Source of the DNA: Gemella sp. zg-570
GTDB taxonomy: Bacteria; Bacillota; Bacilli; Staphylococcales; Gemellaceae
Reading direction: 5' to 3'
Assembly: GCF_018866345.1 (NCBI RefSeq)
Contig: NZ_CP076443.1
Coordinates: forward strand, 1,263,501 to 1,327,500
DNA: 64,000 nt
The notes below the pieces were generated by a model, which was not told where the DNA came from, searched no databases, and saw nothing but the letters and a program-made list of their open reading frames with translations. Shown here one piece after another: positions 1-64,000 of the stretch. Both the position numbers and the translations under genes were made by a program. Position 1 is the stretch's first letter, and each line of letters opens with the position of its first letter.

Positions 1-553
1 AGCCGTCCTTAGAATTTAAAAAATAAAAAATATTATCTGCCACAATATCCGTATTGTAATTAAGTGGTAATTTTACCAAATTAGCCCTGGCACTTTCTTC
101 AAGTTCCTTTGATGATATGACAAATTTTTTTAACAAGTCTTTTGTTAAAATCTTATAGCTATCCTCAAAATCCAAAGAATAAAAAATTTTGCTTTCGTTG
201 GTATGCTCTTTTGTATAAAAATCTTGCTTACTATTTTTGCCAAAACTTCTAGCCCTAAGTACAGGATAAACTCTGCTGAGAATTTCTTTTTTAGTTAGAC
301 CTTTTTCATCAAACTGACTTTGTAAAATTAAATTTTTCTTGATAGTTAATAAAAAATCATTGAGTTTTCTATCACTATTTTCTGTTTGCTCATTATCTAG
401 TCTTAACAAAAAATTTTCTATATTTACTTTTGCCTTGTAACCCTTAAAATCTAAAATATAGTAATTATTATCATTTTGCTTGCTGACAAAAATTTCTAAT
501 TCGGGCAAATCTTCTTTTAGTTTTCCTATTACAAAATCTACAGTATAGAACAT
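1..553 (-). CDS. DUF1444 (YtpQ-like) family protein, 3' part missing
   Basis: The minus-strand frame opens at an ATG at 551-553 and runs without a stop to the window edge, giving about 184 residues of an unfinished protein. The translation resembles Bacillus YtpQ (DUF1444) in order: a segment with PVLRARSF near residue 97, then EHTNESKIFYSLDF, then TDIVADNIFYFLNSKDG just before the edge (YtpQ has a closely similar TDTVAGNTFYFFN block, recalled from memory). No catalytic residues are known to me for this family and the function is unknown. It is divergent from the small gene at 732. The C-terminal third lies outside the window. Confidence 0.8.
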   Translation of the reverse strand, partial: MFYTVDFVIGKLKEDLPELEIFVSKQNDNNYYILDFKGYKAKVNIENFLLRLDNEQTENSDRKLNDFLLTIKKNLILQSQFDEKGLTKKEILSRVYPVLRARSFGKNSKQDFYTKEHTNESKIFYSLDFEDSYKILTKDLLKKFVISSKELEESARANLVKLPLNYNTDIVADNIFYFLNSKDG

Positions 554-672
554 ATAATCTCCAAATCATACTTATTCAGTATTTATTATAACAAAAAAAA
601 TAAAAACTAGCTATTTCAAAAGTTAAATTTAACAGAAAATTAATATAATTACTCACTTTTACTTAATTAAAT

Positions 673-701
673 TTGAAAAAATATTTTTTCTCTGCTATAA
701 T
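673..701 (+). promoter_or_regulatory. Sigma-A promoter with extended -10
   Basis: TTGAAA at 673-678 and TATAAT at 696-701 are separated by 17 bases, and the -10 is preceded by TG (TGCTATAAT, 693-701). It lies just upstream of the start at 732. Confidence 0.7.
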
Positions 702-731
702 TCAGCTGAAAATAAAATCGGAGAAAATATT

Positions 732-989
732 ATGCAAGAAAATTTTGAAATAAATCCCAAAGAAAAAATAAAAAAATTCAAAGAATTTGCAAAAACATTT
801 AAGAAAAAAATTATTGTAGTTAGCTTATTATACATATTATTTTTAATTAGCCACTACTTTTTTATAAATTTTTCTCAAAAATTATTTCTTGTTATCCACA
901 TATTTTTCCTATTCTATCTAATATACTTTCTAACAATTTTTATTTTTATTCTATTTAATATTATATATCTCAAGAAAAAGAAAAAATAA
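732..989 (+). CDS. Small two-helix membrane protein, function unknown
   Basis: This 85-residue protein starts at an ATG preceded by GGAGAAAA. The N-terminal 27 residues are very rich in lysine and acidic residues. Two hydrophobic segments follow (about residues 28-50 and 54-79), and the tail is KKKKK. This pattern suggests a small protein with two membrane passes and both ends in the cytoplasm. I do not recognise a family. It has its own strong promoter and terminator, so it appears to be a single-gene transcription unit, which supports it being real. It sits directly upstream of the haem locus but is separated from it by a terminator. Confidence 0.6.
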   Translation: MQENFEINPKEKIKKFKEFAKTFKKKIIVVSLLYILFLISHYFFINFSQKLFLVIHIFFLFYLIYFLTIFIFILFNIIYLKKKKK

Positions 990-1022
990 TTCTTTAGCAA
1001 TAAGGAATTATTTTTTCTTTTT
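984..1022 (+). terminator. Intrinsic terminator after the small membrane protein
   Basis: The inverted repeat AATAATTC / GAATTATT is followed by a T-rich run. It begins at the stop codon of the 85-residue gene. Confidence 0.65.
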
Positions 1023-1073
1023 TAGAAAACTATTTCAATTTAATATATTTTGTATTATAATAAAATTAATAAG

Positions 1074-1088
1074 TGAAAATTATTATCA
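1074..1088 (+). promoter_or_regulatory. Fur-like 7-1-7 operator of the haem uptake operon
   Basis: TGAAAAT-T-ATTATCA differs at one position from the 7-1-7 Fur core TGATAAT-N-ATTATCA. A TATAAT lies at 1056-1061, so the site covers the expected transcription start. The gene at 1106 follows after GGAGG. Iron-dependent repression is inferred from this match and from the haem genes downstream. Confidence 0.7.
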
Positions 1089-1105
1089 ATTAATATGGAG
1101 GGCAA

Positions 1106-2515
1106 ATGAAAAAAAATATTTATTTAAAATTAATAATAGTAGTCTTATTGCTAATAAATTTATTCAACTTTCAAGCAGAAAAAAAAGTTAGTGCAAGTTC
1201 AAAAATTTACCAAGTTCCTGTGCAACTTTGGCATGCTGAAAATTCAGGAAGATTATCCATGGGCAACAATGCTCTTGCAAGTATAGCCCAGGTAGAAGAA
1301 AATGCCAAGGGTTCAATCTACACTGTAGAATTTATACCAATGCACTTTATGAATTTGAAGGGTCATCTCTTAAGCATGTCAGTTTATTCAGGGCCTTTAT
1401 TTGCTGGTGGCTTAAGTCAAGCTAGTGTTATAAGCAGCTATCAAGATACAGACTTGAGTGGCGGTGTCAGCACCTTCCCTGCCCTGCTACAATTTTACAG
1501 ATCTGCACAAAAAGAAGATAAAATCGGAGTTTCGGTCAGTGTCGACGCTATGAATGAAATCATTGGAGGGGACGCATCACAAAAAGCAATTTTAAAATTT
1601 AACTGGAAGGCGGCAAGTTTAATATCAGGTTCTGAAGAAGAAGCTAGCTATGAAGAAACAAAAGTCGTAGAAAAAAATAGTGGAGAAAATAAAATAGTAG
1701 AAAATACAGTAGAAGAAAAAAATCAAACTAGCCAAGAAGAAAAATCTGATGATGAAAAAAAAGCTAGTGATGAAGAAAAAGCTAGTGATGAAGAAAAACA
1801 AAAAGAAGAAACAAAAACAGAATTTACTAAAAAACAAGTGGCAGACTTTTTCAAAAATGATGTAAAAACAAAAGAAGTTGGACTTTATAAGATTGACATT
1901 ACTGCTCAATACCTAAATCCCTTAACTGGAGTAACTGCTGATGGTGGAACTAAGAATATAGAAATTGGTCAGGGAATGAGCCAAGGAGTTATTTCTCCCA
2001 TAAATAATAATTCAGGAAATTTAGAAGAAGCCATAAAAAATCAAAAATCGGGAGGCGAAAAACGTTGGTCAAAAGCCCAACTACAACGTACAAAAGACGG
2101 AAAATTATACGCAACCGTAAGAATACATTTAATAAACTGGGTAACTCGCAATAAAGAACAAGGACCCTTTATTAAAGTATTACAGGAAAATGGCGAATAC
2201 AAGTTAGTAGAATCCAAAGAAACAAGTTCACACATTGAACAATACAAGGATAGTTATGCCGACTACACATTTGAAGTGCCAAGAGAAAATTTTTCTGCAA
2301 TGGTGCAAATGTTTGTTGAACCTATGAACAGACCTGTTCGCTTCTTTGTTGAAGTAAATCCGGATACTATTCAAAAAGGTGGCGTAGATGGAATGAAAGC
2401 TATCGAAGAAAAAAATAATAATATCTACTATATAGTCGTAGGTGTTTTTGCAATTATTATTTTACTACTTGCTTATGTTTTAAGAAGTAAAAAGAAAAAT
2501 ATAGGTAAAGAATAA
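1106..2515 (+). CDS. Membrane-anchored haem-binding protein with NEAT and Shp domains
   Basis: The 469-residue protein has a signal peptide (about 1-31) and an N-terminal NEAT-type domain (about 35-170) containing LWHAENSGRLSMGNNAL. A very acidic linker (about 178-250) includes two perfect 18-base repeats at 1760-1795. A second domain (about 255-425) resembles streptococcal Shp. A transmembrane helix (about 441-460) and a KKK tail end the protein, with no sortase motif. The Shp-like part keeps IGQGM (Met291) and FVEPM (Met407), which align with the two axial haem methionines Met66 and Met153 of S. pyogenes Shp. Its stop overlaps the start of the lipoprotein gene (TAATG), so they are co-transcribed. 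The likely role is passing haem from surface receptors to the lipoprotein. Having both domains in one chain is unusual. Confidence 0.85.
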   Translation: MKKNIYLKLIIVVLLLINLFNFQAEKKVSASSKIYQVPVQLWHAENSGRLSMGNNALASIAQVEENAKGSIYTVEFIPMHFMNLKGHLLSMSVYSGPLFAGGLSQASVISSYQDTDLSGGVSTFPALLQFYRSAQKEDKIGVSVSVDAMNEIIGGDASQKAILKFNWKAASLISGSEEEASYEETKVVEKNSGENKIVENTVEEKNQTSQEEKSDDEKKASDEEKASDEEKQKEETKTEFTKKQVADFFKNDVKTKEVGLYKIDITAQYLNPLTGVTADGGTKNIEIGQGMSQGVISPINNNSGNLEEAIKNQKSGGEKRWSKAQLQRTKDGKLYATVRIHLINWVTRNKEQGPFIKVLQENGEYKLVESKETSSHIEQYKDSYADYTFEVPRENFSAMVQMFVEPMNRPVRFFVEVNPDTIQKGGVDGMKAIEEKNNNIYYIVVGVFAIIILLLAYVLRSKKKNIGKE

Positions 2516-3456
2516 TGAAAAAAAATATTTTTATTTATCTACTAATAATTTTTAGCTTAATCCTGACATCATGTTCCAATAAAACAAATAATCAAGCTAT
2601 GCAAAAAGATGCGGCTGACAAAGCCTTTGAAGAAAGTATAGACCTAAAAGGAATTAATAGTGGTAAAAAATCAGAAGAAGAACAAGGCAAAAAAATTATA
2701 ATGAATTCTGTTGCCCTGGCCAATATAGCGGCAAAACTAGATATAAAACTTGCTGGAGTACCAACAACAAGACTAGGAAAAATGCCAGAAAGATATAAGC
2801 ATATATACCAAATAGGAATAGCAATGAATCCTAATATGGAAGTTGTCAAAACAATTAATCCTACCATCTTATATTCACCTGATAGCTTGAAAGATTGGCT
2901 AGACGAAGGACTTGAAAAGCATAAAATACCTCACAAGTATGTCAACTTACGAAGTGTTGACAGTCTTTACTCCGTAACAAAAGAATTAGCAACAGAATTT
3001 AAGAAACTAGAAAAATATAATATCTTAAAAGAAGAGAAAGAAAAATTTTTTATAGAATATAATAAAAAAATAAGTAATAAAACTAAACCGAAAGTTTTAG
3101 TATTAATGGGGCTACCTGCTTCTTATATTGTTGCGACAAAAAATTCTTATGTGGGAAATTTAATAGAACTAGCTGGGGCTGAAAATATTATCACAAGCGA
3201 CAAAGAATTTGAACAAGTAAATTTAGAATATATTCTAGGAAAAAATCCAGATTACATATTAAGAACTGCCCACGCCATACCAGAAGTTGTAAACCAAATG
3301 TTTGAAGAAGAATTTAAAAATAATTCAGCTTGGCAACATTTTTACGCAGTTAAAAATAATAAGGTAATAGACTTAAATTCAAAAATTTTTGGTATGACGG
3401 CTTCTTTTGATTATACAGACGCTTTAGAAGATTTAGAAAAAATATTCTATAAATAG
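2515..3456 (+). CDS. Haem ABC transporter substrate-binding lipoprotein (IsdE/HtsA-like)
   Basis: The 313-residue protein has a lipoprotein signal peptide ending LILTSC (lipid-modified Cys20) and a class III periplasmic-binding fold. It follows Staphylococcus IsdE closely. The block GIAMNPNMEVV supplies Met104, matching the IsdE haem ligand Met78. The block ILRTAHAIPE supplies His253, matching His229. FKNNSAWQHFYAVKNNKV also matches the family. Both axial ligands are therefore present. The start overlaps the stop of the NEAT-Shp gene and the permease begins 11 bases after it. This is the component expected to receive haem and deliver it to the permease. The siderophore-binding alternative is unlikely given the ligands. 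Confidence 0.88.
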   Translation: MKKNIFIYLLIIFSLILTSCSNKTNNQAMQKDAADKAFEESIDLKGINSGKKSEEEQGKKIIMNSVALANIAAKLDIKLAGVPTTRLGKMPERYKHIYQIGIAMNPNMEVVKTINPTILYSPDSLKDWLDEGLEKHKIPHKYVNLRSVDSLYSVTKELATEFKKLEKYNILKEEKEKFFIEYNKKISNKTKPKVLVLMGLPASYIVATKNSYVGNLIELAGAENIITSDKEFEQVNLEYILGKNPDYILRTAHAIPEVVNQMFEEEFKNNSAWQHFYAVKNNKVIDLNSKIFGMTASFDYTDALEDLEKIFYK

Positions 3457-3466
3457 GAAAAACACA

Positions 3467-4432
3467 ATGAACAAAAAAATAAGTCTTGCTTTTGTTAGCA
3501 CAACAATATTATTGGTTATAACAATTTTTATAGCCATAAATACTGGTAATATAAAAGCTAGTCCTTTAGAAATTTTTAATTTAATATTTAATAAGACAAG
3601 TAACAGCACTCTAGCCATATTAGACTTGCGATTTCCTAGAATAATAATTGCTATCTTAGTAGGTGCAGCCTTGGCAGTTAGTGGTTTACTCCTACAAACG
3701 ACTTTAAAAAATCCCCTAATAGACCCGAGCTTAGTCGGCGTTTCTGGCGGTGCAAATCTTATTTTATATCTGGGGCTTTTAGTAAGTCCGAGTGCCATAA
3801 TATATAAATCATTTTTTGCAATTGTCGGTGGAATTGTTGGTTATCTACTTATATTTGCTTTTGCTAGAAATATAAAAAATAATGTTAGTATTATACTTAT
3901 AGGTATTGCCATAAGTTCATTTTTTACAGGACTTTTAACAAGTTTAAGTTTTTTAGAAAACACAAGCAAGTCTCTAGCAAGAGCAAGTTTAGGTATTAAA
4001 AGTTGGGAAGATGTAAAACTCCTACTAATATGGATACCAATAACAATAGTAATAGCCCTATTATTAGCAAAAGTTTGTAATATTTTCTTTTTAGATGATA
4101 AGGTTATTGCCTCTCTTGGCCTTAATATAAACCTACTAAGATTTACTATATCACTACTTGCTGTAATTTTAGCTTCCATTGCAACAAGTGTGGTCGGTGT
4201 CCTAGCATTTTTATCTTTAATCGCTCCCCACATTGCCAAAATAATCGTCGGAAAAAATCACATATATTCCCTACCCTTTTCTGCCTTGGTGGGTGCTTTA
4301 ATATTTTTAGGTTTTGATACTCTGGGACGTAGCATATTTAATCCCATAGAAATCCCAGCTGATATATTAATGTTGGTAGTCGGTGGACCATGCTTTTTAA
4401 TTTTAATAAAAACAGGAGGGAAATATGAATAA
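3467..4432 (+). CDS. Haem ABC transporter permease (FecCD family, IsdF/HtsB-like)
   Basis: The 321-residue, very hydrophobic protein has about nine or ten membrane helices. FecCD landmarks are visible: LRFPRIIIAILVGAALAVSG near residue 53, then LKNPLIDPSLVGVSGGAN near 80. The cytoplasmic coupling segment LAFLSLIAPHIAK is near residue 245, and the C-terminal stretch includes EIPADILMLVVGGP. Two copies would form the membrane channel with the lipoprotein at 2515 and the ATPase at 4425. The last 8 bases overlap the ATPase gene, so translation is probably coupled. Substrate assignment to haem rests on the neighbours. Confidence 0.88.
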   Translation: MNKKISLAFVSTTILLVITIFIAINTGNIKASPLEIFNLIFNKTSNSTLAILDLRFPRIIIAILVGAALAVSGLLLQTTLKNPLIDPSLVGVSGGANLILYLGLLVSPSAIIYKSFFAIVGGIVGYLLIFAFARNIKNNVSIILIGIAISSFFTGLLTSLSFLENTSKSLARASLGIKSWEDVKLLLIWIPITIVIALLLAKVCNIFFLDDKVIASLGLNINLLRFTISLLAVILASIATSVVGVLAFLSLIAPHIAKIIVGKNHIYSLPFSALVGALIFLGFDTLGRSIFNPIEIPADILMLVVGGPCFLILIKTGGKYE

Positions 4433-5195
4433 TATTATAGAAATTAAAAATCTTTCTTTCTCCTATAAAAAAAATAAAAGTATTCTAAAAAATATTTCCA
4501 CAGAAATAGAAAAAAATAAAATAACAAGTATAATCGGAAGAAATGCTTGTGGCAAAAGTACCTTGCTAGAAATAATTGCAGCAAGTAAAAATAATTTTAC
4601 CGGTCAAATATTAATTGATAAAAAAAATATTAAAGATTTTTCTAGAAAAGAACTGGCAAAAAAAATTTCTCTTGTCTTTCAAAAAAATATAGCACCCAGT
4701 CAACTAAGTGTATATGAAACTGTAAGTTATGGTAGACTGACCCACAAAAAAAATATTTTTAGCCAAAACACAAAAATTGATTTAGAAAAAATTAATAGGG
4801 CTTTGATAGCTACTGACTTAATAGATTTAAAAGATGAATTAGTAGAAAATTTATCAGGCGGGCAAATACAGCGTGTCTTTATAGCCATGGCACTTGCTCA
4901 GGATACAGAAATACTTTTACTAGATGAACCAACCAGTTACTTAGATATAAAATATCAAAAAGAAATAATGAAACTCATAAAAAAACTTAATAAAGAATAT
5001 GAAAAAACGATAGTAATGGTTCTGCATGATGTAAACCAAGCTTTGAAATATAGTGATAATATCATAGCCATAGCAGATGGAAAAGTTATAAAAAATGATA
5101 AGGCTAGTAATTTTTACGATGAAAATTTCTTATCCGAATTATACGGACTAGAAATTAATATTTCAGAAAAAGAAAAAGCTGTAATTAGTTGGTAA
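4425..5195 (+). CDS. Haem ABC transporter ATP-binding protein
   Basis: The 256-residue ABC ATPase has Walker A GRNACGKST (38-46), the signature LSGGQ (143-147), Walker B LLLDEPT with Asp167-Glu168, and a switch histidine in VLHDVNQAL. Its length and sequence type are those of the FepC/FhuC class that pairs with FecCD permeases. It is the last gene of the operon starting at 1106. S. aureus Isd lacks a dedicated ATPase next to isdEF and uses FhuC, whereas here the ATPase is encoded with its permease, as in streptococcal hts/sia loci. No hairpin terminator is evident before the next promoter. Confidence 0.88.
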   Translation: MNNIIEIKNLSFSYKKNKSILKNISTEIEKNKITSIIGRNACGKSTLLEIIAASKNNFTGQILIDKKNIKDFSRKELAKKISLVFQKNIAPSQLSVYETVSYGRLTHKKNIFSQNTKIDLEKINRALIATDLIDLKDELVENLSGGQIQRVFIAMALAQDTEILLLDEPTSYLDIKYQKEIMKLIKKLNKEYEKTIVMVLHDVNQALKYSDNIIAIADGKVIKNDKASNFYDENFLSELYGLEINISEKEKAVISW

Positions 5196-5210
5196 TTTAA
5201 TAAAAAATAA

Positions 5211-5262
5211 TTGAACAAGATTTGCATTTTTGATAAAATAAACATTGAGACTTATTCTCAAT
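5211..5262 (+). promoter_or_regulatory. Promoter and Fur-like palindrome of the wall-anchored NEAT protein
   Basis: TTGAAC (5211-5216) and TAAAAT (5234-5239) are 17 bases apart. Directly downstream is the perfect inverted repeat ATTGAGA-CTTAT-TCTCAAT (5244-5262). In 7-1-7 form it reads TGAGACT-T-ATTCTCA, a diverged Fur-type box. Its position over the start site suggests repression. PerR or another metalloregulator is an alternative. Confidence 0.65.
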
Positions 5263-5318
5263 AGTACTTTCAGTTCAAATTTCTATTATAAAATAAAAAT
5301 AAATTTAAGGAGTTTATA

Positions 5319-8300
5319 ATGAAAAAACATAAAATAATATCTTTAAGCCTCGCTAGTGCCTTGTTATTTTCTACTGGTCTTTATTCAGCACAGATAGCCA
5401 AATATAATACTGCCTACGCAACAGAAAGTTCAAGTCTTGTAAAAGATTATAAGACACTAAAAGACGGAGAGTATGATTTAACATTCTCAGTTAAAAATGC
5501 CAGTAATTCTAACCAGCTATCAATGGCTGATGACGCTATGATAAAACCAGCAAAATTAACGGTTAGCAAGGGACAATACAAGGTTAAAATTAAATTTCAA
5601 CCTATAGAAGTGAGTAATCTAAAAGGATACTTGGGCGATTTATTCTATTACGATACAGCAAATAAAAAAAGTCCTGCAAGTGCCCTAACATTTTATTCAC
5701 CAGAAGAAAAAGATTCAGGTTTTGATGAATACAAAAAAAAGTATCAAAATAGAAGTGGCTATCCAAAAGAATTTGAATTTCCTATTGATAAAACAGCTAT
5801 AAAATCCGATGGAAAATTAACCAGTAAAATAGGCGTTTATGTGCCTGTTATGGGCAAATATGGAGAGCAAGACGCCCTTATTGACTTTGATTTTTCTAAT
5901 CTTGCTATAAATAAAGCTAATACAGCTAGCCGAAGTAGTGAAAATGAAAAGTTTGTATCATTAAAAATAAGTGATGAGTCCCCTCTTAAAACAGCTACTA
6001 GGAGAGCTATTGAAAAAATAGGAAAAATCAAAAAAAATAATGGAAAAAAAGAATTAATCCTGACATACTATAGCCAGCAAAAATGGGGAGTAAACCATAT
6101 TTACGATAACGGCCTAATGAATGTTTGGTATAACTATGATGGCAGTCAAAATAGGACTAAATTGACATCTAAAATTATAGAAAGTGGCGACCATTATAAA
6201 GTATCAGAGCTTGCTATCCCTATTAATGAAGATAAGCCAATATACATTTTTGGAGAAACACAACTAAATGCCTATACAGGAACTACACAAGTTACATATG
6301 CCATAGTAAATATAAATGGCGACACTAGCTTAGCAAGTACAAAAAATAATAGTCCAAAACTTTTAAGAGCAAGTCAATTCGGAGCTTTTGAAAAAGATTT
6401 TTCAGAAAAAAAATTACCATTTGACTATAAAAAAGGTGATAGACTTTTTTCTCCCTATACAGCTGAGCAAGGAACAAAATTCAAATTAGCCGACGGTAGA
6501 TTTTCTTTAGAATTAAATTTTGAAAGACCAGACATTCAAAATACAGATATAAGATATTTAAAATATACATTAGACGGTAGCGAACCAACAAATTCTTCTT
6601 CAAGTGCTGATTTGCGTTCACAAAGTTCCGATTTAACTCTTCCATCTAGTCTATATAGAATATTCATTGAGCCTCTTGCTGATATAAAAAATTTCAGTGA
6701 AAATGGCGGAGATGTAACATTAAAAGTAAAAGCCTTTAATGCTAAAGGTAATCCAGTATCAGATACACAAACTTATACCTTTCCTTTTTCTAAACATTAC
6801 ATAGATGAAATTCCTTTTAAATTAAATATAGCAGATAAGACTTTTGATGCTAAGTTATCATCTGACGTCAACTATGTTCTTACTAATGAAGTGAGTGTAC
6901 AAAGTGAAAAAGCTGATTATTTAAAAGAGAAGCTAAAAGACAAGATCGCTCAACTTGCCTTAAATGATGTTACTTATACAAAAATTTCTTTACTAAAAGA
7001 TGGGAAACCTTACACACCAGATTATCCAAGAGGTTGGTTAGAGGATAAAAATCCACTGCTTAAAGTAGATATTTCTAATTATAGTTCAGATGTTAATAAG
7101 CAAGTTTATCTATATAATTCTGAAGATGGCAGCTTAAATCTTGTTCCGACAGTAGTAACAAGTACTAAGTTTTCCTTTAGTGTAAACCAGCAAGAAGGCA
7201 TATATATTATAGCTACTGCTAACAATAAGCAACTCCTAGATAAAGAAAAAGAAAAATTAACTAAACGCGTTGAAGAAGCTAAACAAATTTTAGAAAGTGC
7301 TAGTATTTCCAAAGAAAGAATAAGACTAAATCAAGAAATTGAAAAAGCAGAAAATCTACTTAATAGAAAATTTATAAAATTATACAATCTAATAAAAGCT
7401 GGTCAAAACATAGACAGAGCAATAAAAAATCTTGAAAATGCCAAATCTAATACCATCTTTTTAAAAAGAAAAATAGCTACAAATAATGAAATACTTGACC
7501 AGGATATCTTAAAAAAATTATTAACACAAGAAAAATATAATAAATTATTAGCCTTAAAATCAGAAATCAATAACAACTTAGATAATAATGAAAAATTACA
7601 GGAACTATTATATAATTTAGACGAGGAATTAAGCAATTTAGAATACAAATATAAAACACAAGATATTGACTACATGATAGAAAACTACTCACGCCCAGGA
7701 GTAGAATCTATGGCTAGCGGGGTCTTTGACAATAAAAATGCTCGTTTAATCTTTGCTCCAGATAAAACATATTTAGAAGTAAACTTAAAAACGATGACTA
7801 TTTTTAATATACGTGCCCATCTTACTGATTTAGATATCTTTAAAGATAAACTAGATGAAGAAGAATTAAATGTGTATAGTCTAGGTAAATTTGAAGATAC
7901 TGGGCTAAATGGTAAGCCAGCCCTATTTGACAAAAAACTAATTATTGAATTAGAAAAGGATGCAAAACAAAAATATGTAGTTCGTCTAGGTAATGACGGC
8001 ATGGGAGGAGCCAAACCCCAAGCAAGACTTGTTATCAAAACTCAAATAGAAAAAAATACTACTTCAGATATTGATATTTACAACATATCAAGACTAATTA
8101 ACAATACTTATGAGCCTGAAGCAAGTAGTAATAATATTTATACATCTGACTTTAAAAATCTTCCAGACGGAGAATATAATTTAGATTTTACTATCTTCAA
8201 CTACTATTCTCCTGATAAAATATCTATGGCCAATGGAGCGGTTAATAAACCTGCTAAGTTGGTAGTGAAAAATGGAGAGTATCATGTTGAGCTAACATTT

Positions 8301-9239
8301 ACTCCACTTAGATTTGCAGGACAGCAAGGCTACCTAGGAAATCTTTATTACTATGATAAAAATGGAAGTAAAAAGCAGGGAACAATATTAAGCTACTACT
8401 CAGAAAATGAAATAGATAACTTTATTGATATATATAAAAAGGCATTCCCAAGTAGAAATGCTTATCCAAAAGTAATTAGCTATCCTCTTGATAAAAATGA
8501 TATTGAGGCTGATGGAAAATTAAAAACTAGAATAAATGTTTTTGTGCCAGTAATGGCATCTATAAATCAGGAAATAGGTTATCAGGATGCACTCCCTATA
8601 TTCTACTTTAAAAAATATAATGTTGAACAAGAAAATCTTGAAAAAGAAGACGGCATAACAATAAAAGATGAAGTAAATAATGTAACTATTAGGGGGGACA
8701 AAATACCAAAAAATTCTAAACTACATGTTAAAAAATTAGATGAAAAAATAGAAAAAATTTCTGATATGGAATATGATTTATACGATATAGAAATTCAAAA
8801 TAAAGACAACAATTCAAAAATAAATGTTTTAGGCGAGATTAATATAACAGCACCTAAAAAACAAGGTAAAACTATAGAAAAAGTTTACTATGTAGGAGAT
8901 AATGGAGAATTAGAAGAAAAAGTTATTACAAGTCAAGATAAGGATACTATAACTTTCACTACCAACCACTTATCTAAGTACGCCTTAGTATATGCAAATA
9001 ATAGTACTGTTAATAATGAGGGTAAATTAGATCCAACTGCTAATTCAAACTTATCTAATAATTTAAATATGGCTGATAATTCAAATTTATCTGATAATAA
9101 TACTTCTAACAGGCAAGGAAGACAAATAAGTAAAATAAGTAAAAAACTAACTAAAACAGGTATAGAAAATTCAACTTATCCCCTATTAGTTTTATCTATG
9201 CTAGCAGGAGCTTATGCTTTAAGAAGAAAATTAAAATAA
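5319..9239 (+). CDS. Wall-anchored multi-NEAT haem receptor (Shr-like)
   Basis: This 1306-residue surface protein has a signal peptide (about 1-36). The first NEAT domain (about 48-195) contains KDGEYDLTFS and NQLSMADDAM. A chitobiase/FN3-like segment (about 404-494) contains YTLDGSEPTNSSS. A charged coiled-coil region spans about 637-781. A diverged NEAT-like segment (about 784-911) contains GVESMASGVFDN, and a further clear NEAT domain lies at about 947-1102 (PDGEYNLDF, KISMANGAV). The sorting signal LTKTG (1277-1281), a hydrophobic helix and RRKLK end the protein. The two clear NEAT domains resemble each other. The role is probably capture of host haem or haemoglobin and transfer to the upstream importer, by analogy with Shr. 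It has its own promoter and operator. A run of six G at 8692-8697 lies in the coding sequence. Confidence 0.85.
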   Translation: MKKHKIISLSLASALLFSTGLYSAQIAKYNTAYATESSSLVKDYKTLKDGEYDLTFSVKNASNSNQLSMADDAMIKPAKLTVSKGQYKVKIKFQPIEVSNLKGYLGDLFYYDTANKKSPASALTFYSPEEKDSGFDEYKKKYQNRSGYPKEFEFPIDKTAIKSDGKLTSKIGVYVPVMGKYGEQDALIDFDFSNLAINKANTASRSSENEKFVSLKISDESPLKTATRRAIEKIGKIKKNNGKKELILTYYSQQKWGVNHIYDNGLMNVWYNYDGSQNRTKLTSKIIESGDHYKVSELAIPINEDKPIYIFGETQLNAYTGTTQVTYAIVNINGDTSLASTKNNSPKLLRASQFGAFEKDFSEKKLPFDYKKGDRLFSPYTAEQGTKFKLADGRFSLELNFERPDIQNTDIRYLKYTLDGSEPTNSSSSADLRSQSSDLTLPSSLYRIFIEPLADIKNFSENGGDVTLKVKAFNAKGNPVSDTQTYTFPFSKHYIDEIPFKLNIADKTFDAKLSSDVNYVLTNEVSVQSEKADYLKEKLKDKIAQLALNDVTYTKISLLKDGKPYTPDYPRGWLEDKNPLLKVDISNYSSDVNKQVYLYNSEDGSLNLVPTVVTSTKFSFSVNQQEGIYIIATANNKQLLDKEKEKLTKRVEEAKQILESASISKERIRLNQEIEKAENLLNRKFIKLYNLIKAGQNIDRAIKNLENAKSNTIFLKRKIATNNEILDQDILKKLLTQEKYNKLLALKSEINNNLDNNEKLQELLYNLDEELSNLEYKYKTQDIDYMIENYSRPGVESMASGVFDNKNARLIFAPDKTYLEVNLKTMTIFNIRAHLTDLDIFKDKLDEEELNVYSLGKFEDTGLNGKPALFDKKLIIELEKDAKQKYVVRLGNDGMGGAKPQARLVIKTQIEKNTTSDIDIYNISRLINNTYEPEASSNNIYTSDFKNLPDGEYNLDFTIFNYYSPDKISMANGAVNKPAKLVVKNGEYHVELTFTPLRFAGQQGYLGNLYYYDKNGSKKQGTILSYYSENEIDNFIDIYKKAFPSRNAYPKVISYPLDKNDIEADGKLKTRINVFVPVMASINQEIGYQDALPIFYFKKYNVEQENLEKEDGITIKDEVNNVTIRGDKIPKNSKLHVKKLDEKIEKISDMEYDLYDIEIQNKDNNSKINVLGEINITAPKKQGKTIEKVYYVGDNGELEEKVITSQDKDTITFTTNHLSKYALVYANNSTVNNEGKLDPTANSNLSNNLNMADNSNLSDNNTSNRQGRQISKISKKLTKTGIENSTYPLLVLSMLAGAYALRRKLK

Positions 9240-9242
9240 AAT

Positions 9243-9278
9243 AAAAAACAGCTTTGGTTTTTACTAAAGCTGTTTTTT
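9243..9278 (+). terminator. Strong intrinsic terminator of the NEAT receptor gene
   Basis: AACAGCTTTGG and CTAAAGCTGTT form a long stem followed by TTTTTT, immediately after the stop codon. Confidence 0.9.
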
Positions 9279-9573
9279 AACTGAATTTTCATAAGTTCTT
9301 TTAAAAAACTTTCTTATCTTTCTAATAAAATATAACTATTTTATATAATAAAAATAGAGTAATACATATTAGTCAAATATTAATGAAAAATAATATTATA
9401 AACATTAATTAACATGTCCAAGTTTAGATAACTTATATCTAGTCCTATTATTAGCTAATAATTATTAAAAAAATAAGAATTAAGCAAGAAAAATGCAAGA
9501 GGAGAATAAATAAAAATTCATATTTTCTATAAAAACTTATATTTAATTTAATAAAATTTTTGCCTAAATAGCA
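9279..9573. other. A+T-rich spacer without a recognised gene
   Basis: I see no open frame with a credible ribosome-binding site and no RNA gene in this spacer between two convergent genes. Confidence 0.5.
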
Positions 9574-9641
9574 AATAAGAAGCCAATATATTGGCTTCTT
9601 ATTTTTATTTGTGGTCATAATTATTTTATTATTTTATGACC
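9574..9641 (-). terminator. Two hairpins downstream of the giant adhesin gene
   Basis: A perfect inverted repeat (AATAAGAAGCCAA / TTGGCTTCTTATT, 9574-9603) is followed by GGTCATAA / TTATGACC at 9613-9641. The first has A/T tails on both sides and can terminate the minus-strand adhesin transcript. Confidence 0.7.
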
Positions 9642-9667
9642 CTATTAAATCCTAGCTCTCCTAGACT

Positions 9668-12600
9668 TTATTTTGACTCTTTGTCAATTCTTCTTCTTAA
9701 TGCTGCAAGCATTAAGGCTAATCCTAGGGCTGTAGTTGAATAAACTACTGTATTTTTCTCTGCCTCTCCTGTTTTTGTTAGTTTCTTACTTGCATGTTTT
9801 CCTTTATGCTCTGCTTTAGTAAGTTTTTTAGCTTCTTTTTCTTCTGTAGAAGCATATCCTAGATTGTCAATATTTGTTTCAAGCTTGCCTTCTTTTATTT
9901 CTTGGGCGTTTGCTTGGTTTGCATTGTTATTTTCTGGTTTAAGTTCTAAGTTATTTGCTTCTTCTTCAGGTTGGGCTGCAGCTCCTATGTTAAATTCAGG
10001 TTCTCCTAGTCCTGGATTGCCAAGTAGACCTGCCTTGTTTATTGCTTTAGCTACGTTTTCTCCTGCCGCCTTGGCTTCTTCTTCTTTTTTGGCTAGTTCA
10101 ACTTTTTCTTTAGCTTTATTTAGTTCGGCCCTAACTTCTTCTATACTCGCTGCTCCGTTGATGCTATCTTCTGCTTCTTTGGCTGCTTTTGTTATCTTGT
10201 CTTTTGCTGCGTCTTTTTGATCAGGAGTTAGGCTAGTGTTCTTGTCTATGTCTTGGTGGGCTTTGGCTTTTTCTGCTTCTATTTCACTTATTGCATCTGC
10301 TTTGGCTTTTTCTAGTTCAACTTTTGACATACCTGCAGTTTTCGATTTCTCTATTTCTTCTATTTCATCTACTTTGTTTATGTCGCTCATTGCATAGCTT
10401 ACAGCCGCAAACACTTTAGTTTTTATTAGATCTTTTTGATCAGCATTTAATAAACCATTGCCGTCTACCGCCTTATTTACTTCGTTTTGTTTTTCTGCTA
10501 AAGCCTCTATTGCAGCTATCTTACTTGTTCCTGTTGCTTTTGCTACGTTTATTTCGTTTGTGTTTGTTGCTGCATTTACTGCATCCATTGCTGCTGTTGT
10601 TGCCGCTGCTATGGCTTGTTTAGCTAAGTTTTTGTCTGCACCGTCTACGTGTTGACTGCCATCTATTGCTTTATTTGCTTGTCCTTGTTTGTCTACTAGG
10701 TCTTTTAGGGCGTCTGCCTTGTTTTCTCCTAGGTTTTTAGCTGCGTTTATTTCGTTTGTGTTTGCTGCATCATTTACTGAATCCATTGCAGCTGCTGTTG
10801 CTTCAGCTACTTTTGCTTTGGCTTTGTTTCTGTCTGCTTGGCTTACGTTTGTATTAGCGTCTATTTCCGCATTTGCTTGTCCTTGCTTGTCTACTAGGTC
10901 TTTTAGGGCGTCTGCCTTGTTTTCTCCTAGGTTTTTAGCTGCGTTTATTTCGTTTGTGTTTGCTGCATCATTTACTGCATCCATTGCTGCCGCTGTTGCT
11001 TCAGCTACTTTTGCTTTTATCGTCGCTTTTTGATTGTCATCCAGGTTGTTATTGCTGTCTACCACCTTATTTACTTGGTTTTGTTTTTCTGCTAAAGCCT
11101 CTATTGCAACTATCTTACTTGTTCCTGTTGCTTTAGCCGCGTTTATTGCCTCTGTGTCTGCTGCAGCGTTGATGTTAGCTTCTGCTTCTTTAGCGGCTGC
11201 GTCTACTTTTGCTTTGGCGTCTGCTTTTTGTTTGTCGCTTAAGCCTGGTTTGTTGTCTATGTCTTGGTGGGCTTTGGCTTTTTCTGCTTCTATTTCACTT
11301 ATTGCATCTGCTTTGGCTTTTTCTAGTTTGACTTTTTCTAAACCATTTTCTTTTGGTTGTCTTATTGCGTCTGTGTCTGCTGCTCCGTTGATGTTGTCTT
11401 CTGCTTCTTTAGCGGCTGCGTCTACTTTTGCTTTGGCGTCTGCTTTTTGTTTGTCGCTTAAGCCTGGTTTGTTGTCTATGTCTTGGTGAGCTTTGGCTTT
11501 TTCTGCTTCTATTTCACTTATTGCATCTGCTTTGGCTTTTTCTAGTTTGACTTTTTCTAAACCATTTTCTTTTGGTTGTCTTATTCCGTCTTTGTCTGGC
11601 GCAGCGTTGATGTTGTCTTCTGCTTCTTTAGCAGCTTTTGTTATCTTGTCTTTTGCTGCGTCTTTTTGATCTCTGTCTAGGTTGTTGTCAGCTTCTATTG
11701 CTTCGTGTGAGGCTTGTTTTTCTACTTCTATTTTGCTTATTGCATCTGCTTTTTCTTTTTCTAGCTCAACTTTTGTTTTACCATTTTCTTTTGGTTGTCT
11801 TATTGCGTCTGTGTCTGCTGCTCCGTTGATGTTGTCTTCTGCTTCTTTAGCGGCTGCGTCTACTTTTGCTTTGGCGTCTGCTTTTTGTTTGTCGCTTAAG
11901 CCTGGTTTGTTGTCTATGTCTTGGTGAGCTTTGGCTTTTTCTGCTTCTACTTCACTTATTGCATCTGCTTTGGCTTTTTCTAGTTTGACTTTTTCTAAAC
12001 CATTTTCTTTTGGTTGTGTTATTCCGTCTTTGTCTGGCGCAGCGTTGATGTTGTCTTCTGCTTCTTTAGCAGCTTTTGTTATCTTGTCTTTTGCTGCGTC
12101 TTTTTGATCTCTGTCTAGGTTGTTGTCAGCTTCTATTGCGTCGTTTGATGCTTGTTTTTCTACTTCTATTTTACCTATTGCGTCTGCTTTTTCTTTTTCT
12201 AGCTCAACTTTTGTTTTACCATTTTCTTTTGGTTGTGTTATTGCATTTGTGTCTGGCGCAGCGTTGATGTTGTTTTCTGCTTCTGTTGCGGCTGCGTCTA
12301 CTTTTGCTTTGGCGTCTGCTTTTTGTTTGTCGCTTAAGCCTGGTGTGTTGTCTATGTCTTGGTGAGCTTGGGCTTTTTCTGCTTCTACTTCACTTATTGC
12401 ATCTGCTTTGGCTTTTTCTAGTTTGACTTTTTCTAAACCATTTTCTTTTGGTTGTGTTATTCCGTCTTTGTCTGGCGCAGCGTTGATGTTGTCTTCTGCT
12501 TCTTTAGCAGCTTTTGTTATCTTGTCTTTTGCTGCGTCTTTTTGATCTCTGTCTAGGTTGTTGTCAGCTTCTATTGCGTCGTTTGATGCTTGTTTTTCTA

Positions 12601-12712
12601 CTTCTATTTTACCTATTGCGTCTGCTTTTTCTTTTTCTAGCTCAACTTTTGTTTTACCATTTTCTTTTGGTTGTGTTATTGCATTTGTGTCTGGCGCAGC
12701 GTTGATGTTGGC
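9668..12712 (-). CDS. Giant repeat adhesin, C-terminal part (LTKTG-anchored), out of frame with its 5' part
   Basis: This is the 3' continuation of the gene that starts at 19478. Codon phase was checked at repeated HQDID codons near 11258, 11477, 11915 and 12353. All agree with the stop at 9668, so the frame is open from about 12712 to the stop. Inside this stretch the first usable start is a GTG at 11063-11065, which is probably not a genuine start. The content is alanine- and lysine-rich helical repeats of about 60-73 residues (DUF1542-like), then a linker. It ends with KKLTKTG (LTKTG encoded at 9767-9781), a hydrophobic helix and RRRIDKESK, a sortase anchor. Without the upstream signal peptide it could not be exported, so it is functional only if the frameshifts are suppressed, reverted or sequencing errors. 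Confidence 0.75.
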   Translation of the reverse strand, partial: ANINAAPDTNAITQPKENGKTKVELEKEKADAIGKIEVEKQASNDAIEADNNLDRDQKDAAKDKITKAAKEAEDNINAAPDKDGITQPKENGLEKVKLEKAKADAISEVEAEKAQAHQDIDNTPGLSDKQKADAKAKVDAAATEAENNINAAPDTNAITQPKENGKTKVELEKEKADAIGKIEVEKQASNDAIEADNNLDRDQKDAAKDKITKAAKEAEDNINAAPDKDGITQPKENGLEKVKLEKAKADAISEVEAEKAKAHQDIDNKPGLSDKQKADAKAKVDAAAKEAEDNINGAADTDAIRQPKENGKTKVELEKEKADAISKIEVEKQASHEAIEADNNLDRDQKDAAKDKITKAAKEAEDNINAAPDKDGIRQPKENGLEKVKLEKAKADAISEIEAEKAKAHQDIDNKPGLSDKQKADAKAKVDAAAKEAEDNINGAADTDAIRQPKENGLEKVKLEKAKADAISEIEAEKAKAHQDIDNKPGLSDKQKADAKAKVDAAAKEAEANINAAADTEAINAAKATGTSKIVAIEALAEKQNQVNKVVDSNNNLDDNQKATIKAKVAEATAAAMDAVNDAANTNEINAAKNLGENKADALKDLVDKQGQANAEIDANTNVSQADRNKAKAKVAEATAAAMDSVNDAANTNEINAAKNLGENKADALKDLVDKQGQANKAIDGSQHVDGADKNLAKQAIAAATTAAMDAVNAATNTNEINVAKATGTSKIAAIEALAEKQNEVNKAVDGNGLLNADQKDLIKTKVFAAVSYAMSDINKVDEIEEIEKSKTAGMSKVELEKAKADAISEIEAEKAKAHQDIDKNTSLTPDQKDAAKDKITKAAKEAEDSINGAASIEEVRAELNKAKEKVELAKKEEEAKAAGENVAKAINKAGLLGNPGLGEPEFNIGAAAQPEEEANNLELKPENNNANQANAQEIKEGKLETNIDNLGYASTEEKEAKKLTKAEHKGKHASKKLTKTGEAEKNTVVYSTTALGLALMLAALRRRIDKESK
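10660..11060 (-). repeat. Two near-identical ~180-base coding repeats
   Basis: Two copies encode NTNEINAAKNLGENKADALKD-type repeats about 60 residues long and almost identical at DNA level (for example around 10689-10790 and 10880-10985). A third, more diverged copy precedes them in coordinate order. Confidence 0.65.
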
Positions 12713-13270
12713 TTCTCTGCTTCTTTAGCGGCTGCGTCTACTTTTGCTTTGGCGTCTGCTTTTTGTTTGTCGCTTAAGCCTGGTGTGTTGTCTATGTCTT
12801 GGTGAGCTTGGGCTTTTTCTGCTTCTACTTCACTTATTGCATCTGCTTTGGCTTTTCTAGTTTGACTTTTTCTAAACCATTTTCTTTTGGTTGTGTTATT
12901 CCGTCTTTGTCTGGCGCAGCGTTGATGTTGTCTTCTGCTTCTTTAGCAGCTTTTGTTATCTTGTCTTTTGCTGCGTCTTTTTGATCTCTGTCTAGGTTGT
13001 TGTCAGCTTCTATTGCGTCGTTTGATGCTTGTTTTTCTACTTCTATTTTACCTATTGCGTCTGCTTTTTCTTTTTCTAGCTCAACTTTTGTTTTACCATT
13101 TTCTTTTGGTTGTGTTATTGCATTTGTGTCTGGCGCAGCGTTGATGTTGGCTTCTGCTTCTTTAGCGGCTGCGTCTACTTTTGCTTTGGCGTCTGCTTTT
13201 TGTTTGTCGCTTAAGCCTGGTGTGTTGTCTATGTCTTGGTGAGCTTGGGCTTTTTCTGCTTCTACTTCAC
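11200..13270 (-). repeat. 438-base tandem coding repeats (two alternating 73-residue modules)
   Basis: Corresponding landmarks recur at 11638, 12076, 12514 and 12953, spacings of 438, 438 and 439 bases. Each unit encodes an HQDIDN-PGLSDKQKAD module followed by a NNLDRDQKDAAKDKI module. The 439-base unit contains the two indels that break the frame. Confidence 0.8.
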
Positions 13271-16200
13271 TTATTGCATCTGCTTTTGTTTGGGCTAGTT
13301 CTATTCCTGTTAAGCCGCTTGCTTTGGCTGTGTCTATTCCGTTGTTGTCTGTTGCTGCGTTGATGTCTCTTATTGCATCAGTTGCTGCTTGGTCTACTTC
13401 GTCTTTGGCTCTTTGCTGCTGTTCTGGGCTTAGGTGGTTATTTTGCTCAATTGCTGCTTTGGCGTCTGATCTGGCTAGTTCTACTTCTTCTATTGCGGCT
13501 GCTTTGGCTTTGGCCAGGTCTATTCCTGGTGTTGCTGTTTGTTTTGCTGCGTTTATGCCGTTTGTATCTGCTGCTGCGTTTACTGCTCCCATTGCATCTG
13601 CTGTTGCTGCTGCTATGGCTTGTTTAGCTAAGTCTTTGTCTGCAGGACCTACGTGTTGACTGCCGTCTATTGCTTTATTTGCTTGTCCTTGTTTGTCTGC
13701 TAGGTCTTTTAGGGCGTCTGCCTTGTTTTCTCCTAGGGTTTTAGCTGCGTTTATTTCGTTTGTGTTTGCTGCATTGTTTACTGCATCCATTGCGGCTGCT
13801 GTTGCGGCTGCTACTTTTTCTTTTGCTGCTAATTTGTCTTCTGGTCTTAGGTCTGGGTTGTTGTTTATTGCTTCATTGACTTCGTTTTGTTTTTCTGCCA
13901 GGGCTTTTATTGCATTTACTTTGTCTGTTCCTGTTGTTTTTGCTGTGTTTAAGTCTGCATCTGTTGTTGCAGCCCCTGCTGCTAGTATGGCTGCATTTGT
14001 TGCCGTAGCTACTGCGTCTTTAGCTTTTTGTTTGTCTTGGTCTTCTAGGCCAGCTTTGCCGTCTATTTCAGTGTCTGCATTTGTTTGGGCTTGTCCTAGC
14101 TCTTGTACTGCTGTGTCTTTTTTAGCTGAGTTTGTTGGAACGCCTTCTATAACTCTTGTTCCATTTGTTTTAGCAATTTCTACATCTCTGTCTGTAGTTG
14201 CAGCGTCGATATTGGCTTTTGCCTCTCTTGCCAGTCTTTCTACTTCTGCTTTTGTCGCTGCTTTTTCTTCAGCTGTTTGGTTGTTTCCTGGACCGTCTAT
14301 ATCTCTTAGTTTGTCAGCTTTACTTTGATCTATTGCATTTTTAGCATCTGTTTTTGCTCTTGAGTCTGTTGAGACGTTGTTTATGTTTGTTTCACCTAGT
14401 TTTCCTGCTTGTTTAGCTGCACCTTCAGTGTTTGTATGTGTATTATCTATTGCATCTATTGCATCTTGTTTAGCTTGTCTTACATCTCTTAATGCAGCTT
14501 GTTTTTCGCTGTCTGTCATTTTTGAGGTTCTTATTGCTTGTTCTTTGTTTTCTGCTGTTTTTTCTACACGTTTTTTAGCTAATTCTTTTGCTTTTTTCAG
14601 TACAATATCTTCTATTCCTGCATCTTTTACATCTGGTATATTATTTTTGTCTGTTTGAGCTTTTATGCTATTTACTACTCTTGCTGCTTCTGCTTTTACT
14701 GCATTTAGGACTTGTTCTTTTTCATCAGTATTTAAGAGATCATCACCGTCTATATCTGCTTGTGCTGCTTCTACTGCTGCCTCTACTGCATCTATTGCAT
14801 CTGCTTTTGTTTTGGCTAGGTCTATTCCTGTTAAGCCGCTTGCTTTGGCTGTGTCTATTCCGTTGTTGTCTGTTGCTGCGTTGATGTCTCTTATTGCATC
14901 AGTTGCTGCTTGGTCTACTTCGTCTTTGGCTGCTTGCTGCTGTTCTGGGCTTAGGTGGTTATTTTGCTCAATTGCTGCTTTGGCGTCTGATCTGGCTAGT
15001 TCTACTTCTTCTATTGCGGCTGCTTTGGCTTTGGCCAGGTCTATTCCTGGTGTTGCTGTTTGTTTTGCTGCGTTTATGCCGTTTGTATCTGCTGCTGCGT
15101 TTACTGCTCCCATTGCATCTGCTGTTGCTGCTGCTATGGCTTGTTTAGCTAAGTCTTTGTCTGCAGGACCTACGTGTTGACTGCCGTCTATTGCTTTATT
15201 TGCTTGTCCTTGTTTGTCTGCTAGGTCTTTTAGGGCGTCTGCCTTGTTTTCTCCTAGGGTTTTAGCTGCGTTTATTTCGTTTGTGTTTGCTGCATTGTTT
15301 ACTGCATCCATTGCGGCTGCTGTTGCGGCTGCTACTTTTTCTTTTGCTGCTAATTTGTCTTCTGGTCTTAGGTCTGGGTTGTTGTTTATTGCTTCATTGA
15401 CTTCGTTTTGTTTTTCTGCCAGGGCTTTTATTGCATTTACTTTGTCTGTTCCTGTTGTTTTTGCTGTGTTTAAGTCTGCATCTGTTGTTGCAGCCCCTGC
15501 TGCTAGTATGGCTGCATTTGTTGCCGTAGCTACTGCGTCTTTAGCTTTTTGTTTGTCTTGGTCTTCTAGGCCAGCTTTGCCGTCTATTTCAGTGTCTGCA
15601 TTTGTTTGGGCTTGTCCTAGCTCTTGTACTGCTGTGTCTTTTTTAGCTGAGTTTGTTGGAACGCCTTCTATAACTCTTGTTCCATTTGTTTTAGCAATTT
15701 CTACATCTCTGTCTGTAGTTGCAGCGTCGATATTGGCTTTTGCCTCTCTTGCCAGTCTTTCTACTTCTGCTTTTGTCGCTGCTTTTTCTTCAGCTGTTTG
15801 GTTGTTTCCTGGACCGTCTATATCTCTTAGTTTGTCAGCTTTACTTTGATCTATTGCATTTTTAGCATCTGTTTTTGCTCTTGAGTCTGTTGAGACGTTG
15901 TTTATGTTTGTTTCACCTAGTTTTCCTGCTTGTTTAGCTGCACCTTCAGTGTTTGTATGTGTATTATCTATTGCATCTATTGCATCTTGTTTAGCTTGTC
16001 TTACATCTCTTAATGCAGCTTGTTTTTCGCTGTCTGTCATTTTTGAGGTTCTTATTGCTTGTTCTTTGTTTTCTGCTGTTTTTTCTACACGTTTTTTAGC
16101 TAATTCTTTTGCTTTTTTCAGTACAATATCTTCTATTCCTGCATCTTTTACATCTGGTATATTATTTTTGTCTGTTTGAGCTTTTATGCTATTTACTACT

Positions 16201-19200
16201 CTTGCTGCTTCTGCTTTTACTGCATTTAGGACTTGTTCTTTTTCATCAGTATTTAAGAGATCATCACCGTCTATATCTGCTTGTGCTGCTTCTACTGCTG
16301 CCTCTACTGCATCTATTGCATCTGCTTTTGTTTTGGCTAGGTCTATTCCTGTTAAGCCGCTTGCTTTGGCTGTGTTTATTCCGTTGTTGTCTGTTGCTGC
16401 GTTGATGTCTCTTATTGCATCAGTTGCTGCTTGGTCTACTTCGTCTTTGGCTGCTTGCTGCTGTTCTGGGCTTAGGTGGTTATTTTGCTCAATTGCTGCT
16501 TTGGCGTCTGATCTGGCTAGTTCTACTTCTTCTATTGCGGCTGCTTTGGCTTTGGCCAGGTCTATTCCTGGTGTTGCTGTTTGTTTTGCTGCGTTTATGC
16601 CGTTTGTATCTGCTGCTGCGTTTACTGCTCCCATTGCATCTGCTGTTGCTGCTGCTATGGCTTGTTTAGCTAAGTCTTTGTCTGCAGGACCTACGTGTTG
16701 ACTGCCGTCTATTGCTTTATTTGCTTGTCCTTGTTTGTCTGCTAGGTCTTTTAGGGCGTCTGCCTTGTTTTCTCCTAGGGTTTTAGCTGCGTTTATTTCG
16801 TTTGTGTTTGCTGCATTGTTTACTGCATCCATTGCGGCTGCTGTTGCGGCTGCTACTTTTTCTTTTGCTGCTAATTTGTCTTCTGGTCTTAGGTCTGGGT
16901 TGTTGTTTATTGCTTCATTGACTTCGTTTTGTTTTTCTGCCAGGGCTTTTATTGCATTTACTTTGTCTGTTCCTGTTGTTTTTGCTGTGTTTAAGTCTGC
17001 ATCTGTTGTTGCAGCCCCTGCTGCTAGTATGGCTGCATTTGTTGCCGTAGCTACTGCGTCTTTAGCTTTTTGTTTGTCTTGGTCTTCTAGGCCAGCTTTG
17101 CCGTCTATTTCAGTGTCTGCATTTGTTTGGGCTTGTCCTAGCTCTTGTACTGCTGTGTTTACGCTCTCACCATTAAGTGCATTTTTGGCATTTTCTAATG
17201 CTGTTACCGCCACATTTACCTCTGTTTGACTCGCATCTGGTTTATCCTTAATTTGTTTAGCATTTTGCAGGGCTTGGTCGAAGGCATTCCTAAAACTTTC
17301 ATGTGCTGAAGTGTACTTAGTTTGACTTTTAAGATTATCTCCTTCTGTTACCTTTGCTATTAAGTCGTCCTTATCTGTTACGTCATAAGTAATACTTTTA
17401 GTTACGGTATCACTAGTACCATCTGGAAAGTTATAGGTTACGACTATCCTAGCCGTCTTGTTAGTGCCAGCATTTGCTGTGTCAGGGGCTGTTTGCCAAG
17501 CGTAATTTATGATCGTCCTGTTCATAGAATCTGCTTCGATAGCACTTCTATTGCTAATAAAATCTTCTGGATTACCAAGACTTGCATTTTTTGCTACGGT
17601 CTTCTTAGTCGTAGTTGGCAGGGCTTGGGGTAGGACTACCAATAAACCCGGGTCAAGGTCGACATCAGTTATAGCGTCTGTAACACCAGAAAAATCTGTA
17701 GCTGAAGTTTTATATTTTAGAGTTCCCTTCAATTCATACTCTTTCTTTTCCGTAATATTATCAGGAACACTTACTGCAAACTTCAGAGTCTTGGGATTTT
17801 CATGTGTAAGAGTTCCTTTCGCTACTCCCTTAGACCCAGAAAGAGTCCAAGAATTCCACTCATTATTATTATTATTATTTGGACCAGCTTCGGCAAAGCT
17901 TAATCCAGAACTATTTGGTGCCGTAACAACCCAACCTTCAAGCCTGGTTGGAGCATCTTCGGCAAAGGCTTTAACACTTACGCCGTTGAATGTCGCCTTA
18001 TGTGCCGCCCCACCAGAAACAGCATACTTGGTTGTAGGGACATAGTCCGTAGTTACTCCCCCAGGGTTTACAACTCTAAAATTACGTGCTAGCATGGTTG
18101 AATACTTATGAGTCCAATCAGCCGCAGAGTAGTCGTCCCACATTTTAATACGTATTTTATTAACATTATCAGGTATAGAAACAAATTTTATTTGATTACC
18201 ACGATTTATTTTTGTATCCTGAACAATTGCATCCTGCTCATTTCCCATGGCGTCCACAGAATGTATACTAATATGTACTGGATGTCTCGTATTACTAGAA
18301 CCAATGACTAAATTTGCTGAGTCGGCTACCTCAAAACCAAAAACAAACTTTGAACCTGGATTTACATCAACATCCTGATAAAATCCCTCATAACCTACTT
18401 CTCGACGGGCATTTTGTTTTTTAAAATATTCAGCAAATTTTCCAAGAGATAGGTATTTTGTATTGGGTTTTACCGATACCCCATCAAAAGCTGACTGCAT
18501 GTAGTTTTCCATAACAGTTACATAACCATCTTGGGCTATGGGTTTCCAGCCAAATGCATTCCTCTGGTCTTCTGTCAAATCACTAGGCTTAATATCAAGA
18601 TATTTGGCCTGTCCACCTCTTTCGGCATAAGCATTACCAGTTCCTCGACTGGGCATAACCAGGTTATTCAGGGAGGCAGGAAGATTGTCTAAGTTCCCAT
18701 TAACAAATGAACCATGACGTTCTTTCTTGCTTTTTTCACGATCTTGAGGAAGAGTAGTCGCATTATTTCTAAACTCATGCCCACGAATATTCGTAACATT
18801 ATTATTTGGAGCTGGACTAGCCTGCCTTCTACTTCTTTTTAGGGGCTTGTTGGCCTTTTTGTATTCCTGGTAGGCTACAGATTCTTGCAGAGCCTTTTGT
18901 TGCTCATCTGATAGGCTGTCTACCACCTCTTGACTAGGCTTTAGGTCTTCAAAGTCTTTAAGTGTTAGCTTTTTTAAGTCTTCAGGCTCCATGTTTTTGA
19001 AGTCTTCAATGGTGATGTGCCTCTCTTTTTCTTCTGCTTTTTCCTCTGTTTTTTCTTCTCTTGCTTCTCTATCTTCAGCTTTTTTATTTTCAGCTTTTCC
19101 AGCCTCAGCTTTTTTATTTTCAGAGCCTAAATTGGCTGGGCTTTTTTCTGCAGTCGACTCCAGACTCTCCCCCTTTTCTAAGGCCTGGTCTCCTGTCTTG

Positions 19201-19478
19201 GCTTCTGCCCCACTTGGCAGGGCGCTTGCTTTTTCCTTGTCTTCTTGTTTGTCCTCTTTCTTATCCTCTTTAGCTCTTGCCTGTCCTGCTTTTGGGCTTG
19301 TTGGATTTTCTGGCCCACTTGCTTCTTCTAGGGGCTGGACACTTGTTAGAGTATCTGGATTTTCCTTTTCACTGGCAAAAACTTGTGGCGTAACTAAGAG
19401 GAAAGATCCAAGGAAAATTGAACCTACTCCTATCTTGAATTTACGTATTGAAAACCTGTCTTTTTTCTTGTGATACAT
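12834..19478 (-). CDS. Giant YSIRK-type repeat adhesin, N-terminal 2214 residues
   Basis: The ATG at 19476-19478 follows AGGAGG. The signal peptide carries the YSIRK/GS motif FSIRKFKIGVGSIFLGS. Domains in order: a charged Lys/Glu/Ala-rich region (about 40-215), then a globular non-repeat region (about 225-640) that includes six consecutive Asn. A Rib-like segment with VTYNFPDGTSDTV follows, then a FIVAR-type helix near residue 735, then DUF1542-like three-helix repeats to the end. Two 507-residue blocks and part of a third are nearly identical. The frame fails after a one-base deletion near 12850 and ends in KPKQMQ. The intact allele would total about 3270 codons including the part down to 9668. 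It is a likely wall-anchored fibrillar adhesin. The ligand cannot be read from the sequence. Confidence 0.85.
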   Translation of the reverse strand: MYHKKKDRFSIRKFKIGVGSIFLGSFLLVTPQVFASEKENPDTLTSVQPLEEASGPENPTSPKAGQARAKEDKKEDKQEDKEKASALPSGAEAKTGDQALEKGESLESTAEKSPANLGSENKKAEAGKAENKKAEDREAREEKTEEKAEEKERHITIEDFKNMEPEDLKKLTLKDFEDLKPSQEVVDSLSDEQQKALQESVAYQEYKKANKPLKRSRRQASPAPNNNVTNIRGHEFRNNATTLPQDREKSKKERHGSFVNGNLDNLPASLNNLVMPSRGTGNAYAERGGQAKYLDIKPSDLTEDQRNAFGWKPIAQDGYVTVMENYMQSAFDGVSVKPNTKYLSLGKFAEYFKKQNARREVGYEGFYQDVDVNPGSKFVFGFEVADSANLVIGSSNTRHPVHISIHSVDAMGNEQDAIVQDTKINRGNQIKFVSIPDNVNKIRIKMWDDYSAADWTHKYSTMLARNFRVVNPGGVTTDYVPTTKYAVSGGAAHKATFNGVSVKAFAEDAPTRLEGWVVTAPNSSGLSFAEAGPNNNNNNEWNSWTLSGSKGVAKGTLTHENPKTLKFAVSVPDNITEKKEYELKGTLKYKTSATDFSGVTDAITDVDLDPGLLVVLPQALPTTTKKTVAKNASLGNPEDFISNRSAIEADSMNRTIINYAWQTAPDTANAGTNKTARIVVTYNFPDGTSDTVTKSITYDVTDKDDLIAKVTEGDNLKSQTKYTSAHESFRNAFDQALQNAKQIKDKPDASQTEVNVAVTALENAKNALNGESVNTAVQELGQAQTNADTEIDGKAGLEDQDKQKAKDAVATATNAAILAAGAATTDADLNTAKTTGTDKVNAIKALAEKQNEVNEAINNNPDLRPEDKLAAKEKVAAATAAAMDAVNNAANTNEINAAKTLGENKADALKDLADKQGQANKAIDGSQHVGPADKDLAKQAIAAATADAMGAVNAAADTNGINAAKQTATPGIDLAKAKAAAIEEVELARSDAKAAIEQNNHLSPEQQQAAKDEVDQAATDAIRDINAATDNNGINTAKASGLTGIDLAKTKADAIDAVEAAVEAAQADIDGDDLLNTDEKEQVLNAVKAEAARVVNSIKAQTDKNNIPDVKDAGIEDIVLKKAKELAKKRVEKTAENKEQAIRTSKMTDSEKQAALRDVRQAKQDAIDAIDNTHTNTEGAAKQAGKLGETNINNVSTDSRAKTDAKNAIDQSKADKLRDIDGPGNNQTAEEKAATKAEVERLAREAKANIDAATTDRDVEIAKTNGTRVIEGVPTNSAKKDTAVQELGQAQTNADTEIDGKAGLEDQDKQKAKDAVATATNAAILAAGAATTDADLNTAKTTGTDKVNAIKALAEKQNEVNEAINNNPDLRPEDKLAAKEKVAAATAAAMDAVNNAANTNEINAAKTLGENKADALKDLADKQGQANKAIDGSQHVGPADKDLAKQAIAAATADAMGAVNAAADTNGINAAKQTATPGIDLAKAKAAAIEEVELARSDAKAAIEQNNHLSPEQQQAAKDEVDQAATDAIRDINAATDNNGIDTAKASGLTGIDLAKTKADAIDAVEAAVEAAQADIDGDDLLNTDEKEQVLNAVKAEAARVVNSIKAQTDKNNIPDVKDAGIEDIVLKKAKELAKKRVEKTAENKEQAIRTSKMTDSEKQAALRDVRQAKQDAIDAIDNTHTNTEGAAKQAGKLGETNINNVSTDSRAKTDAKNAIDQSKADKLRDIDGPGNNQTAEEKAATKAEVERLAREAKANIDAATTDRDVEIAKTNGTRVIEGVPTNSAKKDTAVQELGQAQTNADTEIDGKAGLEDQDKQKAKDAVATATNAAILAAGAATTDADLNTAKTTGTDKVNAIKALAEKQNEVNEAINNNPDLRPEDKLAAKEKVAAATAAAMDAVNNAANTNEINAAKTLGENKADALKDLADKQGQANKAIDGSQHVGPADKDLAKQAIAAATADAMGAVNAAADTNGINAAKQTATPGIDLAKAKAAAIEEVELARSDAKAAIEQNNHLSPEQQQRAKDEVDQAATDAIRDINAATDNNGIDTAKASGLTGIELAQTKADAISEVEAEKAQAHQDIDNTPGLSDKQKADAKAKVDAAAKEAEANINAAPDTNAITQPKENGKTKVELEKEKADAIGKIEVEKQASNDAIEADNNLDRDQKDAAKDKITKAAKEAEDNINAAPDKDGITQPKENGLEKVKLEKPKQMQ
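13290..17158 (-). repeat. 1521-base long-period tandem duplication within the adhesin gene
   Basis: Blocks at 15638-17158 and 14117-15637 are nearly identical over 1521 bases (507 codons), and a third partial copy covers about 13290-14116. Visible differences are few: the Asn/Asp codon at 16374 versus 14853, and an Arg/Ala codon near 13410 in the partial copy. Confidence 0.85.
17862..17879 (-). repeat. Six-unit ATT trinucleotide repeat encoding six Asn
   Basis: Six ATT triplets on the plus strand read as AAT (Asn) codons in the globular region of the adhesin. Slippage by whole units would keep the frame and change a loop length. Confidence 0.7.
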
Positions 19479-19575
19479 TATATCCTCCTATGATTTTTTC
19501 AAAATATATGTTTATTTCTTCTAATTATTTATTTTATTCGTTTAAATAGTATAAAAATTTAGTAGTTTTAGTTAT

Positions 19576-19603
19576 ATTCTACCCCCCCCCCCGATTTTGT
19601 CAA
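19576..19603 (-). promoter_or_regulatory. Adhesin promoter with an 11-G tract in the spacer
   Basis: Read on the minus strand: a consensus -35 TTGACA (19598-19603), the spacer AAATC plus eleven G (19582-19597, 16 bases), then -10 TAGAAT (19576-19581). The start codon is at 19478, giving a leader of about 90 bases. One extra G would produce a 17-base spacer. No equally good promoter is seen between it and the gene. Confidence 0.8.
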
Positions 19604-19747
19604 GATTTTCAGCCTAAATTAAAATATTGCTAATGTTTTTAAGTTTCTTTTATTTTATAATTTATTTTAATAGTTCTTGCTTTTTATGTGGTCTTCCTTT
19701 AAAAAAATATTCAAAACATTTTTAATTTAAGACTTTCCACTAATAAA

Positions 19748-19778
19748 AAAGACAAGTAGGCTATTTTAACTTGTCTTT
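19748..19778 (-). terminator. Terminator after the RlmCD-type methyltransferase gene
   Basis: AAAGACAAGT and ACTTGTCTTT form a stem, with T-rich sequence following on the minus strand. It separates the methyltransferase from the adhesin promoter. Confidence 0.75.
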
Positions 19779-19800
19779 AAAATAAATTTTATAAGGTTTT

Positions 19801-21150
19801 TTATATCTTTCTTTTAGTCAATAAGGTTACTACTTCAACACTCGCTGTTTGGGGGAACATGTCCACAGGTTGAACTTTTTCCAACTTGTATTTTTTCAGC
19901 AATATTTTTAAATCTTTTGCCAGTGTCGATGGATTGCAGCTCACATAAACTATACGCTTGGCATTTGCAGTCAATAAATATTTGGCTAAATTACCCAGCC
20001 CCGCTCTGGGTGGGTCTACAATAGCTACATCAAATTTATGACCTTCTTTTTTCAATTTTGGCATAACTTTGCCAACATGACCTAGCTCGTAATAACAGTT
20101 TTTTAAATTATTTAATTCTGCATTTTCTTTGGCATTTTTTATGGCTTCTTCTACTATATCTATGCCGTAAACTTCCTTGCAATATTTACTCACATACTGT
20201 CCTATACTTCCTACACCACAAAAAGCGTCTAAGACCAGTTCATTTTTCTTCAAATCAGCAAATTCTACTACCTTGTCATAAAGATTTTTAGTTTGCAGTG
20301 GATTTAATTGGAAGAAAGAATTAGCCGACAGTTTATATTCAATATCTCCTATTTTTTCTGTGATGTGGTCTTGACCGTAAAGAACTATATTTTCTTCTCC
20401 CATAAGCAAATGACTTTTTTCATTTCTTATATTCAAAACTATACTTTTAACAATGCGCTCTCTTTTTAATTCCCTTACCAACTTGTCTAAACCAGCAATA
20501 TTTTTTGTATTGGCAACAAATATTACCTGCATATCTCCATTGGAAAATGATACTCTTGTTGAAATATATTTTATACCCTCAAAACGTTTTGAAATTGATA
20601 CGGGAATTTTAAATCTTGCTATATATTTTTTACAGACTTCTATAATCCTATTACTGTCTTCATGCTGAACTATACAATCCTTAATATCCACAAGTTCGTT
20701 TGTTCCCTCTTTGTATAGACCAGCTACAACTCTTCCATCTTTATTTATGGCCACTGGAAACTGATTTTTATTGCGATAGTGATACTGTTTAGGGCTTGGT
20801 AAGACTTGCTTAATTATATTTTCTGGATTTTTTATATTTAGGTATTTATTAAAGGCATCAATAACAATTTCACGCTTAAAGTCTAACTGCTTGGCATAAT
20901 TTACATGGACTAGACCGTAGGCTCCACTTTCTAAAAATTCAGGACGCACAGCCTCAAGCCTGTCTGGACTTTTTTCCTTGATACTCAATAATTTTGCCCT
21001 AATATATTTTGGAGTCTCCTCCTCAATTTCACAATTAACCACTTCATTTGGCAAGGCTCCTTTTACAAAAGTTATTTTCTTTTTGTAATAGCCGATACCC
21101 TCGCCATTAATTCCTATTTTTTTTATTGTTAATAAAATTTTTCTAGCCAT
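19801..21150 (-). CDS. rlmD: 23S rRNA (uracil-5-)-methyltransferase, RlmD/RlmCD (TrmA) family
   Basis: The 449-residue protein has an N-terminal TRAM domain (about 1-60) and a C-terminal SAM-dependent methyltransferase domain. The latter contains LDAFCGVGSIGQ near residue 310, DPPRAGL near 382 and the catalytic motif VSCNPST with Cys405. It methylates uracil C5 in 23S rRNA. In Bacilli the single homologue (RlmCD) handles both sites that E. coli RlmC and RlmD modify. The four-cysteine Fe-S motif usually found after the TRAM domain is absent: the region reads LESGAYGLVHVNYAKQLD with no cysteines. The exact target base cannot be assigned from sequence alone. Confidence 0.85.
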   Translation of the reverse strand: MARKILLTIKKIGINGEGIGYYKKKITFVKGALPNEVVNCEIEEETPKYIRAKLLSIKEKSPDRLEAVRPEFLESGAYGLVHVNYAKQLDFKREIVIDAFNKYLNIKNPENIIKQVLPSPKQYHYRNKNQFPVAINKDGRVVAGLYKEGTNELVDIKDCIVQHEDSNRIIEVCKKYIARFKIPVSISKRFEGIKYISTRVSFSNGDMQVIFVANTKNIAGLDKLVRELKRERIVKSIVLNIRNEKSHLLMGEENIVLYGQDHITEKIGDIEYKLSANSFFQLNPLQTKNLYDKVVEFADLKKNELVLDAFCGVGSIGQYVSKYCKEVYGIDIVEEAIKNAKENAELNNLKNCYYELGHVGKVMPKLKKEGHKFDVAIVDPPRAGLGNLAKYLLTANAKRIVYVSCNPSTLAKDLKILLKKYKLEKVQPVDMFPQTASVEVVTLLTKRKI

Positions 21151-21246
21151 GCATTCTCCTTTTTCAAATATAATTTTACAATTATTTACAAATAAAAAGA
21201 TTCAAAAGTTTAATAAAAAACATTTAGAATCTTCAATTCATCAAAA

Positions 21247-21402
21247 TTATTTTATTGTCTTTATTTCATTGTCCAATTCTTCAACTAATTCTATTAGTCT
21301 ATCAATCTCTTTTAAATCTAGGTTTTCTGCTTCAATACTTTCTAATTCCCTGGCAAAATTTTCAAATTTATTTTTTAATTCTTCTAAAATATTAGTAGTC
21401 AT
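21247..21402 (-). CDS. Small 51-residue helical protein
   Basis: An ATG at 21400-21402 is preceded at good spacing by AAAGGAGC and opens a 51-codon frame ending at 21247. The product begins MTTNILEELKNKFENFAREL and ends LDNEIKTIK. It is strongly acidic and heptad-like, with leucine/isoleucine spacing of a coiled coil. It resembles the small SE1561-type proteins of staphylococci in size and pattern, but this is a weak resemblance. It lies upstream of the methyltransferase gene on the same strand, about 100 bases from it. Function unknown. Confidence 0.6.
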   Translation of the reverse strand: MTTNILEELKNKFENFARELESIEAENLDLKEIDRLIELVEELDNEIKTIK

Positions 21403-21525
21403 ATCTGCTCCTTTGTTTTGCTTAATTACTATTATATTATAAAACTTGCTAAATTTCTATATTTTTTATAAAATTGTAAGTAGCTTAGGCAATTATAGTT
21501 TACTTAAGGAAGGGTTGGTAGCATT

Positions 21526-23040
21526 ATGGCATATGTAAATTCACTACATATAAGTTTTGGTGAGTATTTTTCTAACTTCACTAATTTTTTCAGTGGTTTT
21601 AACGCCTTAGCATTTTTTTATATCTTAAATATTGCCATTGTATTTGCAATTATATTTTTAGAGTTTGAAAGAGCCACTTCTTCTTGGTCTTGGATTTTAG
21701 TTTTATTACTAATCCCCTACTTGGGATTTATTCTATACCTTTTACTGGGGCGTCCAATTTATAGGGAAAAAATATTCCCCTATTCAAAAGAAGAAAAAAT
21801 TGAATTTCAAAAAAAATTATTTAATCGGAAAGAAGCCTACAAGATTACAAAAGACGACCCTGTAACCTATAATAACAGAAATTTAATAGAACTTAATTAC
21901 CAATCAGACCAGGCCTTTTTATCAACCAATAATGAAATAAGAATAATTTCAAATGGAAAAGAAAAATTTAAATTATTATTCGAAGATATTGAAAATGCTA
22001 AAAAATATATCCACATTCAATACTACATTTTGAAAAAAGATAAGATAGGCAAAGAATTATTTAACCTACTCATAAAAAAATTAAATGAGGGCGTCAAGGT
22101 TTATATTCTTTATGACGATATAGGTTCTAGAACCTTAAACAAATACACCCTTAAAAAATTAATAGACGCAGGCGCAAAAACAAAAAGTTTTTTCAAGGCT
22201 AATTTCTCCCTAATAAATTTTCGTATGAACTATCGCAACCACAGAAAAATAGTTGTTATTGACGGAAAAGTTGGTTATACTGGGGGCTTTAACGTGGGAG
22301 ATGAGTATTTGGGACGGGACAAAAAATTTGGTAATTGGCGGGATAGGCATCTTAGAATTGTGGGTCAGGCTGTTTCATCTTTAAATTTAAGATTTATCGA
22401 TGACTGGAACTCCCAAGTTTTAAAAAATGAAAAACATGAATATCTTAATCTTGATGACTATAAGATTGTTGAGTATGAAAAATTAGACAAGACTGTTGCC
22501 ATGCAGATAGTTACCAGCGGACCCGATGACCAGCTAGACCAAATTAAGTACGGCTATTTGCACATGATAAATCGGGCAGAAAAATATATTTATATTCAGT
22601 CCCCCTACTTTATTCCAGATGAAAGTATGATGGACGCCCTAACCATGGCTATTTTGTCGGGTATAGATGTTAGAATAATGATACCAGAAAAACCCGACCA
22701 CATGTTCGTTCACTGGGCTAACTATGCCCATGTCGGAAAATTAGCAAAAATTGGTGCTAGGATTTACGAATATGCCGACGGATTTTTACATGCCAAATCA
22801 ATAATAATTGACGACGAAGTAACCAGTGTGGGCAGCGCCAATTTTGACAACAGAAGTTTTAGATTAAACTTTGAAATTAATAGTTTTATTTTTGACAAGA
22901 AAACAACAAAAGAATTTAAAAATTTATTTTTACAAGACATGGAAAAATCAAAACTGCTAACAAAGGAAAAGTATAAAAATCGCAGTATAGCAATTAAAAT
23001 GAAAGAAGCCATAGCTCAATTAATATCACCCATATTATAA
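21526..23040 (+). CDS. cls: Cardiolipin synthase
   Basis: The 504-residue protein has two N-terminal membrane helices (about 22-45 and 53-72) and two phospholipase D domains. The HKD motifs start at His239 (NHRKIVVIDGK) and His422 (LHAKSIIIDDE), each followed by the expected GG-N or GSANFDNRS. It condenses two phosphatidylglycerol molecules into cardiolipin and glycerol at the membrane. Length and architecture match the Bacilli ClsA/YwnE type. It is monocistronic, with the next gene having its own ribosome-binding site 70 bases on. Confidence 0.93.
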   Translation: MAYVNSLHISFGEYFSNFTNFFSGFNALAFFYILNIAIVFAIIFLEFERATSSWSWILVLLLIPYLGFILYLLLGRPIYREKIFPYSKEEKIEFQKKLFNRKEAYKITKDDPVTYNNRNLIELNYQSDQAFLSTNNEIRIISNGKEKFKLLFEDIENAKKYIHIQYYILKKDKIGKELFNLLIKKLNEGVKVYILYDDIGSRTLNKYTLKKLIDAGAKTKSFFKANFSLINFRMNYRNHRKIVVIDGKVGYTGGFNVGDEYLGRDKKFGNWRDRHLRIVGQAVSSLNLRFIDDWNSQVLKNEKHEYLNLDDYKIVEYEKLDKTVAMQIVTSGPDDQLDQIKYGYLHMINRAEKYIYIQSPYFIPDESMMDALTMAILSGIDVRIMIPEKPDHMFVHWANYAHVGKLAKIGARIYEYADGFLHAKSIIIDDEVTSVGSANFDNRSFRLNFEINSFIFDKKTTKEFKNLFLQDMEKSKLLTKEKYKNRSIAIKMKEAIAQLISPIL

Positions 23041-23110
23041 CTTTTTATTGTCTTTACTAATGAAATATGTTATATTTAGATGTAGTTAAATTTAGGAGGA
23101 AACTTAAAAA

Positions 23111-24061
23111 ATGAAAAACTTAAAAAAGGTAATATTGCCAGTAGCACTATCGGTGTCCCTACTTGGTCTTACTGCTTGTTCAGCTGGTGGTGGAGACACA
23201 TACGTTACAACAAAAGCTGGTAACGTAAACCAAAAAGATGTAATTGACTATATAGGCGGTCAACAAGTATCTAAGGCCGCTACTAGCCTTGCTACAAAAA
23301 AAATATTACTAGAAAAATATAGGGGTAAGCTAGATAAGTCTTATGTAGAGAAAAAAGTAGCCGCTATCCAAGCCCAATACGGTGGCAAAGAAAAATTTGA
23401 AGAATACCTAAAACAACAAGGCTACACACTTGACAAATATAAGGAAGAAATAAATTTCAGCCTTGCCCAAGCTTATATGATTAACGACTTCAAAGCCGTA
23501 ACCGAAGACCAAATAAAAGCTGAATACGAAAAAGAAAAATTACAATACAATATTGCTCACATACTTATTGCTGTAAAAAGCGAAACAGCTCCTAACGGTT
23601 TAAGCGATGAAGAAGCAAAAGCAAAAGCTGATGAAATAAAGGCTAAAATAAATGCTGGAGAAGACTTTGCAACACTTGCAAAGGAAAATTCTACAGACAC
23701 GGCAAGTGCCGCAAAAGGCGGAGAGCTTGGTTGGTCTTCTAAATCTAGCACATCATTCGTAACTGAATTTGCAAATGTTGCCTACTCACTTAAAAAAGGA
23801 GAGGTTTCAGATGTAGTTAAAACATCATTCGGTTATCACATTATTAAAGTTCTAGATACAAAAGAATTAACCTACGAGGAAATGAAATCTGAATTAGTTG
23901 AAAAACTTGCTGTTGCAACAATTTCAGCAGATTCAAAAGTTTATACGGACGCACTTAAAAAATTATTTGAAGAGTATGACGTAAAAGGAAACACTGAAGA
24001 CCTTAAAAATTACATCTCAAATATGCTTGCAGGAAAAATCCAACCAAGACAACAACAATAG
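23111..24061 (+). CDS. prsA: Foldase lipoprotein PrsA (parvulin-type peptidyl-prolyl isomerase)
   Basis: The 316-residue lipoprotein has a signal peptide ending LLGLTAC (Cys23). An N-terminal SurA-like helical region is followed by one parvulin domain (about 145-237) with YNIAHILIAV, GGELGWSS and FGYHIIKV. A short C-terminal helical region and a QPRQQQ tail complete it. PrsA acts outside the membrane, helping exported proteins fold. That is relevant here because the window encodes several very large secreted and anchored proteins. It has AGGAGG before the start and a strong terminator after it, so it is a single-gene unit. Confidence 0.92.
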   Translation: MKNLKKVILPVALSVSLLGLTACSAGGGDTYVTTKAGNVNQKDVIDYIGGQQVSKAATSLATKKILLEKYRGKLDKSYVEKKVAAIQAQYGGKEKFEEYLKQQGYTLDKYKEEINFSLAQAYMINDFKAVTEDQIKAEYEKEKLQYNIAHILIAVKSETAPNGLSDEEAKAKADEIKAKINAGEDFATLAKENSTDTASAAKGGELGWSSKSSTSFVTEFANVAYSLKKGEVSDVVKTSFGYHIIKVLDTKELTYEEMKSELVEKLAVATISADSKVYTDALKKLFEEYDVKGNTEDLKNYISNMLAGKIQPRQQQ

Positions 24062-24069
24062 TAATAAAA

Positions 24070-24106
24070 AAATAGTTAGTGAAATTTTCACTAACTATTT
24101 TTTTAT
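24070..24106 (+). terminator. Terminator of prsA
   Basis: AAATAGTTAGTGAAA and TTCACTAACTATTT form a perfect stem followed by Ts, nine bases after the prsA stop. Confidence 0.9.
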
Positions 24107-24127
24107 AAAGTAGCTTGCTAAAATATT

Positions 24128-24910
24128 TTATTTTAAATCATATCTTGCACCCAAAATTTTAATTGCATTCTCTATTCTATCCTGGCTAGGTGGCTCGATG
24201 TGGTCTATCTCATATACAATTCCTAGTTCCTTATATTTGTACTTGGCCATATCGTGATAGGGTAATACCTCGACACGTTCTACCCCCTTTAGCGTATCTA
24301 TATAATCTCTAAGCTTTTGCAAGTCGTCATCAAAGTCTGTCCACTCAGGAACTAGTACGTGCCTTATCCACATTTTTGCCCCATTATCACTTAGAAAATT
24401 AGTAAACTGAATAATATTTTTATTGGTTCTCTTGGTTAATCTAGTATGGACTTCATCATCTATATGTTTTAAATCCATTAAAAATAAGTCTGTAAGAGAT
24501 ATGAGTTCTAATATTTTTTTATTCATGGAAGCTGCATTCACATAAAATCCCCCACAGGTATCAACACAAGTATTTATACCTATTGCTTTTAATTCTCTAA
24601 ATAATTCTAAAATAAAGTCTAATTGTAGTAGAGATTCGCCACCACTTACCGTAACTCCGCCACCTTCACTAGCTTCAAAAAAGGGGCGATACCTAACTAT
24701 TTTTTTTACTAAGTCCTTTACTGTATATTTAGTTGCCTTGTCATTATGTAATTTCCAAGTGTCGGGATTGTGGCAATATTTACAGCGTAACATGCAGCCT
24801 TGAAAAAATATTACAAATCTTATACCAGGGCCGTCAACATTACCAAATGATTCTATGGAATGGACCAGACCTGTTAACTCTTTTATTTCTGTCCTTTCTG
24901 TAAGTGTCAT
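24128..24910 (-). CDS. pflA: Pyruvate formate-lyase-activating enzyme (radical SAM)
   Basis: The 260-residue radical-SAM enzyme has the cluster motif CMLRCKYC (Cys39, Cys43, Cys46) preceded by DGPGIRFVIFFQG, as in PflA. GGVTVSGGESLLQ and the VDTCGGF motif follow. It uses S-adenosylmethionine and a [4Fe-4S] cluster to put the glycyl radical on PflB. It lies downstream of pflB on the same strand, but a terminator stands between them, so it is either expressed by read-through or from its own promoter. Confidence 0.95.
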   Translation of the reverse strand: MTLTERTEIKELTGLVHSIESFGNVDGPGIRFVIFFQGCMLRCKYCHNPDTWKLHNDKATKYTVKDLVKKIVRYRPFFEASEGGGVTVSGGESLLQLDFILELFRELKAIGINTCVDTCGGFYVNAASMNKKILELISLTDLFLMDLKHIDDEVHTRLTKRTNKNIIQFTNFLSDNGAKMWIRHVLVPEWTDFDDDLQKLRDYIDTLKGVERVEVLPYHDMAKYKYKELGIVYEIDHIEPPSQDRIENAIKILGARYDLK

Positions 24911-25003
24911 AAATTAGCCTCCTCATGCATTAATTATATTTTAAATAAGTTTTTACTAAGATAATTAACTAAAATTCACATGTCTAATAAAAATTTATTT
25001 AAA

Positions 25004-25032
25004 AAGGAAGGCTCGATTTAATAGCCTTCCTT
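25004..25032 (-). terminator. Terminator between pflB and pflA
   Basis: AAGGAAGGCT and AGCCTTCCTT form a stem, followed on the minus strand by a T run, 18 bases past the pflB stop. Confidence 0.8.
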
Positions 25033-25049
25033 AATTTTTCAATAATTAA

Positions 25050-27296
25050 TTAGCGGAATTGGTGCATTGTACGGCTTAATACATCACGTTGTTGTTCTGG
25101 TGTTAAGCTGATTAGACGCACTGCATAGCCTGATACACGGATTGTGAAGTTTGGATATTCTTCTGGTGCTTCGATAACTTTAAGCAGGGTTTCCTTGTTA
25201 AATACGTTAGTATTTAAGTGATATCCCCCTTGTAAGAAGTAGCCGTCCATCATTGCTACTAGGTTGGTAATTCTGTCTTCGTGGTTTTTACCTAGTGAAT
25301 TTGGTGTAAAGGCGGCAGTTAGTGAAATTCCATCACGGCTGTATTCATATGGTAATTTAGCTACTGAGTTTAAGCAAGCTAAGGCTCCAGATTGGTCACG
25401 TCCGTTCATTGGGTTAGCTCCTGGTGAGAATGGTTCTCCAGCACGACGTCCGTCAGGAGTATTACCTGTTTTCTTACCGTAAACTACGTTTGAAGTAATT
25501 GTTAAAATTGAAGTTGTAGTTTCATTTGCACGGTAAACTGGATGTTTTTTAAGTTTTGTCATGAATTCTTTTAATAATTCAACTGCGATTGCATCTACAC
25601 GATCATCGTCGTTACCAAATGTAGGGAATTCACCTTCAACTTTGTAGTCTACGGCTAAGCCTGTTTCTTCGTCTACGATTGGTGTAACTTTAGCATATTT
25701 AATAGCTGATAATGAGTCGACTGCTACTGAGAAGCCAGCGATACCAGTTGCCATAAATCTTCTTACATCTGTATCGTGTAGGGCCATTTCTAATGATTCG
25801 TAAGAATATTTATCGTGCATGTAGTGGATAACGTTTAATGTATTGATGTATAGTTTACATAACCATTCCATAAAGACATCAAATTTTTCCATAACTTCTT
25901 CGTATTTAAGTTCACCACGGATTGGTTCAGTTTTTGGACCAACCTGTGCTCCAGAGATTTCATCACGTCCACCGTTGATAGTGTATAGTAAGGCTTTTGC
26001 TAAGTTAGCACGGGCTCCGAAGAATTGCATATCTTTACCAGTAGTCATACCAGATACACAGCAAGCTATTGACTTATCACAAGTCTGTAAGAAGTCTGCT
26101 AATAATTCATCACTTTCGTATTGGATGGCACTGTGGTTGATTGATGATTCGGCACAGAATTCTTTAAATCCACGAGGTAATTTTGTTGACCAAAGAATTG
26201 TTAAGTTGGGCTCTGGTGAGTTACCCATGTTGTCTAGTGTGTGGATAAAACGGAAGTCTGTTTTTGTTACTAGTGATTTTTCTTTATCTAGCATTTCACC
26301 AACGATTAAAGTTGCCCAGATTGGGTCTCCAGAGAATAGTTGGTTGTAGTCGGGTGTACGAGCGAATTTAACGCAACGTAATTTCAAGACTAAGTGGTCG
26401 ATTAATTCTTGGGCTTCGTCTTCTGTAAGAGTACCGTCTTGTAGGTCTCTTTCAATGTAGATGTCTAAGAAGGTAGCAATGTTACCGATTGACATGGCAG
26501 CACCATTTTGTTGTTTGATTGCTGCTAGGTAACCGAAGTATAGCCATTGAACTGCTTCACGAGCATCTTTAGCTGGTTCGGAAATATCAAATCCGTAAAT
26601 TTTAGCCATTTCTTTTAATTGACCCAAGGCTCTGATTTGTTCGTTTACTTCTTCACGGTCACGGATAATGTGTTCAGTCATAATTCCGTCTGCACCGATA
26701 GAGGCTAAATCAGCTTTTTTAAATTCGATTAATTTATCTACACCGTATAGGGCAACACGGCGGTAGTCGCCAATTATACGACCGCGTCCGTAAGCGTCTG
26801 GCAAGCCAGTGATAACACCCGATTTACGAACTGCTCTCATTTCTGGAGTGTAAGCATCGAATACCCCTTGGTTATGAGTTTTACGGTAGTCGGTAAAGAT
26901 TTTTATTACCTCTTCATCAACTTCGTATCCGTAAGCCTTGCAAGAAGCAACAGCCATATTAATACCACCGAAAGTCATAAGAGCACGTTTGAGTGGTTTG
27001 TCTGTTTGTAGACCCACTATTTTTTCACGGTCCTTATCGATGTAGCCTACTCCGTGAGAAAGAATTGTTGATGGAATAGATGTATCCATATCAAGAGTTC
27101 CGCCTGCAAGGCGTTCTTGTTTCATTAATTCGTTGAACTTTTCTACTAATACCTTAGTATTTTCTGTCGGTCCAGCTAAGAAAGAAGAATCTCCTCGATA
27201 TTCTGTGTAGTTAGATTTAATGAAATCTACTAAGTTTACTTCTGTTTCCCAAAGACCACCAAGAAAAGCTTTTTTAGTTTTTGTTGTTGTTGACAT
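25050..27296 (-). CDS. pflB: Formate C-acetyltransferase (pyruvate formate-lyase)
   Basis: The 748-residue enzyme converts pyruvate and CoA to acetyl-CoA and formate under anaerobic conditions. The catalytic pair Cys412-Cys413 lies in [10 protein letters not shown] and the radical glycine is Gly723 in RVSGYAV. Length matches E. coli PflB (about 760). The codon choice is noticeably less A+T-biased than its neighbours, as expected of a highly expressed gene. The promoter region carries a palindrome. Oxygen would cleave the radical-bearing chain, so this points to a fermentative facultative anaerobe. Confidence 0.96.
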
Positions 27297-27335
27297 TGTT
27301 TTGTCACACTCCTTTATTTTTTATTTTGCACTTTA

Positions 27336-27364
27336 AGTGTACATCAAACAAGTACACATTTCAA
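27336..27364 (-). promoter_or_regulatory. pflB promoter overlapped by a GTGTAC palindrome
   Basis: On the minus strand TTGAAA (27359-27364) and TACACT (27336-27341) are 17 bases apart. The spacer and -10 are covered by the inverted repeat GTGTAC-N9-GTACAC (27337-27357). Two direct TGTGAA copies lie upstream near 27382-27399. A redox or carbon regulator is plausible, but none is identifiable. Confidence 0.6.
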
Positions 27365-27627
27365 TAACTAGTAAAAGAGAAATGTGAATTTTTTGTGAAC
27401 TAATAATCTATAACAACTAAGACAAAAAAGCTGATATATATATGTAATTTCCTCTTTTCTATTAATTAAATCTATGAAAAAACTTGTAAAGGGGTTGTAA
27501 AATTTGGGAAAAGGTATTTTAGCAAGCCTTCTAAGGACTGGTTCCTATTTTATTATCTGTTACTTTAGCTGTTATATTTTTAATTGCTTTACTATTATTT
27601 TTTATACAGTAAAATAGTTTTTTATCA

Positions 27628-28482
27628 TTATTTTTGACAAATTGGACAAAAATATGTCGACCTAGTTTTAATGCTTATGTTTTCTGTTGTATGACCTAGG
27701 GGACAAACTTTTTTCCCGTATATCTGTAAAAAGTTCTGCATATTTCCTTTAGCTCCGTCAGTATGGACATAATCAGATACGGTGCTTCCCCCCTGACTAA
27801 TACTAAATTTTAATATATGAACTAGGCTATTAAATAAGCTTATTTTTTCATCTAAGCCTAAATCTTTTGCCAACTTCTCGGGATTGATTTTTTCTTTGTA
27901 AAGAACTTCACAGGCATAAATATTGCCGCAACCACAAAATACACTTCCTTGTAGCAATAAGGCCTTTATTTTTTGTTCCCTATATCTCTTACTATCTAAT
28001 TTTTCTAAAAAATATTCTAGGGCCTTTTTATGAAAAGGTTCTGGTGCTAAATTAACAAATGGTTTGAAAGAAGATATGTCTTCTAGATACCTAACTTCTC
28101 CGAAACGTCGAATATCACTAAAGACCATTTTTTCACCGCTATTGAAATAAAATATTATATGTCTGTGCTTGTAATAATTTTTATTTGTAATTTCTGATAA
28201 ATCATTTACTAGAAAATAAGCTCCCGTCATCCCAAAGTGTGTAAGCATATATCCCTTATTTAAAGTAAAATAAATATATTTTCCCCTACGCTCTAAATTT
28301 AGAATTTCCTTTCCCCTTATTTTTTCTTTAAAATATTCTAATTCATCTTTTACTATTGCTTTTTTCCCCTGCTCATGAGAAATTTTTACAAGATCAGAAA
28401 ATTCTATATCCCTTATTTTTTTATTTACAACGCTTGGTTTTAATCCTATTTTTATATTTTCTACTTCTGGCAATTCTGGCAT
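27628..28482 (-). CDS. mutM: Formamidopyrimidine-DNA glycosylase (Fpg/MutM)
   Basis: The 284-residue protein begins MPELPEVENIKIGL, giving the catalytic N-terminal proline (Pro2) and Glu3 of the family. The H2TH region holds LLLQGSVFCGCGNIYACEVL and the loop GGSTVSDYVHTDG. It excises oxidised purines such as 8-oxoguanine and nicks the strand. The C-terminal zinc finger is altered: instead of C-x2-C followed by C-x2-C it reads CPLGH then CPIC, so the second cysteine is replaced by glycine followed by histidine. Single gene, with only a short gap to the pepF terminator upstream. Confidence 0.92.
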   Translation of the reverse strand: MPELPEVENIKIGLKPSVVNKKIRDIEFSDLVKISHEQGKKAIVKDELEYFKEKIRGKEILNLERRGKYIYFTLNKGYMLTHFGMTGAYFLVNDLSEITNKNYYKHRHIIFYFNSGEKMVFSDIRRFGEVRYLEDISSFKPFVNLAPEPFHKKALEYFLEKLDSKRYREQKIKALLLQGSVFCGCGNIYACEVLYKEKINPEKLAKDLGLDEKISLFNSLVHILKFSISQGGSTVSDYVHTDGAKGNMQNFLQIYGKKVCPLGHTTENISIKTRSTYFCPICQK

Positions 28483-28545
28483 AATTTTTTTCTCCTGTTT
28501 TTATAAAATTATAGCATAAAAAGAATAATAAAATAATTTTCAAGT

Positions 28546-28579
28546 AAAAAAGAGCTACAAAATTTTGTAGCTCTTTTTT
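28546..28579 (-). terminator. Terminator of pepF
   Basis: GAGCTACAAAA and TTTTGTAGCTC form a perfect stem flanked by A and T runs, immediately after the pepF stop. Confidence 0.9.
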
Positions 28580-30387
28580 TATTTTTCAAAATAAATTTTT
28601 TCAAATTCATCAATTTTTTTAGCAAAATCTTTAATTGCTCTTTGGATAGGTTCTGGCTTAGACATATCTACTCCAGCATTTTTTAATACTTCTATTGGAT
28701 AGTTAGAATTTCCTTTTGATAAAAATTCTTCAATATATCGGGCTGCATTTTTATTATCTTCTAAGATTAGACTAGACAGGGCTTGGGCTGCCGAAAAACC
28801 AGTTGCATATTGGTAAACGTAGTAGTTATAGTAGAAATGTGGTACTCTTGACCATTCGTATTGAATTTCATCGTCATATTCAAAGGCGTCGCCGTGATAT
28901 TTTTTAACTAGGGCTAGGTAGTTTTCATTTAATAATTCTGCTGTTAATACTCCTCCCTCTTGTAAAGTCTTATTCATAAAATGTTCAAACTCTGCAAACA
29001 TTACTTGTCTGTAAAGTGTTCCTACATAGTTAGATAGTTCTTGATTTAAAACTGCCAACATGGCATCACGATTACCTTCATTTTTGAATTTTTTGTATAG
29101 GTAGTCTGACAAGAGGGCTTCGTTGCAAGTAGATGCAACTTCGGCTACGAATATAGAATAACTTCCATAAGTTTGGGGCTGGTGTTTTCTTGTGTAGTAG
29201 GAGTGCATTGAATGCCCCAACTCATGAATTAGGGTATAGACATAGTTTAATGTGTCGTCATAGTTTAATAAAATATAGGGTCTTGTAGCATAGCCTCCAG
29301 ATGAGTAAGCGCCTGAACGTTTGCCCTTGTTAGGTCTTATATCAATCCAACGTTCATCGAATGCTTTTTTCATATCATTTACATAATCTTGACCCATAGG
29401 TTTGACAGCTTCTAAAACTATATTTTTTGCCTCTTCAAATGTGAAAACTGGTGGTTCTCCCTCTATCATGGATACCGACCTGTCATATAGCCTAAAGTCT
29501 TCTGTTTTGGCAACTTTTTTCTGCAATCTGTGGTACTTGTGCAAGACTTCTAAACTATCATTTACACTTGCCACTAAGTTGTCATAAACTTCTTCTGGTA
29601 TGTGGTTATTTGACAGGGCTGCATGGCGTGTTGACTTGTAATTGTGGGTATCTGCATAATACTTATTAGCTTTCAAGGTACCAGACAGGGTAGAAGCTAA
29701 GGTGTTGATATGGGCTTTATAGAATTTATACATTGCCCTAAATGAATTTTCACGCAAGACTCTGTCTTTACTTTCCATAAATTTGCCGTAAGTTCCAAAA
29801 TTCAGGGGTAAAACTTTGCCGTCTTTATCTTCGACACTTCCAAAATCTACATCCGTATTATTTAAGGCTGAAAAAGTTTCTGGCGAAGCTGACAAGGCAC
29901 TCCCTGCCATAGAGATAATTCTTTCTAATTCCTTGTCTAGAGTGTGGGGTCTTTTTTTATTTAATTTTTCCAAAGTGAATTTATAAAGTTCTAGTTCTCC
30001 TAATTCATCTACATAAGAATTTAATCTTTCTTCTGCAACTTCCATTATTTCTGGACTTAAAAATGACCACTCTGTATCTGTTCTCACATACAAGTCATAA
30101 GTTTTGGCATACATTTCCTTATAAACTGGATTTGTAGTATCCTGGTCGTGTTTTAAGTGGGCATAAATAAATAGGGTTTGAATACGCAGGCTATAGGCTT
30201 CATTTTCTTTTAAAACTTCTAGTAAGTCTGCCGCACTATTTTTTAATTTATTTTGATTATTTTTTATATTTACTAAAGCCTCTTCCGCTTCTTTAAAGAC
30301 TTGCCAAAAATCTTCGTCTGTGGCATAGATATTTGTTAAGTCCCATGTTTCTTCTAATTTAATATCTTTTCTAAGTAGTTCAGACAT
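28579..30387 (-). CDS. pepF: Oligoendopeptidase F
   Basis: The 602-residue M3-family zinc metallopeptidase has the HExxH motif as HELGH (388-392) followed by SMHSYY. The third zinc ligand is expected in the downstream EVASTCNEALL segment. Length matches PepF of lactic acid bacteria (about 600). It is a cytoplasmic enzyme that hydrolyses peptides of roughly 7-17 residues taken up by Opp-type transporters. Monocistronic, with AGGAGG upstream and a strong terminator. Confidence 0.94.
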   Translation of the reverse strand: MSELLRKDIKLEETWDLTNIYATDEDFWQVFKEAEEALVNIKNNQNKLKNSAADLLEVLKENEAYSLRIQTLFIYAHLKHDQDTTNPVYKEMYAKTYDLYVRTDTEWSFLSPEIMEVAEERLNSYVDELGELELYKFTLEKLNKKRPHTLDKELERIISMAGSALSASPETFSALNNTDVDFGSVEDKDGKVLPLNFGTYGKFMESKDRVLRENSFRAMYKFYKAHINTLASTLSGTLKANKYYADTHNYKSTRHAALSNNHIPEEVYDNLVASVNDSLEVLHKYHRLQKKVAKTEDFRLYDRSVSMIEGEPPVFTFEEAKNIVLEAVKPMGQDYVNDMKKAFDERWIDIRPNKGKRSGAYSSGGYATRPYILLNYDDTLNYVYTLIHELGHSMHSYYTRKHQPQTYGSYSIFVAEVASTCNEALLSDYLYKKFKNEGNRDAMLAVLNQELSNYVGTLYRQVMFAEFEHFMNKTLQEGGVLTAELLNENYLALVKKYHGDAFEYDDEIQYEWSRVPHFYYNYYVYQYATGFSAAQALSSLILEDNKNAARYIEEFLSKGNSNYPIEVLKNAGVDMSKPEPIQRAIKDFAKKIDEFEKIYFEK

Positions 30388-30540
30388 ATATTCCTCCTAA
30401 AATTAAAATTTCTCTAATTATAACAAAAAAAACTTAAAAATAGTATAATAATTATTTAGTGTGTTTTTTCTTATTTTTTAATTTTAAAATTTTCAAGTTT
30501 ATACTTCTTTTTACATTTCTAAAATTCTTTTTATTTTTCT

Positions 30541-31794
30541 TTAGTCCCTCCTATATTTCTCTGGTATTTCTATATCTCTTATGTCTATTTTACCTGTAAC
30601 TACATCAGATATTAGGCTTTGTTTTAGTTCTTGTAGGTAATTTATTTGCTGAGTGGTTTTTAGAATAAATTTATCAATGTCTGATAGTTTTTTATCTATC
30701 AAATTAACAACTTTTCTTTGAATATCAATATTAGGATATTTGATTTTAATCTCTTTTAGTTTTTGTTCAGAAATATGAACTATAATATCGCCTCTACCAT
30801 ATATATACTTATATTCAAGAGATTTAGTAGAATTTAAATAATACATTAGATATTTAGAATCAATTTCTTTATTATTGACTACAAAAGAAAGAATATCTCC
30901 ACCTATTGCGACATTATCTTTCCCGCTATAAAGTACAGTTTTTCCTATATCTTCCCTAGTTTCTCCACTTGTGGTAAACAATAATGTGTTTTTAGAAATT
31001 TTTGTTGACATATTATATATATCATAATTAATTTTATTTGATATTTGAGAAAATGAAAAATTATATTTAGTATATATATCACCATAAAGAATTACAGGAT
31101 ATTCTCCTTCTTTATCTAAATTTTCTCTAGAAATTCCTTTACCTTTAATAAAAGAACCAATAAATTTTAACTTTATAGATTTTGTTTTTTCTAAGTTTAT
31201 AAATCTATCTATAATTTTATTTTTAGTTAATTTTATTTTTGATAACTTTTCTTTCTCCAACCCCACCAACCTATCAATCTCCCCTATCTTCCAATCAAGG
31301 AAATTAGATATTTGAGTTTGTTCTTGTAATGGAGGTATAAGAATAATATTTCTTTTCATTTCATTATTCATTATTTTATAGCCATTAATATCTTTTCTTC
31401 GGGTATGTTTATTTCCTAAACCAATAATATAATTACAATAGCCTAAGTTTATTTCTTCAATTTTTTCTTTTTTTATAAATAGAATACCACATATATTTGT
31501 GCAATTATATTTACCACTTCTTAAAAAAGTTGTTCCTGCATTTTCTCCATCAGTTGTCCATGTTATACAATTTACTTCATCAAAATCATAAGTATTTAAA
31601 TATCCCATAATTCCGTTGTTTTCAGTTTGAGAGGAAAATACAGGATACTTACCGTTTTCGTCTAATTCATCTTTTGAAATTACTCTTCCTCGTGTAATTT
31701 CAAAATAAAATTTCACCTTTTTAATCTCCCAATGCTCTGGCACTTCCTTTAACCAGGGCAAATTTACTTGCTTATATTTTTTATATCTTTTCAT
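30541..31794 (-). CDS. hsdS: Type I restriction-modification specificity subunit (orphan HsdS)
   Basis: The 417-residue HsdS begins with the common VPEHWEIKKVKF segment. Two target-recognition domains (about 20-165 and 205-360) are each followed by a helical spacer: PPLQEQTQISNFLDWKIGEI then a long Lys-rich helix, and QRKVVNLIDKKLSDID near the end. Each recognition domain reads half of a bipartite DNA site. No hsdM or hsdR lies beside it: pepF is on one side and manA on the other. It may supply an alternative specificity to a system elsewhere or act as a store of recognition domains. The frame is intact. Confidence 0.85.
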   Translation of the reverse strand: MKRYKKYKQVNLPWLKEVPEHWEIKKVKFYFEITRGRVISKDELDENGKYPVFSSQTENNGIMGYLNTYDFDEVNCITWTTDGENAGTTFLRSGKYNCTNICGILFIKKEKIEEINLGYCNYIIGLGNKHTRRKDINGYKIMNNEMKRNIILIPPLQEQTQISNFLDWKIGEIDRLVGLEKEKLSKIKLTKNKIIDRFINLEKTKSIKLKFIGSFIKGKGISRENLDKEGEYPVILYGDIYTKYNFSFSQISNKINYDIYNMSTKISKNTLLFTTSGETREDIGKTVLYSGKDNVAIGGDILSFVVNNKEIDSKYLMYYLNSTKSLEYKYIYGRGDIIVHISEQKLKEIKIKYPNIDIQRKVVNLIDKKLSDIDKFILKTTQQINYLQELKQSLISDVVTGKIDIRDIEIPEKYRRD

Positions 31795-32130
31795 TATTTC
31801 TTAATTCCTTGGTTGTTACTTTATTTTCTCGAATTTAATTTTTTCTACTAGGGCTAAGTATAATATAGCACATGGATTTATTATTGAAAAGCATTTTAAC
31901 ACTAGCTAATTTAGAGATTTTTGTGCTAAATAGATAAATATTGTAATTAATTTAAGCTCATACTCTTTATAATACTTTAGTAGAAACTACTAAATATGGC
32001 TAGTAATTACTTTCTTTTGTCATTTTAAGATAAAAATACTTTTGAAAAAAGCTTGGGAATGATATAATTACTTGGGTAAAGATGAGGAAAGGCTATTACA
32101 AAAAATTATTAGAAAAAGGTGGAGGTCTTT
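31795..32130. other. Spacer with the manA promoter
   Basis: The A+T-rich spacer between divergent genes contains TTTGAA (32041-32046) and TATAAT (32063-32068), 16 bases apart, upstream of manA. On the other strand TGCTATATT (31862-31870) could serve hsdS. No other gene is seen. Confidence 0.5.
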
Positions 32131-33102
32131 ATGGTAGATAATAAGGAAGTAATTTTTTTAAAGCCTGTCTTACAGGAAAAAATATGGGGCGGGAACAAAT
32201 TAGAAACAGAGTTTGGTCTCAACTTGCCTAGTCAAAAAATAGGAGAATCATGGAGCATTAGCACCCATCCGAAGGGCGTGTCAATAATTAGCTACCCAAA
32301 AATGTTTGAAGGCATGGGATTGGATAAATTTTATCAAACATATCCAGATTATTTTGGTGGTAAGGTAGAGGAGCCTTTCCCCCTGCTTACAAAAATTTTA
32401 GATGCTAGTGATGACTTATCTGTTCAAGTCCACCCCGACGATGTTTATGGCTTGAAACATGAGGGAGAATTAGGAAAAACAGAATGCTGGTATGTGATTT
32501 CAGCAGAAGAAGGATCCAAAATCATTTATGGCCATACAGCTAAGACACAAGAAGAGTTTAAAGAAAAAGTTGAAAAACAAGAATGGAAGGATTTATTTAT
32601 TGAAATGCCTGTTCAAGCTGGTGATTTTTTTGATGTGCCTCATGGTACCATTCACGCAATTGGAAAAGGTATTGTGATATTAGAAACACAGCAAAATTCA
32701 GATACAACCTATCGTGTATATGACTATGACAGGCTGGATAAACAGGGGCGTAAAAGGGATTTACATATTCAACAAGCCTTAGATGTAACACGATTTCCAC
32801 ATCAATATCCTGTTTTGAAAGACACTAGACAGGATATAGAAGATGGCTATGTCCACCATTATTTGAGCAATGATTATTTTAGTCTTTGGAAGTGGCAAGT
32901 AGCTGGACAAATGTCCATTTGCTTAGACGAGGGCTATTATTTGGTAACTGTAATAAAAGGAGCAGGAAAAATGAGAATAAATAAGAGAGAGTATCAGCTC
33001 TCTTTAGCTCATTCATTTATTTTACCATTTGGCACACAAAAAATTATATTGACTGGAGATTTAGAACTAATTGCATCCAAACCAAATAGGCGAGTAGGTT
33101 AA
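32131..33102 (+). CDS. manA: Mannose-6-phosphate isomerase, class I
   Basis: I choose the ATG at 32131 because GGAGG (32121-32125) sits five bases upstream. An in-frame GTG at 32119 would overlap that site. The 323-residue cupin metalloenzyme has KPVLQEKIWGG, the zinc-binding segment VQVHPDD, then ECWYVI and VPHGTIHAI. It interconverts mannose-6-phosphate and fructose-6-phosphate. The mannose-family PTS downstream supplies the substrate. A terminator overlaps its stop, so the two are separate transcription units. Confidence 0.93.
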   Translation: MVDNKEVIFLKPVLQEKIWGGNKLETEFGLNLPSQKIGESWSISTHPKGVSIISYPKMFEGMGLDKFYQTYPDYFGGKVEEPFPLLTKILDASDDLSVQVHPDDVYGLKHEGELGKTECWYVISAEEGSKIIYGHTAKTQEEFKEKVEKQEWKDLFIEMPVQAGDFFDVPHGTIHAIGKGIVILETQQNSDTTYRVYDYDRLDKQGRKRDLHIQQALDVTRFPHQYPVLKDTRQDIEDGYVHHYLSNDYFSLWKWQVAGQMSICLDEGYYLVTVIKGAGKMRINKREYQLSLAHSFILPFGTQKIILTGDLELIASKPNRRVG

Positions 33103-33118
33103 AACTACTTGCTTTTTT
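33090..33118 (+). terminator. Terminator overlapping the manA stop
   Basis: GCGAGTAG and CTACTTGC pair with one G-T wobble, then TTTTTT. The stop codon lies within the loop. Confidence 0.75.
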
Positions 33119-33450
33119 GCTATAAATACATAGATATATTTAAAAATGGCACATTTAGACTAAAAGGGATTTTTACTAGATAAAGATTTTTTGAAAATAG
33201 AATTTGAAAAAAATGGATAAAAGCTTGATTTAATAGAATTTTAATATATCAACTTTGCAGAAAATAAAAACAAGCATTTTCTGAATCCATTTTTATAGTG
33301 ATTTTATGTTGCTCTCTTATTTTTATCTCATCTTTTAGCATTTTAGAAGATCAAATTTCTAAAAAAGCATTTACATTTATATTTTTTTTTGATATTATAA
33401 ATATAGAAATTATTTATGATTTCAGAAGAAAAATTAAAGGAGGTATTTTG
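33119..33450 (+). promoter_or_regulatory. Mannose PTS leader with promoter and hairpin
   Basis: TTTACA (33370-33375) and TATTAT (33393-33398) are 17 bases apart and form the likely promoter. Upstream, CAGAAAAT-N10-ATTTTCTG (33258-33283) can form a hairpin. I did not find a convincing sigma-54 site or catabolite-repression (cre) site. Confidence 0.5.
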
Positions 33451-34437
33451 ATGGTAGGTATTATTATTGCAAGCCATGGGGATTTTGCATTAGGAATAAA
33501 AAAATCTGCGGCAATGATTTTTGGTGAACAAGAAAAAGTCGAAGCAGTTACATTTATGCCCAACGAGGGTCCTGAAGATTTAAAGAGAAAACTTCATAAA
33601 GCAATTGCTAAATTTGGTACTGAAGAGGTATTATTTTTAGTGGATTTATGGGGTGGTAGTCCATTTAATCAGGCAAATATTTTGCTTGAAGAATCCCCAG
33701 AAACAAGGGCGATTATTTCAGGAATAAATTTACCCATGTTGATCGAAATTTATGCAAGTCGTCTTACAATGACAAAAGCCCATGATATTGCTAAAGCGAT
33801 TCTTTTAAAATCTCAAGAATCTGTAAAAGTAACACCTGAAAAACTACAACCAGTTGTTGAACAACAAATAGTAGCACAAAAAGAAGAAGGTCTAGGATCT
33901 ATTCCTGAAGGAACGGTGCTAGGTGATGGAAATATTAAATTTGTCCTTGCTCGTGTCGATACACGTTTATTACATGGACAAGTTGCAACAACATGGACAA
34001 AAACAACGAACCCTGATCGTATTATTGTTGTCTCTGATAAGGTATCCCAAGATGAGTTACGCAAAAAGCTGATTGAACAAGCTACTCCTCCGGGTGTAAA
34101 ATCACATGTTATTCCATTGAAAAAATTAGTAGAAGTTACAAAAGATACACGTTTTGGTGATACAAAGGCATTATTATTATTTGAAAATCCACAAGATGTG
34201 CTAGAGGTTGTTGAACAAGGTGTTAATATTAAAGAATTAAACATTGGGTCTATGGCACACTCTGTTGGAAAAGTGCTTATTAGTAGTTCCTTATCAGTTG
34301 ATCAGGAAGATGTCAACACCTATAAAAAATTAGCTGATTTAGGGGTTAAATTTGATGTTAGAAAAGTCCCAGCAGATAAACAAGCAGATTTATTTAAATT
34401 GATTTCTGATAAAGCATCTGAAGGCTTATCATTATAA
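33451..34437 (+). CDS. manX: PTS mannose-family transporter subunit IIAB
   Basis: The start at 33451 follows AAAGGAGG. Longer in-frame extensions upstream lack a ribosome-binding site. The 328-residue protein has an N-terminal IIA domain with phosphorylated His9 (IIASHGDF). A linker (about 130-155) leads to a IIB domain with DTRLLHGQVATTW, where His175 receives the phosphate. Both positions match E. coli ManX (His10, His175). It transfers phosphate from HPr to the sugar entering through IIC-IID. First gene of a four-gene unit. Confidence 0.93.
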   Translation: MVGIIIASHGDFALGIKKSAAMIFGEQEKVEAVTFMPNEGPEDLKRKLHKAIAKFGTEEVLFLVDLWGGSPFNQANILLEESPETRAIISGINLPMLIEIYASRLTMTKAHDIAKAILLKSQESVKVTPEKLQPVVEQQIVAQKEEGLGSIPEGTVLGDGNIKFVLARVDTRLLHGQVATTWTKTTNPDRIIVVSDKVSQDELRKKLIEQATPPGVKSHVIPLKKLVEVTKDTRFGDTKALLLFENPQDVLEVVEQGVNIKELNIGSMAHSVGKVLISSSLSVDQEDVNTYKKLADLGVKFDVRKVPADKQADLFKLISDKASEGLSL

Positions 34438-34449
34438 TAGGAGGAATTT

Positions 34450-35259
34450 ATGGATTTTAATTTAATTTCAATAATTTTAGTACTCGTTGTAGCGTTTTTA
34501 GCGGGTATGGAAGGTATTTTAGACCAATTTCAATTTCATCAACCGATTATTGCATGTTCATTAGTTGGATTAGCAACGGGACATTTAATTGAGTGTATTA
34601 TTTTGGGTGGAGCATTACAACTTATTGCATTGGGATGGTCTAATATTGGTGCTGCTATTGCACCAGACGCAGCCTTTGCTTCTGTTGCTTCAGCAATTAT
34701 TTATGTAAAAGCAGGTGTTTTTGATTTAGCAGGACGCCAAGTAGCGATTGCTTCGGCGATTACATTAGCAACAGTTGGACTGGTGCTGACAATGGTGATG
34801 AGAACTGTTTCTGTTGGACTTGTTCATCAAGCGGATAAGGCTGCAAGAAATGGTGATTTTAGAGGCGTAACAATGTGGCATTTGGTTGCCTTAGCAGGTC
34901 AAGGATTACGTGTAATGGTACCGTCAGGATTACTACTGTTTGTACCTTCTGAAACAGTAAAAAATATATTAGGTTCACTTCCTGCATGGTTTACTGAAGG
35001 TATGGCAATAGGTGGAGGATTTGTTGTAGCCGTAGGTTATGCAATGGTTATCCACTTAATGGCAACAAAAGAAGTATGGCCATTCTTCTTCCTAGGATTT
35101 GCATTAGCACCGTTAAACGAATTAACTTTGATTGCAACAGGTATTATCGGTTTAGCACTAGCTGTTATCTACTTGAATTTATCTAAAAAGGGTGGAAATG
35201 GCTCAGGTGGCTCACAAGCTTCTGGTGATCCTTTAGGCGATATTTTGAATGATTATTAA
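34450..35259 (+). CDS. manY: PTS mannose-family transporter subunit IIC
   Basis: The 269-residue, highly hydrophobic protein starts 12 bases after IIAB with AGGAGG. Family landmarks include FLAGMEGILDQFQFHQPIIA near residue 17 and LGGALQLIALGWSNIGAAIA near residue 57. It forms the sugar-translocating membrane complex with IID. Members of this family also serve as receptors for class IIa bacteriocins, which may matter for the phenotype. The tail ends in a hydrophilic Gly/Ser-rich stretch. Confidence 0.93.
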   Translation: MDFNLISIILVLVVAFLAGMEGILDQFQFHQPIIACSLVGLATGHLIECIILGGALQLIALGWSNIGAAIAPDAAFASVASAIIYVKAGVFDLAGRQVAIASAITLATVGLVLTMVMRTVSVGLVHQADKAARNGDFRGVTMWHLVALAGQGLRVMVPSGLLLFVPSETVKNILGSLPAWFTEGMAIGGGFVVAVGYAMVIHLMATKEVWPFFFLGFALAPLNELTLIATGIIGLALAVIYLNLSKKGGNGSGGSQASGDPLGDILNDY

Positions 35260-35272
35260 GAGGGGTAAGAGT

Positions 35273-36187
35273 ATGACAGAAAATAAAGTAATATTAACAA
35301 AAAAAGATCGTCGTAGTGTTATGCTTCGTTCACAACTTTTACAAGGTTCTTGGAACTATGAACGTATGCAAAATGGTGGTTGGGCCTATGCTTTAATCCC
35401 TGCCTTGAAAAAATTATATACCTCAAAAGAAGAACGTTCAGCAGCTTTAGAACGACACTTAGAATTTTTCAATACACATCCATATATTGCAGCTCCAATT
35501 TTAGGGGTAACATTAGCACTAGAAGAAGAACGTGCAAATGGTGCAAATATTAATGATTCTGCTATTCAAGGGGTTAAAGTCGGTATGATGGGACCTTTAG
35601 CAGGTATTGGGGACCCAGTATTCTGGTTTACGGTACGTCCAATTTTAGGTGCGATTGCAGCATCATTGGCCATTGGTGGTTCTATTATTGCTCCATTATT
35701 CTTCTTTGTTGTATGGAATGTTATTCGTGTATCATTCTTATGGTATACACAAGAATTTGGATATAAGCAAGGTTCAGAAATCACAAAAGATTTATCTGGT
35801 GGCTTATTGCAAACTATTACAAAAGGAGCATCTATTTTAGGGATGTTTGTTATGGGGATTTTAGTACAACGTTGGACGTCTATTAACTTCCCAACGGTAA
35901 TATCAAAAGTAACATTATCTGAAGGAGCCTATGTGAATTTCCCAGAAGGTAACGTTTCTAGTGAGCAATTACAACGAATTTTAGGAGAAGTGGCAAGCGG
36001 AAAAGCAATTTCTCCAGAAAAAGTAACAACATTACAAGATAACTTGAATCAGTTAGTTCCAGGTTTTGCAGCCTTATTATTAACTTTCTTATGTATGTGG
36101 TTATTGAAGAAAAAAGTAAACCCAATTATTATCATCTTCGGATTATTTATTGTGGGTATCTTAGGACATTTAGTAGGTATTTTATAG
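35273..36187 (+). CDS. manZ: PTS mannose-family transporter subunit IID
   Basis: The start at 35273 is favoured by AGGGGTAAG just upstream. The alternative start at 35249 would overlap the IIC stop. The 304-residue protein has an N-terminal cytoplasmic helix with SQLLQGSWNYERMQNGG and then KVGMMGPLAGIGDPVFWFT, the conserved IID blocks. The C-terminal end is hydrophobic. It partners with IIC in the membrane. Confidence 0.93.
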   Translation: MTENKVILTKKDRRSVMLRSQLLQGSWNYERMQNGGWAYALIPALKKLYTSKEERSAALERHLEFFNTHPYIAAPILGVTLALEEERANGANINDSAIQGVKVGMMGPLAGIGDPVFWFTVRPILGAIAASLAIGGSIIAPLFFFVVWNVIRVSFLWYTQEFGYKQGSEITKDLSGGLLQTITKGASILGMFVMGILVQRWTSINFPTVISKVTLSEGAYVNFPEGNVSSEQLQRILGEVASGKAISPEKVTTLQDNLNQLVPGFAALLLTFLCMWLLKKKVNPIIIIFGLFIVGILGHLVGIL

Positions 36188-36207
36188 GACTGAAGGGATA
36201 ATATGAA

Positions 36208-36573
36208 ATGGTGGCATCACAAAATACAAAAGTAGATTTTAAAACAAAAGCAAATTCTTTTCACAGTGGCATTACAGCTAAAAATGGTTCCATTTTAATT
36301 GGTGATAAAGCAATTGAGTTTTATTATGAAAAAAATCCGAATGATTTTGTGCAAATTCCGTGGCAAGAAATTGATAAGGTAAGAGCTCAACTTTACTTCA
36401 ATAATCGTTATATTCGCGGTTTTTTCGTTGACACTAAGAAAAATGGTAGTTTTAACTTTGTCGTCAAAGATGCTGGTAAAGCATTAAAAATTATGCGTGA
36501 ATATTTAGGTAATGATAAAATAGTCAAAAATGTACCATTTCTTTCTTTAAAATCCTTATTTAAAAGAAAATAA
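36208..36573 (+). CDS. manO: DUF956 family protein (ManO-like)
   Basis: The 121-residue soluble protein starts with MVASQNTKVDFKTKANSFH and contains PWQEIDKVRAQLYFNNRYIR, characteristic of DUF956. These proteins are encoded at the end of mannose PTS operons in Firmicutes and are proposed to modulate the operon (ManO). It follows IID by 20 bases and is followed by a terminator, so it is the last gene of the unit. The molecular function is not established. Confidence 0.85.
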   Translation: MVASQNTKVDFKTKANSFHSGITAKNGSILIGDKAIEFYYEKNPNDFVQIPWQEIDKVRAQLYFNNRYIRGFFVDTKKNGSFNFVVKDAGKALKIMREYLGNDKIVKNVPFLSLKSLFKRK

Positions 36574-36610
36574 TAATTTCTATAAAGTTGTATGATTTTA
36601 TAGAAAGTTG

Positions 36611-36649
36611 AGACTGTTGACAAATTAAAGTGTCAACAGTCTTTTTTTA
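36611..36649 (+). terminator. Terminator of the mannose PTS operon
   Basis: AGACTGTTGACA and TGTCAACAGTCT form a 12-base perfect stem followed by seven Ts. Confidence 0.92.
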
Positions 36650-36877
36650 TCAGGCCTTAAGTAGTAGGGCTTAGCCAGGTGTAGAGGAGTCATGGCAGGC
36701 TAATAATTAGATTACAATATCTGATACGATAAGACACTTAAAAGAGCTATAATAGAGAAAAGAAAAAGGGGCTAGAAAACTATGCCTATAAAGAAAATCA
36801 CTCAAAGGGCCAACGAGAATCTATTGAAAAAAACTTTTTAACTAGACTCATAAAATTATCTCTAAAAGCAGTAAAGA

Positions 36878-37122
36878 AAGTAGGACTAATCCAGAAAGTT
36901 GTTATTAGTATGGCTTCATAAAGAAAAGAATTTATAGACTTAGCCCAGACTTACGTGCATGATAAACACAATTTTATTGTAAGCTTATTTATTAGACCCA
37001 GCAGAAATTTAGACGATAGTCTGCCTTATGTGTCCTTATTAGACTATATTGTGGACAAATTTAATTTTGATGTTAATTGTTTAGCCTTAGATAGGGGCGA
37101 TTATTATAAAAAGAAATTTTAA
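36878..37122 (+). pseudogene. IS1182-type transposase remnant
   Basis: Two frames joined by a frameshift read SRTNPESCY-stop-YGFIKKR and then EFIDLAQTYVHDKHNFIVS, followed by a segment with DSLPYVSLLDYIVDKF and ALDRGDYY. This follows the core of IS1182-family transposases, which have a KSTTDPESGY block, a CDKHNF segment and a first-Asp HDS region. In-frame stops, a frameshift and missing ends show it is dead. The sequence at 36650-36877 probably holds more of the same element, but I cannot align it. Confidence 0.7.
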
Positions 37123-37195
37123 AATTTTAAGAATATATTTTTTAGTGATTTTTCTAGTAAATATTACAGAAAAAATCTTTTTAACTAATAAATTT

Positions 37196-38296
37196 TTAAA
37201 CATTAAATCTAAATAACATTATATCTCCGTCTTTTACTTCGTATTCTTTGCCTTCAAGGCGAACTTTGCCAGCTTCTTTTGCTTTTAGCATAGAGCCGTA
37301 TTCTAGTAAATCATCATAGCTTATAGTTTCAGCACGGATAAAGCCTCTCTCAAAGTCTGAGTGAATAATTCCTGCACATTCTGGAGCAAGCATTCCTTTT
37401 CTAAAAGTCCAAGCTCGAACTTCTTGTACTCCAGCTGTAAAATAAGTTGCTAGCCCTAATAAAGAATAACTGGCTTTTATTAGTTTATCAAGCCCACTTT
37501 CTTCAATGCCTAATTCTTCTAAAAACATTGCCTTTTCTTCATCTTCTAAAGATGCAATTTCTTCTTCTATTTTTGCACAAATAACGATAACTTGGCTAGC
37601 CTCACCAGCGGCAAATTCTTTTACAGATTTTACAAATTTATTGTTATCAATATCTAGTAGATCATCTTCACCCACATTAGCAACATAAAGCATAGGTTTT
37701 AATGTTAGTAAATGTAAATTTTTTGCTATTTTTTCTTCTTCCTTATCAAATTCTAATAATCTAGCTGGTTTTTCTTCTTTTAAAATATCTCTTACCTTGC
37801 TTAATACTTCAAATTCTAGCAGAGCATCTTTGTCTTTTTGTTTAGCCATTTTTTCTACACGGCCGATACGTTTTTCAACACTCTCAAGATCAGCTAAAAT
37901 TAATTCTAAATTAATTACTTCTATATCGTATATGGGGTCTACGCCACCTGCAACGTGACTTATATTTTCATCTTCAAAACAACGAACAACTTGACAAATT
38001 GCATCAACTTCTCTTATGTGGCTAAGAAACTTATTTCCTAGTCCCTCTCCCTTTGATGCCCCCTTAACTATTCCTGCAATATCAGTAAATTCAAATGAAG
38101 TTGGTACAGTTTTTTTTGGTGTAACAAGTTCTGTTAATTTTGTTAATCTGTGGTCGGGTACTTCTACAATTCCTACATTGGGGTCGATTGTTGCAAAAGG
38201 ATAGTTGGCGGCCAATGCTCCTGCCTTTGTAATTGCGTTAAATAGTGTCGATTTTCCTACGTTTGGTAAACCTACAATTCCTGCTGTTAATGCCAT
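37196..38296 (-). CDS. ychF: Redox-regulated ATPase YchF (Obg family)
   Basis: The 366-residue protein has the G1 motif GLPNVGKST (9-17) and DIAGIVKGASKGEGLGNKFL. A non-canonical G4 region (YVANVGEDD instead of NKxD) underlies the ATP preference of YchF. A coiled coil (about 125-160) and a C-terminal TGS domain (about 280-365) containing FRKGMLAPECAGIIHSDFE complete it. It associates with ribosomes and translation factors in the cytoplasm. Length equals the family norm. Confidence 0.95.
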   Translation of the reverse strand: MALTAGIVGLPNVGKSTLFNAITKAGALAANYPFATIDPNVGIVEVPDHRLTKLTELVTPKKTVPTSFEFTDIAGIVKGASKGEGLGNKFLSHIREVDAICQVVRCFEDENISHVAGGVDPIYDIEVINLELILADLESVEKRIGRVEKMAKQKDKDALLEFEVLSKVRDILKEEKPARLLEFDKEEEKIAKNLHLLTLKPMLYVANVGEDDLLDIDNNKFVKSVKEFAAGEASQVIVICAKIEEEIASLEDEEKAMFLEELGIEESGLDKLIKASYSLLGLATYFTAGVQEVRAWTFRKGMLAPECAGIIHSDFERGFIRAETISYDDLLEYGSMLKAKEAGKVRLEGKEYEVKDGDIMLFRFNV

Positions 38297-38508
38297 TAAT
38301 TTGTTTCTCCTAAAATTTTATTTTTAATTTTTTTATTATAAATTATGTCTAGTTCAAAGTCAAATAAATCTAGTGTTTATAATATTTAGTGTAGATTTAA
38401 AAATTTAAGTTTGCTAGGTTACTTTTTTGTTACAAAAATTATGAAAGATTGAAAAAAAGAGTAATAAATGTTATCATAATAAGGAAATTTAATTATAAGG
38501 AATATTTA

Positions 38509-39480
38509 ATGGAAACTAATAAAAAAAATAAATATTCCAATATTCTAAAAGCGTGTATTCAAATACTTGTAGGTTCAATTATTTTTTATATGATATATTC
38601 CTACTTCAAAAAAGAAATTATTTCCCTAGATTTAGAAAAAGTAAAAAGTCTAATATTGGATTTGGGAGAGGTAAAATTTTTAATAATTATTCTTCTAGGA
38701 ACATTTGGAATGGCAATACTATCCCTGTATGATTTTTTTGTATTACGTGCAATAGCAATGCACAAAAATTTATCTACTCTAAGAATCTTTAAAATTAGTT
38801 TTATGACTAATTCCCTAAATATGATTTTAGGTTTTGGCGGTTTTATTGGAGCGGGTTTGCGTTATTATATGTATAAGCCCTATTCAAAGGATAATAAAAA
38901 ATTAGTAGTAGCTATCGGAATGATAATTATATCTATGTTGTCAGGTATAAGTTTATTATCCATCTTAGTAATTTTAGGTTTTTTACCAGGTGAAGATTTG
39001 TATTCAAAAAATATTAGTCTCTATTATTTTTTAATAAGCATGTCATTATTCTTACCTATCTATCTATTTATAAATTTAAGAAAACCTAAAATAAAAACAG
39101 ATAAATTTTTATCTATTAAACTTGCTATTATTTCTTTTTTTGAATGGATATATGCAGCTTTCTTAGTTTTACTAATTCTCTACACATTCGAGGAGGATTT
39201 TGTACTTGACAAGGAACTTAGAATTATTGGAATAATAGTTATTGCATCAATAGCAGGTCTTATAACCATGATACCAGGTGGGGTTGGAACTTTTGATATT
39301 TTAGTTTTAGTAGGTTTAGCACGCTTAGGTTTCAGTTACGAAATAGTAGCCGCATCGATACTTATTTACAGACTGTCTTATTATGTTATACCATTTCTGC
39401 TAGGATTTTTACTTTTATTAACAGAAATTTTTACAGCATTTAAGAAAAAATTCTTTAACACTAAGGAGGGAATTTTATGA
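38509..39480 (+). CDS. MprF-type flippase domain protein (UPF0104 family), no synthase domain
   Basis: I choose the ATG at 38509 because AAGGAA lies just before it. An upstream TTG start has no ribosome-binding site. The 323-residue protein has about eight membrane helices and the C-terminal block MIPGGVGTFDILVLVGLARL, typical of the lysyl-phosphatidylglycerol synthase transmembrane region. Full MprF is about 840 residues with a C-terminal aminoacyltransferase. Here only the membrane half is encoded. It may move an aminoacylated or other lipid across the membrane. It overlaps plsY by four bases, which ties it to phospholipid metabolism. Confidence 0.8.
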   Translation: METNKKNKYSNILKACIQILVGSIIFYMIYSYFKKEIISLDLEKVKSLILDLGEVKFLIIILLGTFGMAILSLYDFFVLRAIAMHKNLSTLRIFKISFMTNSLNMILGFGGFIGAGLRYYMYKPYSKDNKKLVVAIGMIIISMLSGISLLSILVILGFLPGEDLYSKNISLYYFLISMSLFLPIYLFINLRKPKIKTDKFLSIKLAIISFFEWIYAAFLVLLILYTFEEDFVLDKELRIIGIIVIASIAGLITMIPGGVGTFDILVLVGLARLGFSYEIVAASILIYRLSYYVIPFLLGFLLLLTEIFTAFKKKFFNTKEGIL

Positions 39481-40079
39481 TAATTAATATAATATATTTT
39501 ATCTTTGCCTATTTACTGGGAAATGTTCTGGGTGGAAAAATAATTTCTATTTTATATAAAGAAGACTTTTCACAATATGGTTCTGGTAATATAGGAGCAA
39601 GAAATGCAGGTCGCATACTTGGCCCAAAAGCATTTTTATTTGTAGCAACAGTAGATATATTTAAAGGTTTTTTAATAGTTATTATGTTAAAACTTTTCAA
39701 TGCAGAAGCAAAAATTATAGCAATCTGTATCTTGCTTGTAGTCTTGGGCCATATTAAGCCAATAGCTTTTGGCTTTAAAGGTGGAAAGGGGGTTGCAACA
39801 TTTGTTGGAACACTCTTAGCCCTGTCGCCAAATTTAGTATTCGTATTAATTCTAGGATTCCTGCTAATATCATTTATAACAAGAAGTACAACAATAGGTT
39901 TTTATAGTACCCTGCCAAGTTTAATATATATCCACTACTTAGATTTTAGGTCACTAACGGCAAGTGCAGTACTAGCCCTAGTACTTGCTCTGCTTTTCTT
40001 TGTAGCAAGAGAAGATATTAAAAAAGCATTCAAAAAATACTTTGCACCAGTTAGAAAACGACCAGTAAAAAGAACATAA
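39477..40079 (+). CDS. plsY: Acyl-phosphate:glycerol-3-phosphate acyltransferase PlsY
   Basis: The 200-residue membrane enzyme has about five helices. Its motifs are GSGNIGARNAGR (motif 1, near residue 36), GHIKPIAFGFKGGKGVATF (motif 2, near residue 91) and a later cytoplasmic motif 3. It transfers the acyl group from acyl-phosphate to glycerol-3-phosphate, the first step of phospholipid synthesis. The usual motif 1 has Thr (GSGNxGATN). Here Arg replaces it (GARN), which also occurs in some Bacilli. Translation is probably coupled to the preceding gene. Confidence 0.93.
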   Translation: MIINIIYFIFAYLLGNVLGGKIISILYKEDFSQYGSGNIGARNAGRILGPKAFLFVATVDIFKGFLIVIMLKLFNAEAKIIAICILLVVLGHIKPIAFGFKGGKGVATFVGTLLALSPNLVFVLILGFLLISFITRSTTIGFYSTLPSLIYIHYLDFRSLTASAVLALVLALLFFVAREDIKKAFKKYFAPVRKRPVKRT

Positions 40080-40110
40080 AAACTCTCCAAAATTTTGGAG
40101 AGTTTTTTTA
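40078..40110 (+). terminator. Terminator of plsY
   Basis: AACTCTCCAAAA and TTTTGGAGAGTT form a perfect stem followed by Ts. Confidence 0.92.
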
Positions 40111-40401
40111 ATTTCAGCAACTTAGGAAAAATATAAAATAATTAAATTTAAAAATTTTTAATATTTTAGAAATAATTTTTTAAATTTTATTTCTTGAAGA
40201 TTATAAAAATATAAATTTTATGAAGATAGACTTAATTAATAAAAAATAAAATTTTTCACCCTATTACAAGAAATCTAAATTATTATTTTAACTGCTTAAT
40301 AATTTTAATATTATAAATATCAAACTTTAGTTTTATTTTAAATTATAAATCTTAAATAAAATATTAAAATTTACCCTTAAAGTAGATATTAAATTTTAAT
40401 A
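40111..40401. other. A+T-rich spacer without a recognised gene
   Basis: Extremely A+T-rich. No start codon with a ribosome-binding site and no hairpin of note was seen between the plsY terminator and the broken frame at 40402. Confidence 0.5.
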
Positions 40402-40656
40402 TTAAAACATTTCACCGTCAATTATTTCTGCATCTCCATTAAAAAGATATGCAGGAATTTTTATCGCCTCTGGATTGTCAGAATTTTCTATTTTTTACCT
40501 GTAAACTTTCTTTACAGTCTGATAAGTATTGTCTGCCATAAAAGCATAATATATATATATAACATATTCATTAATATCTTTTGTCTTATCTTCAAAAAAT
40601 TTTTCTATTGCCCCAACCTTGCTACTATATAATAATTCTAATTCCTATTTATTCAT
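40402..40656 (-). pseudogene. Small gene broken by two in-frame stops
   Basis: AAGGAG precedes an ATG at 40654-40656. The 85-codon frame is interrupted by TAG at codon 4 and TAA about two thirds along, and is otherwise open to its TAA at 40402. The segments read ELELLYSSKVGAIEKFFED, YVIYIYYAFMADNTYQTVKK and KIPAYLFNGDAEIIDGEMF, which look like ordinary protein sequence. I do not recognise the family. A recently decayed gene is the simplest reading. Confidence 0.5.
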
Positions 40657-40933
40657 TTTAATACTCCTTTTTTATTGTTTCATTACTATATAATAAATAA
40701 AATAAATTTTAAAATTATATTTCAAAAATATCTATTTATAATTTTTATTTTTATAGCAAATATGCATTTTCTCTTTAAAGATAAATACAGAAATTTTTAT
40801 TAATATTTTATTTTTTAATAGATATGGACTCAGAAATAATTTTAATATTAATATTTTTATAATTTAAGTAGTATAAAAATTTTTAAATTTTAAAAATGAT
40901 GTAATTCTTATATAATTTTTTTAATCTAACTAA

Positions 40934-40957
40934 AAGATTAGACTTTTGTCTAATCTT
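40934..40957 (-). terminator. Hairpin at the end of the alarmone synthetase gene
   Basis: AAGATTAGAC and GTCTAATCTT form a stem with a TTTT loop, overlapping the stop codon. The T tract after it on the minus strand is short. Confidence 0.6.
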
Positions 40958-41690
40958 ATATTATTGATATGTCTAATTTTTTTAGTTTTTCTATAAATTT
41001 TTCTTCTTGACTTTTTTCTATTTTTAAATTATTAATTGATTCTCTTATGCTTTGCATTTTCATATCTGTTTGTGCAATGCTTTCTGCACATTGTCTTAAT
41101 TCTTCAATTATACTGTCCGCTTCATCGAGTTCTGTTTTTTTATAACGCATTTGATGTTCGAGTGTTGCCCAAAAATCCATTGCTATGGTTCTGATTTGTA
41201 CTTCTACCTTGACTTCTTTTGTAGTGTCTGCAAAGAAAACTGGTATTTTTACGATTAAGTGCAAACTTCTGTAACCATTTGGTTTGGGATTTGAAATATA
41301 GTCTTTTCGAGTTAAGAGTTCAACATCATTCTGACGAATTAATGAGTCTGCTATTTTATAAATATCGTCTATGTAGTTACAAATTACCCTAACCCCTGCT
41401 ATGTCTTCAATATATTTTTCTATACTCTCTACATCAGTAGCAATTCCCCTACGGCGTATTTTTTCCATAAGGCTTGAATTGCTTTTTAACCTAGAGTGAA
41501 TAGAGCTTATTGGATTACGTTGATGTTTTATTTTAAATTCTGAATTTAGAATATCAAACTTTGTGCGAATTTCTTTAATGGCACAATCGTAAGCCAACAT
41601 CATATCTTTATAATCAAGTACTGTATCCACTACCGACATGAAATAATTAGTAACTTGATTCTCTAATGCTTTTTGTAAATAATTTTCCAT
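40956..41690 (-). CDS. Small alarmone synthetase (RelA/SpoT-domain, RelQ/RelP type)
   Basis: The 244-residue protein has a single RelA/SpoT synthetase domain. RRGIATDVESIEKYIEDIAG contains the conserved basic and acidic positions. NPKPNGYRSLHLIVK is the nucleotide-binding G-loop-like region, and VQIRTIAMDFWATLEHQM is the catalytic QIRT block. There is no HD hydrolase domain and no regulatory C-terminal domains, so it is a stand-alone (p)ppGpp synthetase that transfers pyrophosphate from ATP to GTP or GDP. It starts 22 bases after the end of the secreted-protein gene upstream on the same strand and may be co-transcribed with it. Confidence 0.88.
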   Translation of the reverse strand: MENYLQKALENQVTNYFMSVVDTVLDYKDMMLAYDCAIKEIRTKFDILNSEFKIKHQRNPISSIHSRLKSNSSLMEKIRRRGIATDVESIEKYIEDIAGVRVICNYIDDIYKIADSLIRQNDVELLTRKDYISNPKPNGYRSLHLIVKIPVFFADTTKEVKVEVQIRTIAMDFWATLEHQMRYKKTELDEADSIIEELRQCAESIAQTDMKMQSIRESINNLKIEKSQEEKFIEKLKKLDISII

Positions 41691-41711
41691 TGTTATCTCC
41701 TAATAGAGTTT

Positions 41712-43880
41712 TTATTTTAAAAAGTTTAGTGGTCCTAAGGCCCTATATATTGGATTGCTATAATCTCTTTCAAAACTTGAATTTAAAATATTTTCTGTAT
41801 ATATATGATTGCTTAAAATATCCTTATCTTCTATACCTCCGATTAGTACAAAATGTGCTATAAATGTTAAATTTTTATCTGGAACGATAGTTTCAAATTC
41901 TTGTAAAGAAATTTTTTCTCCAAGTTTTACAAGTCTACTACTCCCATCCTTGCTTTTAACTGTAAGAGGTAGGGTTGATGTGAAATGTGAAAATTTAAAA
42001 TGTGAATTTGCTAGTAGTAGTAACCTATTATCAGCCAGCATATTTTTTATACTCAATCCTTGTTTACAGTCAATCACATTTCCATCTTGATTAGCAACAA
42101 ATATTTCTCCTTGCCCATTTGTTTCAAGAGAAATTTTATAAGTTTCTAAATATTGAGCATTAAAAATAAGATTTTGTCCCTTGCTTGTTAAAACGTGGGC
42201 TAGATCAATATTTTTTAAAATGTAATCCTTGTTTCTGACTAAAATTTTTCCATCTACTTCAATCTTATAATCAAGGTTTGCAGTCCAGCCTAAAAATTCT
42301 TTACTACTTCCTTGACTGCTGGGTAAGTTTATAGTGTCAATTCTTCTGCCTGCTAAAACTTCTTGGCCGTCAGATAAAAATTTGTCGATACCTTCTCCAA
42401 CAAACTTGACATTGACCCAGTCTTCTTCATTTTTTTTGAAATATATTTCTAGTGTTATATCTTCTTTAATCAAAGTTTCTGGATTTAATTTTTTTCTATT
42501 GACACGATATTCTAAAACATAGCCCTCCGATGCTTTTATGTTTGGCCTAAGTTTTTCTAAAAGTTCTCCTATTGGTTTGGTGGCACTCCATTCTATATCC
42601 TTATTTTCAATGCTAGCATCGACACTGCCGAAACGTTTATTATAATCATCTTGGCGAACCATTATCTTATATGTTTTTTCTTTGTAGTTGGGTTTTATAG
42701 TAATACTGTTATCAACTACTACATCGTCAAGCTTAGTTGCTATTTTTTCTTCCTTGGTTTCAGCGTCTATCACTGTATAATTTTCTATATTATAATTTTC
42801 TTTTTGGAAATCAGACAGGTCTAACTTGCTAAGTTTATCTCCTGTGGCAAGAGTAAATTCTTTTTCTAAGTCATCATTTTGAACTTTTATTTTAGTATTA
42901 TAAATGGCTTTTACTAAAATGTCATCATTAACTACTCCCTCATAATTTCTAAAATCTAGACTGCCGATACGGTAAGACAAAAAGGAATAATTTTCATTAT
43001 CTGTTTTAACTTCTATAAGCTCCCTACTATTATTTATTTTGAAATCTGAAAATCTTGAACCTTTTTTTATATAAAGATTCCTATTATTTTCTTTTAAAAT
43101 ACTCGGATATGTAATTTTTACTTTTGCCCACTGATTTTCTACTCGGCTAAGGTCTATTACTATATCTTTAGCAAAAAGTGGAATTTGTAGTTTGTCATTA
43201 TCAAGAATATTTTTTATTCCGTCTATTTTAATTTGACTTGCTTCATAAGAAAAATATCTGTCAACAGAATATTTTTTCAAGTCTGAAAATTTTAAATTAA
43301 CTTTATTATCTTCAACCTCATAGTCGGAGAAAATAATGTTATTACTATAGACTAGCTTGTCCCCCTCTTTAATAGTCAGATTATATTCTCTTGGTGTGTA
43401 GTAGTACTTGCTGTCTTGAGAATATAATTTTTCAACAACCTTATTGTTTTTAATTTTAAAACTTTCTGTCCTAAACATTAGACTCATATTATTTTTTATC
43501 AGACCTAAAATCTTAGAATCGGTAATTGACAAATTTCCTGAATTATTAACTTGATACCTAAAAATTTCTTTTTTTTTGCTTTCTTCATCAAGACTATAAA
43601 CTACCAAAAATTTATAGCTATCCTTGTCATAAGTAGGTAATTGTAAATTTAACTCTAGTTTGCTAAGTCCGTCATCAAAATTACTAATTAATTCAGGAGA
43701 CTTAGCCTGATTATCTTCTTTTTGAAACAGGGGAAAAGTAACAATATCTTTAAGTTGATTTGGTAATATATCCCTAGCTTCTAAAAAATTTACCTCTTGT
43801 GCTTTTGCATTCTTATTTGAAAAATCACTAGCACATAAAAGAACTGACAAAGCAAAAACTGAAATAAAAATTTTCTTCAT
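41712..43880 (-). CDS. Large secreted protein of unknown function with beta-repeat modules
   Basis: The 722-residue protein has a signal peptide (MKKIFISVFALSVLLCASDF, cleavage near residue 28). The rest is hydrophilic with Tyr/Lys/Asp-rich beta-type sequence. From about residue 400 onward there are modules reminiscent of InlB-B/Listeria-Bacteroides repeats, such as VNVKFVGEGIDKF and FLGWTANLDYKIEVDG. There is no LPXTG-like motif and no C-terminal membrane helix (it ends RALGPLNFLK), so it is probably released or loosely wall-bound. A strong promoter precedes it. The only link to the alarmone synthetase gene downstream is possible co-transcription. I do not recognise a precise family. Confidence 0.65.
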   Translation of the reverse strand: MKKIFISVFALSVLLCASDFSNKNAKAQEVNFLEARDILPNQLKDIVTFPLFQKEDNQAKSPELISNFDDGLSKLELNLQLPTYDKDSYKFLVVYSLDEESKKKEIFRYQVNNSGNLSITDSKILGLIKNNMSLMFRTESFKIKNNKVVEKLYSQDSKYYYTPREYNLTIKEGDKLVYSNNIIFSDYEVEDNKVNLKFSDLKKYSVDRYFSYEASQIKIDGIKNILDNDKLQIPLFAKDIVIDLSRVENQWAKVKITYPSILKENNRNLYIKKGSRFSDFKINNSRELIEVKTDNENYSFLSYRIGSLDFRNYEGVVNDDILVKAIYNTKIKVQNDDLEKEFTLATGDKLSKLDLSDFQKENYNIENYTVIDAETKEEKIATKLDDVVVDNSITIKPNYKEKTYKIMVRQDDYNKRFGSVDASIENKDIEWSATKPIGELLEKLRPNIKASEGYVLEYRVNRKKLNPETLIKEDITLEIYFKKNEEDWVNVKFVGEGIDKFLSDGQEVLAGRRIDTINLPSSQGSSKEFLGWTANLDYKIEVDGKILVRNKDYILKNIDLAHVLTSKGQNLIFNAQYLETYKISLETNGQGEIFVANQDGNVIDCKQGLSIKNMLADNRLLLLANSHFKFSHFTSTLPLTVKSKDGSSRLVKLGEKISLQEFETIVPDKNLTFIAHFVLIGGIEDKDILSNHIYTENILNSSFERDYSNPIYRALGPLNFLK

Positions 43881-43918
43881 GGCTAAAACTCCTTTCTTTA
43901 ATAATTTTAATTTACAAC

Positions 43919-43947
43919 ATTATACTATTTACTAGATTTTAGGTCAA
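43919..43947 (-). promoter_or_regulatory. Promoter of the 722-residue secreted protein gene
   Basis: On the minus strand TTGACC (43942-43947) and TATAAT (43919-43924) are 17 bases apart, about 40 bases upstream of the start codon. Confidence 0.75.
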
Positions 43948-44092
43948 TTTATCTCAAGATAATTATATAATAAGCCTAGCTATTTAATAGTAGAATTTAA
44001 TACTATTATATTATTTTTAACCATAATTTAACCTAAAATTGTTTTACTAAATATTTTTTATTTTGTATAATTGGGCTAGAGGAAGTGGTTTT

Positions 44093-45553
44093 ATGTATTT
44101 TGATGAATATAGTGAGTTTATTCACGCTTTTTATAGTGCTTATTACAGTAGTTATGACGAAAAAATTAAAAATAAAATTTTAGATGATGTTTATAGTGAG
44201 TACCTAGAATCTGATTTTTTTGATAGCCAAATTGACAACTTATTTTTAGAATTAAAAAATCAAAATTTCGAGGCTCAAATAGATTATGATTTTTTAGAAA
44301 AATATAATGGTAGAATATTTTCTATTCAGGAATTATTGGCTAAAAAAGTTAAAATTCATTATTTAGTTGCTAGCCAGTATGTGCAAAAAATACTTACCCT
44401 AAAAAATAATAAGTGCTTGCAATGTGGTAATAAAAAAGATTTTTTCAGTTATCAAAATAGTTTCAGCCAAGTTACCTACTGTAAAAAATGTTTGCACTTG
44501 GGTATTAGTGATAATATAAATTTTAAATTTATTATTAACTATCCTAATAAAATTGATTATAGCGGTCTAAACTTTCCAAATATATCTCTAAGTTCTGAAC
44601 AAGACAAGGTTTCTAAAAAATTATTAGAAAATATTAAAGTAGGAAAAAACTCTCTTGTTTGGGCAGTGTGTGGGGCTGGAAAAACAGAAATTATCTACGA
44701 AACTTTATTTTATAGTTTGAAGCTCGGTAAAAAAGTTTGCATAGCCATACCTCGCAAGGATATTGTAAAAGAACTTGCTCTGAGAATAAAAAAGGATTTT
44801 GCTTTAGATATAAATATTTTGCATGGCGATGAAAAAATTTTACTCTCTTCTTCTATTTATATAATGACTACTCATCAACTTACTAAATACTACAAATTTT
44901 TCGATTTAGTAATTGTTGATGAAGTTGATGCTTTCCCCTATAATAGCGACAGCATCTTAGAATATGGTCTTGAAAAATCCTTAATAGATAAGGCAAATAT
45001 AATATTTTTATCAGCAACCCCATCTAAAAAAATTAAAAATTTTGTAGATGATATTTTTAAAATTCCTATTCGCTATCACAAACACCTCCTGCCCCTGCCC
45101 AAAATTTCTTGTGAAAAAGATAGGCTAGAAAATTTTATAGCTGAGATAAAATCTACTAACAGACGGGCTTTAATATTTGTAGCGGATATAAAAACAGGTA
45201 AAGAACTTGCTAAAAAATTAAATTTACCCTTTGTGAGTAGCAAGGAAGAAAAACGTAATGAAATTCTTGAAAATTTTTATAATAAAAAATTTAATATCCT
45301 AATAACTACCACCATACTAGAACGTGGAGTAACCTTTGACTATCTTGATGTTTTAGTCTTTGACGCTAGCCACCAACACTTTACCAAAGAAGCCCTTATT
45401 CAAATAGCTGGGCGTGTCGGCAGAAAAGATTATGACACAAGCGGGCAGATAATATTTTTTGCTGATAAAAAAACGAAGAATATGACTTTGGCAATAAAAG
45501 AAATAAGATATATGAACGCCTTAGCCAAATATAGAAAATTAAATATAAGGTAG
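44093..45553 (+). CDS. comFA: DNA uptake helicase ComFA
   Basis: The start at 44093 follows AGAGGAAGTGG, and a TATAAT at 44066-44071 lies inside the longer alternative frame. The 486-residue protein has a four-cysteine zinc finger (CLQCG then CKKC, about 107-130). Walker A is VCGAGKTE with Lys197, the DExD box is VDEVDAFPY, and SATPS and the motif VI block GRVGRKD follow. ComFA is a membrane-associated ATPase that helps pull transforming DNA into the cell. It is followed at seven bases by comFC, the usual order. No competence sigma-factor box was recognised upstream. Confidence 0.93.
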   Translation: MYFDEYSEFIHAFYSAYYSSYDEKIKNKILDDVYSEYLESDFFDSQIDNLFLELKNQNFEAQIDYDFLEKYNGRIFSIQELLAKKVKIHYLVASQYVQKILTLKNNKCLQCGNKKDFFSYQNSFSQVTYCKKCLHLGISDNINFKFIINYPNKIDYSGLNFPNISLSSEQDKVSKKLLENIKVGKNSLVWAVCGAGKTEIIYETLFYSLKLGKKVCIAIPRKDIVKELALRIKKDFALDINILHGDEKILLSSSIYIMTTHQLTKYYKFFDLVIVDEVDAFPYNSDSILEYGLEKSLIDKANIIFLSATPSKKIKNFVDDIFKIPIRYHKHLLPLPKISCEKDRLENFIAEIKSTNRRALIFVADIKTGKELAKKLNLPFVSSKEEKRNEILENFYNKKFNILITTTILERGVTFDYLDVLVFDASHQHFTKEALIQIAGRVGRKDYDTSGQIIFFADKKTKNMTLAIKEIRYMNALAKYRKLNIR

Positions 45554-45560
45554 AAAATTT

Positions 45561-46160
45561 ATGAAATGTGATTTTTGTGAAAAAAATATAAAAAATAAAA
45601 TAGGCTTTGCTAATATTTTTAAAAGTTCAGAAAGTATTTGCCAAGAATGTAAAAAAATTTTAGCTGTAAAAATTAATAAAATAAATTATACTCACTACTA
45701 CCTTGCAAATTATGAGGATATAAAAGAAATAATTTTTGCTATAAAATATTTTGGGCATACCGAACAAGCAAAAAAATTTAGCTTGTCTTTAAGAAATTTT
45801 ATAAAAAATAATAATTTTGATTTAATCACTCTAGCTCCGACCAATAAAACTAGAGAAGCCATAAGGGGTTTTAATCATGTAGCCCTTATATGTCAAATCT
45901 GTAAAATTAATTATACAGAAATTTTTAGTGAAAATTATCGTCCAAAGCAGGCTAAAATACACAGCAAAAGAAATTTTCACAAAGTAAGTATCCTAGATAA
46001 TAAAAAAGATTTTTTAAAAAATGTAAAATCAATTTTAATTATTGATGATATTTTTACGAGTGGCAAAACTTTATTATCCCTAGCTAGGGAACTTGAAAAT
46101 TTTAATTCTCATATAAGTATTTCATTTCTAACCCTAGCCAAAAGTAATAAAAATTTCTAA
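45561..46160 (+). CDS. comFC: Competence-associated phosphoribosyltransferase-like protein ComFC
   Basis: The 199-residue protein has an N-terminal zinc-finger segment (CDFCEKNI then CQEC) and a C-terminal type I phosphoribosyltransferase domain with the PRPP loop IIDDIFTSGKTL. It works with ComFA in transformation, and in some species it binds single-stranded DNA. It is co-transcribed with comFA. Confidence 0.9.
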   Translation: MKCDFCEKNIKNKIGFANIFKSSESICQECKKILAVKINKINYTHYYLANYEDIKEIIFAIKYFGHTEQAKKFSLSLRNFIKNNNFDLITLAPTNKTREAIRGFNHVALICQICKINYTEIFSENYRPKQAKIHSKRNFHKVSILDNKKDFLKNVKSILIIDDIFTSGKTLLSLARELENFNSHISISFLTLAKSNKNF

Positions 46161-46210
46161 TTAAGATAAAATAATATTTATAAAGCAAGCTAATTTTGCA
46201 TTCATTAATA

Positions 46211-46302
46211 TTGATATTGTTTCCATAAAATGATATAATATAAATATAGAATATTATGGGGTCAAAAGACCTTAAAAGTAGTTTTCTACTTTTGAAAGGA
46301 GT
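46211..46302 (+). promoter_or_regulatory. hpf promoter and a hairpin next to its ribosome-binding site
   Basis: TTGATA (46211-46216) and TATAAT (46234-46239) are 17 bases apart. AAAAGTAG-TTTT-CTACTTTT (46274-46293) ends one base before GAAAGGAG (46295-46302), so the hairpin could affect mRNA stability or initiation. Confidence 0.7.
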
Positions 46303-46310
46303 GCTTAATT

Positions 46311-46856
46311 ATGTTAAGATATCAAGTAAGAGGAGAAAACCTAGAAATTACTCCATCAATTAGAGAATATGTAGAAAATAAAGTTGCAAAACTGGAAAAA
46401 TACTTCTCTAGTGAACTAGATGCAAATGTTTATGCTAATGCTAAAGTGTATAAAAACGGTAATCAAAAAATTGAAATTACAGTTCCCTTAAAAGGAGTTA
46501 CACTTCGTGCAGAAGAAACAAATACTGACCTTTATGCAGCAGTAGATATAGCAGTTGACAAGTTAGAACGTCAAATGAGAAAACATAAAACAAGAATAAA
46601 TCGTAAAGGTAAAGAAAAAGGAATTGTATCTGAAGCCTTACTAACAAATGAGTTAGAAGCTACAGAAGAAGATAAATTAGAATTTGTAAAAGTTAAAAAA
46701 GTTCCTGCCAACTTAATGAACAAAGAAGAAGCTATTTTACAAATGGAACTTATAGGACATGATTTCTTTATATTCCTTGATGAAGAGACTAGCGAATTTT
46801 CTGTTGCTTACAAGCGTAAAGACGGTAAATACGGAGTACTAGAGTTAGAAAAATAA
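46311..46856 (+). CDS. hpf: Ribosome hibernation promoting factor, long form
   Basis: The 181-residue protein has an N-terminal HPF/RaiA domain (about 1-105) starting LRYQVRGENLEITPSIREYV. A linker leads to the C-terminal dimerisation domain (about 125-181) with VKKVPANLMNKEEAILQMELIGHDFFIF. Long HPF joins two 70S ribosomes into inactive 100S dimers in stationary phase. Position after comFC is conserved in Bacilli, but here it has its own promoter and terminator. Confidence 0.95.
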   Translation: MLRYQVRGENLEITPSIREYVENKVAKLEKYFSSELDANVYANAKVYKNGNQKIEITVPLKGVTLRAEETNTDLYAAVDIAVDKLERQMRKHKTRINRKGKEKGIVSEALLTNELEATEEDKLEFVKVKKVPANLMNKEEAILQMELIGHDFFIFLDEETSEFSVAYKRKDGKYGVLELEK

Positions 46857-46874
46857 ACTTTAAGTTATAATTTC

Positions 46875-46908
46875 AAAAGATACAAGCTGTTAAGTTTGTA
46901 TCTTTTTT
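46875..46908 (+). terminator. Terminator of hpf
   Basis: AAAAGATACAA and TTGTATCTTTT form a stem continuing into Ts, about 20 bases after the hpf stop. Confidence 0.85.
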
Positions 46909-46931
46909 ATCAAAATAAAAAGGAGATTGAT

Positions 46932-47660
46932 ATGCGTCCAATTATTGGAATAGTTACAAGTCAGCTAAATGAGCAAATAAAAGAATTAAGCTATACAGAG
47001 ATAGCCTATACACCCCTAGAAACGATAGAGGGAATTTACAAGGCAGGAGGAAGCCCATTTCTCCTACCCATTACAGATAAAAAATTAGCAAAACAATACG
47101 CCAAAGAAATAGATGGTTTAGTCTTATCGGGTGGTCATGATGTTAGCCCTATTTTTTACGGTGAAGAACCCTCTCCAAACCTTAAAGAAACTTTGCCACC
47201 ACGTGATGAATTTGAAATAGAGTTAGTAAAAGAAATATTAATTTTACAAAAACCGATTTTTGCAATATGTCGAGGCTTGCAAATTTTAAATGTAGCCTTG
47301 GGAGGAAATTTACACCAAGACATAGACAGTCTTGACAAAACAAGAATCAAACATCTACAAACAACCCACCCAAAATTTTCTAGCCATTCTGTAAATATTG
47401 AAAAAGATAGTTTACTTTATAAATTACTAGGTAAGACAACTTTGGTAAATACCCTACACCACCAAGCCATAAAAACTTTGGGGCAAGACTTAATCGCAAC
47501 AGCCTTTAGTAGCGACGGCTATATAGAAGCAGTAGAATCAAAAATTCCAGAGCAATATATCATGGCTGTTCAGTGGCACCCAGAAATATTATTAATAAAT
47601 GATAATGAAGAAGCAAAAAAATTATTTTCAAACTTTGTAGAAAATTGTAAAAAAAAATAA
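46932..47660 (+). CDS. Gamma-glutamyl-gamma-aminobutyrate hydrolase (PuuD) family protein
   Basis: The ATG at 46932 is preceded by AAGGAGATT. An in-frame start further upstream lies in the hpf terminator. The 242-residue class I glutamine-amidotransferase-like hydrolase has the nucleophile in AICRGLQILNVALGG and the His-Glu pair in VQWHPE. The beginning MRPIIGIVTSQL is typical of peptidase C26 proteins. It probably cleaves a gamma-glutamyl bond, but the physiological substrate is unknown. It lies upstream of a DJ-1 family gene in the same direction. Confidence 0.85.
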   Translation: MRPIIGIVTSQLNEQIKELSYTEIAYTPLETIEGIYKAGGSPFLLPITDKKLAKQYAKEIDGLVLSGGHDVSPIFYGEEPSPNLKETLPPRDEFEIELVKEILILQKPIFAICRGLQILNVALGGNLHQDIDSLDKTRIKHLQTTHPKFSSHSVNIEKDSLLYKLLGKTTLVNTLHHQAIKTLGQDLIATAFSSDGYIEAVESKIPEQYIMAVQWHPEILLINDNEEAKKLFSNFVENCKKK

Positions 47661-47677
47661 AATTATAGGAGAAAAAT

Positions 47678-48253
47678 ATGACGAAAAAAGTAGCCTTATT
47701 TATAGAAAATGGAAGTGAAGAATTAGAATTTATCGCTCCTCTAGATGTTATGCGACGTGGAGGTTTGCATGTAGATTTAATATCTGCAAATGAAGAATAT
47801 CAAGTAACAAGCTCGCATGGCGTAAAAATAACTGCTGATAAAAAAATTTCAGAAATAAAAAATATTTTAGAATATGATGCAATCGTTGTTCCAGGAGGTT
47901 TACCCGGAGCTGAATATTTAAAAAATAATAATAAACTAATAGAATTTTTTAAAACTATGTATGAAAATAAAAAATTAGTTGCCGCTATTTGTGCATCTCC
48001 CGTAGTTTTAAATGAAGCTGGTATTACTAAAAATAAAAATATTACCTGCTATCCAGGTTTTGAAAAAAATATTGACTACAAAAATTACTCTAGCACAAAA
48101 GCAGTTGTGTTAGATGAAAATGTTATTACCAGTCAAGGTCCGGCTGTTGCCCTCCTATTCGGTTTAGAAATATTACAATATCTACTGGGAGAAGAAGCTA
48201 GTAATAATGTAGCTAAACCAATGCTTATTGATGTTTTGAAAAATAATTTGTAA
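47678..48253 (+). CDS. DJ-1/PfpI family protein
   Basis: The 191-residue protein has FIENGSEELEFIAPLDVMRR at the start (with the conserved Glu) and the nucleophile elbow AAICASPVVL. A C-terminal block follows with ITSQGPAVALLFGLEIL. The length and these motifs are those of the ThiJ/YajL/DJ-1 branch, whose members are associated with oxidative or carbonyl stress protection. It starts 17 bases after the preceding gene with TAGGAG, so they are probably co-transcribed. Confidence 0.88.
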   Translation: MTKKVALFIENGSEELEFIAPLDVMRRGGLHVDLISANEEYQVTSSHGVKITADKKISEIKNILEYDAIVVPGGLPGAEYLKNNNKLIEFFKTMYENKKLVAAICASPVVLNEAGITKNKNITCYPGFEKNIDYKNYSSTKAVVLDENVITSQGPAVALLFGLEILQYLLGEEASNNVAKPMLIDVLKNNL

Positions 48254-48365
48254 CTAGTAACAAGGTATGCTTACCATATCCCAAAAAGAATTTTTAACTA
48301 CTAAGAAAAAAATATTTTTTACTACTCCCTTATTACTACTACAATTAAATTATTTTATAAAAAAC

Positions 48366-48396
48366 AAAACTTGAAGAAATTTTTTCTCCAAGTTTT
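48366..48396. terminator. Shared terminator of convergent genes
   Basis: AAAACTTG and CAAGTTTT flank a largely complementary centre (AAGAAA / TTTTCT). The stem lies between the DJ-1 gene and the convergent permease gene and can serve both strands. Confidence 0.65.
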
Positions 48397-48498
48397 CTAT
48401 TATAAATTTCACAATATATCTAAAGTTCCGCAATAATAATTTAATATAAAAAAATTGCTAATTATTAATAATCTTTTTATTTTTATATTTTTATATTT

Positions 48499-49419
48499 TT
48501 ATCTTTGACCCTTGTCATAAGGAATACCCAGAGCTTCTGGAGCTGATGATTTTTTAGAAAAAATAATCAATGCTACAATAGTTGCTAGGAATGGGAACAT
48601 ATTCCAAAATGAAACTGGAACTGGCAAATTAGGAGCTAAAATAGAAACTTTTTCTGCAAAAACTTTAGTTCCTCCAAAGAATAGAGCTGCTAAGGTTACA
48701 CTTATAGGATTATACTTACCAAAAATAAGTGCAGCTAAGGCTAAATAACCAAAGCCGTAAACTGTAATTGAAGAGTTAAATCCTTGAGAAAATGTAGTTG
48801 CAATAATTCCACCTGATAGACCTGCTAAAGAACCTGAAATAACTACACCTATATAACGATATTTATATACGCTAAGCCCTAAAGAGTCTGCTGCTTGTGG
48901 ATTTTCACCTACTGAACGCAAACGCAAACCGAATGGACGTTTATATATTACATAATAAGTAACTATTACTAATATTACAGCTATTATTATTGTTGGATAA
49001 ACAGTCAACTTTCCTACTATTGTATGACGAGGAAAACCTGTTTTTAAAAGTAATTCGTAAGTTCCGTTGTAGTGATTAACCAAGAATAATGCTATGGCTG
49101 GAGTTATTAAGTTAATAGCTGTCCCTGAAATTGTTTGGTCAGCCTTTAAATTAATACTTATAAATGCATGGACTAAAGACATCAAGCCACCAGCAATAGT
49201 AGCTAGAATTAAACATATTATAAGGTCTGTTACTGTTGGTTCTCCTGCATATATGCTAGTTGCAAAAAACGATACTATAAATGCTCCGAATATAACAAAA
49301 CCATCTAAAGCTATATTTACTACCCCGCTTTTTTCAGAATAGAAACCACCTATGGCCGCAATAAGAATTGGTGCTGTATATTGTAACATAGAGTCTAATA
49401 GCGATAAAAATGTATCCAT
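48499..49419 (-). CDS. Nucleoside ABC transporter permease (NupQ-like)
   Basis: The 306-residue branched-chain-type permease has about eight helices. The family blocks GGFYSEKSGVVNIALDGFVI near residue 20 and YRYIGVVISGSLAGLSGG near residue 185 are present. It is the second of two permeases of a BMP-type importer, corresponding to B. subtilis NupQ (YufQ). Its start directly abuts the end of the other permease gene (49420), so the two are translationally coupled. Confidence 0.9.
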   Translation of the reverse strand: MDTFLSLLDSMLQYTAPILIAAIGGFYSEKSGVVNIALDGFVIFGAFIVSFFATSIYAGEPTVTDLIICLILATIAGGLMSLVHAFISINLKADQTISGTAINLITPAIALFLVNHYNGTYELLLKTGFPRHTIVGKLTVYPTIIIAVILVIVTYYVIYKRPFGLRLRSVGENPQAADSLGLSVYKYRYIGVVISGSLAGLSGGIIATTFSQGFNSSITVYGFGYLALAALIFGKYNPISVTLAALFFGGTKVFAEKVSILAPNLPVPVSFWNMFPFLATIVALIIFSKKSSAPEALGIPYDKGQR

Positions 49420-50487
49420 CTATTTTTCTCCTTTCGTTTTTTTGTTTTTCTTAAATATTTTACTTAAAACTTTAGATTCAAACATGGCTTTTGCGGCTAC
49501 AAATAAAACAATAAGCCCTATTAAAATATTAGCTATATCTTTTGGTATTCCTACAAAGGCTAAGAGAGGTGTAAGAACTGCTAAGAAACCAAATAATAAT
49601 GAACCTAGTAATACTCCTAGAGCTGTATTGGCACCGATAAGAGCAACGGCTATACCCATATAACCATAACCTTGGAATGTAGTACCAACAACTACTTGAC
49701 CAACAGGTCCTAAATTATAAAGAGTTCCACCTAAGCCAGCAAAACCTCCTGCTATAAACATAGATAAAACTGTATTTCTATTTACTTTCATACCTACAAA
49801 TTCTGAAGCGTGTTTATTATAACCTACTGAACGTAATTCATAACCAAATACTGTTTTTTCCATAACTATGTAGAAGATTACTAAACTTAATAGGGCTAAT
49901 ATTAAATCTGTTCCTAGGCGATTATTGCCAAAAATAGAGAATATAAAACTATTTTCTAAATAACCTGTTCCATCTGTATGTTCTATAGTTTTTGAAATAA
50001 CATCATTTGTACCACGAATATATCTCGGCACAAAAAATTGAACAAAGTAAAGTGCTATGTAGTTTAGCATAATTGTAACTACAACTTCACTAATATTAAA
50101 TCTTGATTTTAAATAACCAGCAATTGCCGCCCAAAAACCACCAGCAAAAATCCCTGCTAAAACACTAGATAAAAGAACTAAATAAAAATTAGCCCCTTGC
50201 ATCATTATAGCTACAAAACCTGAAGCTAATCCACCAATAATAAACTGACCTTCTGCCCCAATATTAAACATACCTGTTCTAAAGGCAAAAGCAATAGATA
50301 AACCAGTACATATAAGGGGAATAGTAGATACTAATATTTCTGATATGCTAGATTGGTCTATAAATACGCTACCGATTACTTCCATAACAGCAACGGGTTC
50401 TGCCCCTATCATGCTGATAATTATAGCTCCTAATAAAAATGAAGCAAAAATAGGTAGTATTGCATTAATTAAAACTTTTTTAAACAT
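49420..50487 (-). CDS. Nucleoside ABC transporter permease (NupP-like)
   Basis: The 355-residue permease has about nine helices and the blocks FRTGMFNIGAEGQFIIGG near residue 68, RFNISEVVVTIMLNYIALY near residue 130 and GGFAGLGGTLYNLGPVGQ near residue 249. It corresponds to NupP (YufP). It follows the ATPase gene by 12 bases and forms the membrane pore with the permease at 48499. Confidence 0.9.
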   Translation of the reverse strand: MFKKVLINAILPIFASFLLGAIIISMIGAEPVAVMEVIGSVFIDQSSISEILVSTIPLICTGLSIAFAFRTGMFNIGAEGQFIIGGLASGFVAIMMQGANFYLVLLSSVLAGIFAGGFWAAIAGYLKSRFNISEVVVTIMLNYIALYFVQFFVPRYIRGTNDVISKTIEHTDGTGYLENSFIFSIFGNNRLGTDLILALLSLVIFYIVMEKTVFGYELRSVGYNKHASEFVGMKVNRNTVLSMFIAGGFAGLGGTLYNLGPVGQVVVGTTFQGYGYMGIAVALIGANTALGVLLGSLLFGFLAVLTPLLAFVGIPKDIANILIGLIVLFVAAKAMFESKVLSKIFKKNKKTKGEK

Positions 50488-50499
50488 AATTTCCCCTTC

Positions 50500-52011
50500 C
50501 TACTTCTTCACACCAGCCATTAATAAACCTAGCTGTTCTTTAGTTACATTCTCATCATTACCAAGAACATCAATAATATTTCCATTATAAATAACAGCTA
50601 TTCTGTCAGATAATGTCAATATTTCGTCCAAGTCGTAAGAAATTAACAATACAGAATTTCCCTTATCACGATAAGAAATTAACATTTTATGAATGCTGTT
50701 AATAGCCCCCACATCAAGCCCCCTAGTTGGTTGAGTAGTTACCAATAATTTAGGTTCTAACTCTAAAGCACGACCTATTATAAGTTTTTGTTGATTACCA
50801 CCACTCATGCTACGAGCTGAAATTTTTTCGCCACCTGCTTTACGCACGTCATATTTTTCACAAAGTTCTTTTGCAAATTTTGATATGGTAGCTTTTCTTA
50901 AAAATCCTTTATTTGAATACTTAGCTGTGTAGTAGTCTTCTAAAACTGCATTTTCTTCTATGCTAAAATCAAGTACTAAACCGTCTTTGTGTCTATCTTC
51001 TGCTATTATTTCTAAGCCTAATTCCTTACGTTTTACAGTAGAAATTTTTGAAATTTCCTTTCCTTCAAAAATTATTTCGCCATTTGTAGTTTTTAGCAAG
51101 GCATTCAAAATTTCTACAAATTGTTGTTGCCCATTACCATCAATCCCTGCTATACCTAAAATTTCTTTTTCACGAACATATAGGTTAAGGTCGTGTAAAA
51201 TATTTTTTTTCTCTTCAGAGTCAGCAAAAACTCCTTTAACTTCTAATATTTTTTTTACTCCATCTATTGAGCGTTCATAATTAATAATTTCTAGGTCTTT
51301 ACCTATCATTAGACTTGCTAATTTTTCTTTTGTAGTTTCTGCTATCTCCACAGTTCCAAAATATTCTCCACGTCGAATAATACTACATCTATCAGCAACT
51401 GCCATTATTTCATTTAATTTATGAGTTATTAAAAGAATAGTTTTACCTTCTGCTTTTAAGTTTTTAAGAATAGTTAAAAATTCTTCGATTTCAGCAGGTG
51501 TCAAAACAGCAGTGGGTTCGTCAAATATTAATATATCAGCGTTACGATATAACATTTTTAAAATTTCTACCCTTTGTTGCATACCGACTGTAATATCACT
51601 AACCAGAGCTTTTGGATTAACTTCCAAACCATATTTTATTGAAAGGTCATGAATTTTTTTAGAGGCAGTTTCTATGTCTATTTTACCACCTTTTACTTCT
51701 TCCATACCTAAAATTATATTTTCAGCTACCGTGAAATTTTTTATTAATTTAAAGTGCTGATGAACCATACCTATACCTAATTCGTTAGCATGTTTTGGGT
51801 CTTTTATATTAACTTCTTTTCCATTTAATTTTATAACTCCTTCTTCTTGGTGATACATTCCAAAAAGTACAGACATAAGGGTTGATTTACCTGCACCATT
51901 TTCTCCTAAGAGTGCGTGTATTTCATTCTTCTTTACCTGAATAGTTATATCTTTATTTGCGTAGAAGTCACCAAACTTTTTAGTTATGCTTAGCATTTCT
52001 ATTGCATACAT
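50500..52011 (-). CDS. Nucleoside ABC transporter ATP-binding protein, two ABC domains (NupO-like)
   Basis: The 503-residue protein has two fused nucleotide-binding domains. The first has Walker A GENGAGKST (36-44) and FDEPTAVLTP. The second has the degenerate Walker A GIDGNGQQQF and a signature MSGGNQQK, followed by TQPTRGLDVG in place of the usual Walker B DEPT. This asymmetry is normal for the sugar/nucleoside (NupO/RbsA) class. It energises the importer made of the two permeases downstream and the BMP lipoprotein upstream. Confidence 0.92.
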   Translation of the reverse strand: MYAIEMLSITKKFGDFYANKDITIQVKKNEIHALLGENGAGKSTLMSVLFGMYHQEEGVIKLNGKEVNIKDPKHANELGIGMVHQHFKLIKNFTVAENIILGMEEVKGGKIDIETASKKIHDLSIKYGLEVNPKALVSDITVGMQQRVEILKMLYRNADILIFDEPTAVLTPAEIEEFLTILKNLKAEGKTILLITHKLNEIMAVADRCSIIRRGEYFGTVEIAETTKEKLASLMIGKDLEIINYERSIDGVKKILEVKGVFADSEEKKNILHDLNLYVREKEILGIAGIDGNGQQQFVEILNALLKTTNGEIIFEGKEISKISTVKRKELGLEIIAEDRHKDGLVLDFSIEENAVLEDYYTAKYSNKGFLRKATISKFAKELCEKYDVRKAGGEKISARSMSGGNQQKLIIGRALELEPKLLVTTQPTRGLDVGAINSIHKMLISYRDKGNSVLLISYDLDEILTLSDRIAVIYNGNIIDVLGNDENVTKEQLGLLMAGVKK

Positions 52012-52143
52012 ATAAATACCTCTCTTATTTTCTATACTCTATAATTATAATATATTTTAGGCTAAATGTACACGTTTTTTCTTATAATTGTCAATATTTT
52101 ATTACTTTTAAAAAATTATAGTTGTTTTATTTTTTATATAAAT

Positions 52144-52177
52144 AAAAAACAGCTTGGAAAATTCCCAAGCTGTTTTT
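52144..52177 (-). terminator. Terminator between the BMP lipoprotein and ABC ATPase genes
   Basis: AACAGCTTGG and CCAAGCTGTT form a strong stem flanked by A and T runs, 18 bases past the lipoprotein stop. It probably attenuates read-through so that the binding protein is made in excess of the membrane parts. Confidence 0.85.
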
Positions 52178-52194
52178 GCTATATTTTAGAAGTA

Positions 52195-53304
52195 TTATAC
52201 TTCTCCGTTTACTTTATCTTTGTTTGGTAGTTCATCCCCAATTGTTGCAATTTTTACAGAACCAGATTTTAATTCTTCAATTACTTTTTTTACTTTAGCT
52301 ACTACATCATCACTTAAGTTAGGGTTTTTCTCAGGAAGCCCTACTCCATCATCTTTAATTGTAAGAACTTGTGTGTTACTTGCTCCGCCTTTGAAAGTTC
52401 CAGCTTTAACTGAATCAAGAGCTTTTACAACAGCTAAGTCTATACGTTTAACTGCTGAAGTTAAAATAACTGATTTAGTTACTTCTTTACCCTCTTTATC
52501 TTTAGCTTTGAATACCCCGTCTTCGTATTGGTCTTTATCAACACCTATTACCCAATGTTTAACTTCGCCACTTTCTTTTATATCATTAATAGCTCTTTCT
52601 TGAGCTTCTTTAATTACACCACTTCCAGCACCACCAGCCGCAGCAAAGATAATATCTGCTCCTTGGTCGTACATTGTTGCTGCTAAAGTTTTACCTTTAT
52701 TTGTATCATCGAATGTACCGCTGTATTGATAGAATACTTCAATGTTTGGATTTGCTGCTTTAGCTCCTTGAACAAACCCAACTCCAAATTTAATTACTGG
52801 AGGAATTTTTGTTCCACCAATAAACCCAACTTTCCCAGTTTTAGATTTTAAAGCTGCGGCATATCCAACTAAGTAGCCTGCTTCATTCTCTTGAAAAGTA
52901 AATGATGCAACGTTTGGTTGGTCAACCACCGCATCTAATAAAATATATTTTTTATCAGGGAATTTTTTAGCAACTTCTGGTAAAGTTTTTTCGAAATAGA
53001 AACCAGCTATTGATACTACATCAGAAACTTTTGATGCTGTTTCTAAGTTAGGAATTATTTTATCTTGGCTCTTAGTTTCAATAGGTTGTTGAGCCGTAGC
53101 ACCATTGCTCTTAGTCCATTTTTCTACTGTTTCAACATTACTCTGGTTAAAAGACTTATCTTTTGCTCCACCTGAGTCAGTTACTACAGCAACTTTTAGT
53201 CCTGAGTTTGTTGATGTTGAAGTTTTTGAAGACTTAGATGAACAACCAACAAAAACTAAGGCAACAGACAGGGCTACTGCTAAAATTGAAATTATTTTTT
53301 TCAT
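52195..53304 (-). CDS. BMP family nucleoside-binding lipoprotein (NupN-like)
   Basis: The 369-residue lipoprotein has a signal ending ALVFVGC (Cys21), then a Ser/Thr linker. The BMP/PnrA domain follows with VTDSGGAKDKSFNQS, ENEAGYLVGYAAALKS and GFIGGTKIPPVIKFGVGFVQ. PnrA-type proteins bind purine nucleosides. It is the extracellular receptor of the importer encoded downstream. A decayed relative of its 5' end lies 300 bases upstream. No purine riboswitch was recognised in its leader. Confidence 0.92.
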   Translation of the reverse strand: MKKIISILAVALSVALVFVGCSSKSSKTSTSTNSGLKVAVVTDSGGAKDKSFNQSNVETVEKWTKSNGATAQQPIETKSQDKIIPNLETASKVSDVVSIAGFYFEKTLPEVAKKFPDKKYILLDAVVDQPNVASFTFQENEAGYLVGYAAALKSKTGKVGFIGGTKIPPVIKFGVGFVQGAKAANPNIEVFYQYSGTFDDTNKGKTLAATMYDQGADIIFAAAGGAGSGVIKEAQERAINDIKESGEVKHWVIGVDKDQYEDGVFKAKDKEGKEVTKSVILTSAVKRIDLAVVKALDSVKAGTFKGGASNTQVLTIKDDGVGLPEKNPNLSDDVVAKVKKVIEELKSGSVKIATIGDELPNKDKVNGEV

Positions 53305-53600
53305 AATAAAGTTTTCTCCTTTGAGTGATTTTATATAAGAATGATAACATAAATATATTTAAATATCAATATTTCTAAATTATATTTTTTATGTCTTGTA
53401 ATCATATTCAAAAATAATTTTTAAATCTGTAATATTTATAATTTATTCTAATCTAATATATAAAATCCTCTTACTTTAAAATTAAAAATATAGCAACTAT
53501 ATAAATCATATAAGACTTTATTTATATACTTTTAACTTTTAAAAAATTTTTTATAGTTTTATTATTTTTCGCTAATTTTTACGATTTTAAAAATAAAAAA
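53305..53600. other. A+T-rich leader and spacer without a recognised gene
   Basis: No open frame with a ribosome-binding site, and no conserved riboswitch core was found in either direction. Confidence 0.45.
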
Positions 53601-53602
53601 AG

Positions 53603-53622
53603 AACCCTTGTTAATAAGGGTT
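53603..53622 (-). terminator. Terminator at the end of the decayed BMP gene
   Basis: AACCCTT and AAGGGTT form a stem followed on the minus strand by CTTTTTTT. Confidence 0.75.
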
Positions 53623-53785
53623 ATTGATTTTATTCCACCTTCTCCAGTTACCACTCCTATTTTAAGTTCATCTTTATTAGAAGATGATGTCCCTTTTTAG
53701 AAGAGCAAGCTGTGAATATTAATATTACTGATAGCAGCACAGCTAGCACTGAAATTATTTTATTGATGAAAATAAATCTACCTTC
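53615..53785 (-). pseudogene. Decayed second BMP lipoprotein gene (5' fragment)
   Basis: On the minus strand NKIISVLAVLLSVILIFTAC, then SSKKG, is followed after a one-base frameshift by TSSSNKDELKIGVVTGEGGI. This parallels the start of the intact lipoprotein at 53304 (KKIISILAVALSVALVFVGC, Ser/Thr linker, LKVAVVTDSGG). The expected ATG has become ATC, the frame is shifted, and about 300 codons are missing between this fragment and the terminator. It is an old internal deletion of a paralogue. Confidence 0.75.
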
Positions 53786-54039
53786 ATTAATTTTTTATAT
53801 ATAAAATATAGTACAATTTTTTGGGGAGTACAAGCGTTTTTCAGAAACTGTTTTTATCCTTATTAATAAAATAATAAAACAGTTTATCTTAATATAAAAA
53901 TAATAAATAATCCCCTATTAATTTAATTTACCTTACATAATTTTATTGTATATTTTTATCAAGTTTAATAAAAATTAAAAAAATTTATAAAATAAAAAAT
54001 CATAATTATATATACTTAATTTATTTTTAAAAGTTTTTT

Positions 54040-54048
54040 TGCTATAAT
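54040..54048 (+). promoter_or_regulatory. Extended -10 promoter of the purine nucleoside phosphorylase gene
   Basis: TGCTATAAT lies 33 bases before the start codon. No good -35 box is visible, as is usual for extended -10 promoters. Confidence 0.6.
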
Positions 54049-54081
54049 TACTATATAAACTAAACTACTAAGGAGAAATTT

Positions 54082-54906
54082 ATGACTTATTACGATAAAA
54101 TTATCGAAACTGCAAAATTTATTTCTGATTTTTACGGAGAAAAAATTGATTATGCAGTAGTTTTAGGAAGTGGTATTTCTTTAGAACTTGATAATCAAAA
54201 AGAACTAAGTTACGCTGACATTCCAAACTTCCCAGGAAATAATAAATCAAGTCATGTTAAGGGACACGCAAACAAACTTACTTTTGGTAATGTTGCTGGA
54301 AAAACTGTTATGGTTCTTAATGGTAGACTACACTACTACGAGGGACACAGCATGAAAGATGTTGCCTTTATGACTTATGTTGTAAAATTTATGAACATTA
54401 AAGGGCTATTCATAACAAATGCCTGCGGTGCTATAAATACAAATTATTCTGAAGGTGATATAGTTTGCCTAGATGATTTTATATCCCTAGTAACAGACAA
54501 TCCACTTATTGGAGCAAATGATGACAGACTTGGACAAAGATTTGTTGATATGACTACTCCATTTAATCCAAAACTTGTAGAAACTCTAAGTAAATCTGCT
54601 GAAGAATTAAATATAAGTTTACATCATGGTACTTACGGATTTTTCATGGGCCCATACTTTGAAACTCGTGCAGAAATTCAAGCATTCAAAACCATGGGTT
54701 GTGATTTAGTTGGTATGTCAACTGTACCAGAAGTTATAGCTGCTAATCATGCACAATTACCAGTTGCAGTTCTTGCTTGTGCTACAAATATGGCAACTGG
54801 AATACAAGAACGCAAACACGACCACGAACACGTTTTAAAAACAGCCCAAAAAATTAGTGGTAATCTAAAACAATTACTAACTAAAACATTAGAAAAATTA
54901 GATTAA
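54082..54906 (+). CDS. punA: Purine nucleoside phosphorylase (trimeric, PNP/MTAP family)
   Basis: The 274-residue enzyme has the phosphate-binding loop VLGSGISLELD (near residue 28), then GRLHYYEGHSM, TNACGAINTNYSEGD and GPYFETRAEI, and later GMSTVPEVIAANH. These are hallmarks of the trimeric class. It cleaves purine nucleosides with phosphate to the base and ribose-1-phosphate. The neighbouring nucleoside importer makes a salvage role likely. It starts after AAGGAG and is followed at 12 bases by a HIT gene. Confidence 0.94.
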   Translation: MTYYDKIIETAKFISDFYGEKIDYAVVLGSGISLELDNQKELSYADIPNFPGNNKSSHVKGHANKLTFGNVAGKTVMVLNGRLHYYEGHSMKDVAFMTYVVKFMNIKGLFITNACGAINTNYSEGDIVCLDDFISLVTDNPLIGANDDRLGQRFVDMTTPFNPKLVETLSKSAEELNISLHHGTYGFFMGPYFETRAEIQAFKTMGCDLVGMSTVPEVIAANHAQLPVAVLACATNMATGIQERKHDHEHVLKTAQKISGNLKQLLTKTLEKLD

Positions 54907-54918
54907 TAGGAGAGAATT

Positions 54919-55344
54919 ATGGAAAAAACTATTTTTGAAAAAATATTAGATAAGGAAATACCAAGTTACAAAATTTATGAAGATGAGTATGTATATTCAT
55001 TTTTAGATGTTTTCCCAATAACTAAGGGGCATACATTAATCATACCAAAAAAACATAGTAGAAATATTTTTGACTGTGATAGTGAAACTGCTGCCCACAT
55101 AGGAAGAGTATTGCCAAAAATTGCCAATGCAGTAAAAGAAAGTTTTGGCGCTGACGGCGTTAATATCTTCCAAAACAATGAAGAATATGCAGGACAAAGT
55201 GTTTTTCACCTACACTTCCACGTAGTACCAAGATATAAAGACAAAGAAAATAATTTTGATAACTTAGAAGTTAAATGGCCACCACAAAAAGTTAGCCCAG
55301 AAGAATTTGCTATTATCCAAGAAAAAATAACAAAAAATTTATAA
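54919..55344 (+). CDS. HIT family nucleotide-binding protein
   Basis: The 141-residue protein has the histidine triad HLHFHVVP near residue 97, preceded by GVNIFQNNEEYAGQSVFHLH, and the N-terminal block FEKILDKEIPSYKIYEDE. This is the Hit/HinT class, which hydrolyses nucleoside phosphoramidates or related nucleotides. It is co-directional with the phosphorylase 12 bases upstream (TAGGAGAG between them), so it is probably co-transcribed. Confidence 0.92.
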   Translation: MEKTIFEKILDKEIPSYKIYEDEYVYSFLDVFPITKGHTLIIPKKHSRNIFDCDSETAAHIGRVLPKIANAVKESFGADGVNIFQNNEEYAGQSVFHLHFHVVPRYKDKENNFDNLEVKWPPQKVSPEEFAIIQEKITKNL

Positions 55345-55373
55345 AAAAAGTAGGAATTACTGAATTAAAATTC

Positions 55374-55402
55374 AAGAGTTGGATTTTTTATATCCAACTC
55401 TT
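55374..55402. terminator. Terminator between convergent genes
   Basis: AAGAGTTGGAT and ATCCAACTCTT form a stem. A wider outer pairing of AAAGTAGGAA (about 55346-55356) with TTCCTACT (about 55420) encloses it. It serves the HIT gene and probably also the opposing gene ending at 55431. Confidence 0.8.
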
Positions 55403-55430
55403 TAAAACAATTCAATTTTTCCTACTCTTT

Positions 55431-56060
55431 TTATTTTCCTAATAAACTAATTCTTTCTTTAGAATATTTACCACTTTCTGCTATATCAACTAAGGCTGCT
55501 GCGTAATCTGCATAAGAAATTATACTTTCTCCTTTTTCATTTACAGTAAATACTTCACCAGCTATAATATATTGTCCAGTTTTCTCACCATCTTCTACAA
55601 AATCAGCAGCCGGTGAAATAAATACCCAGTCTACATCATTTTTAGTTCTTTGCACTGCTAAAGCATCTGTCATTGCTTTTGCTAACGGATAAAATTCAGC
55701 TGGAAAATCTGGAGTGTCTAATAACTGAACTTTATGGTCTGAATCTACATAAAGACTACCTGCTCCACCAACTATTAATAATTTTGCTAAACTGCCAGCT
55801 AATATTTCTGATAAATGATTTGTTACTTTTGTAAATAATGGAAATTCTTCTTCTGTCCAAACTCCAAAAGCATCAACAACAACATCATAACCTGCTAAAT
55901 CTTCTTTTGTTAAATCAAAAATATCTTTTTTAATAAAATTCTTTACATTAGATTTATTTTCAGAACGACTAAAACCTGTTACCTCATGACCACGAGATAA
56001 AAATTCATCTACTACTAGACTTCCTACTTTTCCATTTGAACTTAATACTGCTACTTTCAT
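55431..56060 (-). CDS. NAD(P)-binding oxidoreductase (atypical SDR, YwnB-like)
   Basis: The 209-residue protein has an N-terminal Rossmann start MKVAVLSSNGKVGSLVVDEF (the usual GxxGxxG is SNGKVG), then VTGFSRSE and VVDAFGVW. LLIVGGAGSLYV and DWVFISPAADF follow, as in the NAD(P)H-binding SDR_a5 group. It is divergent from the Rrf2 regulator at 56209 and separated from it by two palindromes. The ywnA-ywnB pair of B. subtilis has the same pairing. The regulator probably controls this gene in response to redox or electrophile stress. Substrate unknown. Confidence 0.85.
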   Translation of the reverse strand: MKVAVLSSNGKVGSLVVDEFLSRGHEVTGFSRSENKSNVKNFIKKDIFDLTKEDLAGYDVVVDAFGVWTEEEFPLFTKVTNHLSEILAGSLAKLLIVGGAGSLYVDSDHKVQLLDTPDFPAEFYPLAKAMTDALAVQRTKNDVDWVFISPAADFVEDGEKTGQYIIAGEVFTVNEKGESIISYADYAAALVDIAESGKYSKERISLLGK

Positions 56061-56084
56061 TTTAATTCTCCTTAAATTTAATTT

Positions 56085-56155
56085 TTAGTTGTAATTTTTT
56101 TTGTTACAACTAAAGTTTATCATTTTTAAGTTGTAATGTCAATAGTTACAACTAA
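56085..56155. promoter_or_regulatory. Twin palindromic operators between the Rrf2 regulator and the oxidoreductase
   Basis: TTAGTTGTAA-N9-TTACAACTAA (56085-56113) and TAAGTTGTAA-N9-TTACAACTAA (56127-56155) are two inverted repeats with the same half-sites and same spacing. They lie 24 bases from the oxidoreductase start and upstream of the TGCTATAAT (56179-56187) of the regulator. Binding by the Rrf2 protein is inferred. Confidence 0.8.
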
Positions 56156-56208
56156 TATTTTTAAAAAAATATTTTTTATGCTATAATGTATCTACAAAGG
56201 AGATTTAT

Positions 56209-56637
56209 ATGCAATTTTCTTCAAAATTAACAATAACATTACACATATTACTTACAATTTATAAATTTCAAAATGTAGACAAGGTAACATCTACTTATAT
56301 TGCAGAATCTTTAACAACAAATCCTGTAATTATAAGAAATATTTTAGGAAAACTTAAAAAATCTGGCATAATTTCTGTAGAAGCAGGTGTTGGCGGAGCT
56401 AAAATTATTAAAAATATTGAGGATATTAGTCTATTAGATATATTTTTAGCTATTGAAGATGATAATAAAAAATTATTTCTAAGCCACGACAATGTAAACA
56501 CAGACTGCCCTGTCGGAGCAAATGTCAAAGATGTTATCAATCCTATCTTTAATGAAATTCAAATAGACTTTGAAAATTCTCTTAGAAAAATAAAATTTTC
56601 TAGTCTATGTTATGATTTAGATAAAAGAATAAAATAA
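56209..56637 (+). CDS. Rrf2 family transcriptional regulator (YwnA-like)
   Basis: The 142-residue protein has an N-terminal winged helix (about 1-80) with TSTYIAESLTTNPVIIRNIL and the wing GVGGAKI. The dimerisation helix follows. Only two cysteines occur late in the protein (NTDCPVG and SSLCYD), not the three-cysteine cluster motif of IscR or NsrR, so an Fe-S cluster is unlikely and thiol sensing is possible. It is preceded by AAAGGAG and followed by a terminator. It is divergent from its probable target at 56060. Confidence 0.9.
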   Translation: MQFSSKLTITLHILLTIYKFQNVDKVTSTYIAESLTTNPVIIRNILGKLKKSGIISVEAGVGGAKIIKNIEDISLLDIFLAIEDDNKKLFLSHDNVNTDCPVGANVKDVINPIFNEIQIDFENSLRKIKFSSLCYDLDKRIK

Positions 56638-56667
56638 AAGTCAAGACTTTACTAGCTTGACTTTTTT
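56636..56667 (+). terminator. Terminator of the Rrf2 gene
   Basis: AAAAGTCAAG and CTTGACTTTT form a stem followed by Ts, overlapping the stop codon. Confidence 0.88.
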
Positions 56668-56969
56668 ATTTATATAGAAGTAATTAGTATTATTTTTTTA
56701 ATTATTATAAAATTTATTAATTTAAAAAATTTTTATCAGTAGTTATTTATAAAGTTATTAATTTGAAATTTTTTATCATTAACCATTTATAAAATACTTA
56801 GTTTTTGTTGCCTCTTTGTCAAGTGCGTTGATGAAAAAAATTGATGATAAAATATTTTGATTTATTAAAATGCTGATATAATAGGCTTTTTAAAATGAAA
56901 AGTTTGAAATATTTATTTTTATTTTTAATAAATATTATATATTAATTACTTTAGCAATTTTAAATATAA
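56668..56969. other. A+T-rich spacer without a recognised gene
   Basis: Two loose direct repeats (TTATCA...ATTTATAAA near 56734 and 56775) are present. No coding potential was seen. Confidence 0.45.
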
Positions 56970-56995
56970 AAAAGACAACTTTGCAGTTGTCTTTT
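56970..56995 (-). terminator. Terminator of the heat-shock operon
   Basis: AAAAGACAACT and AGTTGTCTTTT form a perfect stem, about 75 bases past the dnaJ stop on the minus strand. Confidence 0.85.
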
Positions 56996-57071
56996 ATTTT
57001 TAACCTAGTAAAACTTATAATATAAAATAATTATTTTATATTTTTAAAGTCAGTCTTAATTTATAATTTTA

Positions 57072-58229
57072 TTACAAATCATCTAAGGCTTCATTTATTT
57101 TTCTTTTAGCTTTTTCAAAAAATCCTTCTTGCGAAGAATGTTTTTCTCCACGAATTTTAGCTAATTCTTCATAAAGTTCACGCTCTTTGTTGCTTAAATC
57201 TTTAGGAATTTTTATTGTTGTGATTATGTAGTGGTCGCCTGTTCCATAGCCCATAACATTATTAACACCCTTACCAGCTAACTTGAATTTTCTGCCATGT
57301 TGTGTTCCTGCTGGAATATTCAGTTCAATTTCTCCTGTTAGGGTACGAACATCTATTTTTGCTCCAAGTGCTGCTTGGGCTGGAGAAAGTTCTAACTCTG
57401 TATAAATATCATCACCTTCTCTGTGGAAATAGCTATCTTCAGGGACTATTACTTCTATAAATAAATCTCCTGCTGGTCCTCCATTAGCACCTGGTCCACC
57501 CTTACCTTGCAATCTAACTCTTTGTCCAGATTTAATACCTGCTGGTATATCTACTTCATATTCTACTTCTTTATTGTTGTGTCCTTTACCAAAGCAATGA
57601 GAACATTTATCTTTAACTATTTTTCCGCTTCCCTTACAGTATGAACATGTTCTTTGACTTTGCACTTGTCCAAAAACACTTTGTTGAACATAAGTTTCAA
57701 CTCCACTTCCGTGACAGTTTCGACAAGTTTCTACACTAGAAGAATCTTTTGCCCCACTTCCATGACAATAGTCGCACTCTACATCTTTACGCAGTTTGAT
57801 AATTTTTTTAATTCCAAATACAGAATCTTTAAAACTAATATTCATCCTGTGTAACAAGTCTTCCCCCTGACGTGGTGCGTTAGGATTTCTTCTACGTGCA
57901 GAACCACCAAAGAAACTAGAGAATATATCTCCTAAATCATCAAAATCTGCCCCAGAAAAACCACCAGAAAATCCTCCAAATCCACCACCAAATCCTGCAC
58001 CACCTTGTTCAAAGGCTGCATGACCGAATTGGTCATATTGGACTTTTTTATTTTCATCACTTAATACTTCATAGGCTTCCGTAATTTCTTTAAATTTTGC
58101 GTCAGCACCTGCTTCTTTGTTTATGTCTGGATGGTATTGTTTTGACAATTTTCTATATGCTTTTTTTATTTCTTGGTCGCTAGCTCCTTTGCTTATGCCT
58201 AACACCTCATAATAATCTCTTTTTGCCAT
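57072..58229 (-). CDS. dnaJ: Chaperone protein DnaJ
   Basis: The 385-residue type I J-protein has a J domain with HPD at 33-35 and a Gly/Phe-rich region (about 73-110). Four CxxCxGxG zinc repeats ([32 protein letters not shown], about 150-225) are followed by the C-terminal substrate-binding domain. It stimulates DnaK ATPase and delivers substrates. Last gene of the hrcA-grpE-dnaK-dnaJ operon, 204 bases after dnaK, with a hairpin in the gap. Confidence 0.97.
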
Positions 58230-58252
58230 TATCTACCTCTGTTATACTTATA

Positions 58253-58283
58253 TAAGGGAGTAGGTTGTAGCCTGCTCCCCTTA
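58253..58283 (-). other. Hairpin in the dnaK-dnaJ gap
   Basis: TAAGGG-AG-AGG pairs with CCT-CTCCCCTTA with one bulge and one mismatch, directly upstream of the dnaJ ribosome-binding site. It could be a processing or attenuation signal lowering dnaJ expression. Confidence 0.5.
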
Positions 58284-58433
58284 TTGTTATCAAAATATTT
58301 TAAAAGTTTTATAAAATAATTTTCAACTAATTTTTTATAAAGCATCTATTGCTAGAAAATTTTTATTAAAATATTTTTAGTCGTTTTGAAATAAGATACT
58401 TAATATTTAGTCATATTTTATTTAAAACTATAT

Positions 58434-60263
<1,830 letters not shown>

Positions 60264-60337
60264 TTATTTTTTCCTCCAAAATTTTAATTCTATATTTTTA
60301 TAAATGTAATTTTATAACTTATTATTTTAATTTTATA

Positions 60338-60928
60338 TTAAGAGTTTACCTTAACCATGGCTGGTCTAATAACTCTATCTTTTAACTTATAGCCTTTTTG
60401 GAATGTTTCTAATACAATTCCCTCTTCTTTTTGACTATCACTATCCTGCATTACTGCCTGATGGAAATTAGGGTCAAACTCTTTTCCAGTTGCTTCTATT
60501 AATTCGACACCTTCTGAAGATAAGGCCTTTTGCAAACCTTCATATACCATCTGTACTCCTTTTAATAATCCTGAATTGGCTTCAGTTTCCTGAGTACTTG
60601 CCAATGCACGTTCTAAATTATCAAGGCTAGGTAGTATTTCTGATATTAATTTCTGACTTTTATACTTGTTGTTAGTTTCTATTTCTTGGTTTTTTCTTTT
60701 TTTAAAGTTTTCAAATTCTGCATAAAGTCTTAAATATTTATCTTCTGAAGATTTAACTTCTTCTTCTAATTTTAAAACCTTAGCTTCTAAAATTTGCTCT
60801 ACACTCTCCTCTATTTCTTCTTCTGAAGTTTCTACTCCGTCCAAAGTTTCTAAGTCTTTTATTTCTTCAGAATTTTCTGTTTCTGCTAAAATTTCTTCTT
60901 TTAATTCTTCATTTTTTTCAGTAGTCAT
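60338..60928 (-). CDS. grpE: Nucleotide exchange factor GrpE
   Basis: The 196-residue protein has a long acidic N-terminal tail (about 1-50), a coiled coil with EDKYLRLYAEFENFKKRK and a C-terminal beta domain with GKEFDPNFHQAVMQ and GYKLKDRVIRPAMVKV. It releases ADP from DnaK. The gene starts 12 bases after hrcA ends, with AGGAGG. Confidence 0.96.
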   Translation of the reverse strand: MTTEKNEELKEEILAETENSEEIKDLETLDGVETSEEEIEESVEQILEAKVLKLEEEVKSSEDKYLRLYAEFENFKKRKNQEIETNNKYKSQKLISEILPSLDNLERALASTQETEANSGLLKGVQMVYEGLQKALSSEGVELIEATGKEFDPNFHQAVMQDSDSQKEEGIVLETFQKGYKLKDRVIRPAMVKVNS

Positions 60929-60940
60929 TTCTACCTCCTA

Positions 60941-61948
60941 TTACTTTAAATTATTATTTAAGTTATCTTTAACACAATTAATAAGTGTCATAACCTTTTT
61001 GTAATTCATTCTTTTTGGACCAAAAACAGCAATTACCCCTTCTCCTTTGTCGCTAGAAAATGTACTTGATACCAATGACAAATCAGTAATTTTATCCAGT
61101 GAAAGTTCATTACCGATTTTAATTGATGTTTCTCTGTACTTAACATTTTCATCTATTAAATCAATAATTTTATCATCTTCCAAAAGACTAACTACCTCTT
61201 TTAATTTATCTAAATCATCTATATCAGGTTGTTTTAGTAGATTGTATTTCCCACCAAGTGCAATAGTTTTTTTCATCTTATTACTTAGTAGCCTATTCAA
61301 AGCAATAACTATCATGTCATAATTATTAACACACTCTTTTAAATATTTTTCTAATTCCCTGTGCAATAATATATGGGCTTGTGCCATTTCTACATCGTAA
61401 AAATAAGTCTTTAAAATTTTATTAACTTCTTCTATTTCTTCAGACGTAAAATCTGCCTGCATCTTATAATTTTGTTGATGAACTTCGCCAGTATTCGTAA
61501 TTAAAATAACTAAAATACTCTTACTACTTAATAAAATAACTTCTATTTTATTTATACGTTTGTCGGTTTTTGTTGGTGCTAATATAACTGCAGTACAATC
61601 TGTCAAATCGGATAAGACTATTGCATTTTTTTCTAAAAAATTTTTTTCAGAATAAATATCTTCTGTCAAAATAGAATTTAATACACTATTATCCTTGTCT
61701 GTTAGCTTATACTCAGTATTTATATAATCAACATAATACCTGTAACCTTTTTCTGATGGTATCCTACCAGAAGACGTGTGAGTCTTCATTATAAATCCCT
61801 CTTTTTCTAGCTTGCTCATATCATTACGGATAGTTGCAGAAGAGAATTTCATATCTTTTGAAATATGTTTTGAACCTATTGGTTGATTGGTAGTAATAAA
61901 ATTTTCTACTATGGTTTGAAGAATAAGTATCTGCCTATCTAATAGCAT
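60941..61948 (-). CDS. hrcA: Heat-inducible transcription repressor HrcA
   Basis: The ATG at 61946-61948 is preceded by AAGGTGATT. A longer in-frame extension runs to 61981 into the CIRCE element and is unlikely. The 335-residue repressor has an N-terminal winged helix with LDRQILILQTIVENFITTNQ and FSSATIRNDMSKLE, then ASGR-type THTSSGRIPSEKGYRYYV. A GAF-like domain follows, ending in GPKRMNYKKVM. It binds CIRCE with help from GroEL and represses this operon. First gene of the operon. Confidence 0.96.
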   Translation of the reverse strand: MLLDRQILILQTIVENFITTNQPIGSKHISKDMKFSSATIRNDMSKLEKEGFIMKTHTSSGRIPSEKGYRYYVDYINTEYKLTDKDNSVLNSILTEDIYSEKNFLEKNAIVLSDLTDCTAVILAPTKTDKRINKIEVILLSSKSILVILITNTGEVHQQNYKMQADFTSEEIEEVNKILKTYFYDVEMAQAHILLHRELEKYLKECVNNYDMIVIALNRLLSNKMKKTIALGGKYNLLKQPDIDDLDKLKEVVSLLEDDKIIDLIDENVKYRETSIKIGNELSLDKITDLSLVSSTFSSDKGEGVIAVFGPKRMNYKKVMTLINCVKDNLNNNLK

Positions 61949-61974
61949 AGTAATCACCTTCTTATCTTCATAAA

Positions 61975-62001
61975 TTAGCACTTTAAATCAATGAGTGCTA
62001 A
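61975..62001 (-). promoter_or_regulatory. CIRCE operator
   Basis: TTAGCACTT-N9-GAGTGCTAA differs from the consensus TTAGCACTC-N9-GAGTGCTAA at one base. It lies between a -10 TATAAT (minus strand, 62022-62027) and the hrcA start. Confidence 0.95.
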
Positions 62002-62570
62002 TTCATATTTAAAATATTAACATTATAGTCAAAAAAAGTCAATAGATAAAAATTAATTTTTTGATTTTTTTTGACTTTTATTTTAAAAACTATATTTTAC
62101 TTATTTACAGTAGCCTGTATTAAAAAATAATTTATTTTAAATTTATTTGAAGTAATATTTTTTATAAATTTTTTTGAAATTAAAATCATATATTGAGATT
62201 ATTTTTTTAAAATTTAATAAGGTTACTTAAATTCATAAAAAATTAAATTGGATAAAAATCTCTTGATTGAAATAATTTTTTAAAATGATAAACTTAGACT
62301 TATTTTTATGAATTTATTATAAATAGAATAAAAATATTTTTAAGTCTTATTAAAAGAAATTTTTAAAAATTAGTTTGTTTCAAGGAAATTAAAAATAATA
62401 TCCTTTAAATATTTGTATAAAAATTCCTTAGACTAATTTGCCATATAAAATTTAAGTATTACAAAAATAATTTTTCTTAAATAATTTCTACTAAATTTTA
62501 AAAATTAAGTTGCAGACTAAAATTTAACTACAAAAAATTACATCTAACAAAATTAAGTTAGAGCAAAATA
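62002..62570. other. Long A+T-rich spacer without a recognised gene
   Basis: Apart from the heat-shock promoter at its low end, I see no coding frame with a ribosome-binding site, no RNA gene and no repeat of note. Confidence 0.45.
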
Positions 62571-62600
62571 AAAAACGTCAAATTTTTATTTGACGTTTTT
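62571..62600 (-). terminator. Terminator of the pseudouridine synthase gene
   Basis: AAAAACGTCAAA and TTTGACGTTTTT form a perfect stem overlapping the stop codon at 62586, with T/A tails. Confidence 0.88.
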
Positions 62601-63467
62601 TATTAAGCAAGCCATATCATAAGTTAATTCACTTTTAATATTAATTTTTTTATTGGTTATGGGGTGATTGAAAATTAAATTATGACAATGTAGCGCCTGC
62701 CTTTTAATCAAGTCTTTTTTACCGCCATATAATTCATCTCCCAGAAGTGAATGTCCTATACTCTTAGAGTGAACTCTTATTTGATGTGTTCTACCTGTAT
62801 ATAATTTGAATTTTACCAAAGTAAAATCAAATTTTTCATTATAGGCTAATCTTTCTAAAGAAGTCTTTGCATATTCTCCATCAGGACTTATTATTCTTTC
62901 TATAATGCTATTACTTGCACAAGCAATATTTTTTTCTATTATTAATTCTTTGGGGCTATTGCCATGTAGCAAAGCCAGATAGTATTTATCAATATCTATT
63001 TTGCTAAGTAAGGAGTGAATATGCCTGTGTTTTGCTATTAGAACTAAACCACTTGTATTTTTATCAAGTCTAGTAACTATGTGTGGAATCGTCGAAAAAT
63101 TATTTTTTACAAAATACCCATTTATCTGTTCTAATAAACTTTTATCCGAGGAGTTTCTTGACGGAATTGTGGGGAGGTCTGCTCCTTTTTCTACTATTAA
63201 AATATATTCATCTTCATATAAAATATTTATTTTATCAAAAAAGTAGCGGATATGACTAGAAAAACTTTCACTAGGTAATGTAATTTCAACCACATCTCCT
63301 AGTAAAAGTTTATATCTAACATTTTCTTCTTTATTATTAACCTTAATACTGCCGTCTTTATCAAATTTAATTCTAATAAGAGTTTTTTTAGAAATATTTT
63401 TACTTAGTAGGAAATCTCGTAAAATCTCTTCTTTTTTAACCACATATCTTAAAGTTAAATTATTCAC
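62586..63467 (-). CDS. RluA/RluD family pseudouridine synthase
   Basis: The 293-residue protein has a basic N-terminal region (about 1-75) and a catalytic domain with the conserved HIVTRLDKNTSGLVLIAK, where Asp135 is the nucleophile. The later YTGRTHQIRVHSKSIGHSLLGDELYG block is typical of the RluD group. It isomerises uridine to pseudouridine in RNA. It overlaps the NAD kinase gene by eight bases, a common pairing in Bacilli (nadK-rluD type). The exact RNA target cannot be assigned. Confidence 0.9.
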   Translation of the reverse strand: MNNLTLRYVVKKEEILRDFLLSKNISKKTLIRIKFDKDGSIKVNNKEENVRYKLLLGDVVEITLPSESFSSHIRYFFDKINILYEDEYILIVEKGADLPTIPSRNSSDKSLLEQINGYFVKNNFSTIPHIVTRLDKNTSGLVLIAKHRHIHSLLSKIDIDKYYLALLHGNSPKELIIEKNIACASNSIIERIISPDGEYAKTSLERLAYNEKFDFTLVKFKLYTGRTHQIRVHSKSIGHSLLGDELYGGKKDLIKRQALHCHNLIFNHPITNKKINIKSELTYDMACLIKNVK

Positions 63468-64000
63468 CGATAAACGACCTCTTAACCCTTTGCCAAAAAC
63501 TCACTTGATTATATCTGATAAATGAAATTTTGCGTGTTTTCGATAGGGTTACTTCTATTTTAGATAGGGAGTCATAGCTATAAAAAGATTGGTCAATGCT
63601 TAATCTGTGATTATTGTCTTGTTTCTTTGGTTTAATAGTAAGTTTTTCATCTTTTGATAAAATCATAGAATTACCTAAAGTTCTATACACTAAATTATTT
63701 AATGCCGCTATTTCAGTTACTTGAAAAACGTCAAGCCCTGGGTGAATAACCGCTCCAGCTAAACTTTTATTATAGGCTGTTGAGCCTGTTGGGCTACTTA
63801 TGCAAATTCCATCGCCTCGAAAATTTTCAAAATGTTCGCCGTCAATAAGTAATTCTGCAATGTAGGTAGTCCCCAAAGAATTATTTAAGGTTATTTCATT
63901 TAGGGCGTAACTCTTCGTTAATAAATTACCACTTTTACAATAGGCTTCCACTGCCACAAGAGGATAACTTTCAATTTTTGGTTCTTTTGAGAGCATATCG
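63460..64000 (-). CDS. nadK: NAD kinase, 5' part outside the window
   Basis: The frame is open to the window edge, so an ATG at 63994-63996 is probably internal. About 180 C-terminal residues are visible. They include YALNEITLNNSLGT, the phosphate-donor block GDGICISSPTGSTAYNKSLAGAVIHP and a C-terminal beta region. The GGDGT motif lies upstream of the window. It phosphorylates NAD to NADP. Translationally coupled to the pseudouridine synthase downstream. Confidence 0.92.
   Translation of the reverse strand, partial: DMLSKEPKIESYPLVAVEAYCKSGNLLTKSYALNEITLNNSLGTTYIAELLIDGEHFENFRGDGICISSPTGSTAYNKSLAGAVIHPGLDVFQVTEIAALNNLVYRTLGNSMILSKDEKLTIKPKKQDNNHRLSIDQSFYSYDSLSKIEVTLSKTRKISFIRYNQVSFWQRVKRSFIGE

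Follow-up and report, generated by a model that had tools for sequence, protein, structure and literature searches.

What the run of eleven G is doing in the promoter of a giant surface adhesin is the question raised by this locus, which lies in a window of 64 kb, the whole stretch of DNA analysed here. Read on the minus strand, positions 19603-19576 are TTGACA AAATC GGGGGGGGGGG TAGAAT: a perfect -35 hexamer (19598..19603), a constant spacer part AAATC (19593..19597), a G11 homopolymer that we propose as a slippage tract and that directly abuts the -10 box (19582..19592), and a -10 hexamer matching the consensus at five of six positions (19576..19581), so that the spacer measures 5 + 11 = 16 nt. 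A reading made earlier from the letters alone, hereafter the sequence-only reading, had described exactly these boxes, this AAATC plus eleven G and this distance, and had placed the G run precisely within the spacer; both statements hold to the base. In a consensus scan the pair scores 11/12 against TTGACA/TATAAT, and it is the best promoter in the intergenic region 5' of the adhesin. The features present are boxes that flank the tract, a G/C homopolymer of at least 8 in the spacer, a spacer within 17±2 and a surface gene downstream. We set aside a promoter-like pair on the plus strand that overlaps the site, since such pairs occur at chance level in the 64-kb window (2 found, 3.1 expected).

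The position of the promoter fits a role in adhesin expression. It lies 98 nt 5' of the start codon (ATG at 19478), and if transcription starts about 7 nt past the -10 box, the predicted 5' untranslated region would be about 90 nt long (19479..19569, minus strand); a ribosome-binding site, AGGAGG, is found at 19484..19489 on the same strand. The gene upstream, which encodes a 449-residue RNA methyltransferase, ends at 19801 and is closed by a terminator-like hairpin recognized by eye (AAAGACAAGT / ACTTGTCTTT, then a T run; 19748..19778, minus strand), so the adhesin probably needs a promoter of its own. The rule-based terminator scan missed this hairpin, whose loop exceeds the scan's rule.

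The gene that follows is, as had been claimed, a giant surface adhesin. Its open frame of 2,214 codons (12834..19478, minus strand) comprises a YSIRK signal peptide together with 16 DUF1542 stretches, after which it breaks; the continuation, in another frame (9668..12724, minus strand), encodes DUF1542 repeats and a C-terminal LTKTG-like anchor that includes a hydrophobic segment and basic tail. The break, located in the assembly near 12834-12724, reflects either a real inactivation or an assembly error in 1.5-kb near-identical repeats. A protein search of the genome_contigs database with the N-terminal 618 residues of the adhesin returned no confirmed relative, and the 64-kb window contains no Rfam family and no tRNA.

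Both the window and the genome mark the G tract as exceptional. C11/G11 is the sole run of G or C of at least 7 in the window and the sole one of at least 9 in the 1,558,665-base genome. Under a first-order Markov model of the window, the expected density of G/C runs of at least 11 is 0.0096 per Mb, or about 0.015 per genome, which bears out the earlier judgement that such a run is very unlikely by chance. The same model expects 2.5 runs of at least 8 per genome; the rest of the genome contains three G8 runs, and by these expectations they are ordinary and the G11 is not. We dismissed the three as further contingency sites, their number being that of chance and 0/3 lying in promoters: none has a promoter-like context, and by eye all look coding. 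C8/G8 runs at G000:C1:676486 (L003) and 1187121 (L004) fall, again by eye, inside hsdS-like type I restriction specificity genes. The exact count of eleven calls for caution, as it rests on a consensus assembly with frame breaks in both the adhesin and its paralogue.

The same design recurs across the genus. A search pattern consisting of TTGACA, up to 10 bases, at least 7 G, up to 8 bases and TANNAT matched in the window's genome and in three of five other genus genomes, and the two genomes without a match are only 66-72% complete; among near-complete genomes, 4/4 carry poly-G spacer promoters, with 7 sites in total. Their spacers measure 16, 20, 15, 17, 19, 21 and 17 nt and their tracts 9-12 G, and at all seven the Gs lie on the coding strand, directly against the -10 box. 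Of the genes that follow, six encode YSIRK-type signals (short and weak in one case) and the seventh a KxYKxGKxW signal with serine-rich repeats, making surface proteins of all seven. We found only about 36 YSIRK genes in the genus genomes, and a set of sites that precedes surface-protein genes in 7/7 cases is therefore far from random; since most of these YSIRK genes lack poly-G, the device marks a subset of them. Of twelve G runs of at least 8 in the genus, seven belong to poly-G spacer promoters and five do not; a G9 in a secA-like gene and an intergenic G10 without promoter boxes both fall outside the pattern. The pattern is absent from all nine sister-genus genomes, a slightly narrower version applied to 157 genomes of the order found it in none of the 151 outside the genus, and a reversed control pattern had no match in all 157.

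The sequence-only reading had also proposed that tract lengths be compared across related genomes, a check that could be carried through in part: the design is present at seven genus sites with 9-12 G, but no ortholog of the window promoter itself was found among the other genus genomes. The most similar pair of sites, L009 (G11) and L015 (G12) from two other species, was rejected as an orthologous comparison, the spacer motif being common and the flank too little for orthology. Two further observations concern promoter repeats in the genus. One YSIRK gene (L169, G011:C199) has a promoter TTGACA...GGGGTAGGGGTATAAT with an interrupted tract, GGGGTAGGGG, in the spacer position, which looks like a decayed version of a poly-G spacer. 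Separately, genomes G010 and G012 carry poly-A/T runs of 14-18 in front of YSIRK-type or similar surface genes, about 50-165 nt 5' of the start codon (L196, L202, L204, L206, L193, L208); these may form a second class of repeat in promoters, comparable to that of H. pylori sabA, and no such run occurs in the window's genome.

Taken from sequence comparison, the adhesin promoter is very probably a slipped-strand phase-variable promoter that works through spacer length. We propose that RNA polymerase would read TTGACA and TAGAAT as its -35 and -10 boxes, and that replication slippage on the G11 tract would add or remove one or more G, changing the distance between the boxes from 16 nt at G11 to 17 at G12 or 15 at G10. 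Such a change would raise or cut adhesin transcription, and a clonal population would come to contain cells with strong, intermediate and weak expression of a large surface adhesin. For the model to hold, this promoter must be the active one, slippage of the tract must be frequent in this organism, and expression must depend on the length of the spacer.

Poly-G spacer switches belong to the textbook repertoire of Neisseria and Treponema, and to our knowledge are scarcely recorded in Gram-positive cocci. The porA promoter of Neisseria meningitidis carries poly-G between its -35 and -10 boxes with an optimum at 17 nt (PMC7864442); it shares the poly-G spacer with the adhesin promoter but drives a Gram-negative porin, and its tract and switching were tested by experiment. 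The promoter of tp0126, which encodes an OmpW-like protein of Treponema pallidum, likewise has poly-G between -35 and -10 and is transcribed best at 17 nt (PMC7864442); here the product is a spirochaete outer-membrane protein and the promoter was tested with reporters. The third is PPA1880 of Propionibacterium (Cutibacterium) acnes, where the promoter of a putative Gram-positive adhesin has a G tract of varying length in its spacer: 11, 13 or 15 G correspond to spacers of 18, 20 and 23, and secretion was seen only in the strain with 18, the other two states being silent (PMC3224659). It differs in belonging to a high-GC actinobacterium and in that a YSIRK signal was not reported, and that work also allowed for a coding interpretation. 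We take these three to be the right analogues. Since porA and tp0126 have their optimum at 17 nt and PPA1880 is secreted at 18, we would expect expression of the adhesin to be highest at G12, active but submaximal at G11, and low at G10.

Two further systems were compared. The sequence-only reading had named porA and opc of Neisseria as parallels; the first is apt, while the second is a loose one: the poly-C of N. meningitidis opc also switches a surface protein from within its promoter, but there it covers the -35 region and not the spacer (PMC7864442). In Streptococcus pyogenes, the length of a T tract upstream of the LPXTG protein Spy1336/R28 sets transcript level, with 9 or 10 T in most isolates (PMC7098570); this resembles the adhesin locus in having a homopolymer of consequential length 5' of a surface protein, but it is an intergenic T tract between divergent genes and not a G tract in a spacer. 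The kind of promoter with a homopolymer in its spacer is already known, with a Gram-positive precedent in P. acnes, and what is new is a genus-wide, surface-gene-restricted set in Gram-positive cocci. Our search of the open-access literature (subscription papers lay outside its scope) turned up no earlier account of poly-G spacer promoters in Gemella-like bacteria or streptococci; the sequence-only reading, too, knew of no description in this organism.

Beyond the genus, the design is found in streptococci. Among 399 genomes spread over the class, poly-G spacer promoters occur in only two genera, the window's and Streptococcus, where 39/284 species, each represented by one genome, carry 63 sites and the control pattern finds none. 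The streptococcal pattern requires at least 8 G and leaves shorter states out, so that the observed spacers (mostly 15-22, with a mode of 19) form a distribution biased upwards. A simple rule detects a secretion-type signal in 44/63 of the proteins downstream, versus 32/66 of the other ORFs in these loci and 11/40 in the window. Many of the downstream genes encode YSIRK or similar surface proteins; because galE-like and capsule-like genes also follow such promoters, the design in streptococci is not exclusively a surface-gene device. The non-surface targets, assigned by eye, comprise capsule-type, galE-like and DivIVA/GpsB-like genes (L258, L306, L307, L312, L257, L272, L289, L291), and a conserved family starting MEQFNQEQLYG is also among the targets that are not of the surface type.

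Orthologous streptococcal promoters differ in the tract and hardly anywhere else. Four promoters of the MEQFNQEQLYG family, whose 650-bp flanks are separated by 3-15 substitutions and no more than a single indel, have G10, G11, G8 and G11; another pair has G10 versus G8 with 6 substitutions and 0 indels in the flank, and a galE-like pair G10 versus G8 with 8 substitutions and 4 indels. Flanks are 97-100% identical among promoters that differ in tract length (G8, G10, G11), and the tract changes shift the spacer (17, 19, 20) with no compensation elsewhere. These comparisons show the tract to be the fast-changing element of these streptococcal promoters, with differences that lie between species, not within a population.

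This last point touches a different account of the same promoter, in which it is real but its tract is stable on population time scales, so that strain-level lengths tune expression slowly and no switching takes place within a population. P. acnes would be a precedent, as its tract lengths follow the phylogenetic clades, a pattern interpreted as slow accumulation (PMC4746626), and the streptococcal differences, being between species, are compatible with it. We nonetheless consider a stable tract unlikely: streptococcal flanks with no more than 6 substitutions in 650 bp are already 1-2 G apart, and poly-G tracts of T. pallidum vary within an isolate (PMC7864442). Slippage within populations remains our preferred explanation, and the proposal of a phase-variation switch made by the sequence-only reading gains support from two directions, namely from seven genus sites that precede surface genes with spacers of 15-21, and from streptococcal tracts that vary while their flanks hardly do.

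A wider scan of genome_contigs, in which at least 9 G were required and spacers of 9-21 permitted, found that at least 119 stretches across many phyla match the poly-G design. Among the matches listed, which include S. sciuri, S. orisratti and a strain filed as S. suis, 122/123 sites have a spacer of 15-21, and in 107 the -10 box follows the tract immediately; because spacers down to 9 were permitted, this clustering fits real promoters and not chance. Judged by these matches, the poly-G spacer architecture is recurrent and probably convergent. A first impression that spacers of 17 were under-represented was set aside, as the pattern's minimum tract and maximum constant part bias the lengths. 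Sites in distant phyla include L134 and L118 (Microcystis), L087 (Streptobacillus) and L092 and L101 (Treponema); the 28-mer of Microcystis wesenbergii (L134) is identical to that of the window, presumably by convergence.

The pattern of spacers also speaks to whether the effect of the G tract might depend on DNA structure or on a bound factor, say by way of a two-tetrad G-quadruplex or a regulator site, and not on -35/-10 spacing. By our own reasoning eleven G would suffice, if barely, for a minimal two-tetrad quadruplex, but tracts of just 8 or 9 G occur at many sites, the tracts abut the -10 box, and it is the total spacer, not the length of the tract, that clusters at 15-21; we regard an effect of this kind as very improbable. 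Least credible is that a random G run happens to lie beside promoter-like boxes or was produced by the assembly, for although such boxes are common in AT-rich DNA (as the 2 pairs found against 3.1 expected in the window illustrate) and homopolymer lengths in assemblies are uncertain, only 0.015 such runs are expected per genome and seven independent genus sites all precede surface genes against a control of zero; at the level of the whole genus, this explanation is already refuted.

A promoter that switches by spacer length may not be the only stochastic device acting on adhesins in this genome. A paralogous YSIRK adhesin at G000:C1 ~902,900 has the same signal peptide and an unrelated upstream region, and its frame is also broken and ends early. 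Just 5' of its start codon is a segment bounded by two palindromic 26-bp sites, GTTCTAAAAACTAGGATTTTTAGAAC and its inverse (L186:9970-10120 = G000:C1:902969-903119), and we detected no strong promoter consensus inside it. Pairs of related sites, spaced about 126-138 bp, are located near or upstream of other secreted-protein genes at G000:C1:1198555/1198693 and G000:C1:530822/530948. Once set in one orientation, all six 26-bp sites have AG at positions 13-14, and a constant AG centre is the expectation for sites of Hin-type serine invertases; a serine recombinase gene of Hin size is located at G000:C1:988005-988442. We therefore list the inverted site pairs as candidate serine-invertase invertible promoters. 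Combining the two loci, we suggest tentatively, and at slightly under an even chance, that the duplicated adhesin copies are under two unrelated stochastic switches, one acting by poly-G slippage and the other through inverted 26-bp sites of serine-invertase type, and that poly-G spacer promoters are a recurrent contingency device in Gemellaceae-like bacteria and streptococci.

If this is true, the on/off states of two antigenically different adhesins with a common signal region and repeats would be set independently in each cell. If poly-G spacer promoters do switch as proposed, one short pattern would predict which surface proteins are randomly switched across an entire genus and dozens of Streptococcus species. 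The streptococcal promoters with near-identical flanks but different tracts offer natural tests of how spacer length acts, and sequencing reads that already exist give the tract length directly. Such switching would bear on colonisation, on immune evasion and on the choice of vaccine antigens.
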